A DNA stretch of 64,000 nt from Trichomonas tenax. Lineage: Eukaryota; Parabasalia; Trichomonadida; Trichomonadidae. Below the pieces are notes generated by a model. It worked only from the letters and a program-made list of their open reading frames with translations. It made no database searches and was not told the origin of the DNA. Below, piece after piece: positions 1 to 64,000 of the stretch. Location of the stretch: the NCBI GenBank assembly GCA_023091735.1, contig JALKBU010000040.1, forward strand, positions 48,978 to 112,977. Direction: 5' to 3'. Made by a program: the position numbers and the translations under genes. Each line of letters opens with the position of its first letter. The first letter of the stretch is position 1.

Positions 1-993
1 GCAAGAGTCGCTGCGTTATGTACCGGTGTCGTTAATGTTGCCGGGCAATTTTTTGAACAACATCCATTGATACGAAATCTGTCTCATATGAGCAATATAT
101 TATATCTGTTATTCAAGCCATTCAAAGATAATTCAAAAAAATCTGATGATTTAACTGAAGAATTCATTCAACAGGTTTTTCACGAAATTCCTGAAGTTGA
201 CTACGACACAGCAATGTACATGTACAACTACGGTTTAGATGAATTCTATATTCAATCATTTCTTCCAGTTTTCGCACTTTACTTGACGAGTGATTTTAAT
301 GATGCACTTTTACCTGTATTAAAGATTGTTAATTATTTCACTCTCAACGTAGACTATGCACGAGCAACCGTTCAACAAACAAACCTTATTCCAAACCATG
401 GAAACCTTTTGAAACGTGAGCATGATAAAATCACTTCAAACTTATTCCTCTTCCTTGTAAATGTTCTCTATTGTCTCGATTACGACATTCTCGATGTTTA
501 TCTTGAGAATGGGATCTTTGAACTCTGTAAGAATTACATTACTTCGTCCGCAGAACCATCAATCAAGAAGAATTGTTTTAGTTTGTTGTCGAACATGTTG
601 CACTTGAACATAGAACTTATTCCTCGAATTTTTGAAGATAACTTCATCAACAATGCACTTGAGAGTGTCAACAGCTCCATTAGTGTAAGTAATAATGCAA
701 TATGGCTCATTGCAAACATAGCAAATGAAAGACCCGAATTAACAAAAGATTGCTATGTAAACAAACTTTTTATTGATGCGTGCAACAAGAATATGGAAAA
801 TGAGCCCAATGATACAACATCTGTTATACTTACATCATTCATAACCTTTATTAATAGAATAGCAGTTCAAGATGAATCACTGCGAGATCAATTTTTGAGT
901 TTAGTTGACATATCTCTTATAGAGAACCTCTCTGGTATCGCAAATGATGTTGGAGAATATGCTGAACATTTTCTCCAATTGATTGAATCTTGA
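1..993 (+). CDS. ARM/HEAT-repeat-like protein, 5' end outside window
   Basis: The reading frame is open from base 1 to a TGA at 991-993 (330 codons), so the gene enters the window already in progress. The first in-frame ATG inside (position 88) is probably internal. The protein is all-helical in character, with repeated leucine/isoleucine-rich helices. Segments such as NAIWLIANIANERPEL and KNCFSLLSNMLHLN look like armadillo/importin-alpha type repeats. A role as a helical-repeat scaffold or importin-alpha-like adaptor is inference; no NLS-binding Trp-Asn ladder is clearly visible. The TGA is followed at once by TAA TAA, giving tandem stops and a TAAA-type 3' signal. Confidence 0.75.
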   Translation, partial: ARVAALCTGVVNVAGQFFEQHPLIRNLSHMSNILYLLFKPFKDNSKKSDDLTEEFIQQVFHEIPEVDYDTAMYMYNYGLDEFYIQSFLPVFALYLTSDFNDALLPVLKIVNYFTLNVDYARATVQQTNLIPNHGNLLKREHDKITSNLFLFLVNVLYCLDYDILDVYLENGIFELCKNYITSSAEPSIKKNCFSLLSNMLHLNIELIPRIFEDNFINNALESVNSSISVSNNAIWLIANIANERPELTKDCYVNKLFIDACNKNMENEPNDTTSVILTSFITFINRIAVQDESLRDQFLSLVDISLIENLSGIANDVGEYAEHFLQLIES

Positions 994-1468
994 TAATAAA
1001 ATTTTGTTTTCGGTATCAAATTAACTACATTATTTTAGAAACGCATCTCGAAGCATGAATATATGCAACCGATTTATGCTTCAAACATTTGATAAATTCA
1101 TGTTTCTTCAAAAATATCATTCAATGAAACCCTAACTCTTATAGTTCAAATATATCTTCTGTGGACAAACAAAAAATCACATTCATTTAATGCCAATGTA
1201 AAACTTTTTTTAAGCTCAATAATTTCAAAAATGTCCGATGGGAAACAAGACCATCCACGGATAATAAAAACTGAGACAATATCAAACTTTTTTTTGGAAA
1301 ACCTTCAAAAAACATCTTCGTCGTTTAATTGAGAGAATATCCTGAAAGCTTTCGGCCTCAGAAAGTTATATTCGAGTCCTCCAGAGAAATGGTTATTATC
1401 ACATTGAAAACTATCAAGAAACGTGACAAGACCCATAAAAGTGACGATTTTTCCTTTAGAATTACGAA
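994..1468. other. AT-rich intergenic spacer
   Basis: No credible coding frame, RNA gene or long repeat is visible. The small ORFs here are shadows of the ArfGAP start. Confidence 0.6.
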
Positions 1469-2458
1469 ATGTCAGGACAAACACCAGAAGCTTTACAATT
1501 AGTGAAAATGCTTGTCCAGCAGCCAGGCAACAACATCTGCGCCGACTGCCAGCGAGAAGTTTCGAAATGGGCGTCTTCAACGCTTGGAATTTTCATTTGT
1601 TACAATTGCAGCGGTATTCATCGCGCTCTTGGCACACATATCACGCTCGTTAGGTCATGCACGCTCGATGGATGGACACCACAACAGGCAAAAGTTATGA
1701 AACGCGTTGGAAATAAAATTGCAAACGAATATTGGGAAGCCTACCTTCCTCCGGACTTTATGAGGCCGCTCCCAACAGACAGATACAACATGGAGCGTTT
1801 TATCCGTGATAAATACGAAAGAAGAGTCTGGGCTGCTGACGGTGAACCGCCACACTTAAGGAAGCCTGGATTTGCAAAGCCGGCTGGGTCAACACAACAG
1901 ATTATCCTTGTTCCGCAGCAACTGATGCAGCATGCGCCAGCCTCTGAGCCTCCGGTTCACATGCACTTTAATATGCAAACTGCACCTTCTCCGATTGTAA
2001 CTGAGAAGCCAGAAAAACCTGCAAAGCCGGCAAAAGTCGCGGCCGAGAAAAAGACAGGAGGAAGACCGAAATTTGCAAGACCGATTTCAACATCTCAATC
2101 AGAATCTCTCGAAAATCTTCAGAAACATGATATTACACCAGATTCATCTGATCTTCAAGCTCAAGAAAGCGCTCAAGCTGAAACTCCGCAAGAACAGGAG
2201 CAAGAGCCCGAACAACAAGAACAAGATCATATTTCTTTCGAGCCACAGTATTCTCCACCAAAGAAACAGTCGCTCTTTAAGAAGAAACCGGCAGCGAAAG
2301 GTGTTGCAAGGTTCGCAAAGAAGCCATCAGGCGATGCAGTTATTAACCAAATGATTAATCCTGCGGAATTAAGGCCAATGACGGCGCCAGTGCAGCCGAA
2401 CAAGAATGCTGCTTTGTCTTTGTTTGCTGGTATGAATGTTTTTCCTACTAAGGTTTAA
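1469..2458 (+). CDS. ArfGAP-domain protein
   Basis: The predicted 329-aa protein starts with an ArfGAP zinc finger: C24-x2-C27-x16-C44-x2-C47, the exact spacing of the family, followed by GIHR with R52 at the arginine-finger position. ArfGAPs speed GTP hydrolysis on Arf GTPases and control coat and membrane traffic. The catalytic domain occupies about residues 8-125 (ending near RDKYERRVW). The remainder is low complexity, rich in P, K, Q and E, with KFARP/RFAKKP-type basic repeats, and has no PH, ankyrin or BAR domain that I can see. The small SMAP/AGE2 class is therefore the best fit. The ATG at 1469 is chosen because the domain begins right after it. The gene ends in TAA. Confidence 0.92.
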   Translation: MSGQTPEALQLVKMLVQQPGNNICADCQREVSKWASSTLGIFICYNCSGIHRALGTHITLVRSCTLDGWTPQQAKVMKRVGNKIANEYWEAYLPPDFMRPLPTDRYNMERFIRDKYERRVWAADGEPPHLRKPGFAKPAGSTQQIILVPQQLMQHAPASEPPVHMHFNMQTAPSPIVTEKPEKPAKPAKVAAEKKTGGRPKFARPISTSQSESLENLQKHDITPDSSDLQAQESAQAETPQEQEQEPEQQEQDHISFEPQYSPPKKQSLFKKKPAAKGVARFAKKPSGDAVINQMINPAELRPMTAPVQPNKNAALSLFAGMNVFPTKV

Positions 2459-2577
2459 TGTTATATTCAATTTTTTTGGGTCGCAATGATTTTTTTTATT
2501 GTTGCTATAAAATACTCTTATAATTACCCATCATTTACCTACTAATAATAACAATATAACATAGACATAAATAAAAA

Positions 2578-3486
2578 TTAATAATATTCCCTTCCATAAT
2601 GCCTACTTCTATCTGGATCTGAATGCCTCAACTCCCTAGAATACGACTCCCTTCTGTCGTAATTTCTCTCATTCTTTTCATAATATGTTGATGGTGAATG
2701 ATCATGCGAAGGAAACTCGTAATATTTTGACTCTTGACTTGGGTCTGGTCGTGGTTCTCTTGTATAATCTCTGCGTGGGCCTTCTCTAAGTTCGTCGAAA
2801 TCATGTGGTCGCCTATACTCTTCTCTGCGTGGTTCTTCATATCTCCTTGGCCTCTCATGATCCATGCGCATGTGTTCATCGCTTGGAATGTATGGTTTTG
2901 ATTTTTTGTAATTCGGATAATCATAACTATCACGATCATTGTAATGCATTGGAGAGCGCTCTCTCTTTTGCGCTTGTTTAACTTGATTTTCTTCTAAAAT
3001 AGTATATCTCAAATGAATTTCTTCTTCAATCAATCTCAAAAGCTCAGATCTCTTTGTTTCTATGTTGTTTCTAAGCTGTGGATCTGATGGTGGATAGTAT
3101 TTCTCGATTTTTCTGGGATCATCACGATATCCGAATTTTTCTCTTGTGATGAAATTCTTTTCTGACCAAAACAATGTCATTCTTTTTCCTTTGATGGCGC
3201 CTTTATCGAGCTTATCGTATGCATACTTCGCATCGCTTTCTTCTTTATAAGCGATATATCCAATATACGTGTTTTGGCTTCTGTTTTGTCTGTTAATCAC
3301 GAACGCGAGCAGCGGTCCTGCTTGAGAAAAATAATCGATGAATTCTTCGTTTGTTACTTCCCACGAAATTCCGGTTATAAACAAAACCTGGTTCTTGGAT
3401 ACGTTCTTCACGATCTCTGGCAATACCTGGATATCTGTCTCACCGTCAATGATCTCTATGGGTCCGGCTAACCTTGAAGATGACAT
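2578..3486 (-). CDS. RRM RNA-binding protein with charged RE/RD-rich tail
   Basis: This 302-aa protein carries one RNA-recognition motif at about residues 33-110: RNP2-like VLFITGI and RNP1-like NTYIGYIAY, with a SEKNF linker after the fold. Residues 120-175 form a charged helix. The C-terminal 120 residues are rich in R, E, D, Y and S with many RRYEEPRREEYRR-like runs, as in SR-related or U1-70K-like splicing and 3'-processing factors. It most likely binds pre-mRNA in the nucleus, but the exact orthologue is not recognisable. It lies tail-to-tail with the ArfGAP gene (about 120 bp apart). Confidence 0.85.
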   Translation of the reverse strand: MSSSRLAGPIEIIDGETDIQVLPEIVKNVSKNQVLFITGISWEVTNEEFIDYFSQAGPLLAFVINRQNRSQNTYIGYIAYKEESDAKYAYDKLDKGAIKGKRMTLFWSEKNFITREKFGYRDDPRKIEKYYPPSDPQLRNNIETKRSELLRLIEEEIHLRYTILEENQVKQAQKRERSPMHYNDRDSYDYPNYKKSKPYIPSDEHMRMDHERPRRYEEPRREEYRRPHDFDELREGPRRDYTREPRPDPSQESKYYEFPSHDHSPSTYYEKNERNYDRRESYSRELRHSDPDRSRHYGREYY

Positions 3487-4136
3487 CAGACTGAAATAAG
3501 GTTATTTCATAATGCGAAATACGAATAACGAAATAAACACAAAAAATATCACCTGCAGGTAATATAAATCATATCTCTTAATTTTTCGGAATCAAGCACT
3601 GTGAAAAGTTAACTATTTTATTAAGTTAATTTATATCTTTTCTCATTATTTAGTTATTTAATCATTATTAAGCAAAAAAAAAATCAATGAAATTAGAGAA
3701 ATTTTGATTTGCAATCTTTTCACTAATAAATTTTATTCATAATTAACCAATTTTAAATTTTTCCATTGGATATTCATTTTTAAAACAGATCTCATTATCA
3801 ATATTATTGCTTAAATGATGCTGAGGAAAAAGGGCTATCGTTAATTCATTCATGAACCGTTATAATAGGTTTGATTTAATGTTATTGATGCATTTTTAAT
3901 GAAGAACTTTTGTGGATCAGCCAAATTATACACATAAGGAACATCTCAACAATGATATGAATATCATAGTATTATTCAAATATATGTTTCATTTTTGGCT
4001 ATTCAATATATTGAAACAGTTTAAGATCGAATACATTCAAAAAAGTCGATAATCAATTGTAGGAAATGGTTATGTAAATCGAATTTGTTAAATATATTAT
4101 TATTAAAGTAATTAGCGTATTTTAAGTATACAGAGA
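3487..4136. other. AT-rich spacer between RRM gene and histone H3
   Basis: Strongly AT-rich with oligo-A and oligo-T tracts. I see no ORF, RNA gene or long inverted repeat. The RRM gene promoter and the H3 3' end should lie here. Confidence 0.5.
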
Positions 4137-4553
4137 TTAGTTGCGCTCACCACGAATGCGCTGAGCAAGCTGGACGTCACGCTCCATGATTGTAACACGG
4201 TTTGCGTGGATGGCGCAAAGGTTTGTATCCTCGAAGAGGCCGACGAGGTAAGCCTCAGAAGCTTCTTGAAGGGCAGCTATGGCAGAAGACTGGAAACGAA
4301 GGTCACCACGGAATCCAGAAGCAATTTCTCTGACGAGACGCTGGAATGGGAGCTTACGGATGAGGAGATCTGTGGACTTCTGGTACTTACGGATTTCACG
4401 GAGAGCAACTGTACCTGGTCTGAATCTATGCTGCTTTTTTGCGCCTTGTGAGTCGATTGTTGGTGTTGACTTGCGAGCGGCCTTGGCACCGAGTGACTTG
4501 CGCGGTGTCTTTCCACCTGTTGACTTTCTAGCTGTCTGTTTTGTACGAGCCAT
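4137..4553 (-). CDS. Histone H3
   Basis: The 138-aa product begins [15 protein letters not shown] and keeps the modifiable lysines K4, K9, K14, K18 and K23, plus an ARKST context at the K27 position. The histone fold follows ([29 protein letters not shown] split over two helices) and it ends RIRGERN. It is about 3 residues longer than typical H3 (135-136), with a divergent [14 protein letters not shown] segment before the fold instead of the usual APATGGVKKPHR type. An upstream in-frame ATG at 4592 would add 13 residues; it is rejected because the H3 N terminus is invariant. The gene is divergent from the orphan gene at 4682. No H4, H2A or H2B is in the window. Confidence 0.98.
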
Positions 4554-4566
4554 TAAAAAATATAAA

Positions 4567-4577
4567 TTCCCGCCAAA
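4567..4577 (-). promoter_or_regulatory. E2F/DP-like box in the H3 promoter
   Basis: On the minus strand the sequence is TTTGGCGGGAA, 13-24 bases before the H3 ATG. It matches the eukaryotic E2F consensus TTTSSCGS. In other eukaryotes such boxes give S-phase expression of histone genes; function here is inference. Confidence 0.45.
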
Positions 4578-4681
4578 TTCTTTTTCTGCCATTTTACTCC
4601 TACTTCATAGTATTATCAATTAATTGTTGTCAAGTAATTATTGATTTTGCCATGTAAAATCATAAATTTTCCCACTTTACT

Positions 4682-5065
4682 ATGGGTAAGACTTTCAATT
4701 CCAAACCAAAAACGAAATCAAAGAATGCTAAGGCTCAAGGTGCCAATGCCGCATCTCAACATGCAAGTTCTGAATCTCAACGATCTCAAATGACTGACTC
4801 TGAAAGTAATGAATCTATGAAACTTGATATGTCATCATCTAGATCCATCCTCACAGCATCAAACGAATCACTACAAAGCAATGGCAGTATTGTTGCTATA
4901 TCAAATTTGCAATATTTACCCTGCAACATTGAGGAAATTTTTCTAGAAGGCAACACCATAAAAATAAGATTCAAACATAAAGAAAATTTCACACCTATCT
5001 TTAACTACAGGGGCAAAAAACTTTGCTTCAATAGAGTAGACAGAGACTATTTCGTTTATGTATAA
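4682..5065 (+). CDS. Small hypothetical protein, Ser/Lys-rich N terminus
   Basis: This 127-aa protein starts with a lysine-rich stretch (MGKTFNSKPKTKSKNAK), then a serine/glutamine-rich linker. The C-terminal 55 residues are ordered-looking (LQYLPCNIEEIFLEGNTI, then YRGKKLCFNRVDRDYFVYV). I do not recognise a family. It is divergent from histone H3, with about 130 bp between the ATGs, so the two may share a promoter region. A nuclear, nucleic-acid-binding role would fit the composition but is a guess. Confidence 0.55.
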   Translation: MGKTFNSKPKTKSKNAKAQGANAASQHASSESQRSQMTDSESNESMKLDMSSSRSILTASNESLQSNGSIVAISNLQYLPCNIEEIFLEGNTIKIRFKHKENFTPIFNYRGKKLCFNRVDRDYFVYV

Positions 5066-5526
5066 TAAGCAGAGCATTGCTTTATCTAATGGGATTTAGT
5101 CGATAAGATTGATTTTGTTAATAGATAATATTTATTAATTTTTTTAAATTAACTTTTACTTGCAAATAAGTAAAAAATATCCATATCGCACGGATATCAT
5201 ATAATGTTGGCAGAGCATGCTGTATGATTTCAATTTATAATCAGTGATGACATTGGTGAGCATTTGGATTCCCAATATCTCTTTTCGGTTATAAGTGAAG
5301 AGATTTTGATTTTCCAAAATGAGATAATTTAAGGATGTCGTTATGGAAGAACTTTGCAAAATGCCGAAACACATAAAAATTTAAAAATTTGATAAAACTT
5401 AGGAATTTTACCGAATATATATTTGGAAAAGTGAAGAAATATATGAATCATGAAGTTACAAAACAAAAAAGAAAACATTTCATTTGAGGAAGTTCCTTAG
5501 ACGGTTAGTGAAGTTCACTTGAAAAG
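5066..5526. other. AT-rich spacer with possible pseudogene trace
   Basis: The minus strand at about 5400-5431 encodes a peptide (FHFSKYIFGKI) that recurs at about 54024-54052. The surrounding frames are broken, so this is probably an old gene remnant. Confidence 0.3.
5515..5520 (+). promoter_or_regulatory. Initiator-like TCACTT before Mnd1
   Basis: TCACTT lies 7-12 bases before the Mnd1 ATG and matches the trichomonad initiator TCA-Py-(T/A), where the A is the usual transcription start. Confidence 0.5.
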
Positions 5527-6144
5527 ATGTCGCGAAAGAAAGGCATGTCTCGTGATGACAAGCTCATTGCCATGCAGGAGCTGATGATAGAGAGCCAGGA
5601 CATATGGACCCTTAAAGATTTGGAGCGCGATTGCCCGAAAAAGAAAGGAATTACAGCGATGAGTGTGAAAGAAATATTACAGGAACTTTGCGATAACGAT
5701 TTAGTGTCATTTGAGAAGATTGGAAGCGGTAACTTCTATTGGTGTTTCCCATCAGAAGCTTTTAACAGAAGAAAAGTTTTAGAAGGAAAACTTTTAGCAC
5801 AGATCAATGAATTAGATGCTGAAATATCATGGTACCAGGCAGAAATAGCTGATTTAGAACCAGGAAGAGAGCCTTGCCAAGAAAGAACAGAATTAGATGC
5901 TATTGTTGAGCAATTCAGTAAGCAGCTATCTGACATTAAGTCAGAAACAGCTAAATACGACTCTCTTAATCCAGAGGCCATAAGAAAGACACAAGAACAG
6001 ACTAAATTTGCACATGAAGCTGCAAATCGTTGGACCGATAATGTTTACACATTAAAAAGCTGGATTGTTAAAAAGTATGGATTCAATCCTGCTCAGTTTG
6101 ATGAACAATTTGGCCTTGGAGAAGACTTTGACTATTTTCAATAA
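5527..6144 (+). CDS. MND1: Meiotic nuclear division protein 1 (Mnd1)
   Basis: The 205-aa length equals typical Mnd1. It opens with SRKKGMSRDDKL, followed by the winged-helix region with the PKKKGITAMSVKEILQELCDNDLV block and FYWCFPSEA, all hallmark Mnd1 sequence. Residues about 85-165 form a coiled coil (the region that pairs with Hop2), and the end is a short helical cap (WIVKKYGFNPAQFDEQFG). Mnd1 with Hop2 stimulates Dmc1/Rad51 strand invasion between homologous chromosomes in meiosis, in the nucleus. The ATG at 5527 follows an initiator-like TCACTT. The stop is in a TAAA context. Confidence 0.95.
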   Translation: MSRKKGMSRDDKLIAMQELMIESQDIWTLKDLERDCPKKKGITAMSVKEILQELCDNDLVSFEKIGSGNFYWCFPSEAFNRRKVLEGKLLAQINELDAEISWYQAEIADLEPGREPCQERTELDAIVEQFSKQLSDIKSETAKYDSLNPEAIRKTQEQTKFAHEAANRWTDNVYTLKSWIVKKYGFNPAQFDEQFGLGEDFDYFQ

Positions 6145-6182
6145 AAAAAATCTTTTAATTTGTTTAAAGAAAGGAAAACATT

Positions 6183-7298
6183 TTATATATTAACAAAGAC
6201 AAATATGAATAATACAAACATAGCAAACAATTTTATTGTCTGCTTTTGTTGATTTCTAATTGAATCAAAAACACCATAAACAAGGCAAAATTCTGCATCA
6301 ATTAGAGTGCTTCTGCATGGGCTAGCATTTTCATAATCTCTTGGAATGAGGCACATTAAAAATGCGCTCCAGAGATAAAACTTACCTTCTGATGTTCCAG
6401 CAATGAGCAAAGATAAAGCCAGAGCAATCAAAAGGCTTTTATCAAAATCTTGTAAAGTTTCAATGAGCTGAGATGGATTGATTCGTATTCTTTGTTCGAA
6501 ATCACAAAATACTGCTGAGAATATGTAAGTAACTATGAACGAAAAAGAGACACAGAAAGCAAGGGAAATATAGTTGATAAACTGACTTAAATCATGAAAA
6601 TCGTAATATTTCAATCCTTTTGAAAATTTAAGAACAAATGGCTTCAAAGATGAATAAACGGAAAACGGAACAGCTGCTAAACATGAATAATATCTGAATG
6701 ATCCCTTATTCAAGATAAAGAAAGTTAATGGTGAAATCAAAACGAAAAGAAATGCATACCAGCCAATTGGCTTATACATTGATGCAATCTGCAGTGGATA
6801 TAGCAAAATACAAATCCAAGATTCAATTCTTGATGTATTAGCGATATTTGCTTCTTTTGAAAATAAGATTGCAAATATGAACGATAACACTATTTCGTTG
6901 CTAATCCAGAAAAACGAAGAATAAGCAAATGCGGCAAAAAATAATGGCGAATATCTATAATCTGTTTGAATTTTGGAGCTTTCATTTAAGAAATATGCTG
7001 TAATTCCCGAAGAAGCAGCTCCTAATATCAACTTAATTGTATAACTTGTCTTATCAAGGAATGAATTCAGTGAACAATTTGTTTTTTGCAACAATGCATC
7101 TGCCTTATTATAATAATCTCTGGAAGCATTAAAAGCTGTTGTATATTTTTTGGAAATAAGTGTAAAAATTCGTTCTTTGATTTCATCCCAATTTGCTTTT
7201 TGAATATCAGCAGGATTAATCGAACCAAGCGACTTGCTTCTTAGCGGTGACAAACTTTTGTCATTTAACCTTGATAAGTAATTATCATTGCTGGACAT
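6183..7298 (-). CDS. Multi-pass membrane protein, unknown family
   Basis: This 371-aa protein has a polar N-terminal 90 residues (Ser-rich, then NWDEIKERIFTLISKKY) and at least eight hydrophobic segments from about residue 95 onwards, ending LFAMFVLFIFVFVNI. It has little loop sequence between helices and no motif I can assign. The ATG at 7298 is chosen because the longer frame begins only with GTG, and TTTCAT sits directly in front of this ATG. The stop is in a TAAA context. The intergenic region on its 5' side is shared with the divergent gene at 7419 and carries three TTTAC/GTCA motifs. Confidence 0.6.
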   Translation of the reverse strand: MSSNDNYLSRLNDKSLSPLRSKSLGSINPADIQKANWDEIKERIFTLISKKYTTAFNASRDYYNKADALLQKTNCSLNSFLDKTSYTIKLILGAASSGITAYFLNESSKIQTDYRYSPLFFAAFAYSSFFWISNEIVLSFIFAILFSKEANIANTSRIESWICILLYPLQIASMYKPIGWYAFLFVLISPLTFFILNKGSFRYYSCLAAVPFSVYSSLKPFVLKFSKGLKYYDFHDLSQFINYISLAFCVSFSFIVTYIFSAVFCDFEQRIRINPSQLIETLQDFDKSLLIALALSLLIAGTSEGKFYLWSAFLMCLIPRDYENASPCRSTLIDAEFCLVYGVFDSIRNQQKQTIKLFAMFVLFIFVFVNI

Positions 7299-7333
7299 AT
7301 GAAACACCTAAAAAATAAATGACAATTTTAAAA

Positions 7334-7402
7334 TTACACGTCAAAAAATAGTTTTACTTGTCATATATCACTTTATTAGTCATATTTTATTTTTACATGA
7401 CA
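7334..7402. promoter_or_regulatory. Cluster of three TTTAC-NN-GTCA-like motifs
   Basis: TTACACGTCA (7334), TTTACTTGTCA (7353) and TTTACATGACA (7392) lie between two divergent genes. The same motif recurs at many intergenic places in the window, so it may be a promoter element; this is inference. Confidence 0.35.
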
Positions 7403-7418
7403 AATTCATATTTAGGAA

Positions 7419-7874
7419 ATGATGAAAATATTGGATCTTGATGCAGTTATTGTTGTCGATTTTTGCAAATGGCAGGTGAAATATGGAATAATGGCTGTAG
7501 TCCTCTTAGTTACGTTACTTTGCTGCTTAGATGATAGTTGTCATGCAACCGAATTAAATCAATTGCCAAGAAATCGAACAGAATTATATAATATTCATAA
7601 CATTACAATGGATTATGACAAAAAGCGTTTTAATATTCAATTTGATTGCAGTTATATTTTCCCAGTTTCACTAGAATCGCATTTTAATATGACAAAGCTA
7701 TATGTTCAAACTTATAACCAAAACTATACTATATTGACAAACTCAAGCAACACATACAAGCTAAGTCGACACGTTTCATGGGATTATTTCTGTACAGTCA
7801 GAGGAAATATAACAGCTAGATTTTATCGAGCCAAAACTGTCGTGTTCGAAAAGAACTTCACTAATGTAGTATAA
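7419..7874 (+). CDS. Small secreted N-glycosylated protein, unknown
   Basis: The 151-aa frame contains a hydrophobic stretch (MAVVLLVTLLCCLDD) that works as a signal peptide, either from the ATG at 7419 after 24 polar residues or, more naturally, from the in-frame ATG at 7491. The mature part has at least seven N-x-S/T sites (NRT, NIT, NMT, NYT, NSS, NIT, NFT) and no second membrane segment. It may be a secreted or surface protein of about 100 residues. No family is recognised. Confidence 0.5.
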   Translation: MMKILDLDAVIVVDFCKWQVKYGIMAVVLLVTLLCCLDDSCHATELNQLPRNRTELYNIHNITMDYDKKRFNIQFDCSYIFPVSLESHFNMTKLYVQTYNQNYTILTNSSNTYKLSRHVSWDYFCTVRGNITARFYRAKTVVFEKNFTNVV

Positions 7875-8278
7875 TTCGGACATTTTTATCCAATCTACTG
7901 AAACAAATATTTTATCAAAATATTTCGATCCTGTTTTCTTGAATGCCGCTTTCAAGAACTGCACGACTATGGATATTTTATGTAAGGAGTAAACACTAAC
8001 TTTTGTTTGTATCAATTTTATATGATTTCAATTAATCCATTATTTTATCGACACGACTCATCCAATGGAGTGCACTTTAGGAGTACTTTCGAACTATATA
8101 TTAAAAATACTTAATAAGCGATAAAAAATTACCGGAGATCAACAAATTTTCCCAAAATCGCCGAAATTAGATTCTACGTAAGAACGAAGGCACATTTAAT
8201 CAATAAGTTTATCAATAACAAAATTAAAAGTAAATTTATTTAGTAGCTTGATATTCTATACTTAATTGTGTTTTGCAT
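7875..8278. other. Spacer before the MITE
   Basis: AT-rich. No gene or RNA visible. Confidence 0.5.
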
Positions 8279-8659
8279 GTCACGTTGTAAAGTGTCAGAT
8301 TATCAGATTTCTAGCATTGAAAAATAGTCAAAAAACGATAAAAAAAATCATTTTGTCAAGTAAATTAACATTTGCCAAATAAAACAATATGCGTCAGATT
8401 AGTAATTATAGGGGGGAGTATTCAAATTTAAAATCAAAAAACAGATCGTGCTTTTCATCCGTTTCTGCTGCTGTGTGCAGCCACATAGTGTGTTGTGGTT
8501 GCACATAACAGCAGCAACGGATCAAAAAACCCTTTTTAATGATACATCTTGGTAGCACATCAAATAGACATTTCCCCTTTATTATTTTTTGACATTTTTC
8601 ACTTTACATCAAATATCACTTTTTAAAAAATCTAACAATCTAACACTTTACAACGTGAC
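8279..8659. mobile_element. MITE-like element (copy A), 381 bp
   Basis: The ends are 23-bp inverted repeats: GTCACGTTGTAAAGTGTC at 8279 and its near-perfect reverse complement ending at 8659. An internal stem of about 30 bp (roughly 8455-8523, loop around CACATAGTGTG) makes the whole element foldable. There is no coding capacity. It is related end-for-end and in inverted order to the larger element at 11153-13640. This points to a non-autonomous DNA transposon family; the mobilising transposase is unknown. Confidence 0.7.
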
Positions 8660-8949
8660 TCATTGACACACAAAACAATTGTCAAAATATTAATGATTTG
8701 AGAACAAAAACGACCAAAAATGTAAATTTATATTGTCACTTTTCACAAGCAGTAAATTGTCAATAGAAAATATTTTCGCCTAAAAACACTACAGCGGTGC
8801 TTCCTGAAGCATCATCAATCTACAGGAAGAAGATAAATCGCCAAAACCAAGCGGAAAACCCAAAATTTAGAGAATTTGATGTTTTGAATTATTTGTAAAC
8901 CATTGAATTTTTAGACAAATCTCGTTTTTTTAATTATCTTTTTAAGGGC
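8660..8949. other. 5' region of the CaMKK-like kinase gene
   Basis: AT-rich, about 290 bp between the MITE and the kinase ATG. No motif stands out near the ATG. Confidence 0.4.
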
Positions 8950-10149
8950 ATGGGCTGTGGTAATTCAGCACTCTCCCCGAAAGCTAACCAGCAACACTCT
9001 CAGAACAACCTGAAAAAGGACCGGTCGACGGCGAGTATGCAAATGTCAAGCAGCAACTCGGCGCGATCATTAAGATCATTTTTCTCATTTGCTTCATTCA
9101 TCCTTCAGACAGAAAATCCCCAAATATTCGAATGGCTCTTTAAGAAAGAAATAGGCAAAGGTTCTTTGTCTCGAGTCTTTTTAGCTGAAAATACAGAAAC
9201 TCACGAACTGGCGGCAGCAAAAGTTTACAACAAAAGTATGCTTTCCAGGCAAACATTAGGCGGCGAAGAAGCCCCCGCTGTAGCTGTTCAAAGGGAAATT
9301 GAAATCTTAGTTTCTATATCTTATCGTTATGTTCTTCCAATTATAGAAGTTATCGAAGATGATTATTCAAACTCATTAATAATGATGATGCCTTACGCAG
9401 AGAAAGGCTCGCTACAATCGTATTTAAACTCTATACAATATAACGAAGAAATCCTTGCTATTGCTTTTCATCAAATTGCGGAAGCTCTTCGATACGTACA
9501 CAGCAGAAACATCGTACACAGAGATATAAAACCTGAAAATATTTTAGTTTTTTCAGACGTATTCTTTTGCCTTTCAGATTTTTCGGTATCTACAACACTT
9601 GAATCTCCGACACAGAAACTAATTGATACAAGGGGATCACCTGCCTTCCTTTCTCCAGAAGAATGCGGCGGAGATCCATTCCTTCCAAAGCCAGCAGATG
9701 TTTGGGCATTTGGTGTATCATTATATAGCATAGTCTTCAAAAAACTGCCGTTCGACTTAGACCAGGCGCAGGGAAAGACAGTCGCGAACACAATATTTGC
9801 TGTTACAGAGCTTTTAGCAAATAATAATTTACAGATTCCAGAAGGTACAGGAGCATCTTCTGAAGTTATCGATTTGATCACTAAGATACTTAACAAAGAT
9901 CCAGCGGAAAGACCGACATTTGCAGATATTGTTCAACATCCTTGGTTCAATTCTGCACGTGACATAGATGAAACGAATATGATTAGCCAGACACTTGCGG
10001 AAGAAGAGGATGAGCAAGAAGCTAAGAAGCTATCAAACAGAGAGTCAAAGTATAACGGGACATCTTCCAACTTTAATGCTGATGCGAAGAGCGACATAAT
10101 GACTTCCGCAATTATGGATTTCGTGACATCGACTTCAGTTGAGAATTGA
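8950..10149 (+). CDS. Ser/Thr protein kinase, CaMKK/LKB1-upstream-kinase-like, N-myristoylation signal
   Basis: This 399-aa protein begins MGCGNS, a classical N-myristoylation plus Cys-palmitoylation signal, so membrane attachment is likely and the start is secure. The kinase domain spans about residues 62-325: glycine loop IGKGSLSRV, catalytic Lys K91 (AAAKVY), HRDIKPEN with D192, APE-like SPEE at 234-237, and a DVWAFGVSLY helix F. The activation loop DTRGSPAFLSPEE and the KKLPFD insert resemble CaMKK and the fungal Sak1/Elm1 group. The DFG glycine is replaced: the motif reads DFS (210-212), which may slow or alter activation. A short acidic C-terminal tail follows. The gene ends in TGA. Confidence 0.9.
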   Translation: MGCGNSALSPKANQQHSQNNLKKDRSTASMQMSSSNSARSLRSFFSFASFILQTENPQIFEWLFKKEIGKGSLSRVFLAENTETHELAAAKVYNKSMLSRQTLGGEEAPAVAVQREIEILVSISYRYVLPIIEVIEDDYSNSLIMMMPYAEKGSLQSYLNSIQYNEEILAIAFHQIAEALRYVHSRNIVHRDIKPENILVFSDVFFCLSDFSVSTTLESPTQKLIDTRGSPAFLSPEECGGDPFLPKPADVWAFGVSLYSIVFKKLPFDLDQAQGKTVANTIFAVTELLANNNLQIPEGTGASSEVIDLITKILNKDPAERPTFADIVQHPWFNSARDIDETNMISQTLAEEEDEQEAKKLSNRESKYNGTSSNFNADAKSDIMTSAIMDFVTSTSVEN

Positions 10150-10235
10150 ACCCGGTTGTATGTTTTTGTTATTTTATTATTTTTGTAGATGTTTGATTAT
10201 TATGATTATTTTCATTGATATTATTATGGTTGTGA

Positions 10236-10260
10236 GCATTGGCCTTTTTAAGGCCAATGC
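10236..10260. terminator. Perfect 11-bp hairpin downstream of the kinase
   Basis: GCATTGGCCTT - TTT - AAGGCCAATGC forms a perfect 11-bp stem with a 3-base loop, about 90 bp past the kinase stop. It could help 3'-end formation, or be a transposon footprint. Confidence 0.3.
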
Positions 10261-11152
10261 GCACGATTTTTGGAAAGCACACGTGCAAAAGTGACGTGCA
10301 CCCTCAGGAGCAGCCCCTCATATTATAGCTGTATACCATGTTTTAAACATAAGCAGTCTAGAAAGCCACAGTGTTAATTCATTTTACTGTTTTTAATGAA
10401 AAAATTAATGTTTTCAAAAATATAAACATTTTTCAAAATCTTGATGCTGTTTAAAATAAAAGCAAAAACTTACTGGCAGTACCCATGTGAGTAATGTACT
10501 CTAATATCAGCTGGTAAACAGAGCACCCAAAGTCATCACAAGATACCTGTAGTTTTCTTCATTTGGTAGTTAGTCCTTCATACTATACTATTCAATTGTA
10601 GTTGATTCCGTCCATTCATTCCTCACAATTTCAAATTTTTCCTATGATAATTTTAATCATGTGTTTCAAACTATAAATTAACTGCCATTCATATGACCTA
10701 GATGTGTATATTACAATTCTTTAATCATATATGCAATATAAGAAAATCAAAATTACCTCAAAAGATTCTCGTTAAATATGCCCTTTTTGTTTCCATTCCT
10801 TTATATGAGCTATTTGCAATACCGCTATCATAGAGCGCATTGAGCGAATTTGCACATGATTGGCGCAGCGCATTCTGTCACTTTTAATAAAAATAAAGGG
10901 CTAGAACAAAAAAATGAGGGAGATTAATGACTAAAAAGGGATAAAGGGGATAGTTTTAGTAGATTAAAAGAGGCATTGGTGGAAAAATGGGGGACGATAA
11001 TAGTTAGGGTTTATAAAATTTAATCAGGTGAGGGGCTAAATATTGTCGGGAATGAATGAATATTTGGGGGGTTTTCGAGGAGCTTTGCACGCGATCTGTA
11101 AATCAGCAAAATCCGCGCTCATCAAAAAAGTGCCCAATGTGCATTTTTTGGG
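10261..11152. repeat. Spacer ending in a degenerate G-run array
   Basis: From about 10,880 to 11,060 short runs GGG or GGGG recur every 20-30 bases between AT-rich stretches (AAAGGGATAAAGGGG, ATGGGGGACG, GAGGGGCTAAA). It is the reverse-complement form of the CCCC/TTTTTAATT arrays near 57,600 and 30,750, and it abuts the end of the next transposon-like element. No gene is seen. Confidence 0.4.
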
Positions 11153-11518
11153 GTGTCAATGGGTCACCTTGTAAAGTGACGGATTATCAGATTTTGAAAA
11201 AGGTGACATTCGATGTAAAGTGAAAATGTCAAAAAATCAATAAAGGGGGAATATCTATTTTAATTTGATGTGATTCTAAAAAGGAGATTTGGCGCTTTTT
11301 TGCTGCTATGTGCAACTACACCACACCCTGCATGCAGCAGCAAAAATGGACGAAAGCACTTATGAAAAAAAGTATTATATTGAAATAATTATCGACGCAA
11401 GCCGATGTTTTTATTTTTTAGCTGGTGAAACCTTAGGACCACACAGATTCAAGATACACACCAGCTAAAAGAGGCAAAGAAGGCTTCATCCTCGATTATA
11501 ATAATAAGGGGAAAAAAA

Positions 11519-11697
11519 TAACCACATTGAAAGTCGTGATTTTTTATAGAACTAATACTTCTATGCAAGAAGGCAAACTATTCGTAGCGGATATCGGAAT
11601 TATTTTCTGTGCTGCATCTGTATCAATTGTCAAACACATAGTATACCCTCTACGTCACTTAGATACTTTTAATATTACTTTCAAAATATGTGTTTGA
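11519..11697 (+). repeat. Left arm of nested inverted repeat, with open frame
   Basis: A frame from 11527 (TTG) to TGA at 11695-11697 reads KVVIFYRTNTS..., almost identical to the peptide encoded on the opposite strand at 12745-12933. No ATG precedes it in frame. It is probably a transposon-derived fragment. Confidence 0.5.
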
Positions 11698-12029
11698 TAC
11701 TTAAATTTTAAAAATATGTATACATAAGCTAGAGATTTAATTGTGTTCAATCAGATATAGCATTGATATGATACAATAATTTTAAATATTAAAAATATTC
11801 TTGAATAAGATGCACCAATAGCTTCCAAAAGACAGGGACATATTTTTTATCGATACTTATGCCTCTTTTATGAATATAATCAACAATTTCAAAATGAATT
11901 TTGTAAAAAACATCGCTAAACATAATGTTTTCGGGTAAAAAATTATTATGATAATATATTAGAAGTAAAATTATAGAAAACATTATTTGGCGGGAGAAAA
12001 GTGACATAATTATTATTTATGTCCAACTT

Positions 12030-12179
12030 CACTACAAAACATATTGAAAACACGCTCAGTCACTACAAAACATATTGAAATCACGCTCAGTCACTACAAA
12101 ACATATTGAAAACACGCTCAGTCACTACAAAACATATTGAAATCACGCTCAGTCACTACAAACTAACTGAAAACAAGCC
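12030..12179 (+). repeat. 31-bp tandem repeat, 4.8 units
   Basis: Units start at 12030, 12061, 12092, 12123 and a partial, diverged one at 12154. The unit begins CACTACAAAACATATTGAAA. Units alternate AAAAC/AAATC at one position, so the array looks like a duplicated 62-bp dimer. Confidence 0.9.
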
Positions 12180-12744
12180 TTTTGGAAGATGCTTTTTTGA
12201 TAACCATATGAAAAAAATTTGTTTTACCTATATTGTCATCTTAAAATTTTATTATTTTCTAATTCGTTTTCAATTTTTATGGATTATTCATTGATTTATC
12301 ATAATTCCTAAATTGCAATTGCAAAGTATGTTATTTCTTGGTATGAAATATTGCAATAAATAAAGTTGCGTTTATATTGTATTTAGAAATCGAATTAAAT
12401 GTATATAATTATGAACTTAAATATCAAATATCAACGTATTGTTGCATTATGTTTGTGATGCAATCTTATCAATTCTCTTAATTCCGTTCTAATTTCAAGA
12501 ATATTCTTCTTGTGCCAAATATATACGGAATTATTAGGCATTCATGCGACAAAATTAATAAGTGTCATCCACAGAGAAAAATCTTTAAACAGTTTCCTCC
12601 AATAATGGTACTTTATATTCAAATATTGCAATTTTGAAAATTGCGATAAGTGAGTTTTTCCAGTGTTAATATTTCATTCGATTTACATCTATAATTGCTA
12701 TCAAACAGTACATAAATATATCGACCAATGACATAAGAAATTGT

Positions 12745-12945
12745 TCAACAATATAATTTGCTAAAAATACATATTTTGAAAGTAATATTAAAATTATCTA
12801 AGTGACGTAGAGGGTATACTATGTGTTTGACAATTGATACAGACGCAGCACAGAAAATAATTCCGATATCCGCTACGAATAGTTCGCCTTCTTGTCCAGA
12901 AGTATTAGTTCTATAAAAAATCACGACTTTCAATGTGGTTATTTT
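12745..12945 (-). repeat. Right arm of nested inverted repeat, with small ORF
   Basis: This is the inverted partner of 11519-11697. The minus-strand frame 12933-12745 encodes 62 aa (KVVIFYRTNTSGQEGELFV...). Substitutions between the arms keep the reading frame open, which hints at past coding function. Confidence 0.5.
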
Positions 12946-14030
12946 TGATGCCTAATAATAAGAAAAAAAGTGTGCCATTCGTCCAATTTTGTTGATGTGA
13001 ACAACCTTATTGTATATAGTGGTTGCACATAACAGCAAAAATGAATGAAAAGCACGTTTTTTATTTCGAATTATATATCGAGAACAAAATCATGTTTTTT
13101 GATTCTTTAGTTAGTGAAAGTCTTAGACACATGGAGTTCTAAGGGTTTACTAACTAAAGAAGCAAAAAACATCGGTCTGCACCGAGATAACATCGGTTTA
13201 AAACTTTTTTCAAGCTTTGCTTTTTGTCCATTTTAGTTATCTCTGCAACAAAACTGAGATCCTTCGCTTCTTTAGCACAGATTGCCTAAGCTTCATGTTC
13301 TACTAAGAATTCACTTACTAAAGAAGAGAGAAATCTCTGTTTGCATCGAAATAATTTTGACGCATGGCTTTCTTCTTAAAAGTGCTTTTCGTCCAGCTTT
13401 GCTGCGGCGAGCAGTCGCGGAGTATGGTGTAGTTGCATACAGCAACAAAAATAGACGAATAGCATGCTTTTTAATTCAAATTTAAATACTCACCCCTCTA
13501 ATTTCTAATATGACGCATATGCCTTTATTTGGCAAATATTATTTTACTTGACAAAACGAATTTATTTTAATCGTTTTTTGACTATTTTTCAATACAAAAA
13601 ATCCGACAATCTGACACTTTACAGAGTGACTCATTGACACTCAAAACAGTGCACATACATAATGTTATAAATTATTACAAGTTTCGTAATCGATCTCTAA
13701 GAGATTTCTTTTATCTTAAAAAAGAGGCCTCCACCTTTCTAGAAAAAATGACATTTGTAAATATCGCTTTCCTTTCCATTCCATACTTAATGTAGTAAAC
13801 GAACAGCTTTTAAAAACCAGGAGAGATCAAGCATTAATAAATCAATGACCTCTACAATCAACAGATAATATAGCCACTCAATCAATTACTTCCATTCTCA
13901 GCACAGATCTTCAGCAATCAATCAATTACCTAAGTCCAATCTCTTAATTGATAGAGCGCAAACATGTTTCAAATCTATAAAAAATCTTGAACAAAAGTTC
14001 AGATCATTAGCCTATAATCCTAGTTCAATT

Positions 14031-14228
14031 ATGCTAGGATTAGAAAAACTAAAAGAAACTATTAACATCGCTTATAAAATCAGCGATGTTATGATGAAGA
14101 TTATTATCGATCTTCATTTACCAACGGATGTTGAGATACAAATCATGAAGGAAATTACAGAATTTATTTCCACACATGCTCCAGATGAGGTAGTAGAAAT
14201 GTGGAAGGAAAAAAATGAAGGAAATTAA
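14031..14228 (+). CDS. Small helical ORF, possibly 5'-truncated
   Basis: Sixty-five residues from the ATG, all helical in character (LEKLKETINIAYKISDVMMK). The same frame is open back to 13869, adding 54 plausible residues (NLLIDRAQTCFKSIKNLEQKF) without an earlier ATG. This may be the remaining 3' part of a gene cut by the repeat on its left, or a short gene starting at 14031. No family is recognised. Confidence 0.3.
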   Translation: MLGLEKLKETINIAYKISDVMMKIIIDLHLPTDVEIQIMKEITEFISTHAPDEVVEMWKEKNEGN

Positions 14229-14255
14229 ACTTACTTATAAATTGGAATAAAGAAT

Positions 14256-14305
14256 TTTACGCGTCAAATTTTTCTTGTTTACATGACATTTTCGACATGT
14301 AAACT
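14256..14305. promoter_or_regulatory. Three TTTAC/GTCA-like motifs before the RasGEF gene
   Basis: TTTACGCGTCAAA, TTTACATGACA and the reverse form GACATGTAAAC lie within 50 bp, about 80-130 bp upstream of the ATG at 14383. They match the motif seen at other promoters in the window. Confidence 0.35.
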
Positions 14306-14382
14306 CGTCACTTTTTAGAAAGGTAGATGACTCTCTTAAAAAATAATGTTTTTTCATATCACATGTCCATCAAAAATAAAAA

Positions 14383-16299
14383 ATGAGTTCCTTAATGACG
14401 CCAAAGTTTGCCCCCCTCGCGCAGAAAAACGTGAGGAAGTCCAACGCGAAGAATCTGACACTGAAGAAGCCCCCTCTTCCGATTTCGCCGGAATTTGATT
14501 CCGTTCTCGCCGCACATGCGCCGAAGGACTCTCAAAATGTCGACAGGTCGGAGTGGCTAAATAAGATACTCGAATTACACCCGGAAATCAAGTCTTTAAG
14601 AGAAAGCGTTAATCCGATTTGTCGAGCTGCTGAATTTGGAAGGTTATACTTACCATCAAATAGATATGTTCCACACGATATCACTCTCGCATTAATTTCT
14701 CAGCATTTTCGAACACTTGGCTTGTCCGAATCACAGGCAGCCTTACACAATGAGTGGGGAAGCGATTTTAACATTCCACCACATAAGCTTGAGTCTCAGC
14801 TCGCACTTTTGATACAGAGAGGCATATTTAGAGCTGAAAAATTCTGGGAATTATCAATTCCTTCAATCCACGCTCAACCAACACCAAAATTGACCCAAGT
14901 TGCGCTCGATGAAGCAATTTCAACAATCATCGGTGCTTCATCAAGCGTCAGCGAAGATCAGAACCCAATTGAGTCAGAAACTCCTTACGATCCGCAATTT
15001 TACAAGTGTGAAACAGAAACAGCCGAGGGAGAGGAAGCTGAGAGGGGATCAAAGAGTGAACCCGTCGAAGCTTCTCTCAACCAGATTATTTTTTATGTAA
15101 CAGATCCAAAAATTACAAATGCTTCTGAAATTCTCAACGCATTGATTCTAACAATCCAATCTATCACATCTTCCCGAGTCTTCTTCTTGAAGATTCGTGA
15201 CAGAATCCGCCAAACACTCTCAACATTGGAATCATTGCCGAAAGACGGAAAAGATAAATCCAACATCTCAATTGCGGAGCGCTGCGTCCAACTTTCCATC
15301 CGTTTGTTCAAGGCATGGCTCAAAGCTGCATTAGATGATCTCGAACCTCAAATTCTCGACATGGCTCATCAATTCGTTGAATCAGAGCTCATGGATAAGT
15401 ACTCCACACACGTTTCTAATATCTTCGAGCGCAGAACACAGTCGTTGTTAATTCCATCGAATAAAGGCCCAGCGAAGCCTCCGCCAGTCGATATTGGTAA
15501 CTGTTCCAATCTCTGGACGGGCAACTTCGACTTGTTCGAGCTCCCGATCTCAGAACTCGCCAGACAGCTCACTTTCTGGTCCTACACACGATACTACAAC
15601 ATCAAGCGTGTGGAGCTTCTCGATGGCGCCTGGGAAAAGGCGCGTCTCAAGTATCGTGCGCCGAACGTCCTCGCACTCACAGAGCACTACAACAAGTTGA
15701 CAAACTGGGTAACATATACTATTCTTTCTGAAGGTAACTTCAAGCGCCGCATTGATAAGATGGTGAAGATCATCCAGCTGATGAAGGCCCTCTTCGATGA
15801 TAACAACTTCCTCGATGGTATGGGCATTCTCGGTGGTTTAGACTCCAACGCCATCTTCCGCTTGAAGTACCACTTCTCACAGATCCCGCAGAGCAACCGC
15901 GAGTACCTCGAGAAGATGAAAACACAGTGTTCACCAGACAAGGGCTTCCTTTTACTCAGAAAGATGCAGGATGAAGCCGTTCTTGATGGTAAAGCCGCGC
16001 TTCCATATCTCGGTGCTCTTCTTGCTGACTTGTTCAAGTACGAAGAAAACGTTCAGTTGTGGGTCAACGGACTCATCAACTGCAGGAAGATCAAGGGCTT
16101 ATATAACTTCATCTCCAAGATCATGGAGTTCAAGAGAACAACATACTTCTACTTGTCTATCGACCAAGTCCAGGAGAAGATCGAGAAGATGGAGAACTAT
16201 GATTCGGAACTTTTGTTCGAAATGTCATTCGATGTTGAGAAAGAGAACGCAGTCAGCCAGTTTGACTGCAAGGATATCCCAACAACGGCTGCGAAGTAA
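14383..16299 (+). CDS. RasGEF (CDC25-homology) domain protein
   Basis: The 638-aa product has a basic N terminus and then a helical region that includes a LisH-like stretch (ALISQHFRTLGLSESQAAL, about residues 104-122). Residues about 385-620 are the CDC25-type RasGEF domain: ELPISELARQLTFWSYTRYYNI at its start, the LSEGNFKRRIDKMVKIIQLMKAL helix, DGMGILGGLDSNAIFRL, and PYLGALLADLFKYEE. These match the SCR1-SCR5 order of Ras exchange factors, which load GTP onto Ras-family GTPases at membranes. The domain end is more GC-rich than the rest of the gene. It ends in TAA. Confidence 0.93.
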   Translation: MSSLMTPKFAPLAQKNVRKSNAKNLTLKKPPLPISPEFDSVLAAHAPKDSQNVDRSEWLNKILELHPEIKSLRESVNPICRAAEFGRLYLPSNRYVPHDITLALISQHFRTLGLSESQAALHNEWGSDFNIPPHKLESQLALLIQRGIFRAEKFWELSIPSIHAQPTPKLTQVALDEAISTIIGASSSVSEDQNPIESETPYDPQFYKCETETAEGEEAERGSKSEPVEASLNQIIFYVTDPKITNASEILNALILTIQSITSSRVFFLKIRDRIRQTLSTLESLPKDGKDKSNISIAERCVQLSIRLFKAWLKAALDDLEPQILDMAHQFVESELMDKYSTHVSNIFERRTQSLLIPSNKGPAKPPPVDIGNCSNLWTGNFDLFELPISELARQLTFWSYTRYYNIKRVELLDGAWEKARLKYRAPNVLALTEHYNKLTNWVTYTILSEGNFKRRIDKMVKIIQLMKALFDDNNFLDGMGILGGLDSNAIFRLKYHFSQIPQSNREYLEKMKTQCSPDKGFLLLRKMQDEAVLDGKAALPYLGALLADLFKYEENVQLWVNGLINCRKIKGLYNFISKIMEFKRTTYFYLSIDQVQEKIEKMENYDSELLFEMSFDVEKENAVSQFDCKDIPTTAAK

Positions 16300-16434
16300 G
16301 TATTTAATGTAATGTTAAAAAAAGAGGATTGATTATTTGTTAATATATTTTGCATGTTTTCCATCAAAAAAGATTAATGAAAAAAAAGATATATATTTTT
16401 AATGAGATTATATGTGTTGCTTTTATTATGTTAT

Positions 16435-17532
16435 TTAAAGTTCCTTAGACATTTCTTGGTTATCAACAGTTTTTTCCGTGGTTGTTTGATTGCCTTTAGA
16501 AGCAGCAACCTGTGCTAACAATTCTTCTCTGTCTGTCCACTTTGGACCGCCAGACAAAAATCTATCTATGTGAAGCTTGAGTCCGTCAAGATCCTCAGCG
16601 TACATCGCTCTATCAAGCTTTGTGTGGAAGACCCAGAAGCCGTCTGTCATCTCTGGGAATGGACATGTTTCACCACATGAAATGAACTTAAATGGTTCTG
16701 TGACATAGTTCTCAGAGAGCTTGATGTAATCCTCTGTTCTATTAGACTTTGCCTGGATGACGCAGTACTTCTTCTTCTTGCATGTTGCCTTCCAGACCCC
16801 TTCATCAGTGACATAATCTGATGGCTTCGGCTTCGGTGTTGGCGGTGGCCTTGGACGTGCAAGCTCTGGGTATTCATTCTTGATCGCGTAGAAGATGTCG
16901 AGGAATGTCTTATTGCCTTGATAAGTCTTGAATGTTTGATTATGAAGGAAACCGATCGATGGGACTTCAGTCACATTGAATTCCTTCGTGATATTCTCGT
17001 CGTTGCAAAATCCGATGCGGAGATATGTTTCATTGTAAACAGCGGAGATCGCATTCCACATTATTGGTGAATACTTCTTTTGTGAGAAAAGAATTGCTGC
17101 GCTGTCGACTTCATAGCCCTCCTTTCCTGGGACCCAGTATTCATCGACTGGTTCCGCGAGTCTGGGGATGAAACGATCTGAAAATTGCACTAATTTCTTT
17201 CCTGTAATCTCCTTTTGATCGTAAAGGCGTGAACCACCTGGATAGAAGATCATAAATGTTGGATATGAGGAAATTTTCAAATCATTAACGACATGTGTGT
17301 TATTTCTAACGTTTGCGCGTGCAAACTGAAGCATTCCGTAGCTCGTTTCAGCAGCTTCCACGAACGCGAGAGCTGCCTTCTTGCATTCAGGAGAATTGTT
17401 CTTATAAAACATAACTAAGATGGTGGAAGTGTTTTTGCGGTGCTTGACGTATTTATCGAAAGTGTAGTCGTTGAGCTCGTCGATGATGTCGACGGCGTGG
17501 GAAAGAGATAAAGCGGTGAAGAGAATTAACAT
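16435..17532 (-). CDS. PDI-like thioredoxin-fold ER protein lacking the CxxC
   Basis: The 365-aa protein starts with a signal peptide (MLILFTALSLSHA). A thioredoxin domain follows (about 16-125), with the cis-proline motif SSYPTFMIFYPG. The active site reads S47-P-E-C50, so the first redox Cys is missing and oxidoreductase activity is unlikely. A second thioredoxin-like region (about 130-220) and a Cys-bearing C-terminal part (ATCKKKKYCVIQAK) follow. The protein ends MSKEL, a plausible KDEL-type retention signal. I infer a chaperone or scaffold role in the ER. The start at 17532 is used because the longer frame begins with TTG. The stop is in a TAAA context. Confidence 0.8.
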   Translation of the reverse strand: MLILFTALSLSHAVDIIDELNDYTFDKYVKHRKNTSTILVMFYKNNSPECKKAALAFVEAAETSYGMLQFARANVRNNTHVVNDLKISSYPTFMIFYPGGSRLYDQKEITGKKLVQFSDRFIPRLAEPVDEYWVPGKEGYEVDSAAILFSQKKYSPIMWNAISAVYNETYLRIGFCNDENITKEFNVTEVPSIGFLHNQTFKTYQGNKTFLDIFYAIKNEYPELARPRPPPTPKPKPSDYVTDEGVWKATCKKKKYCVIQAKSNRTEDYIKLSENYVTEPFKFISCGETCPFPEMTDGFWVFHTKLDRAMYAEDLDGLKLHIDRFLSGGPKWTDREELLAQVAASKGNQTTTEKTVDNQEMSKEL

Positions 17533-18191
17533 CAAAATAAATTATGCGGCCAAACAAATTCTGTGGTTCAAAACAAGTCGCAGAAAATGAAAATTTGGAA
17601 TCCATTCCCTGCTAGCGACCTGGATAAACAAACTTGCGCTTTTAAAATTTTTTGATCGAAACATCAATTTTTTTGACGTCATTCATTATAATTTCTGTTT
17701 TATTTCTATTTTTATGTGAATTTTGCAAAAATCCAAATCTAAAAAGTGTCAATATCCCAAAAGTGACCATTTCACAAGAAAAGTAACTTGATTTGAAAAG
17801 TTTACAAAATAACCTTTATCGATTCCCTGAAAAATCATCCAATGATTTATAATTTTTGACATTCAAATATTCCCGAGCTATTTGAGGATACTACATATGT
17901 TATTTTAATATCTTTCAACATTGGTTTTAAATTATGCAGCATAATGAATTGGAGATGATCCATTAACATTTTTTACTTGAAATATGATTATTAGTAACTT
18001 CTTGAAGGCTCATCTCTGTATTAAAATGGATGACTGCTATTCATTATTGAGAAAAGTTGATGCAATGCGTTTTCAAAATGATTCCATAAATGAAGTCACA
18101 TTTTTTGTGTTACCCCCTAATTTTAGTATCAACCCCTAATAAAGCAAAAATTTTAATTTGAAAGACTATGGTCGGATTTTAAAAAATAATT
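17533..18191. other. AT-rich spacer between PDI-like and USP genes
   Basis: Divergent promoters should lie here. Two short C-runs (ACCCCCTAATTTTAG and AACCCCTAATAAAG, about 18,112-18,141) resemble the degenerate C-run arrays elsewhere. No gene is seen. Confidence 0.45.
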
Positions 18192-19373
18192 ATGAAGCAT
18201 CTTGGAACGAATCCAAAATGGATTGACGTGTCAGGAACGATATCATTCCCTGACGAAATCGTTGAGTCGTACAACGAGATCCTAAAGAACGGAAAAGACT
18301 CTATCGAAAAGGACTTTGCTATGAAAATTCAGACAGGAAATTACTTAGTGACTCCTATGGTTGTTCAGCCACGTGGACTCATGAACAGGGGCCTCATGTG
18401 CTTCGCGAACGCTTCAATTCAGCTGTTGTTCGCATCCCCTCCCTTTGTAAGTTTCGCAAATTTCATGAAAACATTTTATCCTTTGTTTTCGAACAAACAA
18501 CGTGAAGTTATATCATCATGGACTGCTTTATATAAGTTCTTGAACAATTTCAAGTTCTCAGATGCAGCATCTTCGGATGGTCAGTACACATCTCTCAAAT
18601 CTCTCGATTTGATCGGAAAAGCTTCAGCAACGAACATGGATGTACTTAATGAAGTGTTTGGGCGCTTCAGTGCAAAGAGAAAACCAAAGCAGCAAGAAGA
18701 CGCATCAGAGTTTTTGTCGTATTTCCTCAACAAACTTCATGATGAACTTTCAGCGCTTATTGAGCTTTATCCAGTTCCAGAGTCCACAGATCCAAACAAC
18801 TGGAAGACTGTTATTGGAGGAAAGCTTCAGGAAATCGTAGACACACAAGGAAAGTTATCACCTCTTTCAAGAATTTTCGCGACATTCATTAGATCAGAAA
18901 CACTCGATAATCATAAAATGAGAAGTGTCAACGCAGAAGTCTGCTTAGTTCTTCAGCTTTCTATCTATAACATTAAGACACTGAACCAAGCAATCAGAAA
19001 GTACTTAGAAGAAGAACAAATCACAGACACAATTTCGAAGCGTAATGTTATTACATCATTACCGATGTCTTTGATTATTGGTCTCACGAGATTCGGCTAC
19101 AATGAGTATGGAATGACAAAACTCACCGGAATCGTTGAATATCCTGAAGTTCTCAAGCTTGAAGCTGGCGGAGAAAAAGTTCAGTACCAGTTGAGTGCTG
19201 TCGTTGTTCATATTGGTCCAAATCCTGATGCTGGACACTATATTTGCATCGCAAGAAGATTCGATAGACAATGGATGAAGTTCGATGATGATAAAGTTTC
19301 AGAACTTCTTGATGAAGCACATCTTGGCTTGCAGGCATATATGCTCCTTTATAATAGAATTACTTCTGAATAA
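18192..19373 (+). CDS. Ubiquitin carboxyl-terminal hydrolase (peptidase C19, USP)
   Basis: The 393-aa enzyme has the USP Cys box RGLMNRGLMCFANASIQLL with nucleophile C70, the QQEDASEF box (about residues 166-173) and the His box VVHIGPNPDAGHYICIARR with H349, followed by WMKFDDD carrying the third catalytic Asp. It removes ubiquitin from proteins. There is no zinc-ribbon CxxC pair in the fingers region that I can see, and the domain is compact as in USP10/UBP3-like members. The Cys box differs from the usual GLxNLGNTCFMN, but the catalytic residues are present. The stop is in a TAAA context. It converges with the WD40 gene (70 bp). Confidence 0.93.
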   Translation: MKHLGTNPKWIDVSGTISFPDEIVESYNEILKNGKDSIEKDFAMKIQTGNYLVTPMVVQPRGLMNRGLMCFANASIQLLFASPPFVSFANFMKTFYPLFSNKQREVISSWTALYKFLNNFKFSDAASSDGQYTSLKSLDLIGKASATNMDVLNEVFGRFSAKRKPKQQEDASEFLSYFLNKLHDELSALIELYPVPESTDPNNWKTVIGGKLQEIVDTQGKLSPLSRIFATFIRSETLDNHKMRSVNAEVCLVLQLSIYNIKTLNQAIRKYLEEEQITDTISKRNVITSLPMSLIIGLTRFGYNEYGMTKLTGIVEYPEVLKLEAGGEKVQYQLSAVVVHIGPNPDAGHYICIARRFDRQWMKFDDDKVSELLDEAHLGLQAYMLLYNRITSE

Positions 19374-19443
19374 AAAAAATGTCTTGTATGGATTTTATAA
19401 AATAAACAAATTTAATAAATATAAACACATAAAATATATAGAA

Positions 19444-20913
19444 TTATTCCTTATACAATGGGAATAATTTCGTTGGAACTAAAGCAACAACAGAGTTGAT
19501 TTCGCACAAAGCAATTGTATCACCTGCCGGTGACCACATCGCCTCGAAAACACCACCGGGAATCATCGAGTTCTCTTCCGCAGTTTCGTATTCGCCAATC
19601 TGCGCAGTATCATCGGACCTGAAGATGCCGAGCTTGGAGTCTTTTCCACCAACAACAAAGAACTTTCCTTTCGGAGAGAATGAGATGGAGAAGACATCTT
19701 GCTTCCAGTCAATGACAGCGACACAAGAACGTGTGGACACATCCCAGACACGAACTCTGTGGTCAAATGCACAGCTCGCCAATCTTTCTGTTTGTGGTAT
19801 CCATTTAATCGTGTACACCTCACGCTCGTGGCCTTTGAAAATGATGTGCTGAAAACCATTCTCGAAAGGCTTCCACACTCTTACTGTCCCATCGTCAGAG
19901 CCAGAAGCGAGATATTTCTTGCTGTCATCCCACGCGATCTTGTTGACTTCTTTCTCGTGACCCGTGAGTGTAACTAATGGCCTGGACTGGCCCACCTTGC
20001 ACATGATAATCGTCTGATCACCGGAACACGAAGCAAATGTCTGACTATCGTACCAATCGACATCGAGCGCGCATTTTTTGTGGTATTGGAAAATTTGCCG
20101 CTGCTGGCCTCTAGCGACATCCCACACGACAACCTTTGTATCGTGCGAACACGTCAGAAGATAATTGTCATCAGGACTGAACTGAATCGCGAATATTGAA
20201 GATTTATGGAATCCAAGAACAAATTTCAATGCTCCTTTGTTTGTCCATAGTCTCACTGTTCCATCGTAACATCCTGTTGCTAATAATGTTGCTGTTGAGT
20301 TCCAAGCGAGTGCTAAAACACCTTTTTCTTTTCTATCTTGTTGAAGTGCGTGATCAAGCAATATAGGATGATCAAACTGTTGGTTATGACATTCCCATAT
20401 GATTGCAGTAGCGTCGTTGCTCGCACTCGCGAAAGATTTTCCATCTGATGTCCAAGCGCCGCAAATAACTTCTTTAAGGTGTTTTTTGTACAATATCGCT
20501 TGGTAACATCTGAGCTGTGTAACTTCAGCCTTTTCAGGCTGTGGCGGCGCTTGCATGGGCTGTTGCATAGGTGGAGGAGGCGGTGGAGGCTGAACAGGCT
20601 GGTGATTGACGGATTTAGCCTTTGGCGCAGGTTTATGATGCTGAACAGGTTCCTGCTGATGAGCAGACTCAAATAACGAATTTATAATTTGCTCTGGTGT
20701 TTGTTCGTTCTTCGCTCTCATGTTTATCGCCTTCTCCAGTTGCATGTAGAGCATTCCTTTCTGTAGAATCGTTATAAGAGCATGCGGAGGAACTTCGATG
20801 TTTAAATGTTCAACCATAGCTTCGTTTCGAAAGATGTATGCCGTGTGTGAAAAACTGGACTCCTGCAGATGATGCACGATGAGGATATTGACATCCTCAG
20901 CAGTGATATTCAT
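19444..20913 (-). CDS. LisH-WD40 protein, TBL1/Sif2-like corepressor subunit
   Basis: The 489-aa protein begins with a LisH motif (DVNILIVHHLQESSFSHTAYIF), then VPPHALITILQKGMLY, both diagnostic of the TBL1/TBLR1/Sif2 family. A proline/glutamine-rich hinge (about 90-130) leads to seven to eight WD40 repeats from about residue 135, with repeats such as ASCSGDQTIIMCKV and LASGSDDGTVRVWKP. Human TBL1 and yeast Sif2 are subunits of histone-deacetylase corepressor complexes (NCoR/SMRT and Set3C). A nuclear chromatin role is inferred from this homology. Length is close to TBLR1 (514 aa). Confidence 0.9.
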   Translation of the reverse strand: MNITAEDVNILIVHHLQESSFSHTAYIFRNEAMVEHLNIEVPPHALITILQKGMLYMQLEKAINMRAKNEQTPEQIINSLFESAHQQEPVQHHKPAPKAKSVNHQPVQPPPPPPPMQQPMQAPPQPEKAEVTQLRCYQAILYKKHLKEVICGAWTSDGKSFASASNDATAIIWECHNQQFDHPILLDHALQQDRKEKGVLALAWNSTATLLATGCYDGTVRLWTNKGALKFVLGFHKSSIFAIQFSPDDNYLLTCSHDTKVVVWDVARGQQRQIFQYHKKCALDVDWYDSQTFASCSGDQTIIMCKVGQSRPLVTLTGHEKEVNKIAWDDSKKYLASGSDDGTVRVWKPFENGFQHIIFKGHEREVYTIKWIPQTERLASCAFDHRVRVWDVSTRSCVAVIDWKQDVFSISFSPKGKFFVVGGKDSKLGIFRSDDTAQIGEYETAEENSMIPGGVFEAMWSPAGDTIALCEINSVVALVPTKLFPLYKE

Positions 20914-21663
20914 CGATACTGCACTTTTTTGTCACATTTTTAATTTTTTATATAGATGAGTTTTATACTTTGATATGAAATTGAGCAAAATCATCACTAT
21001 TTTCAAATTTTCAAATTTCATCATAGTGATGCTAAATATCCAAGATTTCGGAGTATTATTGAATTGATTTTAATTTTTCAATATTCATTACAGAAAGTGA
21101 TATATAAGAAGATTTTATATTGACCCATTATTTTAGTGCTAATACGTATTGAATAATACAAATATATATAGAAAATGATAAATTAAATTATGATATTGAT
21201 ACATAAAATATGATTTTTAATTATTTAAATCAGTTTTAATTATATAGTGTGATATAGAAATTTCACTTTATCAATTACAAGCATTGGAATCCATCGATGA
21301 AAAAGTTTTCACCAAAAATATTTTTTGACAAATTGAATTTTACGTGTCAAAAATCACATTACATAACATTTAAAAAATTTGAAAAGTTTACAACAATCCT
21401 TAATTTCCAAATAATTAAAATTTATGTAATTTCACATTATCAAGAGATGAATATTTTGACAAAATTATTTTTACATGCCAAAATTATTGGCAGACAATCA
21501 ATTTACATAACAAATTTTTAGATTCGTCCAAAATCATGTAATTCGGCACAGGCAGATAATGTAAGCAAATGCAAAGGACAAAAAACTGAATCTCAAATTT
21601 AAGTCTTCAAACCGCAAAATTTCAGTCGAATTTACGGTTATTTTTTAAACATTCTTTTTTCGC
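20914..21663. other. AT-rich spacer between TBL1-like and eS27 genes
   Basis: It contains a TTTACGTGTCAAAA motif at 21,338-21,351 and a small inverted repeat CATCACTAT...ATAGTGATG near 20,993-21,031. No supported ORF. Confidence 0.45.
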
Positions 21664-21924
21664 ATGACCACACTCGATGTTGACATTCTCCACCCATCCG
21701 TTGAGCAGGAGGCCCACGCAAACAAAAAGATGACACTCGTTCCAAATCCACGCTCCGAGTTCCTCTCACTCCGCTGCCCATCCTGTACAGCCCTCACAAC
21801 AGCATTCTCACACTCCAATGTCGCTGTTTTCTGCAAGAACTGCCAGACACCACTTGCAACACCAACAGGCGGCCGCATTCAGCTCGCTGAACGGGTCGAA
21901 ATCCGCCCACGTGTCAACGCATAA
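21664..21924 (+). CDS. RPS27: Small-subunit ribosomal protein eS27
   Basis: The 86-aa protein has the eS27 zinc finger C-x2-C...C-x2-C (RCPSC at 38-41 and FCKNC further on), the DILHPSVEQEA N terminus and the TPTGGRIQLAE C-terminal motif. It is a structural component of the 40S ribosomal subunit. Length equals the family norm (about 84-86). Codon use is visibly more GC-rich than its surroundings, as expected for a highly expressed gene. The stop is in a TAAA context. Confidence 0.97.
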   Translation: MTTLDVDILHPSVEQEAHANKKMTLVPNPRSEFLSLRCPSCTALTTAFSHSNVAVFCKNCQTPLATPTGGRIQLAERVEIRPRVNA

Positions 21925-22387
21925 ATATTTATATTAAATATAGTTCTTGATAGATAGCTTGAATAAAAATGTTTAATTGTAAATTACTGTTTTTGAACTC
22001 ATTGTTATTCTCTCGTCTTATATCATAAATTGGTTCCAGATATTATTGATTTTACTCACCAACAACCTTTTTGTTGTATTTTAAAAGAAGTGTATATTAA
22101 CTTTTACTTAGAGTTGTTGCCTTTTTATTTGATTTATTTATTTGCAATTTTTTAATTTTGATTTTCATTGCCTTGGCTTTGGGTGCTATATATAAAACTT
22201 CGAGTACATATGAAAGTACATATTCAGAATGGCTTAACACGATCATTATTCATGAATAATATATCGATTTTAAAATCTTATGCTATGAATAGATATGATG
22301 AATGATGTAGATTTTAAATATAATGAAAATTTTGGATTTTGAAGAGTTGAACAATCTAAACGTAACACTTTAAAAGTGACAATTAGA
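21925..22387. other. Spacer upstream of Rpn12
   Basis: AT-rich. AAAAGTGACAATTAGA immediately precedes the Rpn12 ATG, a sequence also seen before the B56 gene. No ORF. Confidence 0.4.
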
Positions 22388-23170
22388 ATGGATTTATTTC
22401 ATCAAAAGTTTGATGTGTTAAAATCTATTATTGAGACAGAAGGCTCATTTGACGTCAAAAGGGCGACAAGTCTCATTGCTGACCTGAAAATCGCGCTCAT
22501 TGACGCTCCTTATCTGACCAATCAAGAATCTAACCTCAATTTAACAGAAAGAGTTAACTTTAGAACATTGCTCGAGTACGATGCAATCGTGAGCATCAAA
22601 ACACGTGCAATTCCCGACTTTTCGAGAGCAATGACACAATTAAGATTATATTATTTCAATTCCCCAGATTTACCGATATCAGAAAGAATGCCACTTCTCG
22701 TGTCAATCAATCTCATCCATTTACTTTCGATCAATGAATTATCAGAATTTCAAATAGAATATCAGCACGCGAAAGATATTATCAAAGACAACAAATATCT
22801 GTCTTACGTTTCCAATGTTTACCGCTTGTTAGCAGATAACTCATTCTCGGGTTTATTCAGTTTAATCGCTTCTCCACCTTCAGAACTCTTTAACCACTTC
22901 ACAACAGACTTGCTTAACAACACAAGAAACAACCACGAAGACTCTATAGAGAAATCATATGAAAAATTGCACATTAACGAAATTCAAAAACTCTTACACT
23001 TCAATTCTATCGAAGATGCACAAATATTCGCCGCTAAAAGAGGCTGGAAGTTTGATGAGAATGGATTTGTGACATTCTTTGTTCGTAATGGGGAAGCAAA
23101 ACCCAAATTAACAGAGAAATCTGTCGAGAGATTTGTTGATTTAGCCATCCAAATATCCTCATTCGCATAA
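22388..23170 (+). CDS. RPN12: 26S proteasome regulatory subunit Rpn12 (PSMD8)
   Basis: The 260-aa protein is helical, with the CSN8/PSMD8/EIF3K-type fold: SINLIHLLSINELSEFQIEYQ in the middle corresponds to the conserved LLxLLxxNRxxEFHxEL block, and the C-terminal winged-helix region reads LLHFNSIEDAQIFAAKRGWKF. Length fits Rpn12 (about 257-274). It is a lid subunit of the proteasome regulatory particle, in cytosol and nucleus. The ATG at 22388 is preferred to an upstream GTG. It overlaps no neighbour. Confidence 0.85.
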   Translation: MDLFHQKFDVLKSIIETEGSFDVKRATSLIADLKIALIDAPYLTNQESNLNLTERVNFRTLLEYDAIVSIKTRAIPDFSRAMTQLRLYYFNSPDLPISERMPLLVSINLIHLLSINELSEFQIEYQHAKDIIKDNKYLSYVSNVYRLLADNSFSGLFSLIASPPSELFNHFTTDLLNNTRNNHEDSIEKSYEKLHINEIQKLLHFNSIEDAQIFAAKRGWKFDENGFVTFFVRNGEAKPKLTEKSVERFVDLAIQISSFA

Positions 23171-23320
23171 CTTATTTTTATATATATATTTTTTTTTTTG
23201 TAAACTAAGATAATATCTTAATACTTTGTCTGTTTAAGAATGACTTTCATACTGTTTTAACATAGAAGTTATTTGCTGATAATACAGCTTTAATTATTGA
23301 ACTATTAATTGTAATATTGC

Positions 23321-23716
23321 CTACACATCAACAAATAAATAAATGGTATCTGTATCAAATAATTCACCAATGAAGATTTGGTTGAATTTAGCAGGAGTGG
23401 TGTAATAACTAGAAAATGCTCCATTTCCAATATGTGTAGTTGGTTCGAAATATAAATATCCTATTTGAGAATAACGAAATGCAAGTTCACCTATTGATAC
23501 ATTTCCATAACAATAAAATTCGTCAACATTCAAATAACAGAAAGACGACCTTCCAATTGTTTTTATTCGATTGGATATATTAACTTTCTTGAGCTTTTGA
23601 CAATTTGCAAAACAAGATGGATCAAGAGAACACTCAAAGAACTGACTATTAGGCCTATCGCCGTATTCAGTGATTAGCTGATACTCGCTATGAAATCGCG
23701 ATAAGAAAAAAGTTAC
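23321..23716 (-). pseudogene. BspA-like leucine-rich-repeat fragment
   Basis: The minus-strand frame is open from about 23716 to 23321 with no ATG before residue 60 or so. It shows repeats of the LRR_5/BspA type: CQKLKKVNISNRIKTIGRSSF followed by VSIGELAFRYSQIGYLYFEP and IGNGAFSSY. BspA-like proteins are a very large surface family in trichomonads. This stretch of only about 4 repeats, without start or membrane anchor, is best read as a truncated remnant. Confidence 0.65.
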
Positions 23717-23978
23717 TCATCATCAAAATCCATTTGTAATTTTGCCATGGCATTTGACAGACAGACCTTTTAAATAATTGCCCAATGCCCATAGCGTGGA
23801 TTTGTGAAGAATGCTCTCTAGCTAATGATATAGTATTACATAATTTTTGATTTTTATGCTTTGCGATTCTTGAAGATACTCATTAACAACTATTTGATGA
23901 TGAATAAAATTAACAAAGTTTAAGTAAATAAAAACTAATGAACAAAACGCAAAATAAAGTTTCTTTTCCAAAAAGAAA

Positions 23979-25396
23979 TTAGTACTCATCGCCATAAGGA
24001 TTTGTGCTTGGAACGACAACAGGACCAGTATCCTCACTGTTGCGATAGCTTGAGGAATACTCGATTTCATCATTTGGCGCCAGTTTGGAGGGAGGGGAAG
24101 TGGGCGCTTGCATGATATCAGGTGTTGATGGCTCTGGTGGCGAATATTGTTCGGTTTTCTTGTGTCTCAAAGTGTCTGGAATCTGGTTTGCGTAGTAATT
24201 GTCTGTGCTTTGAAGAGGCTCACCCTCATCCAGTGCACTGCTTCTGCGGTGGGTTTGAATGACACCAATGCTTCTGAAGTACTCGAAGATTTGCGCGATG
24301 TGCTTCATGTCTTTGCCTGGATCCTCGATATCAACACCACCTTCACCATCAGCTTTGTACCTTCCATTCCTTTCAGTGTCATCAATGGCAATTGTCCTTG
24401 ATGTGTTAATTTCTGTGACGTGCGACAATAAACCAAATATGTCATCGAATACAATAGACAAACCGAATATATGGCTGATAATGAACACAACATTGCCGAA
24501 TTTGCTGTTCAAGAATGACATAAACCATGATTTATTGCCAATAATCATGGTTTGTGCCAAATTTCCAACTTGATTTCTTATTTTCAAGTTGCAATATTTT
24601 TCATTAAAGTTTGTGCCGAAGTAGCGAAGCTGAACAAACTTCAATCCATCAACATAAACGTTGATTTTATTTTGCAATTCTTCATCAACATTAAAAGTGT
24701 GTTTGAACTTGAAAATCAATATAGAACCCTTTTTGTAGTCGGTTATTTGTGCTGATAACGGTGTCCATGAACCATAAGGGACATATAAATAACATCCTTT
24801 CTTTAACAGGTAATAGTTGCGAATAAAGATCTTCGGCGGTCCATAGGCAGCTTCTTTCAACACATCTTCGACGAATGTGTCAGGATGATCAACATTACTT
24901 GTATTGACGACTTGGAACTTTGTTTCCTGCGCCAACTTATTCTTTGCTGTGTAGTAATAATCGAACATCATGCGTCTGTACTTAGTTACGGGTGTTAAAT
25001 GTGTTTTATTCGTTCTTCTGTAGAAAAACCAATAATTCATGATGATCGAAATAGGCATCAAAATTCCGGCAAAAATGATATTGAATCCGGGTGAATTCTC
25101 GGCGTGTCTGATATAACAGAAAAATGAAATAAAAGTATACGAGAAATAAACGTTTTGTATATATGTCACTATCGTTCCAGTAAGCGGGTGATGGAGTTTT
25201 CGGATTGCAATTAAGTGAAATAGAGTAATTGGAAAAAGCATCGCAGCGAAAAAGATGATTGCGCCGTAATTTCGACGCCCACAGAGCGGAATACCTTTGA
25301 CGTAGAGGGATTCTCGTTGTGAGAAATACGAATATTGATAATATGATATGTTTTCGAACACTTTTTTTTCTCGAAATAAATAATTGGCATTTTCAT
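23979..25396 (-). CDS. Multi-pass membrane protein with apparent homopolymer frameshift near the start
   Basis: The main frame encodes about 470 aa with no in-frame ATG near its beginning. An ATG at 25396 (MKMPIIYFE) lies in another frame and would join the main frame if the eight-A run at about 25,361-25,368 (minus strand) had one more A. So this is either a sequencing slip, a real frameshift or programmed slippage. Three membrane segments occur in the first 150 residues (YGAIIFFAAMLFPITLF; FSYTFISFFCYI; IIFAGILMPISIIMNYWFF), a soluble central domain follows, then another hydrophobic segment (NVVFIISHIFGLSIVF) and a Ser/Pro-rich cytosolic tail. Family unknown. Confidence 0.6.
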
Positions 25397-25445
25397 GTAT
25401 ATTTGGCTGGAGCTTGCATCCGGTCAAATATACATGAAAATGCCA
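25385..25445. repeat. Perfect 21-bp palindrome arms over the start of the membrane-protein gene
   Basis: The arm at 25385-25405 (TGGCATTTTCATGTATATTTG) has its exact reverse complement at 25425-25445, with a 19-base loop. The left arm contains the candidate ATG of the gene. Confidence 0.9.
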
Positions 25446-26428
25446 TTCGTCATCACTTCTAAAATTGAAATGATAATTTTATTGCAATTTTTCGACCAAA
25501 TTTCAATAGAAATAAATATTCGTATTGTTAAGCATTCAATTTCTGAACAAAATAGTCTATGTAAAAATGCTCACTTTTTCAATATATAATCTGTATTTAA
25601 TAGCTTATTCTTTAATTCAGACAAAATTAGAAAGACTATTTTTATTTCACATTTTTGACAACATCAAAATTTAAAATGCAGGCCACGAATATTAACGCTA
25701 TTTTCGCATCAGCAATGCAAAGAGCCCCACATTCTCCTTATATACAGGTTTAGACATCACCTAACTTTCTATCGTTATGCCATTTTGCACATACAAAAAT
25801 TGAATTCTTAACAAGCAACACATTTTGAACAGTTTACAAAAAGTAACTTTTCTAAAATGGTTCACTTTTGTATCAAGAATGGACATTTTCACCACACATA
25901 ACACCCTTCGGGATGTCACTTTTCGATTTTTAAAATTTATTCTGATGGTCGTCTGTTATAATTGTGAGCATGTTAACTGTAAGGCTTTACCGACCTTGTA
26001 AAGGTGACTCAGCTGCAAACAACGGTGAAGCATACATAAATCTTTAAGGATTCACGTGCATTGTCATTAAAAGTTTTTGCTCGTCAGCAAAATCTTGCTT
26101 TTCTATTCATTATTAACTGTTTTATCAATGTTTTTAATTGACATCATCGTATTAAAATATTTTAGGCCAAAACCGTATATTATATTTTGATTAAAATATA
26201 TCTATTGATTTGATCAATTTTAGGATAACAATATTAACAAACTTCTCAAATATCAACTCTTTTTAAAACATTTTTGTCAAATATTAAAGTATTTCGAATT
26301 CATATGAAATTTTCATTATTGTTTCTTCAGATAGGAAAGAACCGATAAGCTGCTATAAGGCTATGAATTAGGTAAGTGATAACTTATAAAAATATGATTT
26401 TTGATATACAAACACTTTTTAATACATA
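25446..26428. other. AT-rich spacer, about 1 kb
   Basis: No supported ORF or RNA gene. A segment ACCTTGTAAAGGTGACTC near 25,993 resembles the end of the MITE family and may be an old footprint. Confidence 0.4.
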
Positions 26429-27376
26429 TTACGCTTGCTCTGGATACTGATAATAAATATAAACTGGACTTGGATGATAGTATACTGCTTGTGGTGGTAA
26501 AACAGGAGGAATATCTTGTTGTTTCGCAACTCTTCGCTTATGGAAGTAAACAACAGTGAAGACAATTGCTGCAACTGCGAAAACATTGACAAATAAGTAA
26601 ACCCAATTGGACAGCTCTTCAAAAACAACTAAAAGTCCGGTATCTTCGAAAGATGGTTGATATTTTTTAGCAAGAGGTTTGGGTTTCGATGATGCAACAG
26701 TGTTAGAGTTTGTGATTGAAACGAATGGAGATGTCGAATCAGCAGTAATCGCTGCTTGATATACGTTTGTGAATTGTTTATCGCTATTGGATGAGGCTTT
26801 GATCTGCAGGTATGATCTATCTGTGAAGTTCTGGAGCTTTACATGGTAAAGGAATAATTCACTCTTCTTGTTATGCTTGTTCTTGCTGAGAACTTTCTTA
26901 TTCTTTTTCTGTCCATAGAAATTGATTGTTCTCTGTTCTGGTTTAACATCAGATTCGAAAACATAGCTGATTGGCTTCTGGGAGCCATCGAATATGCAAA
27001 ATGTGCTTGAAGATCTGATCGAATACCTGCGAGAAAGTGACAAATCTAAATCGGTAGAATTAGAGAATATCACGTCGTCGCACAAAGGACTGACGTATAT
27101 CAAGCATTTCAGTTTCGATTTATTCTTTGGTTTAATTATAAGGGAGAAGTTACCTCTACGAGTGAATCCGTATTCTATTTCAATAGCCTTACGAGACATG
27201 TTGGGTAATTGTAGTTCGAAATCAAAGTTATTAGCGTTCTTAACGAAAATCGAAGATTGACTTCCAGAGAAATGCAAAGTTATCTCTTTGGAGACTTTCT
27301 TGAACACTGTGTAAGCGCCGAATTCCGAAAAGTTGTACTGTTTGTTAACAGATAGTAAAGATAAGAAGTTGAACAT
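26429..27376 (-). CDS. Type I membrane glycoprotein-like protein
   Basis: The 315-aa protein has a weakly hydrophobic N terminus (MFNFLSLLSV) and a beta-rich extracellular-looking region with several N-x-S/T sites. One membrane segment lies at about 264-284 (WVYLFVNVFAVAAIVFTVVYF), followed by basic residues and a short Pro/Tyr-rich tail (PPVLPPQAVYYHPSPVYIYY). This layout (ectodomain, one helix, short tail) is common among trichomonad surface proteins. The clear signal peptide usual for type I proteins is weak. No family is recognised. Confidence 0.6.
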   Translation of the reverse strand: MFNFLSLLSVNKQYNFSEFGAYTVFKKVSKEITLHFSGSQSSIFVKNANNFDFELQLPNMSRKAIEIEYGFTRRGNFSLIIKPKNKSKLKCLIYVSPLCDDVIFSNSTDLDLSLSRRYSIRSSSTFCIFDGSQKPISYVFESDVKPEQRTINFYGQKKNKKVLSKNKHNKKSELFLYHVKLQNFTDRSYLQIKASSNSDKQFTNVYQAAITADSTSPFVSITNSNTVASSKPKPLAKKYQPSFEDTGLLVVFEELSNWVYLFVNVFAVAAIVFTVVYFHKRRVAKQQDIPPVLPPQAVYYHPSPVYIYYQYPEQA

Positions 27377-28565
27377 TTAAAATTTTTTAGCGATCATTTT
27401 TGAGAAGTACGCAATTTTACATTTAAAAAGAGAAAACCTTAATCAACCAAAATTTTCCATTTTTAAGACATTACACATCATGAAATTACATATTATCACA
27501 TTTATTTTGAAATATAATAATTATTATCAATTTTTTACTATCTATCAAAAAATTAACAGCTCTCACAAAAAATCAATGTAGATGATCGTTATGTTTTAGG
27601 TTTAATAGATTGTGTGTATTAAAATTGTCGATAAAGTTAAATCCAATCGGAACCTTATCCTCTCAATTTTCATATATATATGTTTCGTTTATACATTGCT
27701 TGCAATGAATTATTTTATAAATTCTTTTTGTATACAATTTTTCGAGTTTTTATTTCAGTGAATGAGTCCCTGTACCATAATATTTCTAAACTTCGAACAA
27801 TTAGAGCACTTTCTGTTTTTTTAAATCGCACAATTTTATTAGAACGAGCGTTTTTGTCTTTGTCAGTATATTTGCGTTCATGCAGTCTGTTGAATGGGTG
27901 ACTCCCATTGTCTTTAACTACTTCAATTTTAAATATTATCACCAACTTGGATTGGCTTCTAACTCTTAGCCATATAAAAGATCTATGGTATATATGCTAT
28001 ATCATTGATTCTTTCATGTATTTTTCGAGGTTATTGATAAATAAGCTTTCTTGTTCAGAACATCATTCAAGATACTTTATTGATGGTATTTCATTTATTG
28101 CTTTAACATATTTCTCTAATCTTTTATGTTATTTTTTTCAAACAAATGAAAATATGGATCTGAGCTCCTATGTATAGATAAGCCTTACTATTGATAGCAT
28201 AAATGAGAACATTATTCAATTAATTTGAATATATTTTATTTTCATAAATGAAAAAAGTTTTGCTCTGCCGATAACACACACAAAGTCCGATTTTGGCACC
28301 AGAGAAATAGAATTTGGAAAACTGTGCTTCATTTCTTGGTTATTTTTGACACACTTTGATATTGGTCGTAATTTTTATTAACGACAGAGATCGTTTTCTT
28401 TCAATGTTGTACTAGCCCATGGGTAGCATAGCCTAATTCCTATTTGATGATGAGTGTAAATTGAAAATTTAAATTAGTTGTATAATATTGATTTGAAAAT
28501 TTATAAACAACAGAAAGATGTAACATGAAGATGAAAAGCTCCTCGAAGGAAATGAGCAATATTTT
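27377..28565. other. Spacer with doubtful gene remnants
   Basis: Short open frames occur on both strands (27,680-28,177 plus; 27,715-27,945 minus), with a few protein-like stretches but no start, domain or composition that convinces me. They are possibly decayed gene debris. Confidence 0.35.
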
Positions 28566-28910
28566 CTAATTTCCTGCGAATTGTTGTATTTTAGCTTTAA
28601 CTTGTGGGATATCGGCACCTACAACAGTTGCGAGCTGCTGCACTTGTCCAGTATTTTGTTTCAAGAAAATTAATAGTGGAATCGAGCAAATTCCAAAATG
28701 CGGAACTAAATCTGAGCCTTCATCGATATTTGCTTTGAAGAAGGAAACTTTTGGAAATTCTTTCGCTAAATTCGGGAAAACTTCAAATAAATACTTGCAT
28801 GTTGGGCACCACTCAGCATGGAATATCACAACGATAAGTCCATTGCTGTTTGAAATTGCATTACTCAGTTCCTCGTAATTACCATTAAAATCGTTCAAGT
28901 TCGAAGCCAT
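28566..28910 (-). CDS. Thioredoxin
   Basis: The 114-aa single-domain thioredoxin has active site W34-C35-P-T-C38 (usual WCGPC; here one residue is lost and the Gly-Pro is replaced by Pro-Thr, giving a CPTC redox pair), preceded by VVIFHAE. The cis-Pro motif is SIPLLIFL. It reduces protein disulfides in the cytosol; no signal or organelle presequence is obvious. The start at 28910 is chosen because the 17 residues upstream are untypical of thioredoxin, and the domain begins within 20 residues of this ATG. Confidence 0.9.
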   Translation of the reverse strand: MASNLNDFNGNYEELSNAISNSNGLIVVIFHAEWCPTCKYLFEVFPNLAKEFPKVSFFKANIDEGSDLVPHFGICSIPLLIFLKQNTGQVQQLATVVGADIPQVKAKIQQFAGN

Positions 28911-29075
28911 TAAAAAAGTAATTAAATCCCTCTTAAAAATTGTCACACCCTTAAATAACAAAAATAGACGAATATTTCTTTCTTTTGATTTTTATAGCAT
29001 CAGCATTTAAGAAATGATATCTATTCATATTGTCTTAATATCTTCTTAATATTTCATGATCTGGTGAAATGAGAA

Positions 29076-30231
29076 TTGTGTTCGATACCGGTGCTTACAA
29101 TGTTTTGTCCTTTTTAAAACCATCGCGTTTTTCCTGTTTTCAATCCAAAATATGCGTTTTTAAGTTGAAATTACAAAAGAATGAAAGATCGAAAGACTAT
29201 ATTTCATATTATTCTGCTGAAATTCTATTTTATCTTTAACGGGGTATCTAACTGTAATCGAACATTATGAAGGTTTATTTTTATATAATATAACGCTCAT
29301 TCCTTGCTGGATAGAATACAGTACATGAGTGTATTGTAGCGTACGGAAATCCTGCCCCAAAAAGTATCAGGAAAAGTGACTGTTTGAAAAGTGCTTTTGT
29401 CAGGTTTTACAAGCTAGCACACTTCAAACTTTGAAACAATTTCATCGCAAGGAGTGACTGACTGCGTAGGATATAACACGAGTTCAATGCAGTCAGTCAC
29501 TCTTTGTGATCAAATTTAAAAAGTTTAAATTCATCTCAATATCGAAAACGTTTTTTACGCTTTCATGGTTTTCTTGAGACAATTCTGTTATCAAGTGGCT
29601 TTACATGAACAATGTTGACCATTATGAGCAGAATTGCCTCAAGAAAACCATGAAATTTTGTTGATTCTTTTGGTTTGAGCAAAATCATCATGAAAAATGG
29701 ATCACTGGATGGGATCTCTTACCAACCTTATGCATTGGGTTGTTTTTAATGATGATGTTGAACAATTTTGAAATCAACGAAATTTCATGGACTTAATTTT
29801 TGAGAATCCTATTTTTCTCGCTGCAATGCTGCTCATAAATGTATATGTATCCTTGATCACCTTTTGTGAACAGCATTGCAGCATGACAAATTCCAAATTG
29901 CATAATGTTTTTACAAGATCATCATGCAGAATGACTCACTCCATATGGCTGCAGTTCCCTCATATACAATGAGTCATTTTGCATGATTAATTTTTATTTT
30001 TCATTAATTTAGAAAAATTGTTTGAGTTTTTCAAAAATATGGATATCTGACTTCATCACACATATTGCATTAACTGAGTTCATGAGCTTGCTCGTTTCTT
30101 ATATATGATTTAGTCAGATATCCATGTTTTATGAACAAATATAGTAGATATTTAACGAATTACCTATTTGTCAATATTTTGCACGAAAAATGCATATAGT
30201 GCACAGAAATATTAGATTCCATACATGCTTC
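29076..30231. repeat. Hairpin-chain repeat, copy 1 (about 97% identical to 52522-53676)
   Basis: 1,156 bp are shared with the copy at 52522. I count roughly 30 differences, most in the first 680 bp; the part from about 29,757 onward is almost identical. The shared 61-aa ORF (29787-29972) is likely a by-product of the hairpin sequence, not a gene. Confidence 0.95.
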
Positions 30232-30708
30232 GTGCATAATATTGACAAATAGGCGAGCTTTGTAATAATCGACTTTTATTTTGCTTTTTAGCTCAAATCA
30301 TAGTACGGATCCATAATATGAGGCTGATCCATAATAGGCTTGCCTCACATAATGTAACTGTGCTATCATTTGAACTAAAATGCTAAACAAAATTGTGGAT
30401 AATTTGGGAATCTGGACGTTTTCAAAATATTAAGATATACTGATGCTGCACTAACTCCCTATTTACTGGTAGTGGATGTAGAATCAGTATTTCCAAATAA
30501 TTTAAATTTCAACTCTTTTTTCAAATAAATGCGAAAGGTATGTACTGCTCAACTATGTGGGATTACCTGCTTATAGGCATTAGCTGAAATCAATTTGCGA
30601 GCAAATAATTGACACATAAATTATTTACATGGCATTTTCATGTATTTACATGGCAGAAGGTATCACTTTCCCCGACACTTTTTGGGCAGGATTTCTGTAC
30701 GATACACT
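29335..30708. mobile_element. Element with inverted ends and at least six consecutive hairpins
   Basis: The left end (about 29335, GTACGGAAATCCTGCCCCAA) and right end (to about 30708, reverse complement of GTACAGAAATCCTGCCCAAA) are inverted repeats of about 45 bp with some mismatches. Between them lie stem-loops in series: about 29436-29520 (28-nt stem), 29557-29649 (28-nt stem), 29808-29885, 29921-29984, 30028-30125, 30158-30255 and 30288-30382. There is no transposase. A non-autonomous, cruciform-rich transposon is the best reading. Confidence 0.65.
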
Positions 30709-31390
30709 TTATAATGCGGTTTGACCTGAAAATTATAAAAATCTACCTCATTATTTTACCGAACCCCTATATTAAAAATCCCCTTATTATTTTCAAATCG
30801 CCTTTTATTTAAACACTTCGAATATCCTTTATAACAATTTCTCTGGACACTGCAAACTATTGTGCATAACAAATTACTCATTTTTAGATTCAAAAAACCC
30901 CAAGCATTTACAGGGGGTGTTCAAACTTAATAGAAGGCGGTTTTTTGAATGTGGTTCATCAAAAAATTGACTAGTTCTACTATTATTTTTTTTTCGTCAC
31001 TATTAGTTTTTCACACTCACTGTAAAAATCTTTTCAATAATGAGCTGCAATTTTGTAGATATATAGTGTAGCAAGTAGTAAAGAAATTTTCACATTTTTG
31101 TTAAATTAATAAGACTTGTGCATCAAAAATATGTTTAAAACCCTGTAATAACTTGCAAAGCCCTTATTATTTTGATAAGATTATCTGATTATGGGGAGGA
31201 CCCTGCTATTTCTAATTTGAATAATATCCCCTGCAACTACCCAACAGACCCTGAAATTGGAGACCCTTAACAAATAACTTTTTGTAAACACTTTACAAAT
31301 TAATCATGAAAGCATTTTAATTCCTATCAAACAGCAGAGTGTAAATAATGGATACAAAAAGTGACATATTTTTATTCAATTGATTCTCAA
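30709..31390. repeat. Degenerate C-run array and spacer
   Basis: Pieces such as ACCCCTATATTAAAAATCCCC, AAAACCCCAAGC, AACCCTGTAATAAC, GACCCTGCTATTTC and GACCCTTAAC recur from about 30,760 to 31,270. They resemble the arrays at about 57,600. No gene. Confidence 0.4.
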
Positions 31391-32296
31391 ATGTTTTTCC
31401 TCGTGGCAGAGTGGCTGCCATGCAGGACGAGCTACCGCGGTGAGATATTTTCACGCTGCATACTCAATTCTTACTTAATATCTTTCTCCGGTGTTTCCTC
31501 GACGAGCGTTTATTTACATACGTCATCAAAATCAACAATCACGATAACAGACATTAACGATACCACAATGACACTTATCTCAGGCCAGTTCGCATCCTTC
31601 TTAGATAATAACATTAAAATTCAGTGTCAGGGCTGCACGTGCCCTTTATCTTTCTGGAATTATGATAGAATATATCCATTTACTTATTACGTCAATGATG
31701 CAGCTGGATCAGTGTTTTGAACTGCAAATAAAACGCTTGCGGAATCTTATTCTGTATTCTTCGATTTTGGTGAAAGCACAAAAATTCTCATTGACAGGAT
31801 GAATCATTCAAGAGCAGGATTGACAGCGCGCTTTGATTATTATGACGAAAGTCAAGGCAAAATTTTAACAACAAAATTAAGACAAACAACGTTAGAAAGT
31901 TATTTGATTAAATCACCAGTTATCCTCGAAATAAGGGACTCGAAGTATGTTCCAATAGATATACGAATTATCGCAGGATCGTCTTTTTGGCTCCATAAAT
32001 ATTATCCTAAAGGAATTTCAGCAGGAGGTGGGCATGTTTATAATGAGACAACATTTCTAGGTGAAAATTCATTATCGGCAGCTTTGAGTATTCCGCTAAT
32101 CACAGAATTTAATTCTGTTTGGGATCATTTAGAATGGCTTTTTGTGGCTCTCTCAGCAATCACATTCGTTTCCACAATAATCATAATATCGGTCCTTATA
32201 TATGTTGGTGTTAAGCGTAAGAAAGAAGCTAAGTCAGAAGAACCAATGAAACTCGAAGACATTCCTAACGAACTATCTAAGTCAAGAATAAAGTGA
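31391..32296 (+). pseudogene. Type I membrane protein gene interrupted by one in-frame TGA
   Basis: One frame runs from the ATG at 31391 to TAA/TGA-type stop at 32296, except for a TGA at 31718-31720. It is paralogous to the intact gene at 48330-49184: the cysteine motif CQGCTCPLSFW matches CEGSGCDISFW, FFDFGESTKILIDRM matches FVDFGPHSKILVSKL, and IIAGSSFWL matches IIAGSTLKN. The TGA aligns with an Asn codon in the paralogue. A membrane helix (LFVALSAITFVSTIIIISVLIYV) and a charged tail end the protein. It is a recent nonsense mutation or, less likely, a readthrough codon. Confidence 0.75.
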
Positions 32297-32672
32297 GTGG
32301 AATTCATAAATATTCCAGGATCGAAAGCTCAAAAGCCAGTATAATGATTTTTAATTAATATATTTTGTAGAATCACTCATATATTGCATATATTCGATTC
32401 ATTAAGATTTATATGATTCTGCACACAAATTAACGATCATATCAAAAAATATTAATTCAATGATCAAATTAACATACCTATTGATGATATTTTGGTCTGG
32501 ATTATCGTTGCTTGTTTCCCAATAGCGTATTTTGCGTTATTTCCATATTTATATTTTCTAGAGTATTTATTTTTTTGTTGTAAATACTTTTGTTTGTATG
32601 AAATTGAAGAAGTGTTAAAGAATATTTGTTAGCAAAACAGTAAAACTAAGAGTTAATTATATATAAAACAAA
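32297..32672. other. AT-rich spacer
   Basis: 3' regions of two converging genes; nothing else seen. Confidence 0.5.
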
Positions 32673-33731
32673 TTAATCCTCTTCTTCCTCTTCCTCGTCA
32701 TCATCAGGGTTCAGAATATTATCTGCCGCATTTTGTAAAGCGTGTCTAACCGCATTGACAACTTTATGCGCTTCATAAACAGATGAAGTTTTAAAGTTTG
32801 AACTAACAACATCCGTGATATCATTGGCCATATAAGAGACCACAGATTTCAACTGTGCCGCGATTTTTTGTTTCATTTTTTCAACTTCTGCATTTCCTCC
32901 AGCTTTAACAAGTGCTGAGTCCTGAGAAACTGCTTTGATCTTTGATATGAGATCAGATTTCTGAGATTCGTACTCTTTCACAGTGTTCTTCAGTCCATCG
33001 ATCTCTGACAAAAGATTTTTATTTGCTTTTTCGAACTCTTTGTTCATTTGTTCTTTTAATTTAACGATTTGATCATCAATCTCTTTGTCAATAGATTGCA
33101 CTTGTTTCTGCAGCCTTTCTTCAAATTGTTTAATATATTGAATATCTGAAAGACAGGATTCATAGCGTGCTTGAAATGCAGCTAATTCCTCAAGCTTGGC
33201 TACAATTGCATCTGAATATGGATTTGATTCAATTGCTTGTTGTGAATTTATTTTATTCTGTAAATCTTGCAGTTTTCGATCTTTTCTTTCTGAATTCTGG
33301 ATTAAATCAGCCAATTTGTTCAATGTATCGTTGGAATTATAAAGATTTTGATGTAATTTTGGTGAATTTGAAGGAATTTTATTAATTTGGCATAAAATTG
33401 CATCAAATTTTCCATCAAATGCATTCATGACATCTGTTATAGTTGTATTGTCGGGGATAATTATTTCTTCTACTTCTTCTTCTGATTCTTGAATTTGTTG
33501 TGGTATTTCTTGTTTTGGTTCTATCTTTACTGCATTTACCTCAACTGGCGCCGGTTTCGGTATCACAGGTTGAATCTGAGGAGTGGCATTAATTTGATTT
33601 ACGTTAGTTTTCACTTTTGGAGCCGGTTTCGGTATCACAGGAAGAGTATTTGGCTTCTCAGGTTGTTTCGGTTTTTCTTTTGGCTTTTTTGCAAAAATTG
33701 AGCCACCTTCGTCGGCAAACAAATCAGACAT
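32673..33731 (-). CDS. Coiled-coil protein with acidic C terminus
   Basis: This 352-aa protein has an N-terminal MSDLFADEGGSIFAKK motif (acidic-phenylalanine type), a Pro/Lys/Gln-rich linker with repeated VIPKPAP (residues about 30-65), a coiled coil from about 125 to 300, and an end in a pure Asp/Glu run (NPDDDEEEEEED). LF-acidic motifs of this kind occur in endosomal WASH-complex FAM21-like and FKBP15-like proteins, but the similarity is too short to assign. Role unknown; scaffold in membrane traffic or cytoskeleton is a guess. Confidence 0.7.
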   Translation of the reverse strand: MSDLFADEGGSIFAKKPKEKPKQPEKPNTLPVIPKPAPKVKTNVNQINATPQIQPVIPKPAPVEVNAVKIEPKQEIPQQIQESEEEVEEIIIPDNTTITDVMNAFDGKFDAILCQINKIPSNSPKLHQNLYNSNDTLNKLADLIQNSERKDRKLQDLQNKINSQQAIESNPYSDAIVAKLEELAAFQARYESCLSDIQYIKQFEERLQKQVQSIDKEIDDQIVKLKEQMNKEFEKANKNLLSEIDGLKNTVKEYESQKSDLISKIKAVSQDSALVKAGGNAEVEKMKQKIAAQLKSVVSYMANDITDVVSSNFKTSSVYEAHKVVNAVRHALQNAADNILNPDDDEEEEEED

Positions 33732-34503
33732 TTTAATGCAGACACGCCTGTAAGATTTTAAAAAATGTTTTCTTTTTCATATATAATACATTCAATGCCT
33801 AAAGCATTTAAATATTTGGTTTTAATTGCTATGATAACAAAATAATATAATTAACAGTGTAGGTGTCAGACGCCCGACCGGATTTTGCTAACCGCACTGT
33901 CAGATTGGAAAAAATCATCTTATAGCTACAACGAAAACTTAAATGTGAAAAAAGGTTGGTTGAGCTGGACATTATTTTTAGAATGACTGATATTTATGTA
34001 GGTATTGAGTTCGAATGAAATTTTGCGCATTTTTTTTCTTTTTGAAATAAAAAGTGTTTTTTTGAAGATATAAACATAATACATAATTAAATAATGCGTG
34101 TTTGGGTATCGCTGTGATGCATGTAGTTCTGTTATGATATGATAAGAATGAATATTAAAGGATGAAAAAATGATTTGATTCAACAATGGGTCCTCCATGA
34201 TAATTTTTCTTGACATTCAAGGTATAGCTCTAGAATGTTGTGCCCATAATAAGGATAAATATTATAGCTTAGAATGTAAATACCCAGATTTCCCTCACTC
34301 TTACCAACTTTACATGGACCCTGCTTAATTTGAAAGGTTTATATGGGTTTATATTTTTTGATGCAATCCTTTCTTCAAAGTCGGATCTTGGAGAAACCAT
34401 CTCAGAATATTCTGAAATATATCATCTTTCCCTCAAATACATCAACAAACGTCTTTTTTTGCAAGCGATTTCCCGAAACAAGCATTTCGTATATGTAAAG
34501 TGC
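33732..34503. other. Spacer, possibly the 3' side of a decayed transposon
   Basis: No supported ORF. The minus-strand continuation of the transposase below 34504 is closed by stops and not recognisable. Confidence 0.4.
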
Positions 34504-35351
34504 CTATTTAAACACCGAAACTTCATGTGTTGTATGCGATGTGTATTTATCGAGAATAAGTACATATGGTTCGTTATTCGACCATTCTTTGAGCAAATCT
34601 AGGTATTTCACCATATTTTCGGTGCTTGTGTTCACGCCTTTCGAGTGATCAACAATATATCGACCTCTAAACTGTGAGCTTATGTCACTGAACTGTCTGT
34701 GGCACAATGTTGTTGTTCCGGTTGCGAGAAAGATTGGCGTCATCTTTTTACCGGCCAGATTTACAGTTGCAATAGCCGTGAACTTTTGTTTTATGTCATG
34801 TGGAATTGCAGCCACTTCTTCGGCACCAACTTCAGCTAAAACTTCTCCTTTTGCATATATAAAATTCCAAGGCATCTCGTCCATATTGTAGATTTTGTCG
34901 GGAGGAAAGGTTTCGAGTGCTTCGTTAATCTCGCTAACGAATTGATTAACATCTTCTAAGTTTATTTTACTTCTTTTTATTCCATGTATGACGCAGAAAG
35001 AGAGCTTGTTTCTCGAGCAGAAGTTGTCGAGAAAATGATATGAGAATGGTTTTGCTGCTGTTAGTTCCCTTTGGGGATCGTATTGCAACCAAAAATTCAA
35101 CAAAATTCCAAGAAGATGTTTTCTTCTAACAGGAATTAAACGTTCAATATGCTGCACACGCAGAAATTCTTCAATGAATCTCTCTTGCTCGATAATAAAG
35201 ATTCTGCTATATTGGCCAAATGTTGTTCCAGGTCTCTATGTATGATCTTTTTCCATGCTATGTGCCAATTTGCTAGTGTCCGAGCAGGTATTCCGCTCAT
35301 ACCTGTAAGAACTAGTAGACAATCCAAATTTTTATCGCCTTTTTTCGCCAA
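34504..35351 (-). pseudogene. DDE-type (pogo/CENP-B-like) transposase remnant
   Basis: Two frames carry pieces of one transposase. The upstream piece (35351-35136) has a helix-turn-helix-like stretch (GMSGIPARTLANWHIAWKK). The downstream piece (about 35190-34504) has the DDE_1 signature: YNMDEMPWNF with the first catalytic Asp, then KQKFTAIATVNLAGKKMTPIF and LILDKYTSHTTHE with the second Asp. The two frames overlap near 35,150-35,200, so a frameshift separates them. The C-terminal third with the last acidic residue is missing after a TAG at 34504. No clear terminal inverted repeats were found. Confidence 0.75.
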
Positions 35352-35982
35352 ATTTTTTCCTTATCATCTTTTTTCCGCCAAATTTGGAGAAGCAGCCTTT
35401 TAGGCATTAAAGTATCAATATTATGACCAACAACTTATGCTGCAATGACCAGTGACTGATATGGAATCTGGCTCAATGCATAAATGCATTAGTTACAAAA
35501 AATTGGTTAATTAGCATTTGAGAATCTTTTTGAAAACATGATTGTTGATACTCCTATATGTATATCTTTATTATATGACCAATACTTATTATGATATTGA
35601 TGTGATTAGAATGATAGCACAACATTTACTTATTTTGAATATTGTATTATTTAAAATTTGTGTTTTTTTTTATGTTTTGTCATGCCTATCACATATACTG
35701 CAGATGGGTGTTTTAATTGTTTCATGCCTCTGTTAGTGATATTGAATGTGTTCCATGTTGATGTGGTGTCAACAAAATTGACACTCTAAGGAGTCAATAA
35801 TGTATGATTTTCTTGCTAATACAATGTATAATAACATTCAGATGGATCTTGCAAATTGATATATATATAGTTCATTGGTTAGATAGGTAAACAATTTTAT
35901 TAAGGTTATTAAAAAAGTTTGTTGGTCAAACGGTTGTGATTTTTTGAAAGAAAATTTGTTGTCAATTTTTTTGCCATTAAGA
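35352..35982. other. Spacer upstream of the VIT/VWA gene
   Basis: AT-rich. GTCAATTTTTTT at about 35,961 is a possible initiator 20 bp before the ATG. No ORF supported. Confidence 0.4.
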
Positions 35983-38133
35983 ATGTTTGTATTCAGTTTT
36001 CTCTGTCTTTTTGAACATAAACCATTCTGTTTTCATGTAGAAAACGTTCCCGGCAATGATCTTCCGCTGCGGTCAATGGAATTAAACATGAAACAAGAAT
36101 CATCGAATCTTCAAATCGATTTTAGATTGAAGTATACAAACAAAAACAATGGTACACTTGTTGACACGAGGCTTGTTATGCCAATGGACACTGATATGGC
36201 TGTCAGCGACGTCTTTATGTCCGCGAATAACAAAGTTTTTATGTCTAGAGCTGAAGAAAGAACAACAGCCTCCGAAATTTACAAAGAAAAGAAGTTCGAA
36301 AATAAAACGGCTTTGTTAATTGAGCGCCAAAGCGATCGAATGATTATTAATTTGTGCTCAATTCCTTCTGGCTCCGATATAGAGATTACATTTTCAATCT
36401 ATGCAACTCTCCAAACGATATTTGATCCACTTACCGAGCAATTTTTCAACAAAATCAACGTCCCACTTACATTATTCCCAAGATATACTCCAGCACAGAC
36501 AATCGAAGCAGAACAAATTCCAAAGGATGTTATTGGACAAGCTACATATGATTTCAAACTGAAATGCGTATTACCGAAGAATTCAAGAATTGAATCGGAA
36601 ATTGATGACTCTGCTATAGATGGAAATGTGATCACATTGACATCCATCCCTACAGCAGACTTTAACGTCAATGTTTATCATAAAGACAAAATCACATCGA
36701 CCAAAGAAATTTTTGGACAATCACAAGTCATCAACTTCAAAGTTAATCCGATTTCATTGTTGAAGGGCTCCAAATCAAACGTCAAATCATTTGTATTCCT
36801 CCTTGATTGCTCTGGCTCAATGAATTTCGATGATAGAATCTCAAATGTTAAGAAAGCAATGCCTCTATTTTTGCATTCACTTCCACAAGGCTGTAAATTT
36901 GATATTGTTAAATTTGGCTCAGATCATTATTCATTTAACAACTACAACCTTCTCGATTACAATGATGAGTCACTTGAAAAAGCTGATGCGTTCTGCCGTC
37001 GAATCAGCGCAGATATGGGAGGAACAGAAATATTTGAACCTTTGTCGAAGATCATCCACGAAACGAAACCAGATGTTATTTTCGTCCTAACAGACGGAGC
37101 TGTTTCCAATATCCAACAGGTAACTGAACTTGCAAAGGGATCGAAATCACGCATCTTCTCAATGGGTGTAGGTGCTGGCGCAGATATGAATCTTGTTCGA
37201 TCGATTGCAAGACTCACTGGCGGTGCATCTGAATTTGTAAGTAACTCAGGCACAATCAAGAGTGCTGTTATTCGTCTTTTGGATCACGCATGCAATCCAA
37301 TAATGTCCAATCTCGTACTTGAATCTGACTGTGGTAAATTAATGCAGCCAGAACCATTTTCTATTCCACGCAATGTATTCTTCGAGCTGTTCTACATGGG
37401 TGAAAAGAAGGAATGCAAAGTTACAATCAAAGGCGAAACGACTGAAGGAGAAAAGAAGATTGAATTATCTTCATCAGATGCCGAGCTCCTTGACACAACA
37501 AAGTTCTTACACTCTATAGCCATCAATCAAGCAGCGAATGATGATATCATTGATAAGAACTTCACTGTACTTCATGCAAAGAAATTGAATTTGATGACAA
37601 AGCATACATCTCTCATTCTTTACGATGACTCAATAAAGCATGAAGGCATCATTTCCCACGCCGATGTCGATATTCCTGTAATGGAATTTGCAAAAGCGGG
37701 AAGAGTCCCAAGAATGATGAGAGCCATGCATCAGCCAATGCAAAGATTCGCAGCCGCTGTCCCTCAGGCCAACAGCTATATGGCAAGGGATGCACATGTG
37801 CTCAAATATTCTGTAGATGCGTCTGAGCTTGAAGATAATGAAGCAGCACCACCTCCTAATGATGAATCATTCTGTGAGAAGATTTCCCGTCATCAATCAG
37901 CATCAGGAAACTTCAAATCCCTGAAAGATTTAATCAAAGAAATGAAGTTTGTTGCTGATAAGGATGATGATCTCTTTACAGCGGCAATTATTGCTTACCT
38001 CAATAAGTTCTGCTCGTTTGATATGAAGCTTATTGCAAAGAAAGCAATGGCATATCTGGAGACTAAAGTCGGCGCTGAGGAGGCCCAGAAATTAGTCGGA
38101 AAAGCTGAGAAAATGATCAAAGAAGTGAAATAA
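35983..38133 (+). CDS. VIT and von Willebrand factor A domain protein (VWA5A-like)
   Basis: The 716-aa protein has a VIT domain at about residues 20-150 (PLRSMELNMKQ at its start, VDTRLVMPMDTDMAV, RTTASEIYKEK), a linker, and then a VWA domain at about 268-450. The metal-dependent adhesion site is intact: D275-C-S277-G-S279, with ADMGGTEI and VFVLTDGAVSN. The same order is seen in VWA5A and the inter-alpha-trypsin-inhibitor heavy chains; the absence of a convincing signal peptide favours the intracellular VWA5A-type. The last 120 residues look like the VWA5A C-terminal helical region. The start at 35983 is the first ATG; the longer frame begins with TTG. The stop is in a TAAA context. Confidence 0.92.
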   Translation: MFVFSFLCLFEHKPFCFHVENVPGNDLPLRSMELNMKQESSNLQIDFRLKYTNKNNGTLVDTRLVMPMDTDMAVSDVFMSANNKVFMSRAEERTTASEIYKEKKFENKTALLIERQSDRMIINLCSIPSGSDIEITFSIYATLQTIFDPLTEQFFNKINVPLTLFPRYTPAQTIEAEQIPKDVIGQATYDFKLKCVLPKNSRIESEIDDSAIDGNVITLTSIPTADFNVNVYHKDKITSTKEIFGQSQVINFKVNPISLLKGSKSNVKSFVFLLDCSGSMNFDDRISNVKKAMPLFLHSLPQGCKFDIVKFGSDHYSFNNYNLLDYNDESLEKADAFCRRISADMGGTEIFEPLSKIIHETKPDVIFVLTDGAVSNIQQVTELAKGSKSRIFSMGVGAGADMNLVRSIARLTGGASEFVSNSGTIKSAVIRLLDHACNPIMSNLVLESDCGKLMQPEPFSIPRNVFFELFYMGEKKECKVTIKGETTEGEKKIELSSSDAELLDTTKFLHSIAINQAANDDIIDKNFTVLHAKKLNLMTKHTSLILYDDSIKHEGIISHADVDIPVMEFAKAGRVPRMMRAMHQPMQRFAAAVPQANSYMARDAHVLKYSVDASELEDNEAAPPPNDESFCEKISRHQSASGNFKSLKDLIKEMKFVADKDDDLFTAAIIAYLNKFCSFDMKLIAKKAMAYLETKVGAEEAQKLVGKAEKMIKEVK

Positions 38134-38614
38134 AACAACGGGTTTTAATCTCTTAAATTAACCAATATTAATTATTTCCACATCTCTATTCCTCAATACT
38201 TAATAAGCATTTGATTTCCAAATGTTATTCACAAAGCATGCAATATGAAATCTTCATCAATAATTAACAATTCATTTACTTACAATATGTGTATCAAGCA
38301 TATTGTTTTGAGAAATTGAAAAGAAACCAAACAATTAAACTTAGACAAAGCTATAGTTTGTAGGATGTACAGTCAATCGTTTATTGGATGTTATTCAAAG
38401 CGTTTATGTCAACGGGAACGAAAGAAATATTTTTGCCAAGTAAAATGTCAAAAAAGATTTACAAAGCAGATTTTAGAGTTTTGTGAGGAAATTTATGGGG
38501 ATGGTCATAATTTTATTTGTAGAAATTGTTAGTTTCGGTCCATATAACAATGTGTTCACGTCCATTTCGATTTATCTAAGAAAAACATTTTTTCAAGCTA
38601 AGACAAAATAATCG
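38134..38614. other. AT-rich spacer
   Basis: It contains GCCAAGTAAAATGTCAAAA at about 38,435, a loose form of the recurring GTCA/TTTAC motif. No ORF. Confidence 0.45.
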
Positions 38615-39280
38615 ATGTACGGAAATTCTTCTGTTCCAACAAGTGAAAGTTTGAAAATGTTATGCGAGATGTTCCCGGTAGTTGACCCGGAAGCTATACG
38701 ATTGATGCTCGCTGAATGTGGAAGTTTTGAGCGTACTATGGACAGATTGCTGCAAGGTGATCGATCTGTGACTTGGAAATCGAATAAAGGTAGATCTCAG
38801 GGGCCAGATATACAACCACCGACACAGCAAAACCAATATTACGCGCAAAATTATAATAATAATCAGCCACATCCAGTAAATCATATGATGCAAAGATATA
38901 GCAATGAGTCTTACAATAGTAATTATAATCATCCAATGCAATCACCTGTTAGACGTCCAACATCAAATCCTCCTCCTTCTACTGATATTAGGTTGTTTTT
39001 GCCACCTGAGTTAAGATCTGGGATGAATACTGCGATATTTGGTTATTTAGACTCTGATCCAGTAAAAGGAGGAAAATTTATTAGAACTAAAACAAAAGAG
39101 AATATGAGTTTTCAGTCGAGTTCACCGTTTAGTGCTATGCCTATGGAAATAAATCCTAAAATATCTGGTATAGACTCTAAAAAATATCCTAATTGGAATT
39201 TTAACGATGATATGATTGCATGCAAACACTATATGACACCCTCTAAGAGTTTTGATTCTTTGAAAAACAAGAAACACTAA
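38615..39280 (+). CDS. CUE-domain protein with Asn/Gln-rich middle
   Basis: Residues 9-48 form a CUE ubiquitin-binding domain: SLKMLCEMFPVVDPEAIRLML, then FERTMDRLLQGD, with the MFP and LL signatures. The middle (60-120) is rich in Q, N, Y and P, and the C-terminal 100 residues are polar without known motifs. CUE domains bind mono-ubiquitin or recruit E2 enzymes. The Asn/Gln-rich region may aggregate or bind partners. 221 aa; stop in a TAAA context. Exact role unknown. Confidence 0.8.
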   Translation: MYGNSSVPTSESLKMLCEMFPVVDPEAIRLMLAECGSFERTMDRLLQGDRSVTWKSNKGRSQGPDIQPPTQQNQYYAQNYNNNQPHPVNHMMQRYSNESYNSNYNHPMQSPVRRPTSNPPPSTDIRLFLPPELRSGMNTAIFGYLDSDPVKGGKFIRTKTKENMSFQSSSPFSAMPMEINPKISGIDSKKYPNWNFNDDMIACKHYMTPSKSFDSLKNKKH

Positions 39281-39776
39281 AATCATAACACAACTTTAAT
39301 TAATAATTTATTTTTTTTTTTTGAGATATAATCATAGCTGATATGTGTTTGAACTCGAATTTAATCACGAATTCTTATTCTCAAATGTCTACGACTGTAA
39401 CAATAATATCAAATCGAAATAATATTTCTAGAATTATAATATTAATAATATTAAACACAATAGACATTCAGCAAATTATTAATTTTGGGTTAAAAGCAAT
39501 CAGAGGCAAAAATAGAATTTCGAATTCATGAATAGAATGAAATTTGAAAAAAAATTTTTGAAATATTATAATAAAATGCAAAACAAATTTCATCAATCAT
39601 GGAGAACATGATTTGTTAATTTTAGCATATGAATCTTAATATCAATCGATTAGAAAACTAATTCATATATTCTTTAAAAATGGGAACAAAATTTAAGGAT
39701 TGCAGGTAAAATAATAAGAATAATAATCAATATAAGTAAATAAGGAATATTTAAATTCAAATAGTTATATGTAGAA
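39281..39776. other. AT-rich spacer before tRNA-Lys
   Basis: No supported gene. Oligo-A/T tracts are typical of DNA upstream of tRNA genes here. Confidence 0.5.
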
Positions 39777-39850
39777 GCCTGTGTAGCTCAACCGGATAGA
39801 GCATAAGACTCTTAATCTTGGGGTTGCGGGTTCGAGTCCCGCCACTGGCT
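39777..39850 (+). tRNA. tRNA-Lys (CTT)
   Basis: The cloverleaf can be drawn: acceptor GCCTGTG/CACTGGC, D-stem GCTC/GAGC, anticodon stem TAAGA/TCTTG with loop CTCTTAA (anticodon CTT), T-stem GCGGG/CCCGC with loop TTCGAGT. A-box (TAGCTCAACCGG) and B-box (GGTTCGAGTCC) fit Pol III promoters, and T5 follows as terminator. One acceptor pair (position 4-69) is a T-T mismatch. The 3' end of the gene is duplicated at 43702, flanking the inserted retroelement. Confidence 0.93.
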
Positions 39851-39854
39851 TTTT
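39836..39854 (+). repeat. 19-bp direct repeat (left copy), tRNA-Lys 3' end
   Basis: GTCCCGCCACTGGCTTTTT is identical at 39836-39854 and 43702-43720. The preceding base differs (A versus T), so the repeat is exactly bounded on its left side. It is read as the target-site duplication of the element between. Confidence 0.9.
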
Positions 39855-40148
39855 AGATGTTTTTTCCTTTCTCTTTTCCGTTTTTAGCTGACGACGAGAC
39901 GCTCGCGCAGTCGGCGGTCAACATTTGCGGCGAATATAACATGAAAGAAATAATGCACATGAAACTCACGAACTTCATTAAGAACGCTCAAGCAGCGCCG
40001 GAATTATTGAACAGGAAAAGATAAGTTGCAATTCAAAATGAAACAGCAACCGTTCAACTGTATGCAAAGCAAGTTAAGAATGAGTTGACAAAACTCAACC
40101 AAATTAAATCCTGCCACGATATAATCGGAACACGGGCAAACAATTTCA

Positions 40149-40847
40149 TTGACATACTCAACGAAAAACTACTGGAAATACCAAAAAGTACAGATCAAAG
40201 GACATGACTTTAGCAATCTTTTACAGACAATCGAGAAGATGGGCAAAATCACAAAAGCATTTCTCAAATCACAAAACGAAGACATACATGAAATGGAAAA
40301 CAATTTCAAGCAACTTAATGATTGCCTCAAAGAATACGCTACAGAATTCACAAAAACAGGAAATTTCAAATATTTTGAAAAAATTGGCAAAATCACATTC
40401 GCGATGAAAAGTGGTTATGAGAACTCAGATCTTGAATTTTTCATGGATAACGATCCACCAGAGCACACTATCTCAAGCACAAACTCATCAAGTTCTTCAA
40501 GCTCTTCAGAATCAGAAGTTGAACAAATCAACAATGATCAAAACAGGAGTAACACCAATAGTATGAGCATCCAAGAAAGTCAAAATCGAAATCAATTAAC
40601 TCAACCCTCACAGAGCAGAAGAAGCGACATTGAAAACAGCAGTCAAGCGATCGCCAACCATAGTGAAGCTCAAACTCCGTCGCAAAGTCAACAACAGCTA
40701 AATAACAATGATAATCATTCAGCAGATCAAAGCGAACAAAGCGAAGATCAAGAATCAGAAGTCGAAAACTCTGCATACGGAATATATGGACTCACTCTAC
40801 ATCAACTCAACCTACTGAAAGCGCTCTCAAGAAAACTCAGAACATGA
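40149..40847 (+). pseudogene. N-terminal ORF of the retroelement, Ser/Gln-rich
   Basis: About 230 residues: a helical start (LLQTIEKMGKITKAFLK) and then a long Ser/Gln/Asn/Glu-rich tail. The frame has no proper ATG, and an alternative frame before 40,200 (IDILNEKLLEIPKS) looks equally coding, so a frameshift near 40,190 is likely. It corresponds to an ORF1 or N-terminal extension. Confidence 0.5.
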
Positions 40848-41678
40848 AGGTCGACGGGTGATGTCTCAAACTGGGTCAGAGAAGTAGACAACAGAGTTAA
40901 TTTCGAACTAGAGGGAGACCTAACAGAGGCACCTCTAGAGTGTGTGATGATGACTAAGCATAAATTCCCTCCAGCGGAATGTCTGGAATTAATATGCGGA
41001 AATCCAACGTGCAATCAGAGATTCAAGGAACACAGCCTTCGCGAACAGTATTGGAGAATGGCACACCAGCTGAACAAATCTCGTCACGCACCTGTTAAAG
41101 TGATCAATATAGCAGCATGGATTATGGAATACAGAGTTCGAACAACAAGAATAGATTTCAATGAAGCGCGAAGATAGCGAAATATACTTGAATTACCGGC
41201 ATTTTGCCCCTTATGCAATTACGGAACAATAAAAGAGGAAGCATTTGTTCAGCAGCTTGCTGACAGGCACAATACCAGCGAACTTCCAAAAGACATGCCG
41301 AAGTTCTGGAAGATGTTAATAGTTAGCAGCGAACAAAATTTGATTAGCTTTAATAAGCTTACGAAGGAACAAGAAGGATTTGGATGCAGATACTGTGACT
41401 ACTGGTCGAACAGCAGAAGATTCACCAGCTCACACATTAGTCACTCCCACAAGGAGCACCAACGTCCAGGTGAGAAAGAGCCAATCGGTTCGAGAATCAA
41501 ATGCATCGCGCATCCAGCTTGTGATGAACCATCGGATAATGATGATGATGAAATCATCAACATCCAAAATGCTACTCAGTCAATAGAAGAAAACCAGAGT
41601 GAACAAGAAGAAGCAATTCATGAATCACTATCAGTCGAAGCTCAAGATGAACAGCGGAGAAAATCTGAACAGGATTGA
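40848..41678 (+). pseudogene. Zinc-finger region of the retroelement
   Basis: One frame with a single TAG at 41175-41177. It carries three Cys/His motifs: C-x4-C...H (CGNPTCNQRF...MAH), C-x2-C...H (CPLCNYG...DRH) and C-x2-C-x12-H-x3-H (CRYCDYW...ISHSH). N-terminal fingers of this type bind target DNA in site-specific R2/NeSL-like elements, so they are a good candidate for tRNA-gene recognition (inference). Confidence 0.55.
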
Positions 41679-42035
41679 GGGATCAGAGCATAAGAAGGTG
41701 CAACTGGTGAAGATCGAAGATCAGACTCCCACGGAGAGCAAAGACAAACAGAATCACAAAGAAGAGAAGAACAAGCAAGAGTATCTCAACAAAGTGAAAC
41801 TGATCCTAATCATCAAACAAGAACACAAAGAAGTGGATCTGAAGATGTTCAAAGGACAGTAGCTCATGAAGATCAAAGACAACCACAAACATAAAGAAGA
41901 GAAGCTCAACAAAACCAAAGAAGAGATAATCAAGAAGTTGAAAGAAGAGAATCACAAAGAAGACAAGATCATAGAGAAGATGAAAGAAGAGACACCCAAC
42001 CAGAACAGAGAACGGAAGATGACAGAAACATCAGG

Positions 42036-43593
42036 TTGAGACCAGAGTTATCGAGAAACGAATTCGAATACTTCCTCAACCTAGGAAGACAGAACAACTA
42101 CACTGAAAGTCAAGTCGGAAAGCTCCACTTGAGAAGAAGAAACAAACTCATGGGAGTTAGCCAAAGCTACTGGAAAGATACCGCAGTCCCACTTCTGGAA
42201 AGAATACAGAACATCACAAGAGGCAATGACGAAGAGAAGTTCTATGTGTTCAATGGAGCAGTATCATATCTCATCTTGAAGCTCCTCAAGGCAATAACAG
42301 ATACGATCAAACCAAGAAGAGGCAACAAGAGATCAAACAACAAAGGAAGATTGGAGTTGGCATGCTCCCCAAGGAACTTGGGCAAATCAGATGGCAAGAC
42401 GAGGGATTGCCCATCCAGCCCACACATCAGAGGACACTTTCATCAACATGCGGAACAGCCCAAACCCACAAACAGCACTGTTAATGAAAGAATTCATAAG
42501 AAGAGAGAGGAACAAACGAGGCATCAATGCATCCAACGACTCATCATTCCTCGACTGGGAAACAACACCAGAAGGAGAACTGATGACCGGGAGATGTGGG
42601 ACAGCATCACTTATCATCCTTGCCAAAGTAGCAGCAGCCAAGCTAAAAGCCAAAAATAGTCTACTGCGACAACAAAGCAGCACTCAAGATCCACGGTGAA
42701 ACACCAATCTCAGACTCCAAAGCAGTCACAAAAATAATCATGAAATGTGAAAGTGAACATAGCATGAACAAAATATTTGAGCTCCTTGTTCATGGACACA
42801 GCTTCCTGAATCTCAAAGACAACAGAGACTGCAATGTTATCGTTGGAAACTATTCCAACAGAGTCAGCGACAAGGTCATCAAATTCGCACTAAGTGCAAG
42901 ATGCAACGCGCTGTACAATGAATATCTTCATTCCCGCAAAGGCCTGCCACAGAATACAGGATCTAACTGCTCTTATTGCGGTAAAGGGAAAGAAGATTCG
43001 CTGAAGCATCGAATCAACTCTTGCCGCAATGCTTTCATACAAATGATGATTCGACACAATAAGATAGTCGATATCATTGCAAAGGAGGCTGTCCATGCTT
43101 TCGCGGGATACACAGTTAAGTTTAACTCAACTGTATCCATTCCAAACAAACCAGCAATCCAAGGCGAGTCAGCGAGACTCAAGCCCGACATCATCATCTA
43201 CAACAAGTCAAAAATCTGGATAGTCGACATAACTTGCCCATACGACGACATATCAGATAATGGATAGACAAAGATGCAAAGCACATACGAAGATAAGATC
43301 AACAAGTATGCTGATCTTCGAAACCAATGCGAAATAAGGCTGAGGATGAAAGCATATCTCTTCCCAATAGTCATCAGCTCGCTTGGTGTCTTCTAGAAGA
43401 AATGTGGAAAGCATTTGATGAAGTTAATCGGAGCGAGGAAAGAAACATCGAAGAAGATGAAGTCGACAATCAGAAAAATGTCGATTTCGGCCATAACTTC
43501 ATCATTCTGCATTTTAACAACATTCCAATCAGAGGAGAACACAATGAAGTTACTGATGAAAAAATCAGTAATCTCAGAAATGAAGAACAATAA
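42036..43593 (+). pseudogene. C-terminal endonuclease region of the retroelement
   Basis: At least two frame changes (near 42,360 and 42,660) and stops at 43,265 and 43,394. The first 115 residues (SRNEFEYFLNLGRQ...LKLLKAITDTIKP) are a helical domain, and the middle is unassigned. From 42,665 the frame reads YCDNKAALKIHGE... and then CSYCGKGKEDSLKHRINSC (CCHC), KPDIIIYNKSKIWIVDITCPYD, KINKYADL and FPIVISSLG. This is the restriction-like endonuclease order, with the PD...D-type catalytic residues kept. Confidence 0.7.
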
Positions 43594-43701
43594 ATAATCC
43601 CACATACACCAAAAGTGCCAGCACAACACCGTTGCACCCCCTCAAACTTATCAATATGTTAATTCCAACATTTTAGATAATGTGCGAATAAACTTTTACT
43701 T

Positions 43702-43720
43702 GTCCCGCCACTGGCTTTTT
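43702..43720 (+). repeat. 19-bp direct repeat (right copy)
   Basis: Same 19 bases as 39836-39854, followed by two more T. It represents the last 15 bases of tRNA-Lys plus the T-tract, without the B-box, so it cannot be transcribed alone. Confidence 0.9.
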
Positions 43721-43906
43721 TTGATTTTCTCTCAATTTTTAGGTAAATTTCAGAATTAAAAAGGTAACTGTTTTTATTTTTTGATAATAAAAATACCAAT
43801 TTATTAAGATGCTAAATCCATTTTCATCATTAGAAAATTTTTATCTCCATTATTTAATGAAAGATGATTATTTTGTAAACTTTACATCAAATTGTCAAAA
43901 AATATT

Positions 43907-43919
43907 TTACATGTCAAAT
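43907..43919. promoter_or_regulatory. TTTACATGTCAAA motif
   Basis: One of the best copies of the recurring motif, just 3' of the MFS gene; no obvious gene starts next to it, so promoter function is uncertain here. Confidence 0.25.
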
Positions 43920-43934
43920 AAAACTTTTAATGTT

Positions 43935-45107
43935 TTAAAGCACAGTTTTGCATAGAGGATAAAGCAGAGCAATACCTCCAACAATATCCATTATCAAGAA
44001 CAACATACATCCTGAAGGGTTTATAGAAACCTTCGCAAACGGATCAAACTCGTTCGGGAATCCTACAATCAAGAAGAAAGAAATCAGCCACCTCAAGGAA
44101 CCTGCTATGATCATATATATGTTGTTTGTTTGATCATCAAATGCCGAGTCATCATAAACCTCCCTCCAGAGTGCAGACTGCTTTCCAAGTCCTTGTCCAA
44201 TGAAATTAATTAAATATGTTAACTCATTGATGTTGTTCGTGTAAATAGAATAGTTGGAGTATGCACACATTACAAATGATACCATTATCATCAGGAATCC
44301 TAAGATTTCAACTCTGGATAATACAAAAAATAGTGGAGTTGCTATGACGAGGCTCAAAATGCAGTTATACGCGTTTTCATACGAATTGAATTGAGCTACA
44401 TATGTTTGATAAGTATAAACGCCAGATAAAAGTGATGGAATTAAAACAATTGAAATCATGAAGATCCTCTCAAGGTTGACATCAGAATTATCACCAAATG
44501 ATAATTTTTTGAAGTAATCTCTGTGTGTATCAAATTCGAAAATTAACAATAATATTATTTGAATTACCGACAAAGCGATCAGAATATAAACAGAAAATTT
44601 TCCGCTAAGTAGAGATATCATCAAACCAATTGGATAGCACATTAAATGCGTTGAAGATAAATTTTTTGGCTCTTCATATTCGATTTCAGCCAATAATATT
44701 GGGCAAAATGACGATAAAATGCCCATAACAAGACCTTCGAAGAACCTAATTGTGACAGAAACGATTTTTGATGAACAAAAAATATAAAATATAGTGATAA
44801 GGATGATATTGACGATATTAATAGAAACCAAAGATACATTCCTATCTATGCTTCTTAATGACAAAGGTAAAAATTCACCAATTGAAGCTGCTAGAAAATA
44901 AACATTCTGAGTGAGCCCGAAATCTATTCCGTGGTCTGAAATATCGTTAATATTGAAGAAATCATGGCTTAGTTTAAATGGTCCAAATATTCCGAATATA
45001 ATTCCAATGGAAATAGAAGAAAGCCACACTATGAATGCAGACAACAAGTTTGTCCTGAAGCTGAACACATGGAGAGGGACTCTTAAGAATGGAGAAAATG
45101 AATCCAT
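43935..45107 (-). CDS. Major-facilitator-like transporter
   Basis: The 390-aa protein is almost wholly hydrophobic, with about 11-12 membrane segments, and begins FRTNLLSAFIVWLSSISIGIIFG as MFS sugar porters do. A loop after segment 2 and an acidic central loop (FEFDTHRDYFKKLSFGDNSDVNLERIF) separating two six-helix halves support the fold. It is shorter than typical sugar transporters (about 450-500), and the G-R-R/K-type loop motifs are degenerate, so substrate and activity are unclear. A plasma-membrane solute carrier is the best guess. TTTACGTGTCAAAA lies about 35 bp before the ATG. The stop is in a TAAA context. Confidence 0.7.
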   Translation of the reverse strand: MDSFSPFLRVPLHVFSFRTNLLSAFIVWLSSISIGIIFGIFGPFKLSHDFFNINDISDHGIDFGLTQNVYFLAASIGEFLPLSLRSIDRNVSLVSINIVNIILITIFYIFCSSKIVSVTIRFFEGLVMGILSSFCPILLAEIEYEEPKNLSSTHLMCYPIGLMISLLSGKFSVYILIALSVIQIILLLIFEFDTHRDYFKKLSFGDNSDVNLERIFMISIVLIPSLLSGVYTYQTYVAQFNSYENAYNCILSLVIATPLFFVLSRVEILGFLMIMVSFVMCAYSNYSIYTNNINELTYLINFIGQGLGKQSALWREVYDDSAFDDQTNNIYMIIAGSLRWLISFFLIVGFPNEFDPFAKVSINPSGCMLFLIMDIVGGIALLYPLCKTVL

Positions 45108-45135
45108 AAACGTTTAGAAAATTACAAAAATGCCA

Positions 45136-45149
45136 TTTTGACACGTAAA
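45136..45149 (-). promoter_or_regulatory. TTTACGTGTCAAAA motif upstream of the MFS gene
   Basis: On the minus strand, about 30-45 bases before the ATG at 45107. It is the same sequence as the motif at 21,338. Confidence 0.4.
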
Positions 45150-45290
45150 TTCGTTTTTGACATATTGAAAAATTTGTGTGAAAATTTTGACTTCTGATGT
45201 TTTTTTATTGAAGTAAAAAAAAGAAGAATTTTATTATCAATTCAAAATATATTATTTGATGTGTCATTCTCTAGTAAGAATAAATTAAAT

Positions 45291-45440
45291 AGCTGGGCTC
45301 GGAAGACTCTTCAATCACTGCTGTAAGTCAATGTTGAAGGATCCCAAAGTGCAATTCCAGAAAAGCGAGCGAGTCACACTCCACAGCATTCACACAATCA
45401 TTATCAAAGTTGATGCTGTTCCAAAAATTATCACAATCAA
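45291..45440 (+). ncRNA. Possible H/ACA-type RNA
   Basis: A GC-richer island without an ORF, just upstream of tRNA-Ala. It can fold as hairpin (CTTCAA...TTGAAG inside CTGG...CCAG) - AGAAAA (H-box like ANANNA, 45359-45364) - hairpin (ACAGCAT...ATGCTGT) - ACA (45433-45435). This order suits an H/ACA snoRNA of about 145 nt. No target was checked. Confidence 0.22.
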
Positions 45441-45504
45441 TTTTGGGATTTCAAGATAAAGAAAGGTGACATCTGGGATTAAAACTTCGATAAAATTTTG
45501 AGTT

Positions 45505-45576
45505 GGGGGTGTGGCTTAGTGGTAAAGTGCGTCTTTAGCATAGATGAGGCCGGGGGTTCGATTCCCCTCACCTCCA
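45505..45576 (+). tRNA. tRNA-Ala (AGC)
   Basis: Acceptor GGGGGTG/CACCTCC with discriminator A, D-arm GGCTTAGTGGTAAAGTGC, anticodon stem CGTCT/AGATG with loop TTAGCAT (anticodon AGC), T-arm GGGGG-TTCGATT-CCCCT. A T4 tract follows. 72 nt, no intron. All stems pair, with G-T pairs in the acceptor, anticodon and T stems. Confidence 0.95.
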
Positions 45577-45947
45577 TTTTTTCATTCACGAAAAATTTCG
45601 GTTGGAAATGCGAAAAAATAGAGCATTAAACAACAAGAGTAAGGACAAATTATGCACATTCTTTTTATCATTAGAAGACCAAATGCAACTATATTAAAAA
45701 ACTTAATAAAAAGTATTTTTCATAATTTCATCTCTATAAAATATCATTACAGAATCAAAATTTCAAGATGATCTTTGGAAGAAGCAGTTAAAGAAAGCTC
45801 ATGCTCTGGCTTTAGATTTTGCATGAATCATAACATCATTGACATGCAATTAAATGTGGATTTGGAAATAACTCGATACTATTTTTGATAATAAATAACA
45901 AATTTAAGAAAATAACAAATATAATATAATAATGTAATTATAAAAAA
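45577..45947. other. AT-rich spacer
   Basis: No feature seen after the tRNA terminator. Confidence 0.5.
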
Positions 45948-48123
45948 TCAGTCAGAATAATTACTGTCAGAAATAACTTCTTCTTTTGATTCAATACAAT
46001 CAAGCTCGATTTCTTCAGAGTAAGATTGTGCCGCATCAATAGCACCACCTTCATAGTCGAGTTCAAGATTCATATATTCGAAGTCTTCACTATCATCTTG
46101 GTCGGGCGATTTCGTAGCTTGTTGGATGCTTTTTTCTGCTTCATCTGGTCGGTCTTTACTGCAACAGCAGCATTCTGCCCAGTGGAATCTCATAGTGAAG
46201 AAACGGAAGATAGCTACAACAACAATGATAAAGAAAATCAAAATTCCTGGAGCCGCAAGATGCATAATCAAAGGACTGCTGAGGCAATCCTCCAAACCTC
46301 CTGCTTGAAGAGCTTCTCCTATGAGAACTGTTCCAGAGTTACTTCCCTGGCTGATAGATTTGAGGATGTTTTCATATGTGGAAACAAATGGAGCCATGAT
46401 AAGGTTAAGGAGGAGGAAAGCATGAACAGTAATATGAACCATAATCCTTCCAAAGAATACAGACTTACAGAATGCAGTGAATAGTGTTGTGGCAACTTTC
46501 ATGATAAAATCGAGGACTTTGAAGTATCGCTTCTTCAAAATGTATTGGTTGTAAAGATATGAAGCAGGATGTTCATAGTTCTTTGTTTCATAAGCGTAAT
46601 CTGTTTCAAATCAAGATATCTTGAATTCGTAGTGACTCTTAGAACGAGCTAAATAATGCTTCTTTCTACCTTTGTCAACGCGATCTGTATCGATGTGAAT
46701 AATATCAAATTTTCTTTCATTCATCCTTCGGTCAACCGTTGTAATATCGTATTTCTTCAATAATTTAACCTGATTTTCCATAGCTTCAAGTTCTTTCTCA
46801 CGAACTCGAATACCACGCATTCTCTTGATGTAAGAAATAGCATCAATGATTTCCAAAACGAAAATAATCGGAATCCAGAGTGCATATACAATAATGAAAA
46901 TGATTGCCAAAAGATGTGCAAAGTTAAATGAATTTCCAGCATTGTTCAGATCAAAGCAAGCGATGGAATCGAAAGCTATTGAAAGCGTTGTATCTCCTTC
47001 AGTTGAATCTTGGCATTGAAGAATTGATGTCCACAAATCATTCGATAGATTGTAAAGAACAGTTAAAAGGAATAAACAGAAACTTGCCTTCTTGACACGG
47101 AACTCATCCCACCACAAATCACTGGTATCTTGTGTGGCACGTTTACGGAAGTAATGAACACCATATACAAGAGCTACGAATAAAGCAACAGAACCTAATG
47201 TGAGCCAGAATCCAAATGCGTAAAACCGATTCACAATCTTTTGATAATACAAGTTTTCGTTGAGTGTGAAAATATAAGATAATCCCCATGCACAGCCTAA
47301 TAACACAATTACGAACCAGATGAGGATATATATTGATCTCTTGAACTTTTCATAACAACATTTGTAGAACCTTTCTTAAGATTTTGCAAATAAAATAGAA
47401 TGACAGCGACAGGGACAACAGAATAAACAAAGAATTGGAAATACATTAATGAATCAGGAATTGAAATGCCAACGAGAAATGAAACAACTTTTTTGATGAA
47501 TTTTGCAACAACGGCAAAATTGAGTGCGAAGATAATTTGAACTTAAATTACGGTAAAGTTTGGGCCATTTAACGCGTTTCACGTAGAGAACAATGGCTTG
47601 AAGCATCTGATGGAATGTAATGAATATTTCCCACTTACTTGCAAGTGATCCATATTTGATCACATTCTGTTTGATACTGGAATTTTTCAGCACAATCATT
47701 GATATTATCGTATAATTGTTCTTGCTTTTCGAATAGATATTCTGTGAAATTCTGTTCCGCGAGTTGTTGATTGAGCATTTTTCGAGCTTGCAGTCGATGT
47801 TTAAAGTCAACTTTCTCGTCATTAACTTTCTTTATAGATTCACATTTTGCAAGCAAAATGTAGTAAATTTCATTGAAGTAGTTTTCTGGAATAGTAACAT
47901 AACGTGGAGCAACAATTGAAAGAGCGTCACCAAGATCCATTGCCCATTCATCGCCTTCGTAAGTGATGTGAGTCATATCGAAGTGATCTGTGTGGTTTGG
48001 ATAGAACCATCAAATGAGCTGCTCGACATCATATAATTTCATGATCTGCGTTGCAGTTAATTGATGCGGATTTGGAGCATCATCTAATGTATGAAAAAAT
48101 CTTAATCTCTTACGTAGAAGGAG
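45948..48123 (-). pseudogene. Large multi-pass membrane protein, broken by stops and frameshifts
   Basis: Read on the minus strand, pieces of one protein follow each other: KLYDVEQLI, TGA (48010-48012), WFYPNHTDHFDMTHI...; a frame change near 47,640; EIFITFHQMLQAIVLYVKR; another near 47,550; FAVVAKFIKKVVSFLVGI...; another near 47,375; then IYILIWFVIVLLGCAWGL... to a TGA at 46611-46613; then a last piece of about 220 residues with two membrane helices, a CCCC cluster and an acidic tail to 45948. Upstream, a TAG closes the frame at about 48,124. Two TGAs and at least three frameshifts make this a pseudogene. Family not recognised. Confidence 0.75.
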
Positions 48124-48329
48124 GCTCTAATAATGATGTACGTACAATTATATTTTAATATCAATGATATATCACAATCAAATGATATTCTACCGTTTTG
48201 AAAGGGAAAAAAGTTCTCTGCACTAATGTTATGTTGAGATGAGCATTTGCACAAAATATATTTTAAAGACTATGTAGTGAATGAGTAACAAAAAAACAAT
48301 TTAAGGATGGTTAAGAAAAAGTAGATAAA

Positions 48330-49184
48330 TTAGTTAAGAAGAGGTTGCTGAACAGGCTGTTCTTCAAGCTTTGACTTCTTCTTAAGGCAAGGCAATATCA
48401 AAGCATTAAGGATTGAGAAGAAGAAGCCTGCAGATGTGCAAGCAACCATTATATAGTTGTAGAGTTTGATATCGAACTCCACTGATGGATTAGAGTATTG
48501 ATCTGCAGCAGTATTGTTGTGGTATCTGACATTTGACCATTTGACTGCTTTATTTAATTGAGCAAATTCTTGCAAATTTTTGAGAGTTGAACCAGCAATG
48601 ATATTAAATGTAACCTCATCATACGGAGCTTCAGATATCTGAAGTAAAGCTGGTTCTGTAAATGAAAGTGTATCTAAACTGTGTAAAATCGATTCATTTA
48701 AAATATTTGTTCCATTAATGTATGAAGAAGTCCAAAAATGGAATGAATTCTTTCGTGGGTGATCTAACTTCGATACTAAAATCTTTGAATGAGGTCCAAA
48801 ATCAACGAATGAATAATATGGATCTGCTAATGGTTCCTGTGTGACATTATATACAACACCTGTTGAGTCTGCAACGATGTATCCTCCTGAAACGCTTACA
48901 TTTACGAGCCAGAACGAAATATCGCAGCCGCTGCCTTCACAGCGAGCAGTAACGTTCTTATTTTCGAATAAATAGCCAGTCCCTGGCTTTGAAATGTATT
49001 CCATCGAATCAGATGTCGTTATTTTAAGTTGAGATTTAGAAGTTGCGTGATGATAAATTCCTGTTGTTTTATACTCAGAGTTTGCTTCCCATTTGACGTC
49101 AGAAGACTTAACGCGGCATCTTCCGAAAATAAAATTGTCATATGTTAAGTTGCACGCTTCAAATAAAATAATTCCAAGTATCAT
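48330..49184 (-). CDS. Type I membrane surface protein, intact paralogue of 31391-32296
   Basis: The 284-aa protein starts MILGIILFEACNLTY, a short signal peptide. The ectodomain of about 225 residues has a CEGSGCDISFW cysteine motif and many N-glycosylation sites (NVT, NVS, NGT, NES, NNT). One membrane helix (YIMVACTSAGFFFSILNALILPCL) and a tail (KKKSKLEEQPVQQPLLN) with an acidic-LL-like end follow. The ATG at 49184 is preferred over an upstream Met because TCACTTTT, an excellent trichomonad initiator, lies 5 bases before it. Ligand unknown. The paralogue at 31391 shares the whole layout. Confidence 0.75.
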   Translation of the reverse strand: MILGIILFEACNLTYDNFIFGRCRVKSSDVKWEANSEYKTTGIYHHATSKSQLKITTSDSMEYISKPGTGYLFENKNVTARCEGSGCDISFWLVNVSVSGGYIVADSTGVVYNVTQEPLADPYYSFVDFGPHSKILVSKLDHPRKNSFHFWTSSYINGTNILNESILHSLDTLSFTEPALLQISEAPYDEVTFNIIAGSTLKNLQEFAQLNKAVKWSNVRYHNNTAADQYSNPSVEFDIKLYNYIMVACTSAGFFFSILNALILPCLKKKSKLEEQPVQQPLLN

Positions 49185-49189
49185 TATTG

Positions 49190-49197
49190 AAAAGTGA
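49190..49197 (-). promoter_or_regulatory. Initiator TCACTTTT
   Basis: It matches TCA-Py-(T/A) and sits 5 bases upstream of the ATG at 49184, the usual spacing for trichomonad initiators. Confidence 0.6.
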
Positions 49198-50923
49198 CAA
49201 TAAGATATCATTCATCTTTTGTTTTGTGAAAACTGAGTTTACAAACAGTCATTTTGTTCACCACATACATATTCTTTTGATGTTGCTTCACCTTTTTGCA
49301 ATTGAAATTATTAGTTATTTTAATCATTTCAAAGAATACAAAAATATATATCACATTGAATTTAAAGTATGAAAACTAACAACCATACTTTGCATAGCAT
49401 AGCCAAAATGGTTTAATGTAACACGCATAGCTTGAGCATATCTTGTATTTTATATTTTTTATTTTTTGGTATATTCTTTTATATTGCTTCTCGAGGTGAA
49501 GCTAATAAGTAACCTTTTATGTCATATCTAATTCTGGAACTATAGAATCATATTTTCATATGAGGATCAAAATTTGACGCGTAAACATAGAAGTGGGTCA
49601 ACCTAAATTTGAATACTTTGATGGTTCTATAGCTTTTAAATACTATTGTGATGCTATCTATCAAATATTAGAGCATGCTTGTTTACGATAACCGCAAAAA
49701 ACATTGAAACATCAAGAATGGTTTTATATCTGCATATCATGCATATGCAAAATAACTTATCAAAAAATACCCTTTACGGCGGTTATTGTAAAATTGGCAA
49801 ATTTTTTCTTATGTAAAGTCAGATTTTTATTTTTCTTCGGTATTGAGTTTCAGCGTGCAATATTATTGGAAAAGGCAATTAAAATGTAGATTATAGTATA
49901 GTATATATAGGAGATCAGTGTACTTGGCTTTTAAGTTAGCTCCATTCTATTTATAACGAAATTGAAATCATTGTTTCTCGACTTTAAGCATTTTGGAATG
50001 ACTAGGTAGGTTAAATTTAACATACTTATATTTTGTTATATATTTCATTCCATAATTGGCTTTTTCCATGCTTATTGAATTAAAATTGAATCGATGCTAA
50101 CAATGAAAATAGAGTGAGCAATGTTAAATGATATCAATCTGATCTGGTTATAGAAGTAAACAATATGATATCAATAGTTTCCCAATTAAGCATTTATCAT
50201 TCGAAGCTAGAGAAAAAAGAAAAAAAAGAAGTGATTGAAATCAAGGTCCGAACATGTTCCAATGTAACGATAAGGTTAACCATTCTGCCAGATCTAATAA
50301 GGTTATTATTAGGAAATTTAAGTATTTGATGAATTTCTAAATTTCATTCATCAGATTCTCATTAATGGCCATGGATATTGGACCTTTTTTCTCAAGAATA
50401 ATATATAGTGTCAATATCTGTGAGTTTTTGCTTATTTAGTTTCTCATTTATTGAAAGTTTTCCAATCAATTTTTTCATAATTTCATTTTTGAGCAGAAAT
50501 TCGAAATTTATTTTTCTTTAAATGTAAAGGAGGATTATGTCAAATCTTTGACTTTCTTATTTTCCTCTACTATTTCTAATATAGTATATATAGGACTATA
50601 CAAAAATGTGTGCAAAGTTTGGCGCTCCAATTTCAATTTTCAATGGTTGTCACACCTCTGTAAACATAGCTATTTTTTTAAAATGATAAATTAATTTAAT
50701 CTGTATGATTTATTTTGACTCGAATATTAAGTACTACTAATGGTACATATATTATATACGAAGATATAAATATTGTTATTTAGAATTGATAGAGTTTTAA
50801 TAATGTCTAAAAAATGTTCTTCCGAATTTACATGATAAATCTAATTTGTCAGATTTTGATAACATTACCAAGAATTTGGCAGATTTTAAAATTGAAAGAA
50901 ACCGCCGTGTCTTAATTATTTTT
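49198..50923. other. Long AT-rich spacer, about 1.7 kb
   Basis: No supported ORF. GTATATATAGGA-like TATA runs occur at about 49,898 and 50,581, and TTTGACGCGTAAAC at about 49,573 matches the recurring motif. Otherwise nothing. Confidence 0.45.
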
Positions 50924-50931
50924 TCATTTTT
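50924..50931 (+). promoter_or_regulatory. Initiator-like TCATTTTT
   Basis: It lies 5 bases upstream of the ATG at 50937 and fits TCA-Py-(T/A). Confidence 0.5.
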
Positions 50932-50936
50932 CTAAA

Positions 50937-51572
50937 ATGGACCAAATCAAGTCTACTCTCTCCAAGTTTTCGCCAGCGTTACGCCGTGATTTCCTCGCCA
51001 TCCTCGTTAAACTTGCTGCCAAGAAGCTCAACATGTATACAGTCCGGAACGACTGGAGAACTAAAGATGGAATGTTGGACTTCATCAAGCGTAACTGGGA
51101 CAGCATTGGTAACTACATCAATTCTGACCCATGCATTAATTGGTTTTGTGTGAACTATCAGCCGCTTGCTCTTGCTTTCACGGATAGAAAGTTCGCACTT
51201 TTTATCCAGGACGCATGGACAGCGGTTGGTCCCGTTCTCAATAGACCCGACGTTTTTACTCTGTTTAAATACCAGAGTCAACTCGTTAAGAGTCTGTTGG
51301 AATCAAAGCCACAAATTCACATCCCTCCTATGTGGTCGCAATTTCCCGCTGGCATTGATCTCTTCAGCATCATAGAGCAATATAAGACTGGCACTGCTGT
51401 TATTACACCTCCGCAGTCACCAATTCAGCAACAATCTCAGCCACAGTTGGTTGACGACTTTTCTTTCAATATGGATCAGTCTAATGATCCATATTTTGGT
51501 GATAGCATAGATTACGATTGTGATTATCAAATGATGATCCAAGACGAACCATTCCAATTCACGTTTGAATAA
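50937..51572 (+). CDS. Hypothetical protein, helical N-terminal domain and Gln/Asp-rich tail
   Basis: The 211-aa protein has an N-terminal 145 residues that look like a compact helical domain (LRRDFLAILVKLAAKKLN, then MLDFIKRNWDSIGNYI, INWFCVNYQPLALAF) and a C-terminal 65 residues that are polar, Gln/Pro/Asp/Tyr-rich and probably disordered, with acidic-aromatic pieces (DDFSFNMDQ, DEPFQFTFE) like transcriptional activation regions. I do not recognise the domain. Higher GC than its spacers supports real coding. It ends in TAA. Confidence 0.65.
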   Translation: MDQIKSTLSKFSPALRRDFLAILVKLAAKKLNMYTVRNDWRTKDGMLDFIKRNWDSIGNYINSDPCINWFCVNYQPLALAFTDRKFALFIQDAWTAVGPVLNRPDVFTLFKYQSQLVKSLLESKPQIHIPPMWSQFPAGIDLFSIIEQYKTGTAVITPPQSPIQQQSQPQLVDDFSFNMDQSNDPYFGDSIDYDCDYQMMIQDEPFQFTFE

Positions 51573-52296
51573 GTAAGATGGTGAAACAAGTAGCAGAGCA
51601 GGTGTTACGTCTCTCCGCAAAATTATGGTATGATAGGTATCATAACTATGCTTATTTTTACCATTAGTGAGATTCCTTTTCATTCTGGCTGTTACATGTC
51701 CATCCATCAATCTTATTTCATTAGTGATTGCAACATCTTGCGCATCGTGAACATTCTGCCCGACTTCCTGCATAATACGGGAAAATCGTGCAATGCATGT
51801 TTACCTGTGCTTTCAGAGGTTGATTATATTAGAATTTTGCTATCACTTGCCGATGCATTCATAGATTTGTGTTATTAATTAAGAAAAAAAGTTTTATGCG
51901 CGAATTAATTTATTGTTTTTTAATATAGATTATGCTTCTAATATATAACTTTTGAACTAGGTCAATTTTCATCTTTAGTTTAATTGGTTGGAAATTGAAA
52001 AACTATATCTTCCTAACTCCTAATTTTCTAGGTCCATGATAACTTATTGAGCAAGTGTGCTTTTTGTGTTAGATTTTTTTATGCACTATAAAATATTATT
52101 CAAAGACCATATTAAAAAAAGTTTCTAAAGTCTGGGCAATTACTAGATTGTCTTAAATAAGTTGAATTCAATTTATTTTGGTCATATTTATATCTATGTG
52201 TTGAGAATATTTATATCAAAAATATGGAAAAATATAAAAATATGGTATTTAAAGCTGTATTTTAATACTGACGTAACAGTGTGAAGAATCAGGTAT
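51573..52296. other. AT-rich spacer
   Basis: Short ORFs at 51,417-51,878 are antisense or downstream shadows. Nothing supported. Confidence 0.45.
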
Positions 52297-52473
52297 TTAC
52301 TCTTCCTCTTCACCAGACTTGTTCTGGCCAGCTTTAGCATAACGAGCGTTGCGGAGGAACTTGGCGTTCATTCCCTTCTCGAACCAGAGTTTCTTGACAA
52401 TGCACTTATGGATACCATTGCGGTGGTGCTGGTGTGACCTGTTGTGGGCGGATGTGTTAGAACGCTTTGCCAT
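52297..52473 (-). CDS. RPL29: Large-subunit ribosomal protein eL29
   Basis: A 58-aa basic protein, short enough to be missed by length filters: MAKRSNTSAHNRSHQHHRNG, then IHK, KKLWFEKGMNAKFLRNARYAKAG, ending in EEEE. The N-terminal AK-x-x-N-x-x-A-H-N motif and KxxFxRNxRYAKK-type block are diagnostic of eL29. It is a component of the 60S subunit. GC-rich codon use stands out. The stop lies in a TAAA context. The hairpin-chain repeat begins only about 50 bp upstream of its ATG, so the repeat may have replaced its native promoter region. Confidence 0.95.
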   Translation of the reverse strand: MAKRSNTSAHNRSHQHHRNGIHKCIVKKLWFEKGMNAKFLRNARYAKAGQNKSGEEEE

Positions 52474-52521
52474 TGGAAAGGCAAGGCCAAGGCTTTATTT
52501 AATCGTTTTTCCTTCAATTTT

Positions 52522-53676
52522 TTGTGTTCGATACCGGTGCTTACTATGTTTTGTCCTTTTTAAAATCATCACGTTTTTCTCGTTTTCAATCCAAAATATG
52601 CGTTTTTAAGTTGAAATTCAAAAGAATGAAAGATCGAAAGACTATATTTCATATTATTCTGCTGAAATTCTATTTTATCTTTAACGTGGTATCTAACTGT
52701 AATCGAAAATTATGAAGGTTTATTTTTATATAATATAACGCTCATTCCTTGCTGGATAGAATACAGTACATGAGTGTATTGTCGCGTATGGAAATCCTGT
52801 CCCTAAAAATATCAGGAAAAGTGACTGTATGTAAAGTGTTTTTGTCAGGTTTTACAAGCTAACACACTTCATGCTTTGAAACAATTTCATCGCAAGGAGT
52901 GACTGACTGCGTAGGATATGACACAAGTTCAATGCAGTCAGTCACTCTTTGTGATGAAATTTAAAAAGTTTAAATTCATCTCAATATCGAAAACGTTTTT
53001 TACGCTTTCATGGTTTTCTTGAGACAATTCTGTTATCAAGTGGCTTTACATGGACAATGTTGACCATTATGAGCAGAATTGCCTCAAGAAAACCATGAAA
53101 TTTCGTTGATTCTTTTGGTTTAAGCAAAATCAGCATGAAAAATGGATCACTGGATGGAATGTCTTACCAACCTTATGCATTGGGTTGTTTTTAATAATGA
53201 TGTTGAACAATTTTGAAATCAACGAAATTTCATGGACTTAATTTTTGAGAATCCTATTTTTCTCGCTGCAATGCTGCTCATAAATGTATATGTATCCTTG
53301 ATCACCTTTTGTGAACAGCATTGCAGCATGACAAATTCCAAATTGCATAATGTTTTTACAAGATCATCATGCAGAATGACTCACTCCATATGGCTGCAGT
53401 TCCCTCATATACAATGAGTCATTTTGCATGATTAATTTTTATTTTTCATTAATTTAGAAAAATTGTTTGAGTTTTTCAAAAATATGGATATCTGACTTCA
53501 TCACACATATTGCATTAACTGAGTTCATGAGCTTGCTCGTTTCTTATATATGATTTAGTCAGATATCCATGTTTTATGAACAAATATAGTAGATATTTAA
53601 CGAATCACCTATTTGTCAATATTTTGCACGAAAAATGCATATAGTGCACAGAAATATTAGATTCCATACATGCTTC
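52522..53676. mobile_element. Hairpin-chain repeat, copy 2, truncated on the right
   Basis: About 97% identical to 29076-30231. It contains the left inverted end (about 52,781) and the first hairpins but stops in the middle of a stem at 53676, where copy 1 continues to its right end. The break joins directly to a short open frame (53673-53759). Confidence 0.9.
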
Positions 53677-53759
53677 ACTTCAATTTTTGCCATCTCTTCC
53701 TTAAGCAAGTTGTCAAGCACCTCGACCGAAGGTCTTTCGTCTAATGTTTGTTTGTCCAT
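53673..53759 (-). pseudogene. 5' stub of a gene cut by the repeat
   Basis: From the ATG at 53759 the minus strand reads MDKQTLDERPSVEVLDNLL, then KEEMAKIEVK, and runs into the repeat at 53676. Composition is protein-like and more GC-rich than the spacers. The rest of the gene is not found beyond the repeat, where eL29 begins. Confidence 0.45.
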
Positions 53760-55026
53760 TTATTAAGAAATAAAAAATAAAAAATTTTAAAAAATAAATT
53801 TACTTTTTCGAATATAGAAAATGGATGAGGAATTAAATGAAATGATGGATGTATTAAATATATATGTATCATTTTTATCTCATCTACCATATCATATATT
53901 TATCATCTATCAGCAGAGAGAGTAAATTCATTTTTTCATTTATGAGTTTAAAAAAATATAATGGTGAGGATTCCGACAATTTGGCAGAATCTGAACCATT
54001 ATATATATCATCATAAAACCTTCGAATTTTACCGAAGATATATTTGGAAAAGTGAAACTCCAGGGACATGCTAAAAGTTAAGGCAAAAAGTTCCAGGAAA
54101 GTACAATAATACAAGAATGTTATATACAACCGAGCGGGAAACTGTTCAAAAATCAAATATTTGATGCTTGGAGATAGTTTTTGTCTAAATCTCTGCTTTG
54201 ATTTAGATAGATATGGCCATCCCTACAATGCATCATTGCAGACATTCTAATAAATAAACAAATAAGAAAATACTCACTAGTATATCGTCCTGTTTGATTT
54301 TAAATTATAATCACACTTTAAAGTATTCAAGTTAATATAGCTTCCACTATATTCAATGGGATTATCTGCTAGCTACCATAGTTTTCAGCTTGAGCTTGGC
54401 TTTGTTTGAGAAAGATATTTTTAGTAAATACAAAATATGACATGTAAATACATTTTTTGTCGTGTAGTATCACAAAAAATCCGTTAAAATTTAGTTCTTC
54501 GATTTAATGATAATAATGATATAGGAAATGTGTGTATAGTCTATAGAAAAAGCCACAAAGGACAACTCCTCATTTTATGGTTGGCGGAGATCAAGAAGAG
54601 GTCACCACCGACAACATCATGCTCTGACCTTCTGGCTGTAGTCTTTTGTTAAAGGAGATGCTAAGATGTGCGGATGAGCATAAGAAATGTCTAAAATTCG
54701 TCGAAATGTTATGATATGAAATTACAAAAAACGAAGTAAATGCGAAATAATTATAATAATTAGATGGAAAACGAAAAGGTAGGTTCATGTTACGTTTAAG
54801 TTAAGAAGTAAAAGTCGCTACATCAAGAGATAAAGTCGATTTAATTTGAAAAATTTAAAATCACTTTTTCTCGAAAATTCCTCGATTAATGCATGTTATT
54901 TTCTTTACCATTGTTATCCATATCCAATTATGAGTAATTTCGCAAGTTCAGTCGGATAATTTAGTTATATATATATCGATAAATTTATAGAAAAAAATTT
55001 ACGTTAGTTTTTTTTTTCAAATTCTT
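53760..55026. other. Spacer, about 1.3 kb, with a gene trace
   Basis: Minus strand 54,024-54,052 encodes FHFSKYIFGKI as at about 5,400-5,431. TGACATGTAAA at 54,436 is the recurring motif. No intact gene. Confidence 0.4.
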
Positions 55027-56112
55027 ATGTTTTCTCAGCCAAAAAACAGCATCGTTCTAAACGCCGGTGACCCGATTCCTCCTCCGCCTGGGTGCGAGAT
55101 AGGGAGGGACAGAAGACCGCCGCCAATGATTCTAACGTATCACAAAGATACGAAAGGATACACACCAAAACAAGTACGAGAAATGATTGAAGCCAAAAAA
55201 CGCTACAAAGAGGAGTGCGAGATTGTTGATGTCCAAAGAGAACTCGCACGCTTTGAACAAAGAATGAATCCATCGAAAAAATCGAAATATCCACTTCCTT
55301 CATACCCAAAACCTCCAAAAATCGATGAGGATCTAGTGAGCGCGTTTTCTGAACCAGAAGCAACGAAATTTTACGATTATCCAATCCCACAAAATCCATT
55401 AAAACCGAAAAAACACTGTGAACATACAGAAGCACATATGGCACGTGGCTGCCCATGCTGCAACCCCGAAAAATATTCAGAAATACGTCCAAGGACAGCG
55501 AGATCTCAATTAACTTCCAGAACGCTCGAAACACAGTTAGAACCACCACCTAAGAAGAAAGATGGCATGCCGTATCAGATAGGAAACTCGTACTGGAATG
55601 TTTTGGATGAAATATCAATCCCAGCACGTCCAAAAACAGTCAGAAATGTTAACACAAAGCGTCCACAGTTTTCGATGCTTCGCACTGGTCCAAGGCCTGG
55701 TGGTATCCCAATTGTTCTCGACGATTTGGCTGCTTCGAGAGCGAGAGGTGAGGAAGACTACAGAAGGAGACTATCAAAGATAGATGATAAAGAGATGCAA
55801 GAGAGAGAAGAACTTCTTCGCAAGAGGAGTGAAACTTCGATAATGAAGACATCAAGAATGGATCAACAGATGCGTACTATATCAGCTCTCAGTGGGCAGG
55901 CCTGGGCAACAGGAAAACCATTATCGAGGCCTTCATCGCGGAGTGAAACAAGAGAAAACAAAAACGAAAAACAGAAAATGCCGAAAGATCTTGAAGAAGA
56001 TCTCAAGAAAGTTGCTGAGTTCGATGATAAAGTTTATTATGAAAGGAAGAAAGCACAACAACCTGCAGATGAACTGGAGAGACTTATAATGCTTGCAGGT
56101 TTAAATGTATGA
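55027..56112 (+). CDS. Hypothetical charged protein, Pro/Arg-rich with Cys/His cluster
   Basis: The 361-aa protein is polar throughout, with KQVREMIEAKKRYKEECEI as a possible coiled coil (49-80), proline-rich linkers (PLPSYPKPPKIDED), a Cys/His cluster HCEHTEAHMARGCPCC (about 128-145) that could bind one zinc, and charged helices in the last 120 residues. It has no signal or membrane segment. The composition recalls cytoskeleton- or flagellum-associated proteins, but no family is identified. It ends in TGA. Confidence 0.65.
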   Translation: MFSQPKNSIVLNAGDPIPPPPGCEIGRDRRPPPMILTYHKDTKGYTPKQVREMIEAKKRYKEECEIVDVQRELARFEQRMNPSKKSKYPLPSYPKPPKIDEDLVSAFSEPEATKFYDYPIPQNPLKPKKHCEHTEAHMARGCPCCNPEKYSEIRPRTARSQLTSRTLETQLEPPPKKKDGMPYQIGNSYWNVLDEISIPARPKTVRNVNTKRPQFSMLRTGPRPGGIPIVLDDLAASRARGEEDYRRRLSKIDDKEMQEREELLRKRSETSIMKTSRMDQQMRTISALSGQAWATGKPLSRPSSRSETRENKNEKQKMPKDLEEDLKKVAEFDDKVYYERKKAQQPADELERLIMLAGLNV

Positions 56113-56212
56113 AAATATAGAGAGAAAAAAAATGTTGTTTTAGATAAAATGTATTGTATTATCTATAACGAAAACAAAAACATAACATTTATAAAAAAAA
56201 CAAAAACAAAAT

Positions 56213-57565
56213 TTAAACATTACTTATTGATGAATCAATATGTTCAAGAATTCCATTCAAGTCTGCAGTTAAACCAGAAGAAGTCGTTTGTCCAGTTAAT
56301 TGGTCTGCAAGCGATGAAGAGTATAACTCTGAGACATAGTTTGCGAGTTCTAATTTGTTCTTTTGATATTTGGAATAAATATCTTTAATATATTGCTGTT
56401 TCTCTGTTTCTCTTTCTATAGCAATCTTCCTTGTTTCATTGTACTTCTTCTTTATTTCTTTCATCTCTTGTATGAGTTTGTTCTTCTTTGATTTTAGATT
56501 CTCTTCTTCGATCTCCCATTTCGAAACATTATCGTTAAAATCAAAATCGATTTCTTCGTCAGAACTCTCTGAATCCATTATTGCGGACAATGAATCTTGA
56601 GCTTCAACTTCAACTACCTGCATTCTTGCGATTTGTTCACATAAGTCGTCATATCTATCAGCAGCACTGTCGATCTTTTGTTGAATAATTTGGATTTCAT
56701 TTTCAAGAGTCTTCATTGAGTTATTGAATGACATATCATTGGCTTTGCTTTGTGCTTCACTTGCAATACTAATATTTGACGTTTCTAGTTGTATTGATGA
56801 TACTTTACGCTTTAATAATTCGATATCATCTTCAATTGATTTGTTTTTCGCTTCAGACTGAGATAAAAGCAATTCCAATCGTGTGTTTTCCGCCTTTTCG
56901 ATTGTACCGCCCATCATTCTGTAGTTTATATCAGAATCGTATGCTTTTAACACAGCATTAGCGGCTTCAACCTGTTTTGATGATGGCCCTGATTCGCTTA
57001 TATACTTTGTAAGTTCTTTTTGCGATGATTTTAGATTTTGGTTGTATCTTTCGTAATCTTCTTGTTCAATCTTTGGAACTTCGCGTTTTAATGATTTAAT
57101 TTCTGGAATTTTTGCTCTAAGATCTGAAAAGTCGAATGCATTTTCTATAATATCATATTCATCGCCAATGTTTAATCGGTATATTTCTTCCTCTTTTATT
57201 TCTTGATCTATTGTGTGGTTTTTTGCTGCTAATTGGCATGACTGCTTGATGATATCGGTAAAATCGACCATAATTTGTGATAATGTCGAGGAATTTGATT
57301 CAGATATTGAATCTCTCGTTTCTGCTTTCAAAAGATTAATTTCACCAATAGTAACCATATTTTCTTTTGATTGCTGAATCTGTTCGCGTCGTGCTTTAAG
57401 TTGCTGCTCAAGTGTTTGGACTTCCATTTCCAACATCGCGCGTTTCTTCCTTATTTCGTCGATCTCTTCTTGTGTAAATAAAGGATATTCTTTGAACTGT
57501 GGAATAGATATACTTCCCGGTGAATAAAAAGGACTATCTGTATCAGAATGTGTTAAAGAAATCAT
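56213..57565 (-). CDS. Long coiled-coil protein
   Basis: The 450-aa protein has coiled coil over most of its length (about 35-125, 165-240, 250-430), starting EEIDEIRKKRAMLEMEVQTLEQQ, with an acidic break (SESSDEEIDFDFNDN) around residue 335. The N terminus is short and polar; the C terminus has YVSELYSSSLADQL. This suits a structural protein of the flagellar or mastigont cytoskeleton or an intraflagellar transport factor, but I see no diagnostic domain. It is tail-to-tail with the gene at 55027, about 100 bp apart. Confidence 0.7.
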   Translation of the reverse strand: MISLTHSDTDSPFYSPGSISIPQFKEYPLFTQEEIDEIRKKRAMLEMEVQTLEQQLKARREQIQQSKENMVTIGEINLLKAETRDSISESNSSTLSQIMVDFTDIIKQSCQLAAKNHTIDQEIKEEEIYRLNIGDEYDIIENAFDFSDLRAKIPEIKSLKREVPKIEQEDYERYNQNLKSSQKELTKYISESGPSSKQVEAANAVLKAYDSDINYRMMGGTIEKAENTRLELLLSQSEAKNKSIEDDIELLKRKVSSIQLETSNISIASEAQSKANDMSFNNSMKTLENEIQIIQQKIDSAADRYDDLCEQIARMQVVEVEAQDSLSAIMDSESSDEEIDFDFNDNVSKWEIEEENLKSKKNKLIQEMKEIKKKYNETRKIAIERETEKQQYIKDIYSKYQKNKLELANYVSELYSSSLADQLTGQTTSSGLTADLNGILEHIDSSISNV

Positions 57566-57599
57566 TTTAAAATTATGCTCGTTTTAAATTAATTTTCCC

Positions 57600-57847
57600 T
57601 CTCTATTTATTCTACACCCAATAATATTGATACCCCCTTTTAATTGTTACACCCCTAAATATGAAAAATCCCTCTCTATTTTTTCAACACCTTATAATTA
57701 GGGGACTCTCCCAGCATATTTCTTACACACCCTATAATTACCAAGCCCCTTTTTATTTTTTATACCCTTCAACAAGATAATTACCCTCTTTATTTTTTCA
57801 ACGCCCTAAAAATATAAATTTTGATGCCCTTTTTAATTGAGTGATAA
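57600..57847. repeat. Degenerate C-run / TTTTTAATT array
   Basis: About nine loosely repeated pieces, each a CCC or CCCC run followed by TTTTTAATT or TATTTTTT at 20-35-bp spacing (for example ATACCCCCTTTTAATT, AAGCCCCTTTTTATT, TGCCCTTTTTAATT). It continues on the other side of the MITE (58485-58560). Confidence 0.6.
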
Positions 57848-58482
57848 ACAAATCCAACTAACGTGTTTTGTAAAGTGTCAGATTTGACATGTAATTGTTG
57901 TAAAATGACAGATTTGTTAGAACTCGAGAGCCAGTTTGCATTTAACAAAAATGAAAAAAAAGGAAAAAATTAGTGAATGTTTAAAAATATGGGCGAATTG
58001 AAATATTAGAGAGGTTATAAATTTGGAAAGAGATTACTTATTGCTAGTATAAATGTAATTATCATTCAAAATTTAAATAACTTACTGTTTAAAAAAAAAT
58101 TTAAAATCGAAAAATGAAAATAAAAATAAATTAGGGATTCTAATAATGTGAAATAAAGAAGTTATGTTTAAAATAATCAGAGACAAAATAAGATGGTGGA
58201 ATAAAATTAAAAGAAAGATTTTTTCGATAAAGGAGACTCAGGCTTGGCGCCTAAAGAGTAGTGTCGTGAAGACCTCAGTGGCACCGCCAGTGTCGAAGAC
58301 TGCGAATCATGCACTGGGACACCAAGTATAACATCTAAGTATCGTGAAGGCCGTGCATGCCTTCACGCACTTTCGAAGCTCTGTCTAGTTGACCCATTGC
58401 AAAATGACACTTTTTGTAAGCTGTTCACCAACTCTATTTCTGACAAATCTGACACTTTACAAAACACGTTAGTTGGATTTGT
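57848..58482. mobile_element. MITE-like element C, 635 bp with perfect 39-bp inverted ends
   Basis: 57848-57886 is the exact reverse complement of 58444-58482. The ends include TGTAAAGTGTCAGAT, shared with elements A and B. The interior has no ORF but carries GC-rich hairpins such as CGTGAAGGC...GCCTTCACG at about 58,341-58,365. This fits a non-autonomous DNA transposon. Confidence 0.8.
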
Positions 58483-58571
58483 CCAGCACTCCTTTTTAAT
58501 TTATCAGCCCCTAAATTTAGCCATTCACCTGTTTAATTTTAGTATCCCCTTGGATAATAAACGTATAGAAA

Positions 58572-59603
58572 ATGAACAAGATGCTAGAACGCCCTGATAT
58601 GAGGCTTGGTAAAGAGTACGGGCCTTACACCATTAAGGACATAATTGGAAGGGGCGGTTTCAGTGATGTTTATCGAACAATATGTTATGAGAGCGGAAAA
58701 GAATTTTCAATGAAAGTCGAAAGTATAAATGCGGAGAAACCTCATATAGAGGATGAAAAGACTGTAATGAAAATTATCGATGGATCTGCTTATTTTCCTA
58801 AATTCTATCATTTTGGCAAAACTTCATCATTTAAATTCATCATTATGGAACTTTTAGGTCCCAATCTTACGCGAATTAGAAAATCATTAGTATCAGGAAA
58901 TTTTGCACTATCAACAGCACTACGTTGCGGCATAGAAATGATGAGATGCATCGAAGAGTTACATAGAAAGGGATTTGTTCATAGAGATATCAAACCCTCA
59001 AATTTCTTGATCAAGGCAAGTCGTTCAACTCCATTAGCATTGATAGATTTTGGTTTGTGTCGCAAATACTTAAATACGGACACTATGGAGATAATCCCTC
59101 CTCGAACAGACGGAAGATTTGTCGGATCCAAAAAATATGCATCTTACAATTCTCACTGCGGTCGAGAGCTTTCTAGAAAAGATGATATCATAAGTTGGTT
59201 CTATTCGCTGTGTGAACTTGTGGATGGGAAGCTCCCATGGAATGGGGAAGAAAATATTAAGAAAGTGAAGAAAGAATTGAATTATGAAGAATATCTCAAA
59301 GCAAACTTTCCAAAACAGTTCTATTCTATATGGAGAACAATATGTTTGCTGAAATATGAAGACTGTCCACATTATGCACTCTTTATTTCATTTCTTGATG
59401 ATGCCATGAAAGACCTCAAATGTTCTTGGTATGAACCTTATATTTGGGAAACAATGGACCAAACCGCAATAGTTAAGCTATCTTCAATATCACTTTTACC
59501 ACCAATCGGTGATGATCCAAATGTTCCAACGAATCTTCCTCCTCCAATTGTTCCTGGGGATGAACCTCCTTTTGAGAAGAAAGGGTGCTGTTACATTTCT
59601 TAA
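58572..59603 (+). CDS. Casein kinase 1-like protein kinase with CAAX-like tail
   Basis: The 343-aa kinase has a glycine loop IIGRGGFSDVY, catalytic Lys K48 (SMKVE), HRDIKPSNFL at 137-146, DFG 159-161, and the CK1-family activation segment RFVGSKKYASYNSH with a CK1-type ELSRKDDIISWFY in place of APE-WS. It is closest to CK1/TTBK, a group much expanded in trichomonads. The C terminus is Pro-rich and ends KKGCCYIS: CYIS fits a CAAX box and the preceding Cys could be palmitoylated, so plasma-membrane anchoring like yeast Yck or CK1-gamma is likely (inference). Confidence 0.92.
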   Translation: MNKMLERPDMRLGKEYGPYTIKDIIGRGGFSDVYRTICYESGKEFSMKVESINAEKPHIEDEKTVMKIIDGSAYFPKFYHFGKTSSFKFIIMELLGPNLTRIRKSLVSGNFALSTALRCGIEMMRCIEELHRKGFVHRDIKPSNFLIKASRSTPLALIDFGLCRKYLNTDTMEIIPPRTDGRFVGSKKYASYNSHCGRELSRKDDIISWFYSLCELVDGKLPWNGEENIKKVKKELNYEEYLKANFPKQFYSIWRTICLLKYEDCPHYALFISFLDDAMKDLKCSWYEPYIWETMDQTAIVKLSSISLLPPIGDDPNVPTNLPPPIVPGDEPPFEKKGCCYIS

Positions 59604-60412
59604 TTTTGTTTTTATTTTGTTTGTTATTATTTGTTAAATATGTTTGTTTGATTAACACAAGTTATAATGTATTGACCAGCAATATATATGTTGTTTATTT
59701 GAACAAAATAAGAATTTATATAATTTTTATATTTTAGAGGTGTATTGACTTCGAGCGTCCATAGACAACATTGCCAGTATGATCGATATGCTTTAGTGAC
59801 GATAGGAATACACACTATCTGGTTAGATATTACTATTGTCGCTTATGTTGATCCACAATTTACAATTTAACAACAAATTACAAATTAAATCAACAAAAAG
59901 ACAGTAGATGGTATACACGTATCATTGTATTTCATTCAGTGATGTGTCAGTAGTATATAAAATGATATTTAAAAATATAGATATTTTCTTATTTACTATT
60001 ATGAGTTAAAAATGTATTATTAGAAGACAGTTCTGTCCGGCCGTGAGTGCACTTGAATAGCTTAAGCTTGATTGACCAAGAATATAACCAAAAATGGAAG
60101 GCAAAATTCAAAATAAATCCAAACTTTACAAATTATTTCAATTTTACAAATTTAATATATCATTGCTAACACAATTTCAGTCATATACAGATGATAAGTG
60201 TCAAAAAAATTGATACAAAAAGTGCCCCTAACCGTTTGGTCGGGTAACTAAAAACATCTGTATATATCGCACATATGTATGACATTCTAAATTCACCAAT
60301 TTTGGTCGCTAAATCCCAAAAAATGGAGTCAATACACTTTTTATATTTTTTTATTCATAAACATCCAAATATAATATATATTATAACACAATATAAGTAC
60401 TTCACAGCATGG
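59604..60412. other. AT-rich spacer, about 0.8 kb
   Basis: 3' regions of two converging genes. No repeat or gene supported. Confidence 0.5.
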
Positions 60413-62023
60413 TTAATACAACGAGCTCCTCATATGACGATTTGACACAACAGGTTGAATTAGTTTCACACCAGTTGCACTCTTGCCCATCTGCTTGTTT
60501 GGAGAGTTTCCAAAGTTTTCCTCCTTCCTTGGTGGAGTGAATACCTTCTGAATTTCAGAAAGTTTTGCAGCAAGATTTAATTCGCGGTCATTATGCATAG
60601 CTGCTCTAGAAACAGAGGCCCATGTCTTGACGAGATCTTTGTCTGCCTTTGGTTTTTGCTTAACAGCTTCGTGAAGAAGATAAGAATCGATTTTGCTCAT
60701 GCTTTCAATACTTCTATTTAATGTGTCGATAACTGAGCTTGACCAATGTGTTTCAAGGGCACCTGTGATAGACGGCGCCATAATTGGGAAAATATACTTT
60801 GTGCTATCTGTGATTAATGGCTCAAGTGTGATTTCTGACCAAATTGAAGCGGCTGCCTCTGCAACTTTATAGTTAGGGCTGCAGGCGGCTTCGGCATATC
60901 TCGTAAAAACAGGAATTCTCATTCTCTTGAACTCTCTAAGTGGTATTTTTGGAAGCATTACGCAGATCTTTTTGAGAAAGATGACTAATTTGCTTGGTCT
61001 TGTAACAGGCCAGTGAGCAACCATAGAATCAATGACGTCAACATATAAATTCTTGTCTGGTGTGCAAATTTTATCAATCAATGTAAATAACTCGTTATTA
61101 ACGTATACGAAATGCGGTGATGTAATCAATGGTATAAGATATTTCTGGAGCATGTATTTGTCTTCTTCGATACTAAATAAGTTTGTTATGACTAAAAGAG
61201 ATGGAATTAAGACATGTGGACTAACTTGTTTTGCCAAGTAATCACCAATGAGATTAGCTGCCATCTTCTTTGCTTCGTTTTCTTGTTTACGCGCTAAAGC
61301 CCACTTTGTAACAATTCCACTCAGTAATTTTCTTTCTTCGAGATCGATAACCCAAAATCGATCAAAGATTTTTGAAATGTATTCTTTTCCAAATGATTTA
61401 TCGAACGTGACAATTTTCGTTAATATATTGTAAGCTAAGGTAAGATGCGGTAAAGAGCAGTCTGTGAATGTCACCAAGTCGTCTGATATCAAAAACTTCG
61501 GTTGAACTTGAGCTACGGGCCTAAAAACGTGGAAATCAACAATATCTTGAATAATTTTCACGGCATCAGGGGTCAAAGAATTGAAGAATGTTTCATTATC
61601 GATCAATGCAGCAATTTGGTTAAGTGAATCTGTTTTAATTGTCTTAGCTTCAGCATCAAAAGCTTCGGATGTAAAATCGAGAATTACTTTGCACACTGCT
61701 GCGTGACTCTGAAGAATATTTAAAAACTCAGGATCACTAACAACAGGTATATTCTTAGGCTTCTGTAATTTAACATCATCGTGATGAGAGTTAGCTGGGA
61801 CTGCCATTGTATTCGGAAGTTCATCGCCTACATCAGGCAGATCATCTGTGCTAACGGTCTTTCTATTTGCTTGTTGCTGTGCGAGCTTAACAGTATCTAA
61901 AGGTTCTAACTGTACATTTCTATAGTTACGGAATGCTTTGGTGACAGAGCCTTTGATCTGCCGAGATGGATTATATAGGCTGAGACTGGAGTGGTGCCCG
62001 CTATACCGCCCAAGCAGCAACAT
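60413..62023 (-). CDS. PP2A regulatory subunit B56 family
   Basis: The 536-aa protein has a disordered N terminus of about 100 residues, followed by the B56 HEAT-like fold: LPHLTLAYNILTKIV, the DLEERKLLSGIVTKW block, DSMVAHWPVTRPSKLVIFL, CSPNYKVAEAAASIWSEI and IFPIMAPSITGALETHW. These match the B56 landmarks (SEDPRERDFLKT, LLKYWPKTHSPKEVMFL, SSPHFQVAERALYYW, PIMFPSLYxNSKxHW). It targets protein phosphatase 2A to LxxIxE-type substrates in cytosol and nucleus. The sequence is unusually divergent for B56, as expected for a lineage-specific paralogue. AAAAGTGACAAT precedes the ATG by about 20 bp. Confidence 0.88.
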   Translation of the reverse strand: MLLLGRYSGHHSSLSLYNPSRQIKGSVTKAFRNYRNVQLEPLDTVKLAQQQANRKTVSTDDLPDVGDELPNTMAVPANSHHDDVKLQKPKNIPVVSDPEFLNILQSHAAVCKVILDFTSEAFDAEAKTIKTDSLNQIAALIDNETFFNSLTPDAVKIIQDIVDFHVFRPVAQVQPKFLISDDLVTFTDCSLPHLTLAYNILTKIVTFDKSFGKEYISKIFDRFWVIDLEERKLLSGIVTKWALARKQENEAKKMAANLIGDYLAKQVSPHVLIPSLLVITNLFSIEEDKYMLQKYLIPLITSPHFVYVNNELFTLIDKICTPDKNLYVDVIDSMVAHWPVTRPSKLVIFLKKICVMLPKIPLREFKRMRIPVFTRYAEAACSPNYKVAEAAASIWSEITLEPLITDSTKYIFPIMAPSITGALETHWSSSVIDTLNRSIESMSKIDSYLLHEAVKQKPKADKDLVKTWASVSRAAMHNDRELNLAAKLSEIQKVFTPPRKEENFGNSPNKQMGKSATGVKLIQPVVSNRHMRSSLY

Positions 62024-64000
62024 TTACAAAAATTTATTGTCACTTTTGCAAAAAAAACATCCTCATTGATAATTTACCTCTAGCTTTTTTAAATGACTGA
62101 GATGTAAATTAAAAAAACGGACAAAGTTTTGAGAGGTATCAATTTTTATGGCCAAATGGGCATCTATATGTGGAGGAACCTCTAAATTCACTTAAGTTAC
62201 TTTTGAATAGAAAAAATTTGCTATTTTTGGGAGATTTTTGAGAGAATTGAATTTTCAAACGGCTTTCCATCAAGATCAAATTCAATGTTGTCACAATTTA
62301 TTTCTAGCAACTCATTGAATTGGAATCTATTATTTATGCATATTTTGATACAGCATTTTTAAATAAAAAATAATGTTTGTCAAAACTGCTTTGTAAACAA
62401 ATGGCTCTAGTCATGAAGGCGTTCTTTTCGCGATAAAAACCCTAACCTTTTCAATCGCTCAATATCTTGATCTATAAAGCAATTAATTCTACACCCTCTA
62501 TCCTACCAGAAACATGAAAAGCTTTTCTTATTCGAAAATAATTTCATCGAAAGTTTTCATACCTTCATTCTTTCGAGTTTGAAACTCATTCCTATCGGCA
62601 GGAATGTCTCGGCCTTTTACTCCATTTGATATTAGCTTCTTAACTAATTTATCAATAAAGCAAAAATTTTAGAAATTGAAGAATATAATTCTAACATGGT
62701 AATTTAACAATTTTATTTCGGAAAAATTGAAAAATTAGTTTTTTGTAAACTATAGAATGAAAAGTCTTCCCTAATCCAGTTTGACAAATTCAATGAATCA
62801 AGATTTTTATTTTGGAATTCTTTATATTCGTATACCGATATCAATGCATCAGCGGCGCAGTAAACGGTTATTCGAAATCTATCAGCCAGTTTTTGTATAA
62901 ATGGAAATTAAACCTCTTTTTTAGCTTGAAACTCTATTTTTAGCCTTTTGACTGTGATTAATGCAGTACAAACGCTGGTGGCTGGCTATATTTTAGATGT
63001 GTACATATAAAACAGCTAAAAATAGAGTTTGGATCAAAATATCACGTCATTTATTTCAAGAAATGCTTTTTGTGATAAAATCATTAGTGAATATCATCTG
63101 CAAGAGCTATGGAAACCAAATATTTCATTATCCTTGTAAAATAGCATATAGAAAAGAATATCAATAGTTTATTCCAATAACAAAACAGCAATACGTAATA
63201 AAGAACCTAAAGGGCTTGATATATATTGCATGCAGAATGCAAACAGTTGTAATGCTGTCTCTGTAAGTGAAAGAATGTGAGTTTATTTTTGCAACTCGAA
63301 ATGAGCAGATAGATTCTTAATGATATTTATGTATACTCATTATTAGGAAGAAATCGATCTGAGGGACTAGGCAGCAAGTCGGAAATATGCTTTTATGAAA
63401 TCATTGATATACTGATTTGCAGGTTTTAGAGAAATAAGACGAAAAACTGCGACAAAAGCGCATGCAGTGATAATAGAATCGTTACTTGTAAGATTTGAAG
63501 GTATTTGAAATAAAATGTGAATTTCGAGTTATTGGACGATAATAACCAGCTGTGGTCATAAGATAAAATGTAGTTAAGCATTTACATAAAGAGATTCACC
63601 TATCATCTTTATTCTATGTATACTGTGTTTTTGGAATAGGTAACTCTTTTATCTCCGTAAATTAATAGAACGATAGAAAATGTACGTTAAATTTCGTGAA
63701 AACATTATCATAATTAAAGTAATTTTGTGAAGATTTTGCTTTGTTTTTTGATGATTGTGTTGTTGATGTCCGGAATGGAGTTCTTTGCGTATTTTGAGCT
63801 TCTTTCCTTTTGTCTTGGCGAATATTCTTTCATAAAAGCGGCAGTATTTTTCCTTCTGCGGTGTAGTCCCGATACCTTCATAACTTTTTATCTGATCAAT
63901 ATTTTTTCGATTTGAAAGTACTTTCATGTACATATTGATAGTTGTCTATCCAGTGGTGTAAGTGGCACAGTCTATATATCTATCAAATCATTGATTGCAT
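62024..64000. other. Gene-poor AT-rich end of the window
   Basis: About 2 kb without a supported gene. It holds a perfect 16-bp inverted repeat (AAACTCTATTTTTAGC at 62929-62944 and its reverse complement at 63015-63030), possibly from a decayed hairpin element. Short ORFs near 63,650-63,930 look random. Confidence 0.45.

Follow-up and report, generated by a model that had tools for sequence, protein, structure and literature searches.

RLE-type non-LTR retrotransposons as candidate tRNA-gene-specific elements at tRNA-Lys, tRNA-Asn and tRNA-Met genes of Trichomonas tenax

Introduction

RLE retrotransposons such as R2, which interrupts its host gene, attract interest as tools for site-specific insertion. 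The described element that bears most directly on the present locus is named NeSL-1_TV, where TV presumably stands for Trichomonas vaginalis. Passages of the literature record it as a tRNA-Pro gene-specific, NeSL-related element (Kojima and Jurka 2015, PMC4640811; also named in PMC7650587), so that the remark in a preliminary description of our locus that no such element was known for the group has to be corrected. Likened by description, NeSL-1_TV and the elements considered here are both RLE-type non-LTR elements with apparent tRNA-gene specificity, but the former targets tRNA-Pro and the latter tRNA-Lys(CTT), tRNA-Asn(GTT) and tRNA-Met. No paper dedicated to the T. vaginalis tRNA-Pro retrotransposon was found in open-access full text. 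New here are the Lys, Asn and Met targets (as far as open-access full text extends), the occurrence of several families in one genome, and a chimeric tRNA gene.

Further relatives are described in passages of PMC4640811. Planarian LIN15_SM (tRNA-Arg) and LIN25_SM (tRNA-Glu) are RLE-type elements in tRNA genes, from a lineage that switches targets; they are flatworm elements of the R5/LIN lineage, unlike those here. Utopia, NeSL and R5 elements carry N-terminal zinc fingers, a central RT and a C-terminal zinc finger with RLE, an order that the elements here, with their zinc-finger-like motifs, may share, and have precise 3' and variable 5' boundaries; their target is U2 snRNA or spliced leader. 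According to excerpts of PMC3414825, R2 is excised from a 28S co-transcript, and tRNAs with CCA can serve as templates for its jumps; its target is 28S rDNA, whereas tRNA genes or remnants of them precede the 5' ends read here. Dictyostelium TRE5 and TRE3, in excerpts of PMC5911963 and PMC5006619, are likewise non-LTR elements near tRNA genes, but they use an APE endonuclease rather than an RLE and keep some way off the gene (for TRE3, 40-150 bp downstream) instead of entering one tRNA species at a given base. In excerpts of PMC8869645, Dada comprises families that have specialised in different tRNA genes, Lys and Asn among them, but these are DNA transposons inserting around the anticodon or the A box.

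Results

The window is the whole analysed stretch of 64,000 nucleotides, in which the following features were located.

39776..39851, + strand: tRNA-Lys (anticodon CTT), intact target gene (ARAGORN)
39836..39854, + strand: 5' copy of the 19-bp repeat, the tRNA-Lys end plus TTTTT (exact match)
39855..43701, + strand: decayed retroelement copy of the family labelled Lys-A here (alignment to copies between the same junctions)
39857..40021, + strand: start of the element reading frame, MFFPFSFPFLADDETLAQSAVN..., 55 codons open, two bases past the T run behind the tRNA
39934..39941, + strand: deletion site, at which about 1.38 kb of copy C29 (about 1.31 kb of C651) is absent (BLASTN against L033 and L035)
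40995..41090, + strand: first zinc-finger-like motif, CGNPTC...H...H (translation)
41205..41275, + strand: second zinc-finger-like motif, CPLC...H (translation)
41385..41450, + strand: third zinc-finger-like motif, CRYC...H...H (translation)
42342..42343, + strand: point of the missing RT; RT sequence lies beyond it in C1362 and C1508
42647..43267, + strand: open frame in which the CCHC knuckle lies at about 42968 and the RLE motif KPDIIIYNKSKIWIVDITCPYD at about 43181
43268..43396, + strand: remaining RLE module (...YADL...VISSLG), same frame, past a stop
43702..43720, + strand: 3' copy of the 19-bp repeat, read as the original tRNA-Lys tail displaced downstream
43721..43882 (end approximate), + strand: downstream module conserved at tRNA-Lys(CTT) loci (12-locus alignment)

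The preliminary description had placed a retroelement between two copies of a 19-mer behind an unharmed tRNA-Lys gene, and each part of this picture was recovered. With up to two mismatches allowed, the 19-mer GTCCCGCCACTGGCTTTTT had exactly two matches in the window, both on the + strand and both exact (39836-39854 and 43702-43720), and two matches were reached in 0 of 100 shuffles (mean 0.00, largest 0). The whole assembly (53.4 Mb) held 10 exact copies, the reversed control none. These shuffles and genome counts, together with the identical tRNA-Lys loci, ruled out a chance origin of the repeat. The upstream tRNA-Lys(CTT) is intact and shows 100% identity over 78 nt with four more loci. The retroelement nature of the interval is evident from the RLE module of the window copy and the RT of sister copies, and the motifs named earlier were all located: zinc-finger-like motifs, CCHC (42968), K-P-D (43181) and V-I-S-S-L-G (43370).

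The frames of the window element are interrupted by stops and frameshifts. RT pieces of sister copies found no counterpart within it; their three window matches all lay outside the element, with E values of 0.64 to 0.87. By its reading frames, then, the interval holds a dead Lys-A copy, with broken frames and the RT gone. Pfam recognised no fingers on the window frames; the second zinc-finger-like motif of the C29 copy scored E 0.12-0.33, below the cut-off, and zf-C2H2 in the relative L079 reached 9.9e-5, also below the model's cut-off. For the RLE, Pfam gave no hit on the pieces searched. An alignment of the CCHC/RLE region from 11 sequences showed C, C, H, C, RH and PD columns that were invariant or nearly so.

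The RT of sister copy C212 matched Pfam RVT_1 at 4.3e-36. The best PDB match of the element RT was R2 (6.4e-36), which was also the best for the element RLE (4.7e-7). No APE endonuclease model was found by Pfam among 10 element pieces, nor in L077 or L079. In an RT tree of 103 rows, drawn from database hits among which the Met family and NeSL, R4, CRE and HERO references do not figure, the Asn, Lys-A and Lys-B rows formed one clade (support 98/87). On this tree the Asn family shares its RT lineage with Lys-A, and on sequence similarity the RLE of the Met family is related to that of Lys-A. A protein search with the Lys-B RT piece found one protein, and a scan of viral contigs returned 65 pattern stretches with no relatives among them. 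A scan of 11 of the 14 MAG loci found no tRNA gene. No complete element was seen in a single contig of the host genome; the full architecture was assembled from partial copies and from L077, a contig of another genome with an unbroken 1832-aa frame that is open at the contig start and ends in a tRNA-Asn tail.

Across the host genome, element 5' ends lay directly behind tRNA genes and in the same orientation. This arrangement was found at 12 of 14 tRNA-Lys(CTT)-like loci (11 of Lys-A type, one of Met type), at all seven complete tRNA-Asn genes and at the sole complete tRNA-Met found. tRNA-Lys(TTT) was rejected as a target, with an element 5' end behind none of five genes. N-termini similar to MFFPFSFPFLADDETLAQSAVN were found behind tRNA-Lys, tRNA-Asn and tRNA-Met genes. 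A search with motif ATGTTTTTTCCNTTYCC, independent of tRNA queries, gave 11 genome matches, every one of them at the 3' end of a tRNA, and none with the reversed control; the first bases of the element matched seven sites including the window copy, all behind tRNA-Lys or its remnants. The expectation that other copies would sit at tRNA 3' ends with the same offset was thus borne out at tRNA-Lys loci. The proposed tRNA-gene specificity held for tRNAs as targets but not for Lys alone, since Asn and Met families were found: the tRNA targets seen in the host were tRNA-Lys(CTT), tRNA-Asn(GTT) and tRNA-Met, and as read from these junctions the genome has several element families, each at a different tRNA.

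Both element ends were seen at five of the 11 Lys-A-occupied loci and at one Asn locus (C751); at the other six Lys-A loci the 5' part alone was seen. Searching the genome with the RLE frame gave 20 matches. Among the nine loci outside Lys-A, four had a tRNA tail (C801, C908, C821 and C212), while no tail appeared at C864, C751 (at 68.2 kb), C308, C970 and C38, where reading extended 800-900 bp past the match. The C864 RLE fragment lies near a tRNA-Lys(TTT), with no readable junction. C821 has an Asn tail and neither a tRNA gene nor a tRNA-Asn half in the 9.5 kb scanned, and C1084 carries an internal Lys-A piece without a tRNA.

All 10 Lys-A 3' ends found, located with a query that included the tail, join the tRNA tail from one and the same T-loop nucleotide (eight with GTCCCGCC, two with GCCCCGCC). 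The junction TTCGA|GTCCCGCC lies inside the B box. The insertion had been placed exactly at the tRNA 3' end; the element does adjoin the tRNA, but the first cut appears to fall inside the T-loop (TTCGA|GTCCC). The GGCTC variant occurred in 0 of 11 5' tails and 3 of 10 3' tails, which is not significant (p 0.09). For the Asn family five 3' ends were available, two of which (C88 and C751) were found through the tail itself.

One locus, C883, carries a chimeric tRNA, composed of a 41-nt exact tRNA-Lys prefix and a 38-nt exact tRNA-Met suffix that overlap in TAATC, without CCA; a Met-type element sits behind it. Like C107, C883 lies at a contig end.

Discussion

The observations are best explained overall, with a probability of roughly 0.8, by an RLE non-LTR retrotransposon (Lys-A) that would be specific for a tRNA gene, prime in the T-loop and keep the gene whole. 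Zinc fingers of the element protein would recognise the target and the RLE would cut it, nicking the bottom strand in the tRNA T-loop, where reverse transcription would be primed; given such priming, the old tRNA tail would end up behind the element. A second tRNA tail would complete the 5' side, and the tRNA gene would stay whole. The putative template RNA would be a tRNA-element co-transcript that starts inside the upstream tRNA and joins the target through tRNA homology. If true, a single genome holds elements of this kind that have come to exploit three or more tRNA species. Several such families side by side, with a defined site in a different tRNA gene for each, would provide matched protein/target pairs from which recognition rules could be read.

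An association of this kind would say little on target choice if a few insertions had been spread as tRNA-element units by segmental duplication. Upstream flanks are indeed common to the locus at 2 kb of C884 and that of the window (88%, 190 bp), to C1334 and C866 (84%, 69 bp) and to C883 and the C684 tRNA-Lys locus (87% identity over 348 bp), and the downstream module is also common to loci. However, the remaining upstream flanks among the 13 CTT loci compared had no match or one of 18-40 bp, three tRNA species are targeted by several families, and an Asn tail occurs on a contig of another genome; we consider duplication unlikely. Still more improbable, to a degree that we would almost set it aside, is that the 19-bp segment belongs to the element's own 3' UTR or 5' end and merely resembles the target. 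It would account for the roughly 160 bp conserved past the tail at 12 aligned Lys loci, but this module is likewise found behind the pair of unoccupied tRNA-Lys genes (C1031, where part is lacking, and C801), whose similar downstream flanks supplied the comparison with an empty locus that had been called for. About 70 bp behind the C801 Lys-B element resemble the module start by eye, of which BLAST confirms 25 bp, and Asn-family 3' flanks diverge past the T run, with one 24-bp match among five loci. Moreover, the Met-family 3' end carries the Met tail at two loci (C810 and C1045) and the Lys tail at a third (C107), so the repeat is target sequence; the C107 Lys tail and the downstream flanks ruled out the tail as element sequence.

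The repeat had been called a target duplication, of which the target origin stands, while the 5' copy may derive from template RNA and not from staggered cutting. In a classical duplication the bottom-strand cut would fall in the T-loop, the top-strand cut some 19 nt further downstream, past the T run, and repair would double the 19 bp. Two perfect copies in the window agree with this, as do the 20-bp TSDs of reptile Utopia families in passages of PMC4640811. Three tRNA-Asn halves broken at TTCGA| would agree with a staggered cut whose 3' overhangs were trimmed back ahead of end joining, and equally with a blunt cut. Against it stands C883, one locus: staggered cutting of tRNA-Lys would be expected to leave the tail of tRNA-Lys behind, but the 3' half there is Met; we rate classical duplication at somewhat less than an even chance. 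At this one locus, the chimera points to a 5' tail that is carried along by the template RNA. An R2-style template jump to mature tRNA was rejected, as no CCA occurs at the 17 listed 5' junctions; the C883 chimera, without CCA, is therefore not such a jump. It would be uninformative on template RNA if it formed only once the element was in place, with the tRNA-Met locus of C1081 as donor in a gene conversion or recombination. Such exchange is possible, since the element 5' ends of C883 and C1081 agree at 112 of 113 bases, but the switch within a 5-nt identity (TAATC) leaves little homology upstream, and a retrotransposed co-transcript explains the chimera in one step; the conversion account comes close to an even bet without quite reaching it. 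On balance we lean slightly towards template RNA, rather than a staggered-cut duplication, as the source of the second tail.

A phage-like lineage can be proposed tentatively, at just under even odds, in which a template-borne tRNA 3' half rebuilds the target, the first codons serve as a Pol III terminator and cross-target jumps yield chimeras. Insertion would restore the target because the tRNA 3' half is carried in the element's own RNA template, and a cross-target jump would make a two-tRNA chimera, as at C883, because the tRNA end travels with the element. Were the tRNA end template-borne, a retrotransposon would be using the attachment-site trick known from phages and genomic islands, and tRNA genes would have a route by which they get rewritten. 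The first codons, ATG TTT TTT, form the T6 run behind the tRNA. ATGTTTTTTCC follows tRNA-Met and carries this run; there the native terminator is displaced, and the element's T6, which may act as a Pol III terminator, is the first T run.

A relic at a tRNA-Lys gene and its copies in the genome

The 19-mer GTCCCGCCACTGGCTTTTT was found exactly at 39836-39854 and 43702-43720 of the window, with no third site there at up to two mismatches and a mean of 0.00 occurrences in 100 shuffles. With two exact copies and a tRNA-Lys(CTT) gene called by ARAGORN, the 19-bp repeat claimed in the preliminary description to flank a tRNA-Lys-associated insertion is real. The zinc fingers and CCHC/endonuclease module ascribed to the interval were likewise recovered, as zinc-finger-like motifs and a CCHC/restriction-like endonuclease (RLE) module in broken frames. 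The window element gave no match to reverse transcriptase (RT) pieces from sister copies, and showed a gap at ~42343, where contigs C1362 and C1508 carry RT sequence. The window copy is a relic, and its assignment to a tRNA-specific RLE retrotransposon is well supported.

Features in the window
39776-39851, tRNA-Lys(CTT) gene (ARAGORN)
43721-43882, downstream module, also at 11 other tRNA-Lys(CTT) loci with similar length and an end near GATTATTTTGTAAACTT
45504-45577, tRNA-Ala(AGC), about 1.8 kb downstream of the element

We searched the assembly containing the window (53.4 Mb, 1528 contigs) for further copies at tRNA 3′ ends, a check that had been proposed. The RLE peptide gave 20 matches, and a tRNA-Lys query at least 19 loci, 14 of the CTT kind (including 5′-truncated C29, degenerate C1039 and C866, and the chimera C883) and five TTT, these locus counts being lower bounds. 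Reading the downstream sequence at each revealed an element 5′ end behind the tRNA at 12 of the 14 CTT-kind loci, the unoccupied ones being C1031 and the tRNA at C801:3147, and at none of the five tRNA-Lys(TTT) loci. In the sequence examined, the 3′ end of the window's family, termed Lys-A, was also seen at five of the 11 loci with a Lys-A 5′ end (window, C1334, C1039, C29, C1217); the other six showed the 5′ part only (C651, C377, C684, C866, C884 at 2 kb, C612). C1084 contains internal Lys-A sequence, with neither end present and no tRNA. A second tRNA-Lys family, Lys-B (L034, C801, 109-3221), comprises RT (in two frames) and RLE, the latter 45% identical; its 3′ end, GTCACTGGCTC, is followed about 85 bp further on by another tRNA-Lys gene, which is unoccupied.

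Related families behind tRNA-Asn and tRNA-Met

Outside Lys-A, a tRNA tail (tRNA 3′ end plus T run) was present at four of nine loci with RLE matches (C801, C908, C821, C212) and absent from the 800-900 bp read at the other five (C864, C751, C308, C970, C38). One of these, L044 (C38), has a very distant RLE frame (4633-5289, 25% identity) with no tRNA in the 8 kb examined. The distant RLE copies C908, C821 and C212 terminate in ...CACTCGGGAGGAGATTTTTT or close variants, resembling the 3′ end of tRNA-Asn(GTT); two more such ends, in C88 and C751, were found by searching with the tail itself. C908 and C212 start inside the element, leaving the 5′ side out of view, and the 9.5 kb examined at C821 contained neither a tRNA gene nor a tRNA-Asn half. 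Each of the seven complete tRNA-Asn genes, which do not differ over 81 nt, has the start GAAAATGTTTTTTCC behind it, with one extra T in C751. The pattern ATGTTTTTTCCNTTYCC had 11 genome matches against none in the reversed control, all 11 at tRNA 3′ ends: six Asn, three Lys, C1081 (tRNA-Met by ARAGORN) and the chimera C883. For the Met family, C107 provides 569 bases of the 3′ part; the RLE C-terminus encoded there shares 47% identity with P0001 and 41% with the Asn family. Of 137 proteins, the 103 rows with 105 or more matched residues entered an RT tree, none of them from the Met family. In this tree the host genome's RTs of the Asn, Lys-A and Lys-B families formed one clade (98/87), within which Lys-A and Lys-B grouped at 100/82.

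Element starts and Lys-A 3′ tails
Start, Asn family: MFFPFPFPYSRAVRSVD
Start, Met family: MFFPFPFPFLASEESIAQT
Start, Lys copies (variable; window example): MFFPFSFPFLADDETLAQS
Lys-A 3′ tails (n = 10): eight GTCCCGCC, two GCCCCGCC

Target sequence and cut position

One and the same Met-family 3′ end runs into a Met tail at C810 and C1045 but into a Lys tail at C107, with a Lys-A 5′ end coming next there; judged from these junctions, the 3′ tail is target sequence. The possibility that the repeat belongs to the element, raised in the preliminary description, is thereby ruled against for the 3′ tail. Comparison with the two empty tRNA-Lys loci, also suggested there, revealed a shared ~160-bp module behind the tail, present at ten occupied loci and, at least in part, at both unoccupied ones. 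It is conserved at tRNA-Lys(CTT) loci, whereas most upstream flanks are not, and had no match in the flanks of the five tRNA-Lys(TTT) genes. Behind the Lys-B element it extends about 70 bp by eye, 25 bp of which BLAST confirmed. The module seems to belong to the locus.

At all ten Lys-A 3′ ends, found with a query that included the tail, the tRNA tail resumes at the base after TTCGA, the T-loop position. Met-family ends are compatible with a cut there or within about two bases; the Asn-family cut base is less certain than that of Lys-A, since a few bases of the tails do not match the tRNA. Three tRNA-Asn 5′ halves (L073, C1171; L074, C784; L075, C1186) break off immediately behind TTCGA, with a one-base ambiguity in one case, a tally that leaves out two more incomplete matches (C888, C192). 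The C1186 half is fused to sequence that is intact at C751. The cut site TTCGA| looks like a rearrangement hot spot.

Origin of the 5′ tail

The C883 tRNA joins an exact 41-nt tRNA-Lys prefix to an exact 38-nt tRNA-Met suffix, the two sharing TAATC where they meet. Its upstream flank is 87% identical to the C684 tRNA-Lys locus over 348 bp, and its element start agrees with that of C1081 at 112 of 113 bases. The simplest reading would be that a Met element moved into a tRNA-Lys gene, its template starting inside tRNA-Met; the main rival is that gene conversion produced the chimera. CCA is absent at the C883 chimera; for R2, PMC3414825 describes template jumps onto CCA-bearing tRNAs. A tail-variant test (0/11 vs 3/10) was not significant (p 0.09). 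That the tRNA end may be template-borne is the bold part of the Met-element reading, resting mainly on one locus, C883.

Behind the tRNA at C1081 and C883, no run of at least four T comes before the T6 of ATG TTT TTT, at +5, and the coding start may double as a Pol III terminator. In the Met-like piece C1033, which is unoccupied, the T run begins at +7; after displaced tails it begins at +9 (C810) and +5 (C1045).

Known elements and relatives in another genome

The preliminary description knew of no such element for the group; however, PMC4640811 reports NeSL-1_TV as tRNA-Pro-specific and planarian LIN15 and LIN25 as tRNA-Arg- and tRNA-Glu-specific, so tRNA-specific RLE elements are an already known kind. 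The same paper gives 20-bp target site duplications for reptile Utopia. In the literature searched we found no such element with tRNA-Lys, tRNA-Asn or tRNA-Met as its target, no genome with several tRNA-specific RLE families and no chimeric tRNA linked to them.

A scan of contigs from other genomes yielded 14 loci, and none of the 11 scanned for tRNA genes contained a complete tRNA. Three of the 14, L077-L079 (CAMWTP010000157.1, 188 and 162), come from a MAG labelled Lachnospiraceae. L077 carries an uninterrupted frame of 1832 aa that runs off the contig start, with RVT_1 at 1.7e-34; its RLE part shares 28% identity with that of the window, and its 3′ end runs into CCACACGGGAGGAGATTTTTTT, a tRNA-Asn tail. 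L078 and L079 reveal no target, since they stop inside the frame and near its stop codon, respectively. Given the long open frames of their non-LTR retrotransposons, these contigs look like eukaryotic contamination; the L077 contig has probably strayed into the bacterial MAG from a eukaryotic genome.
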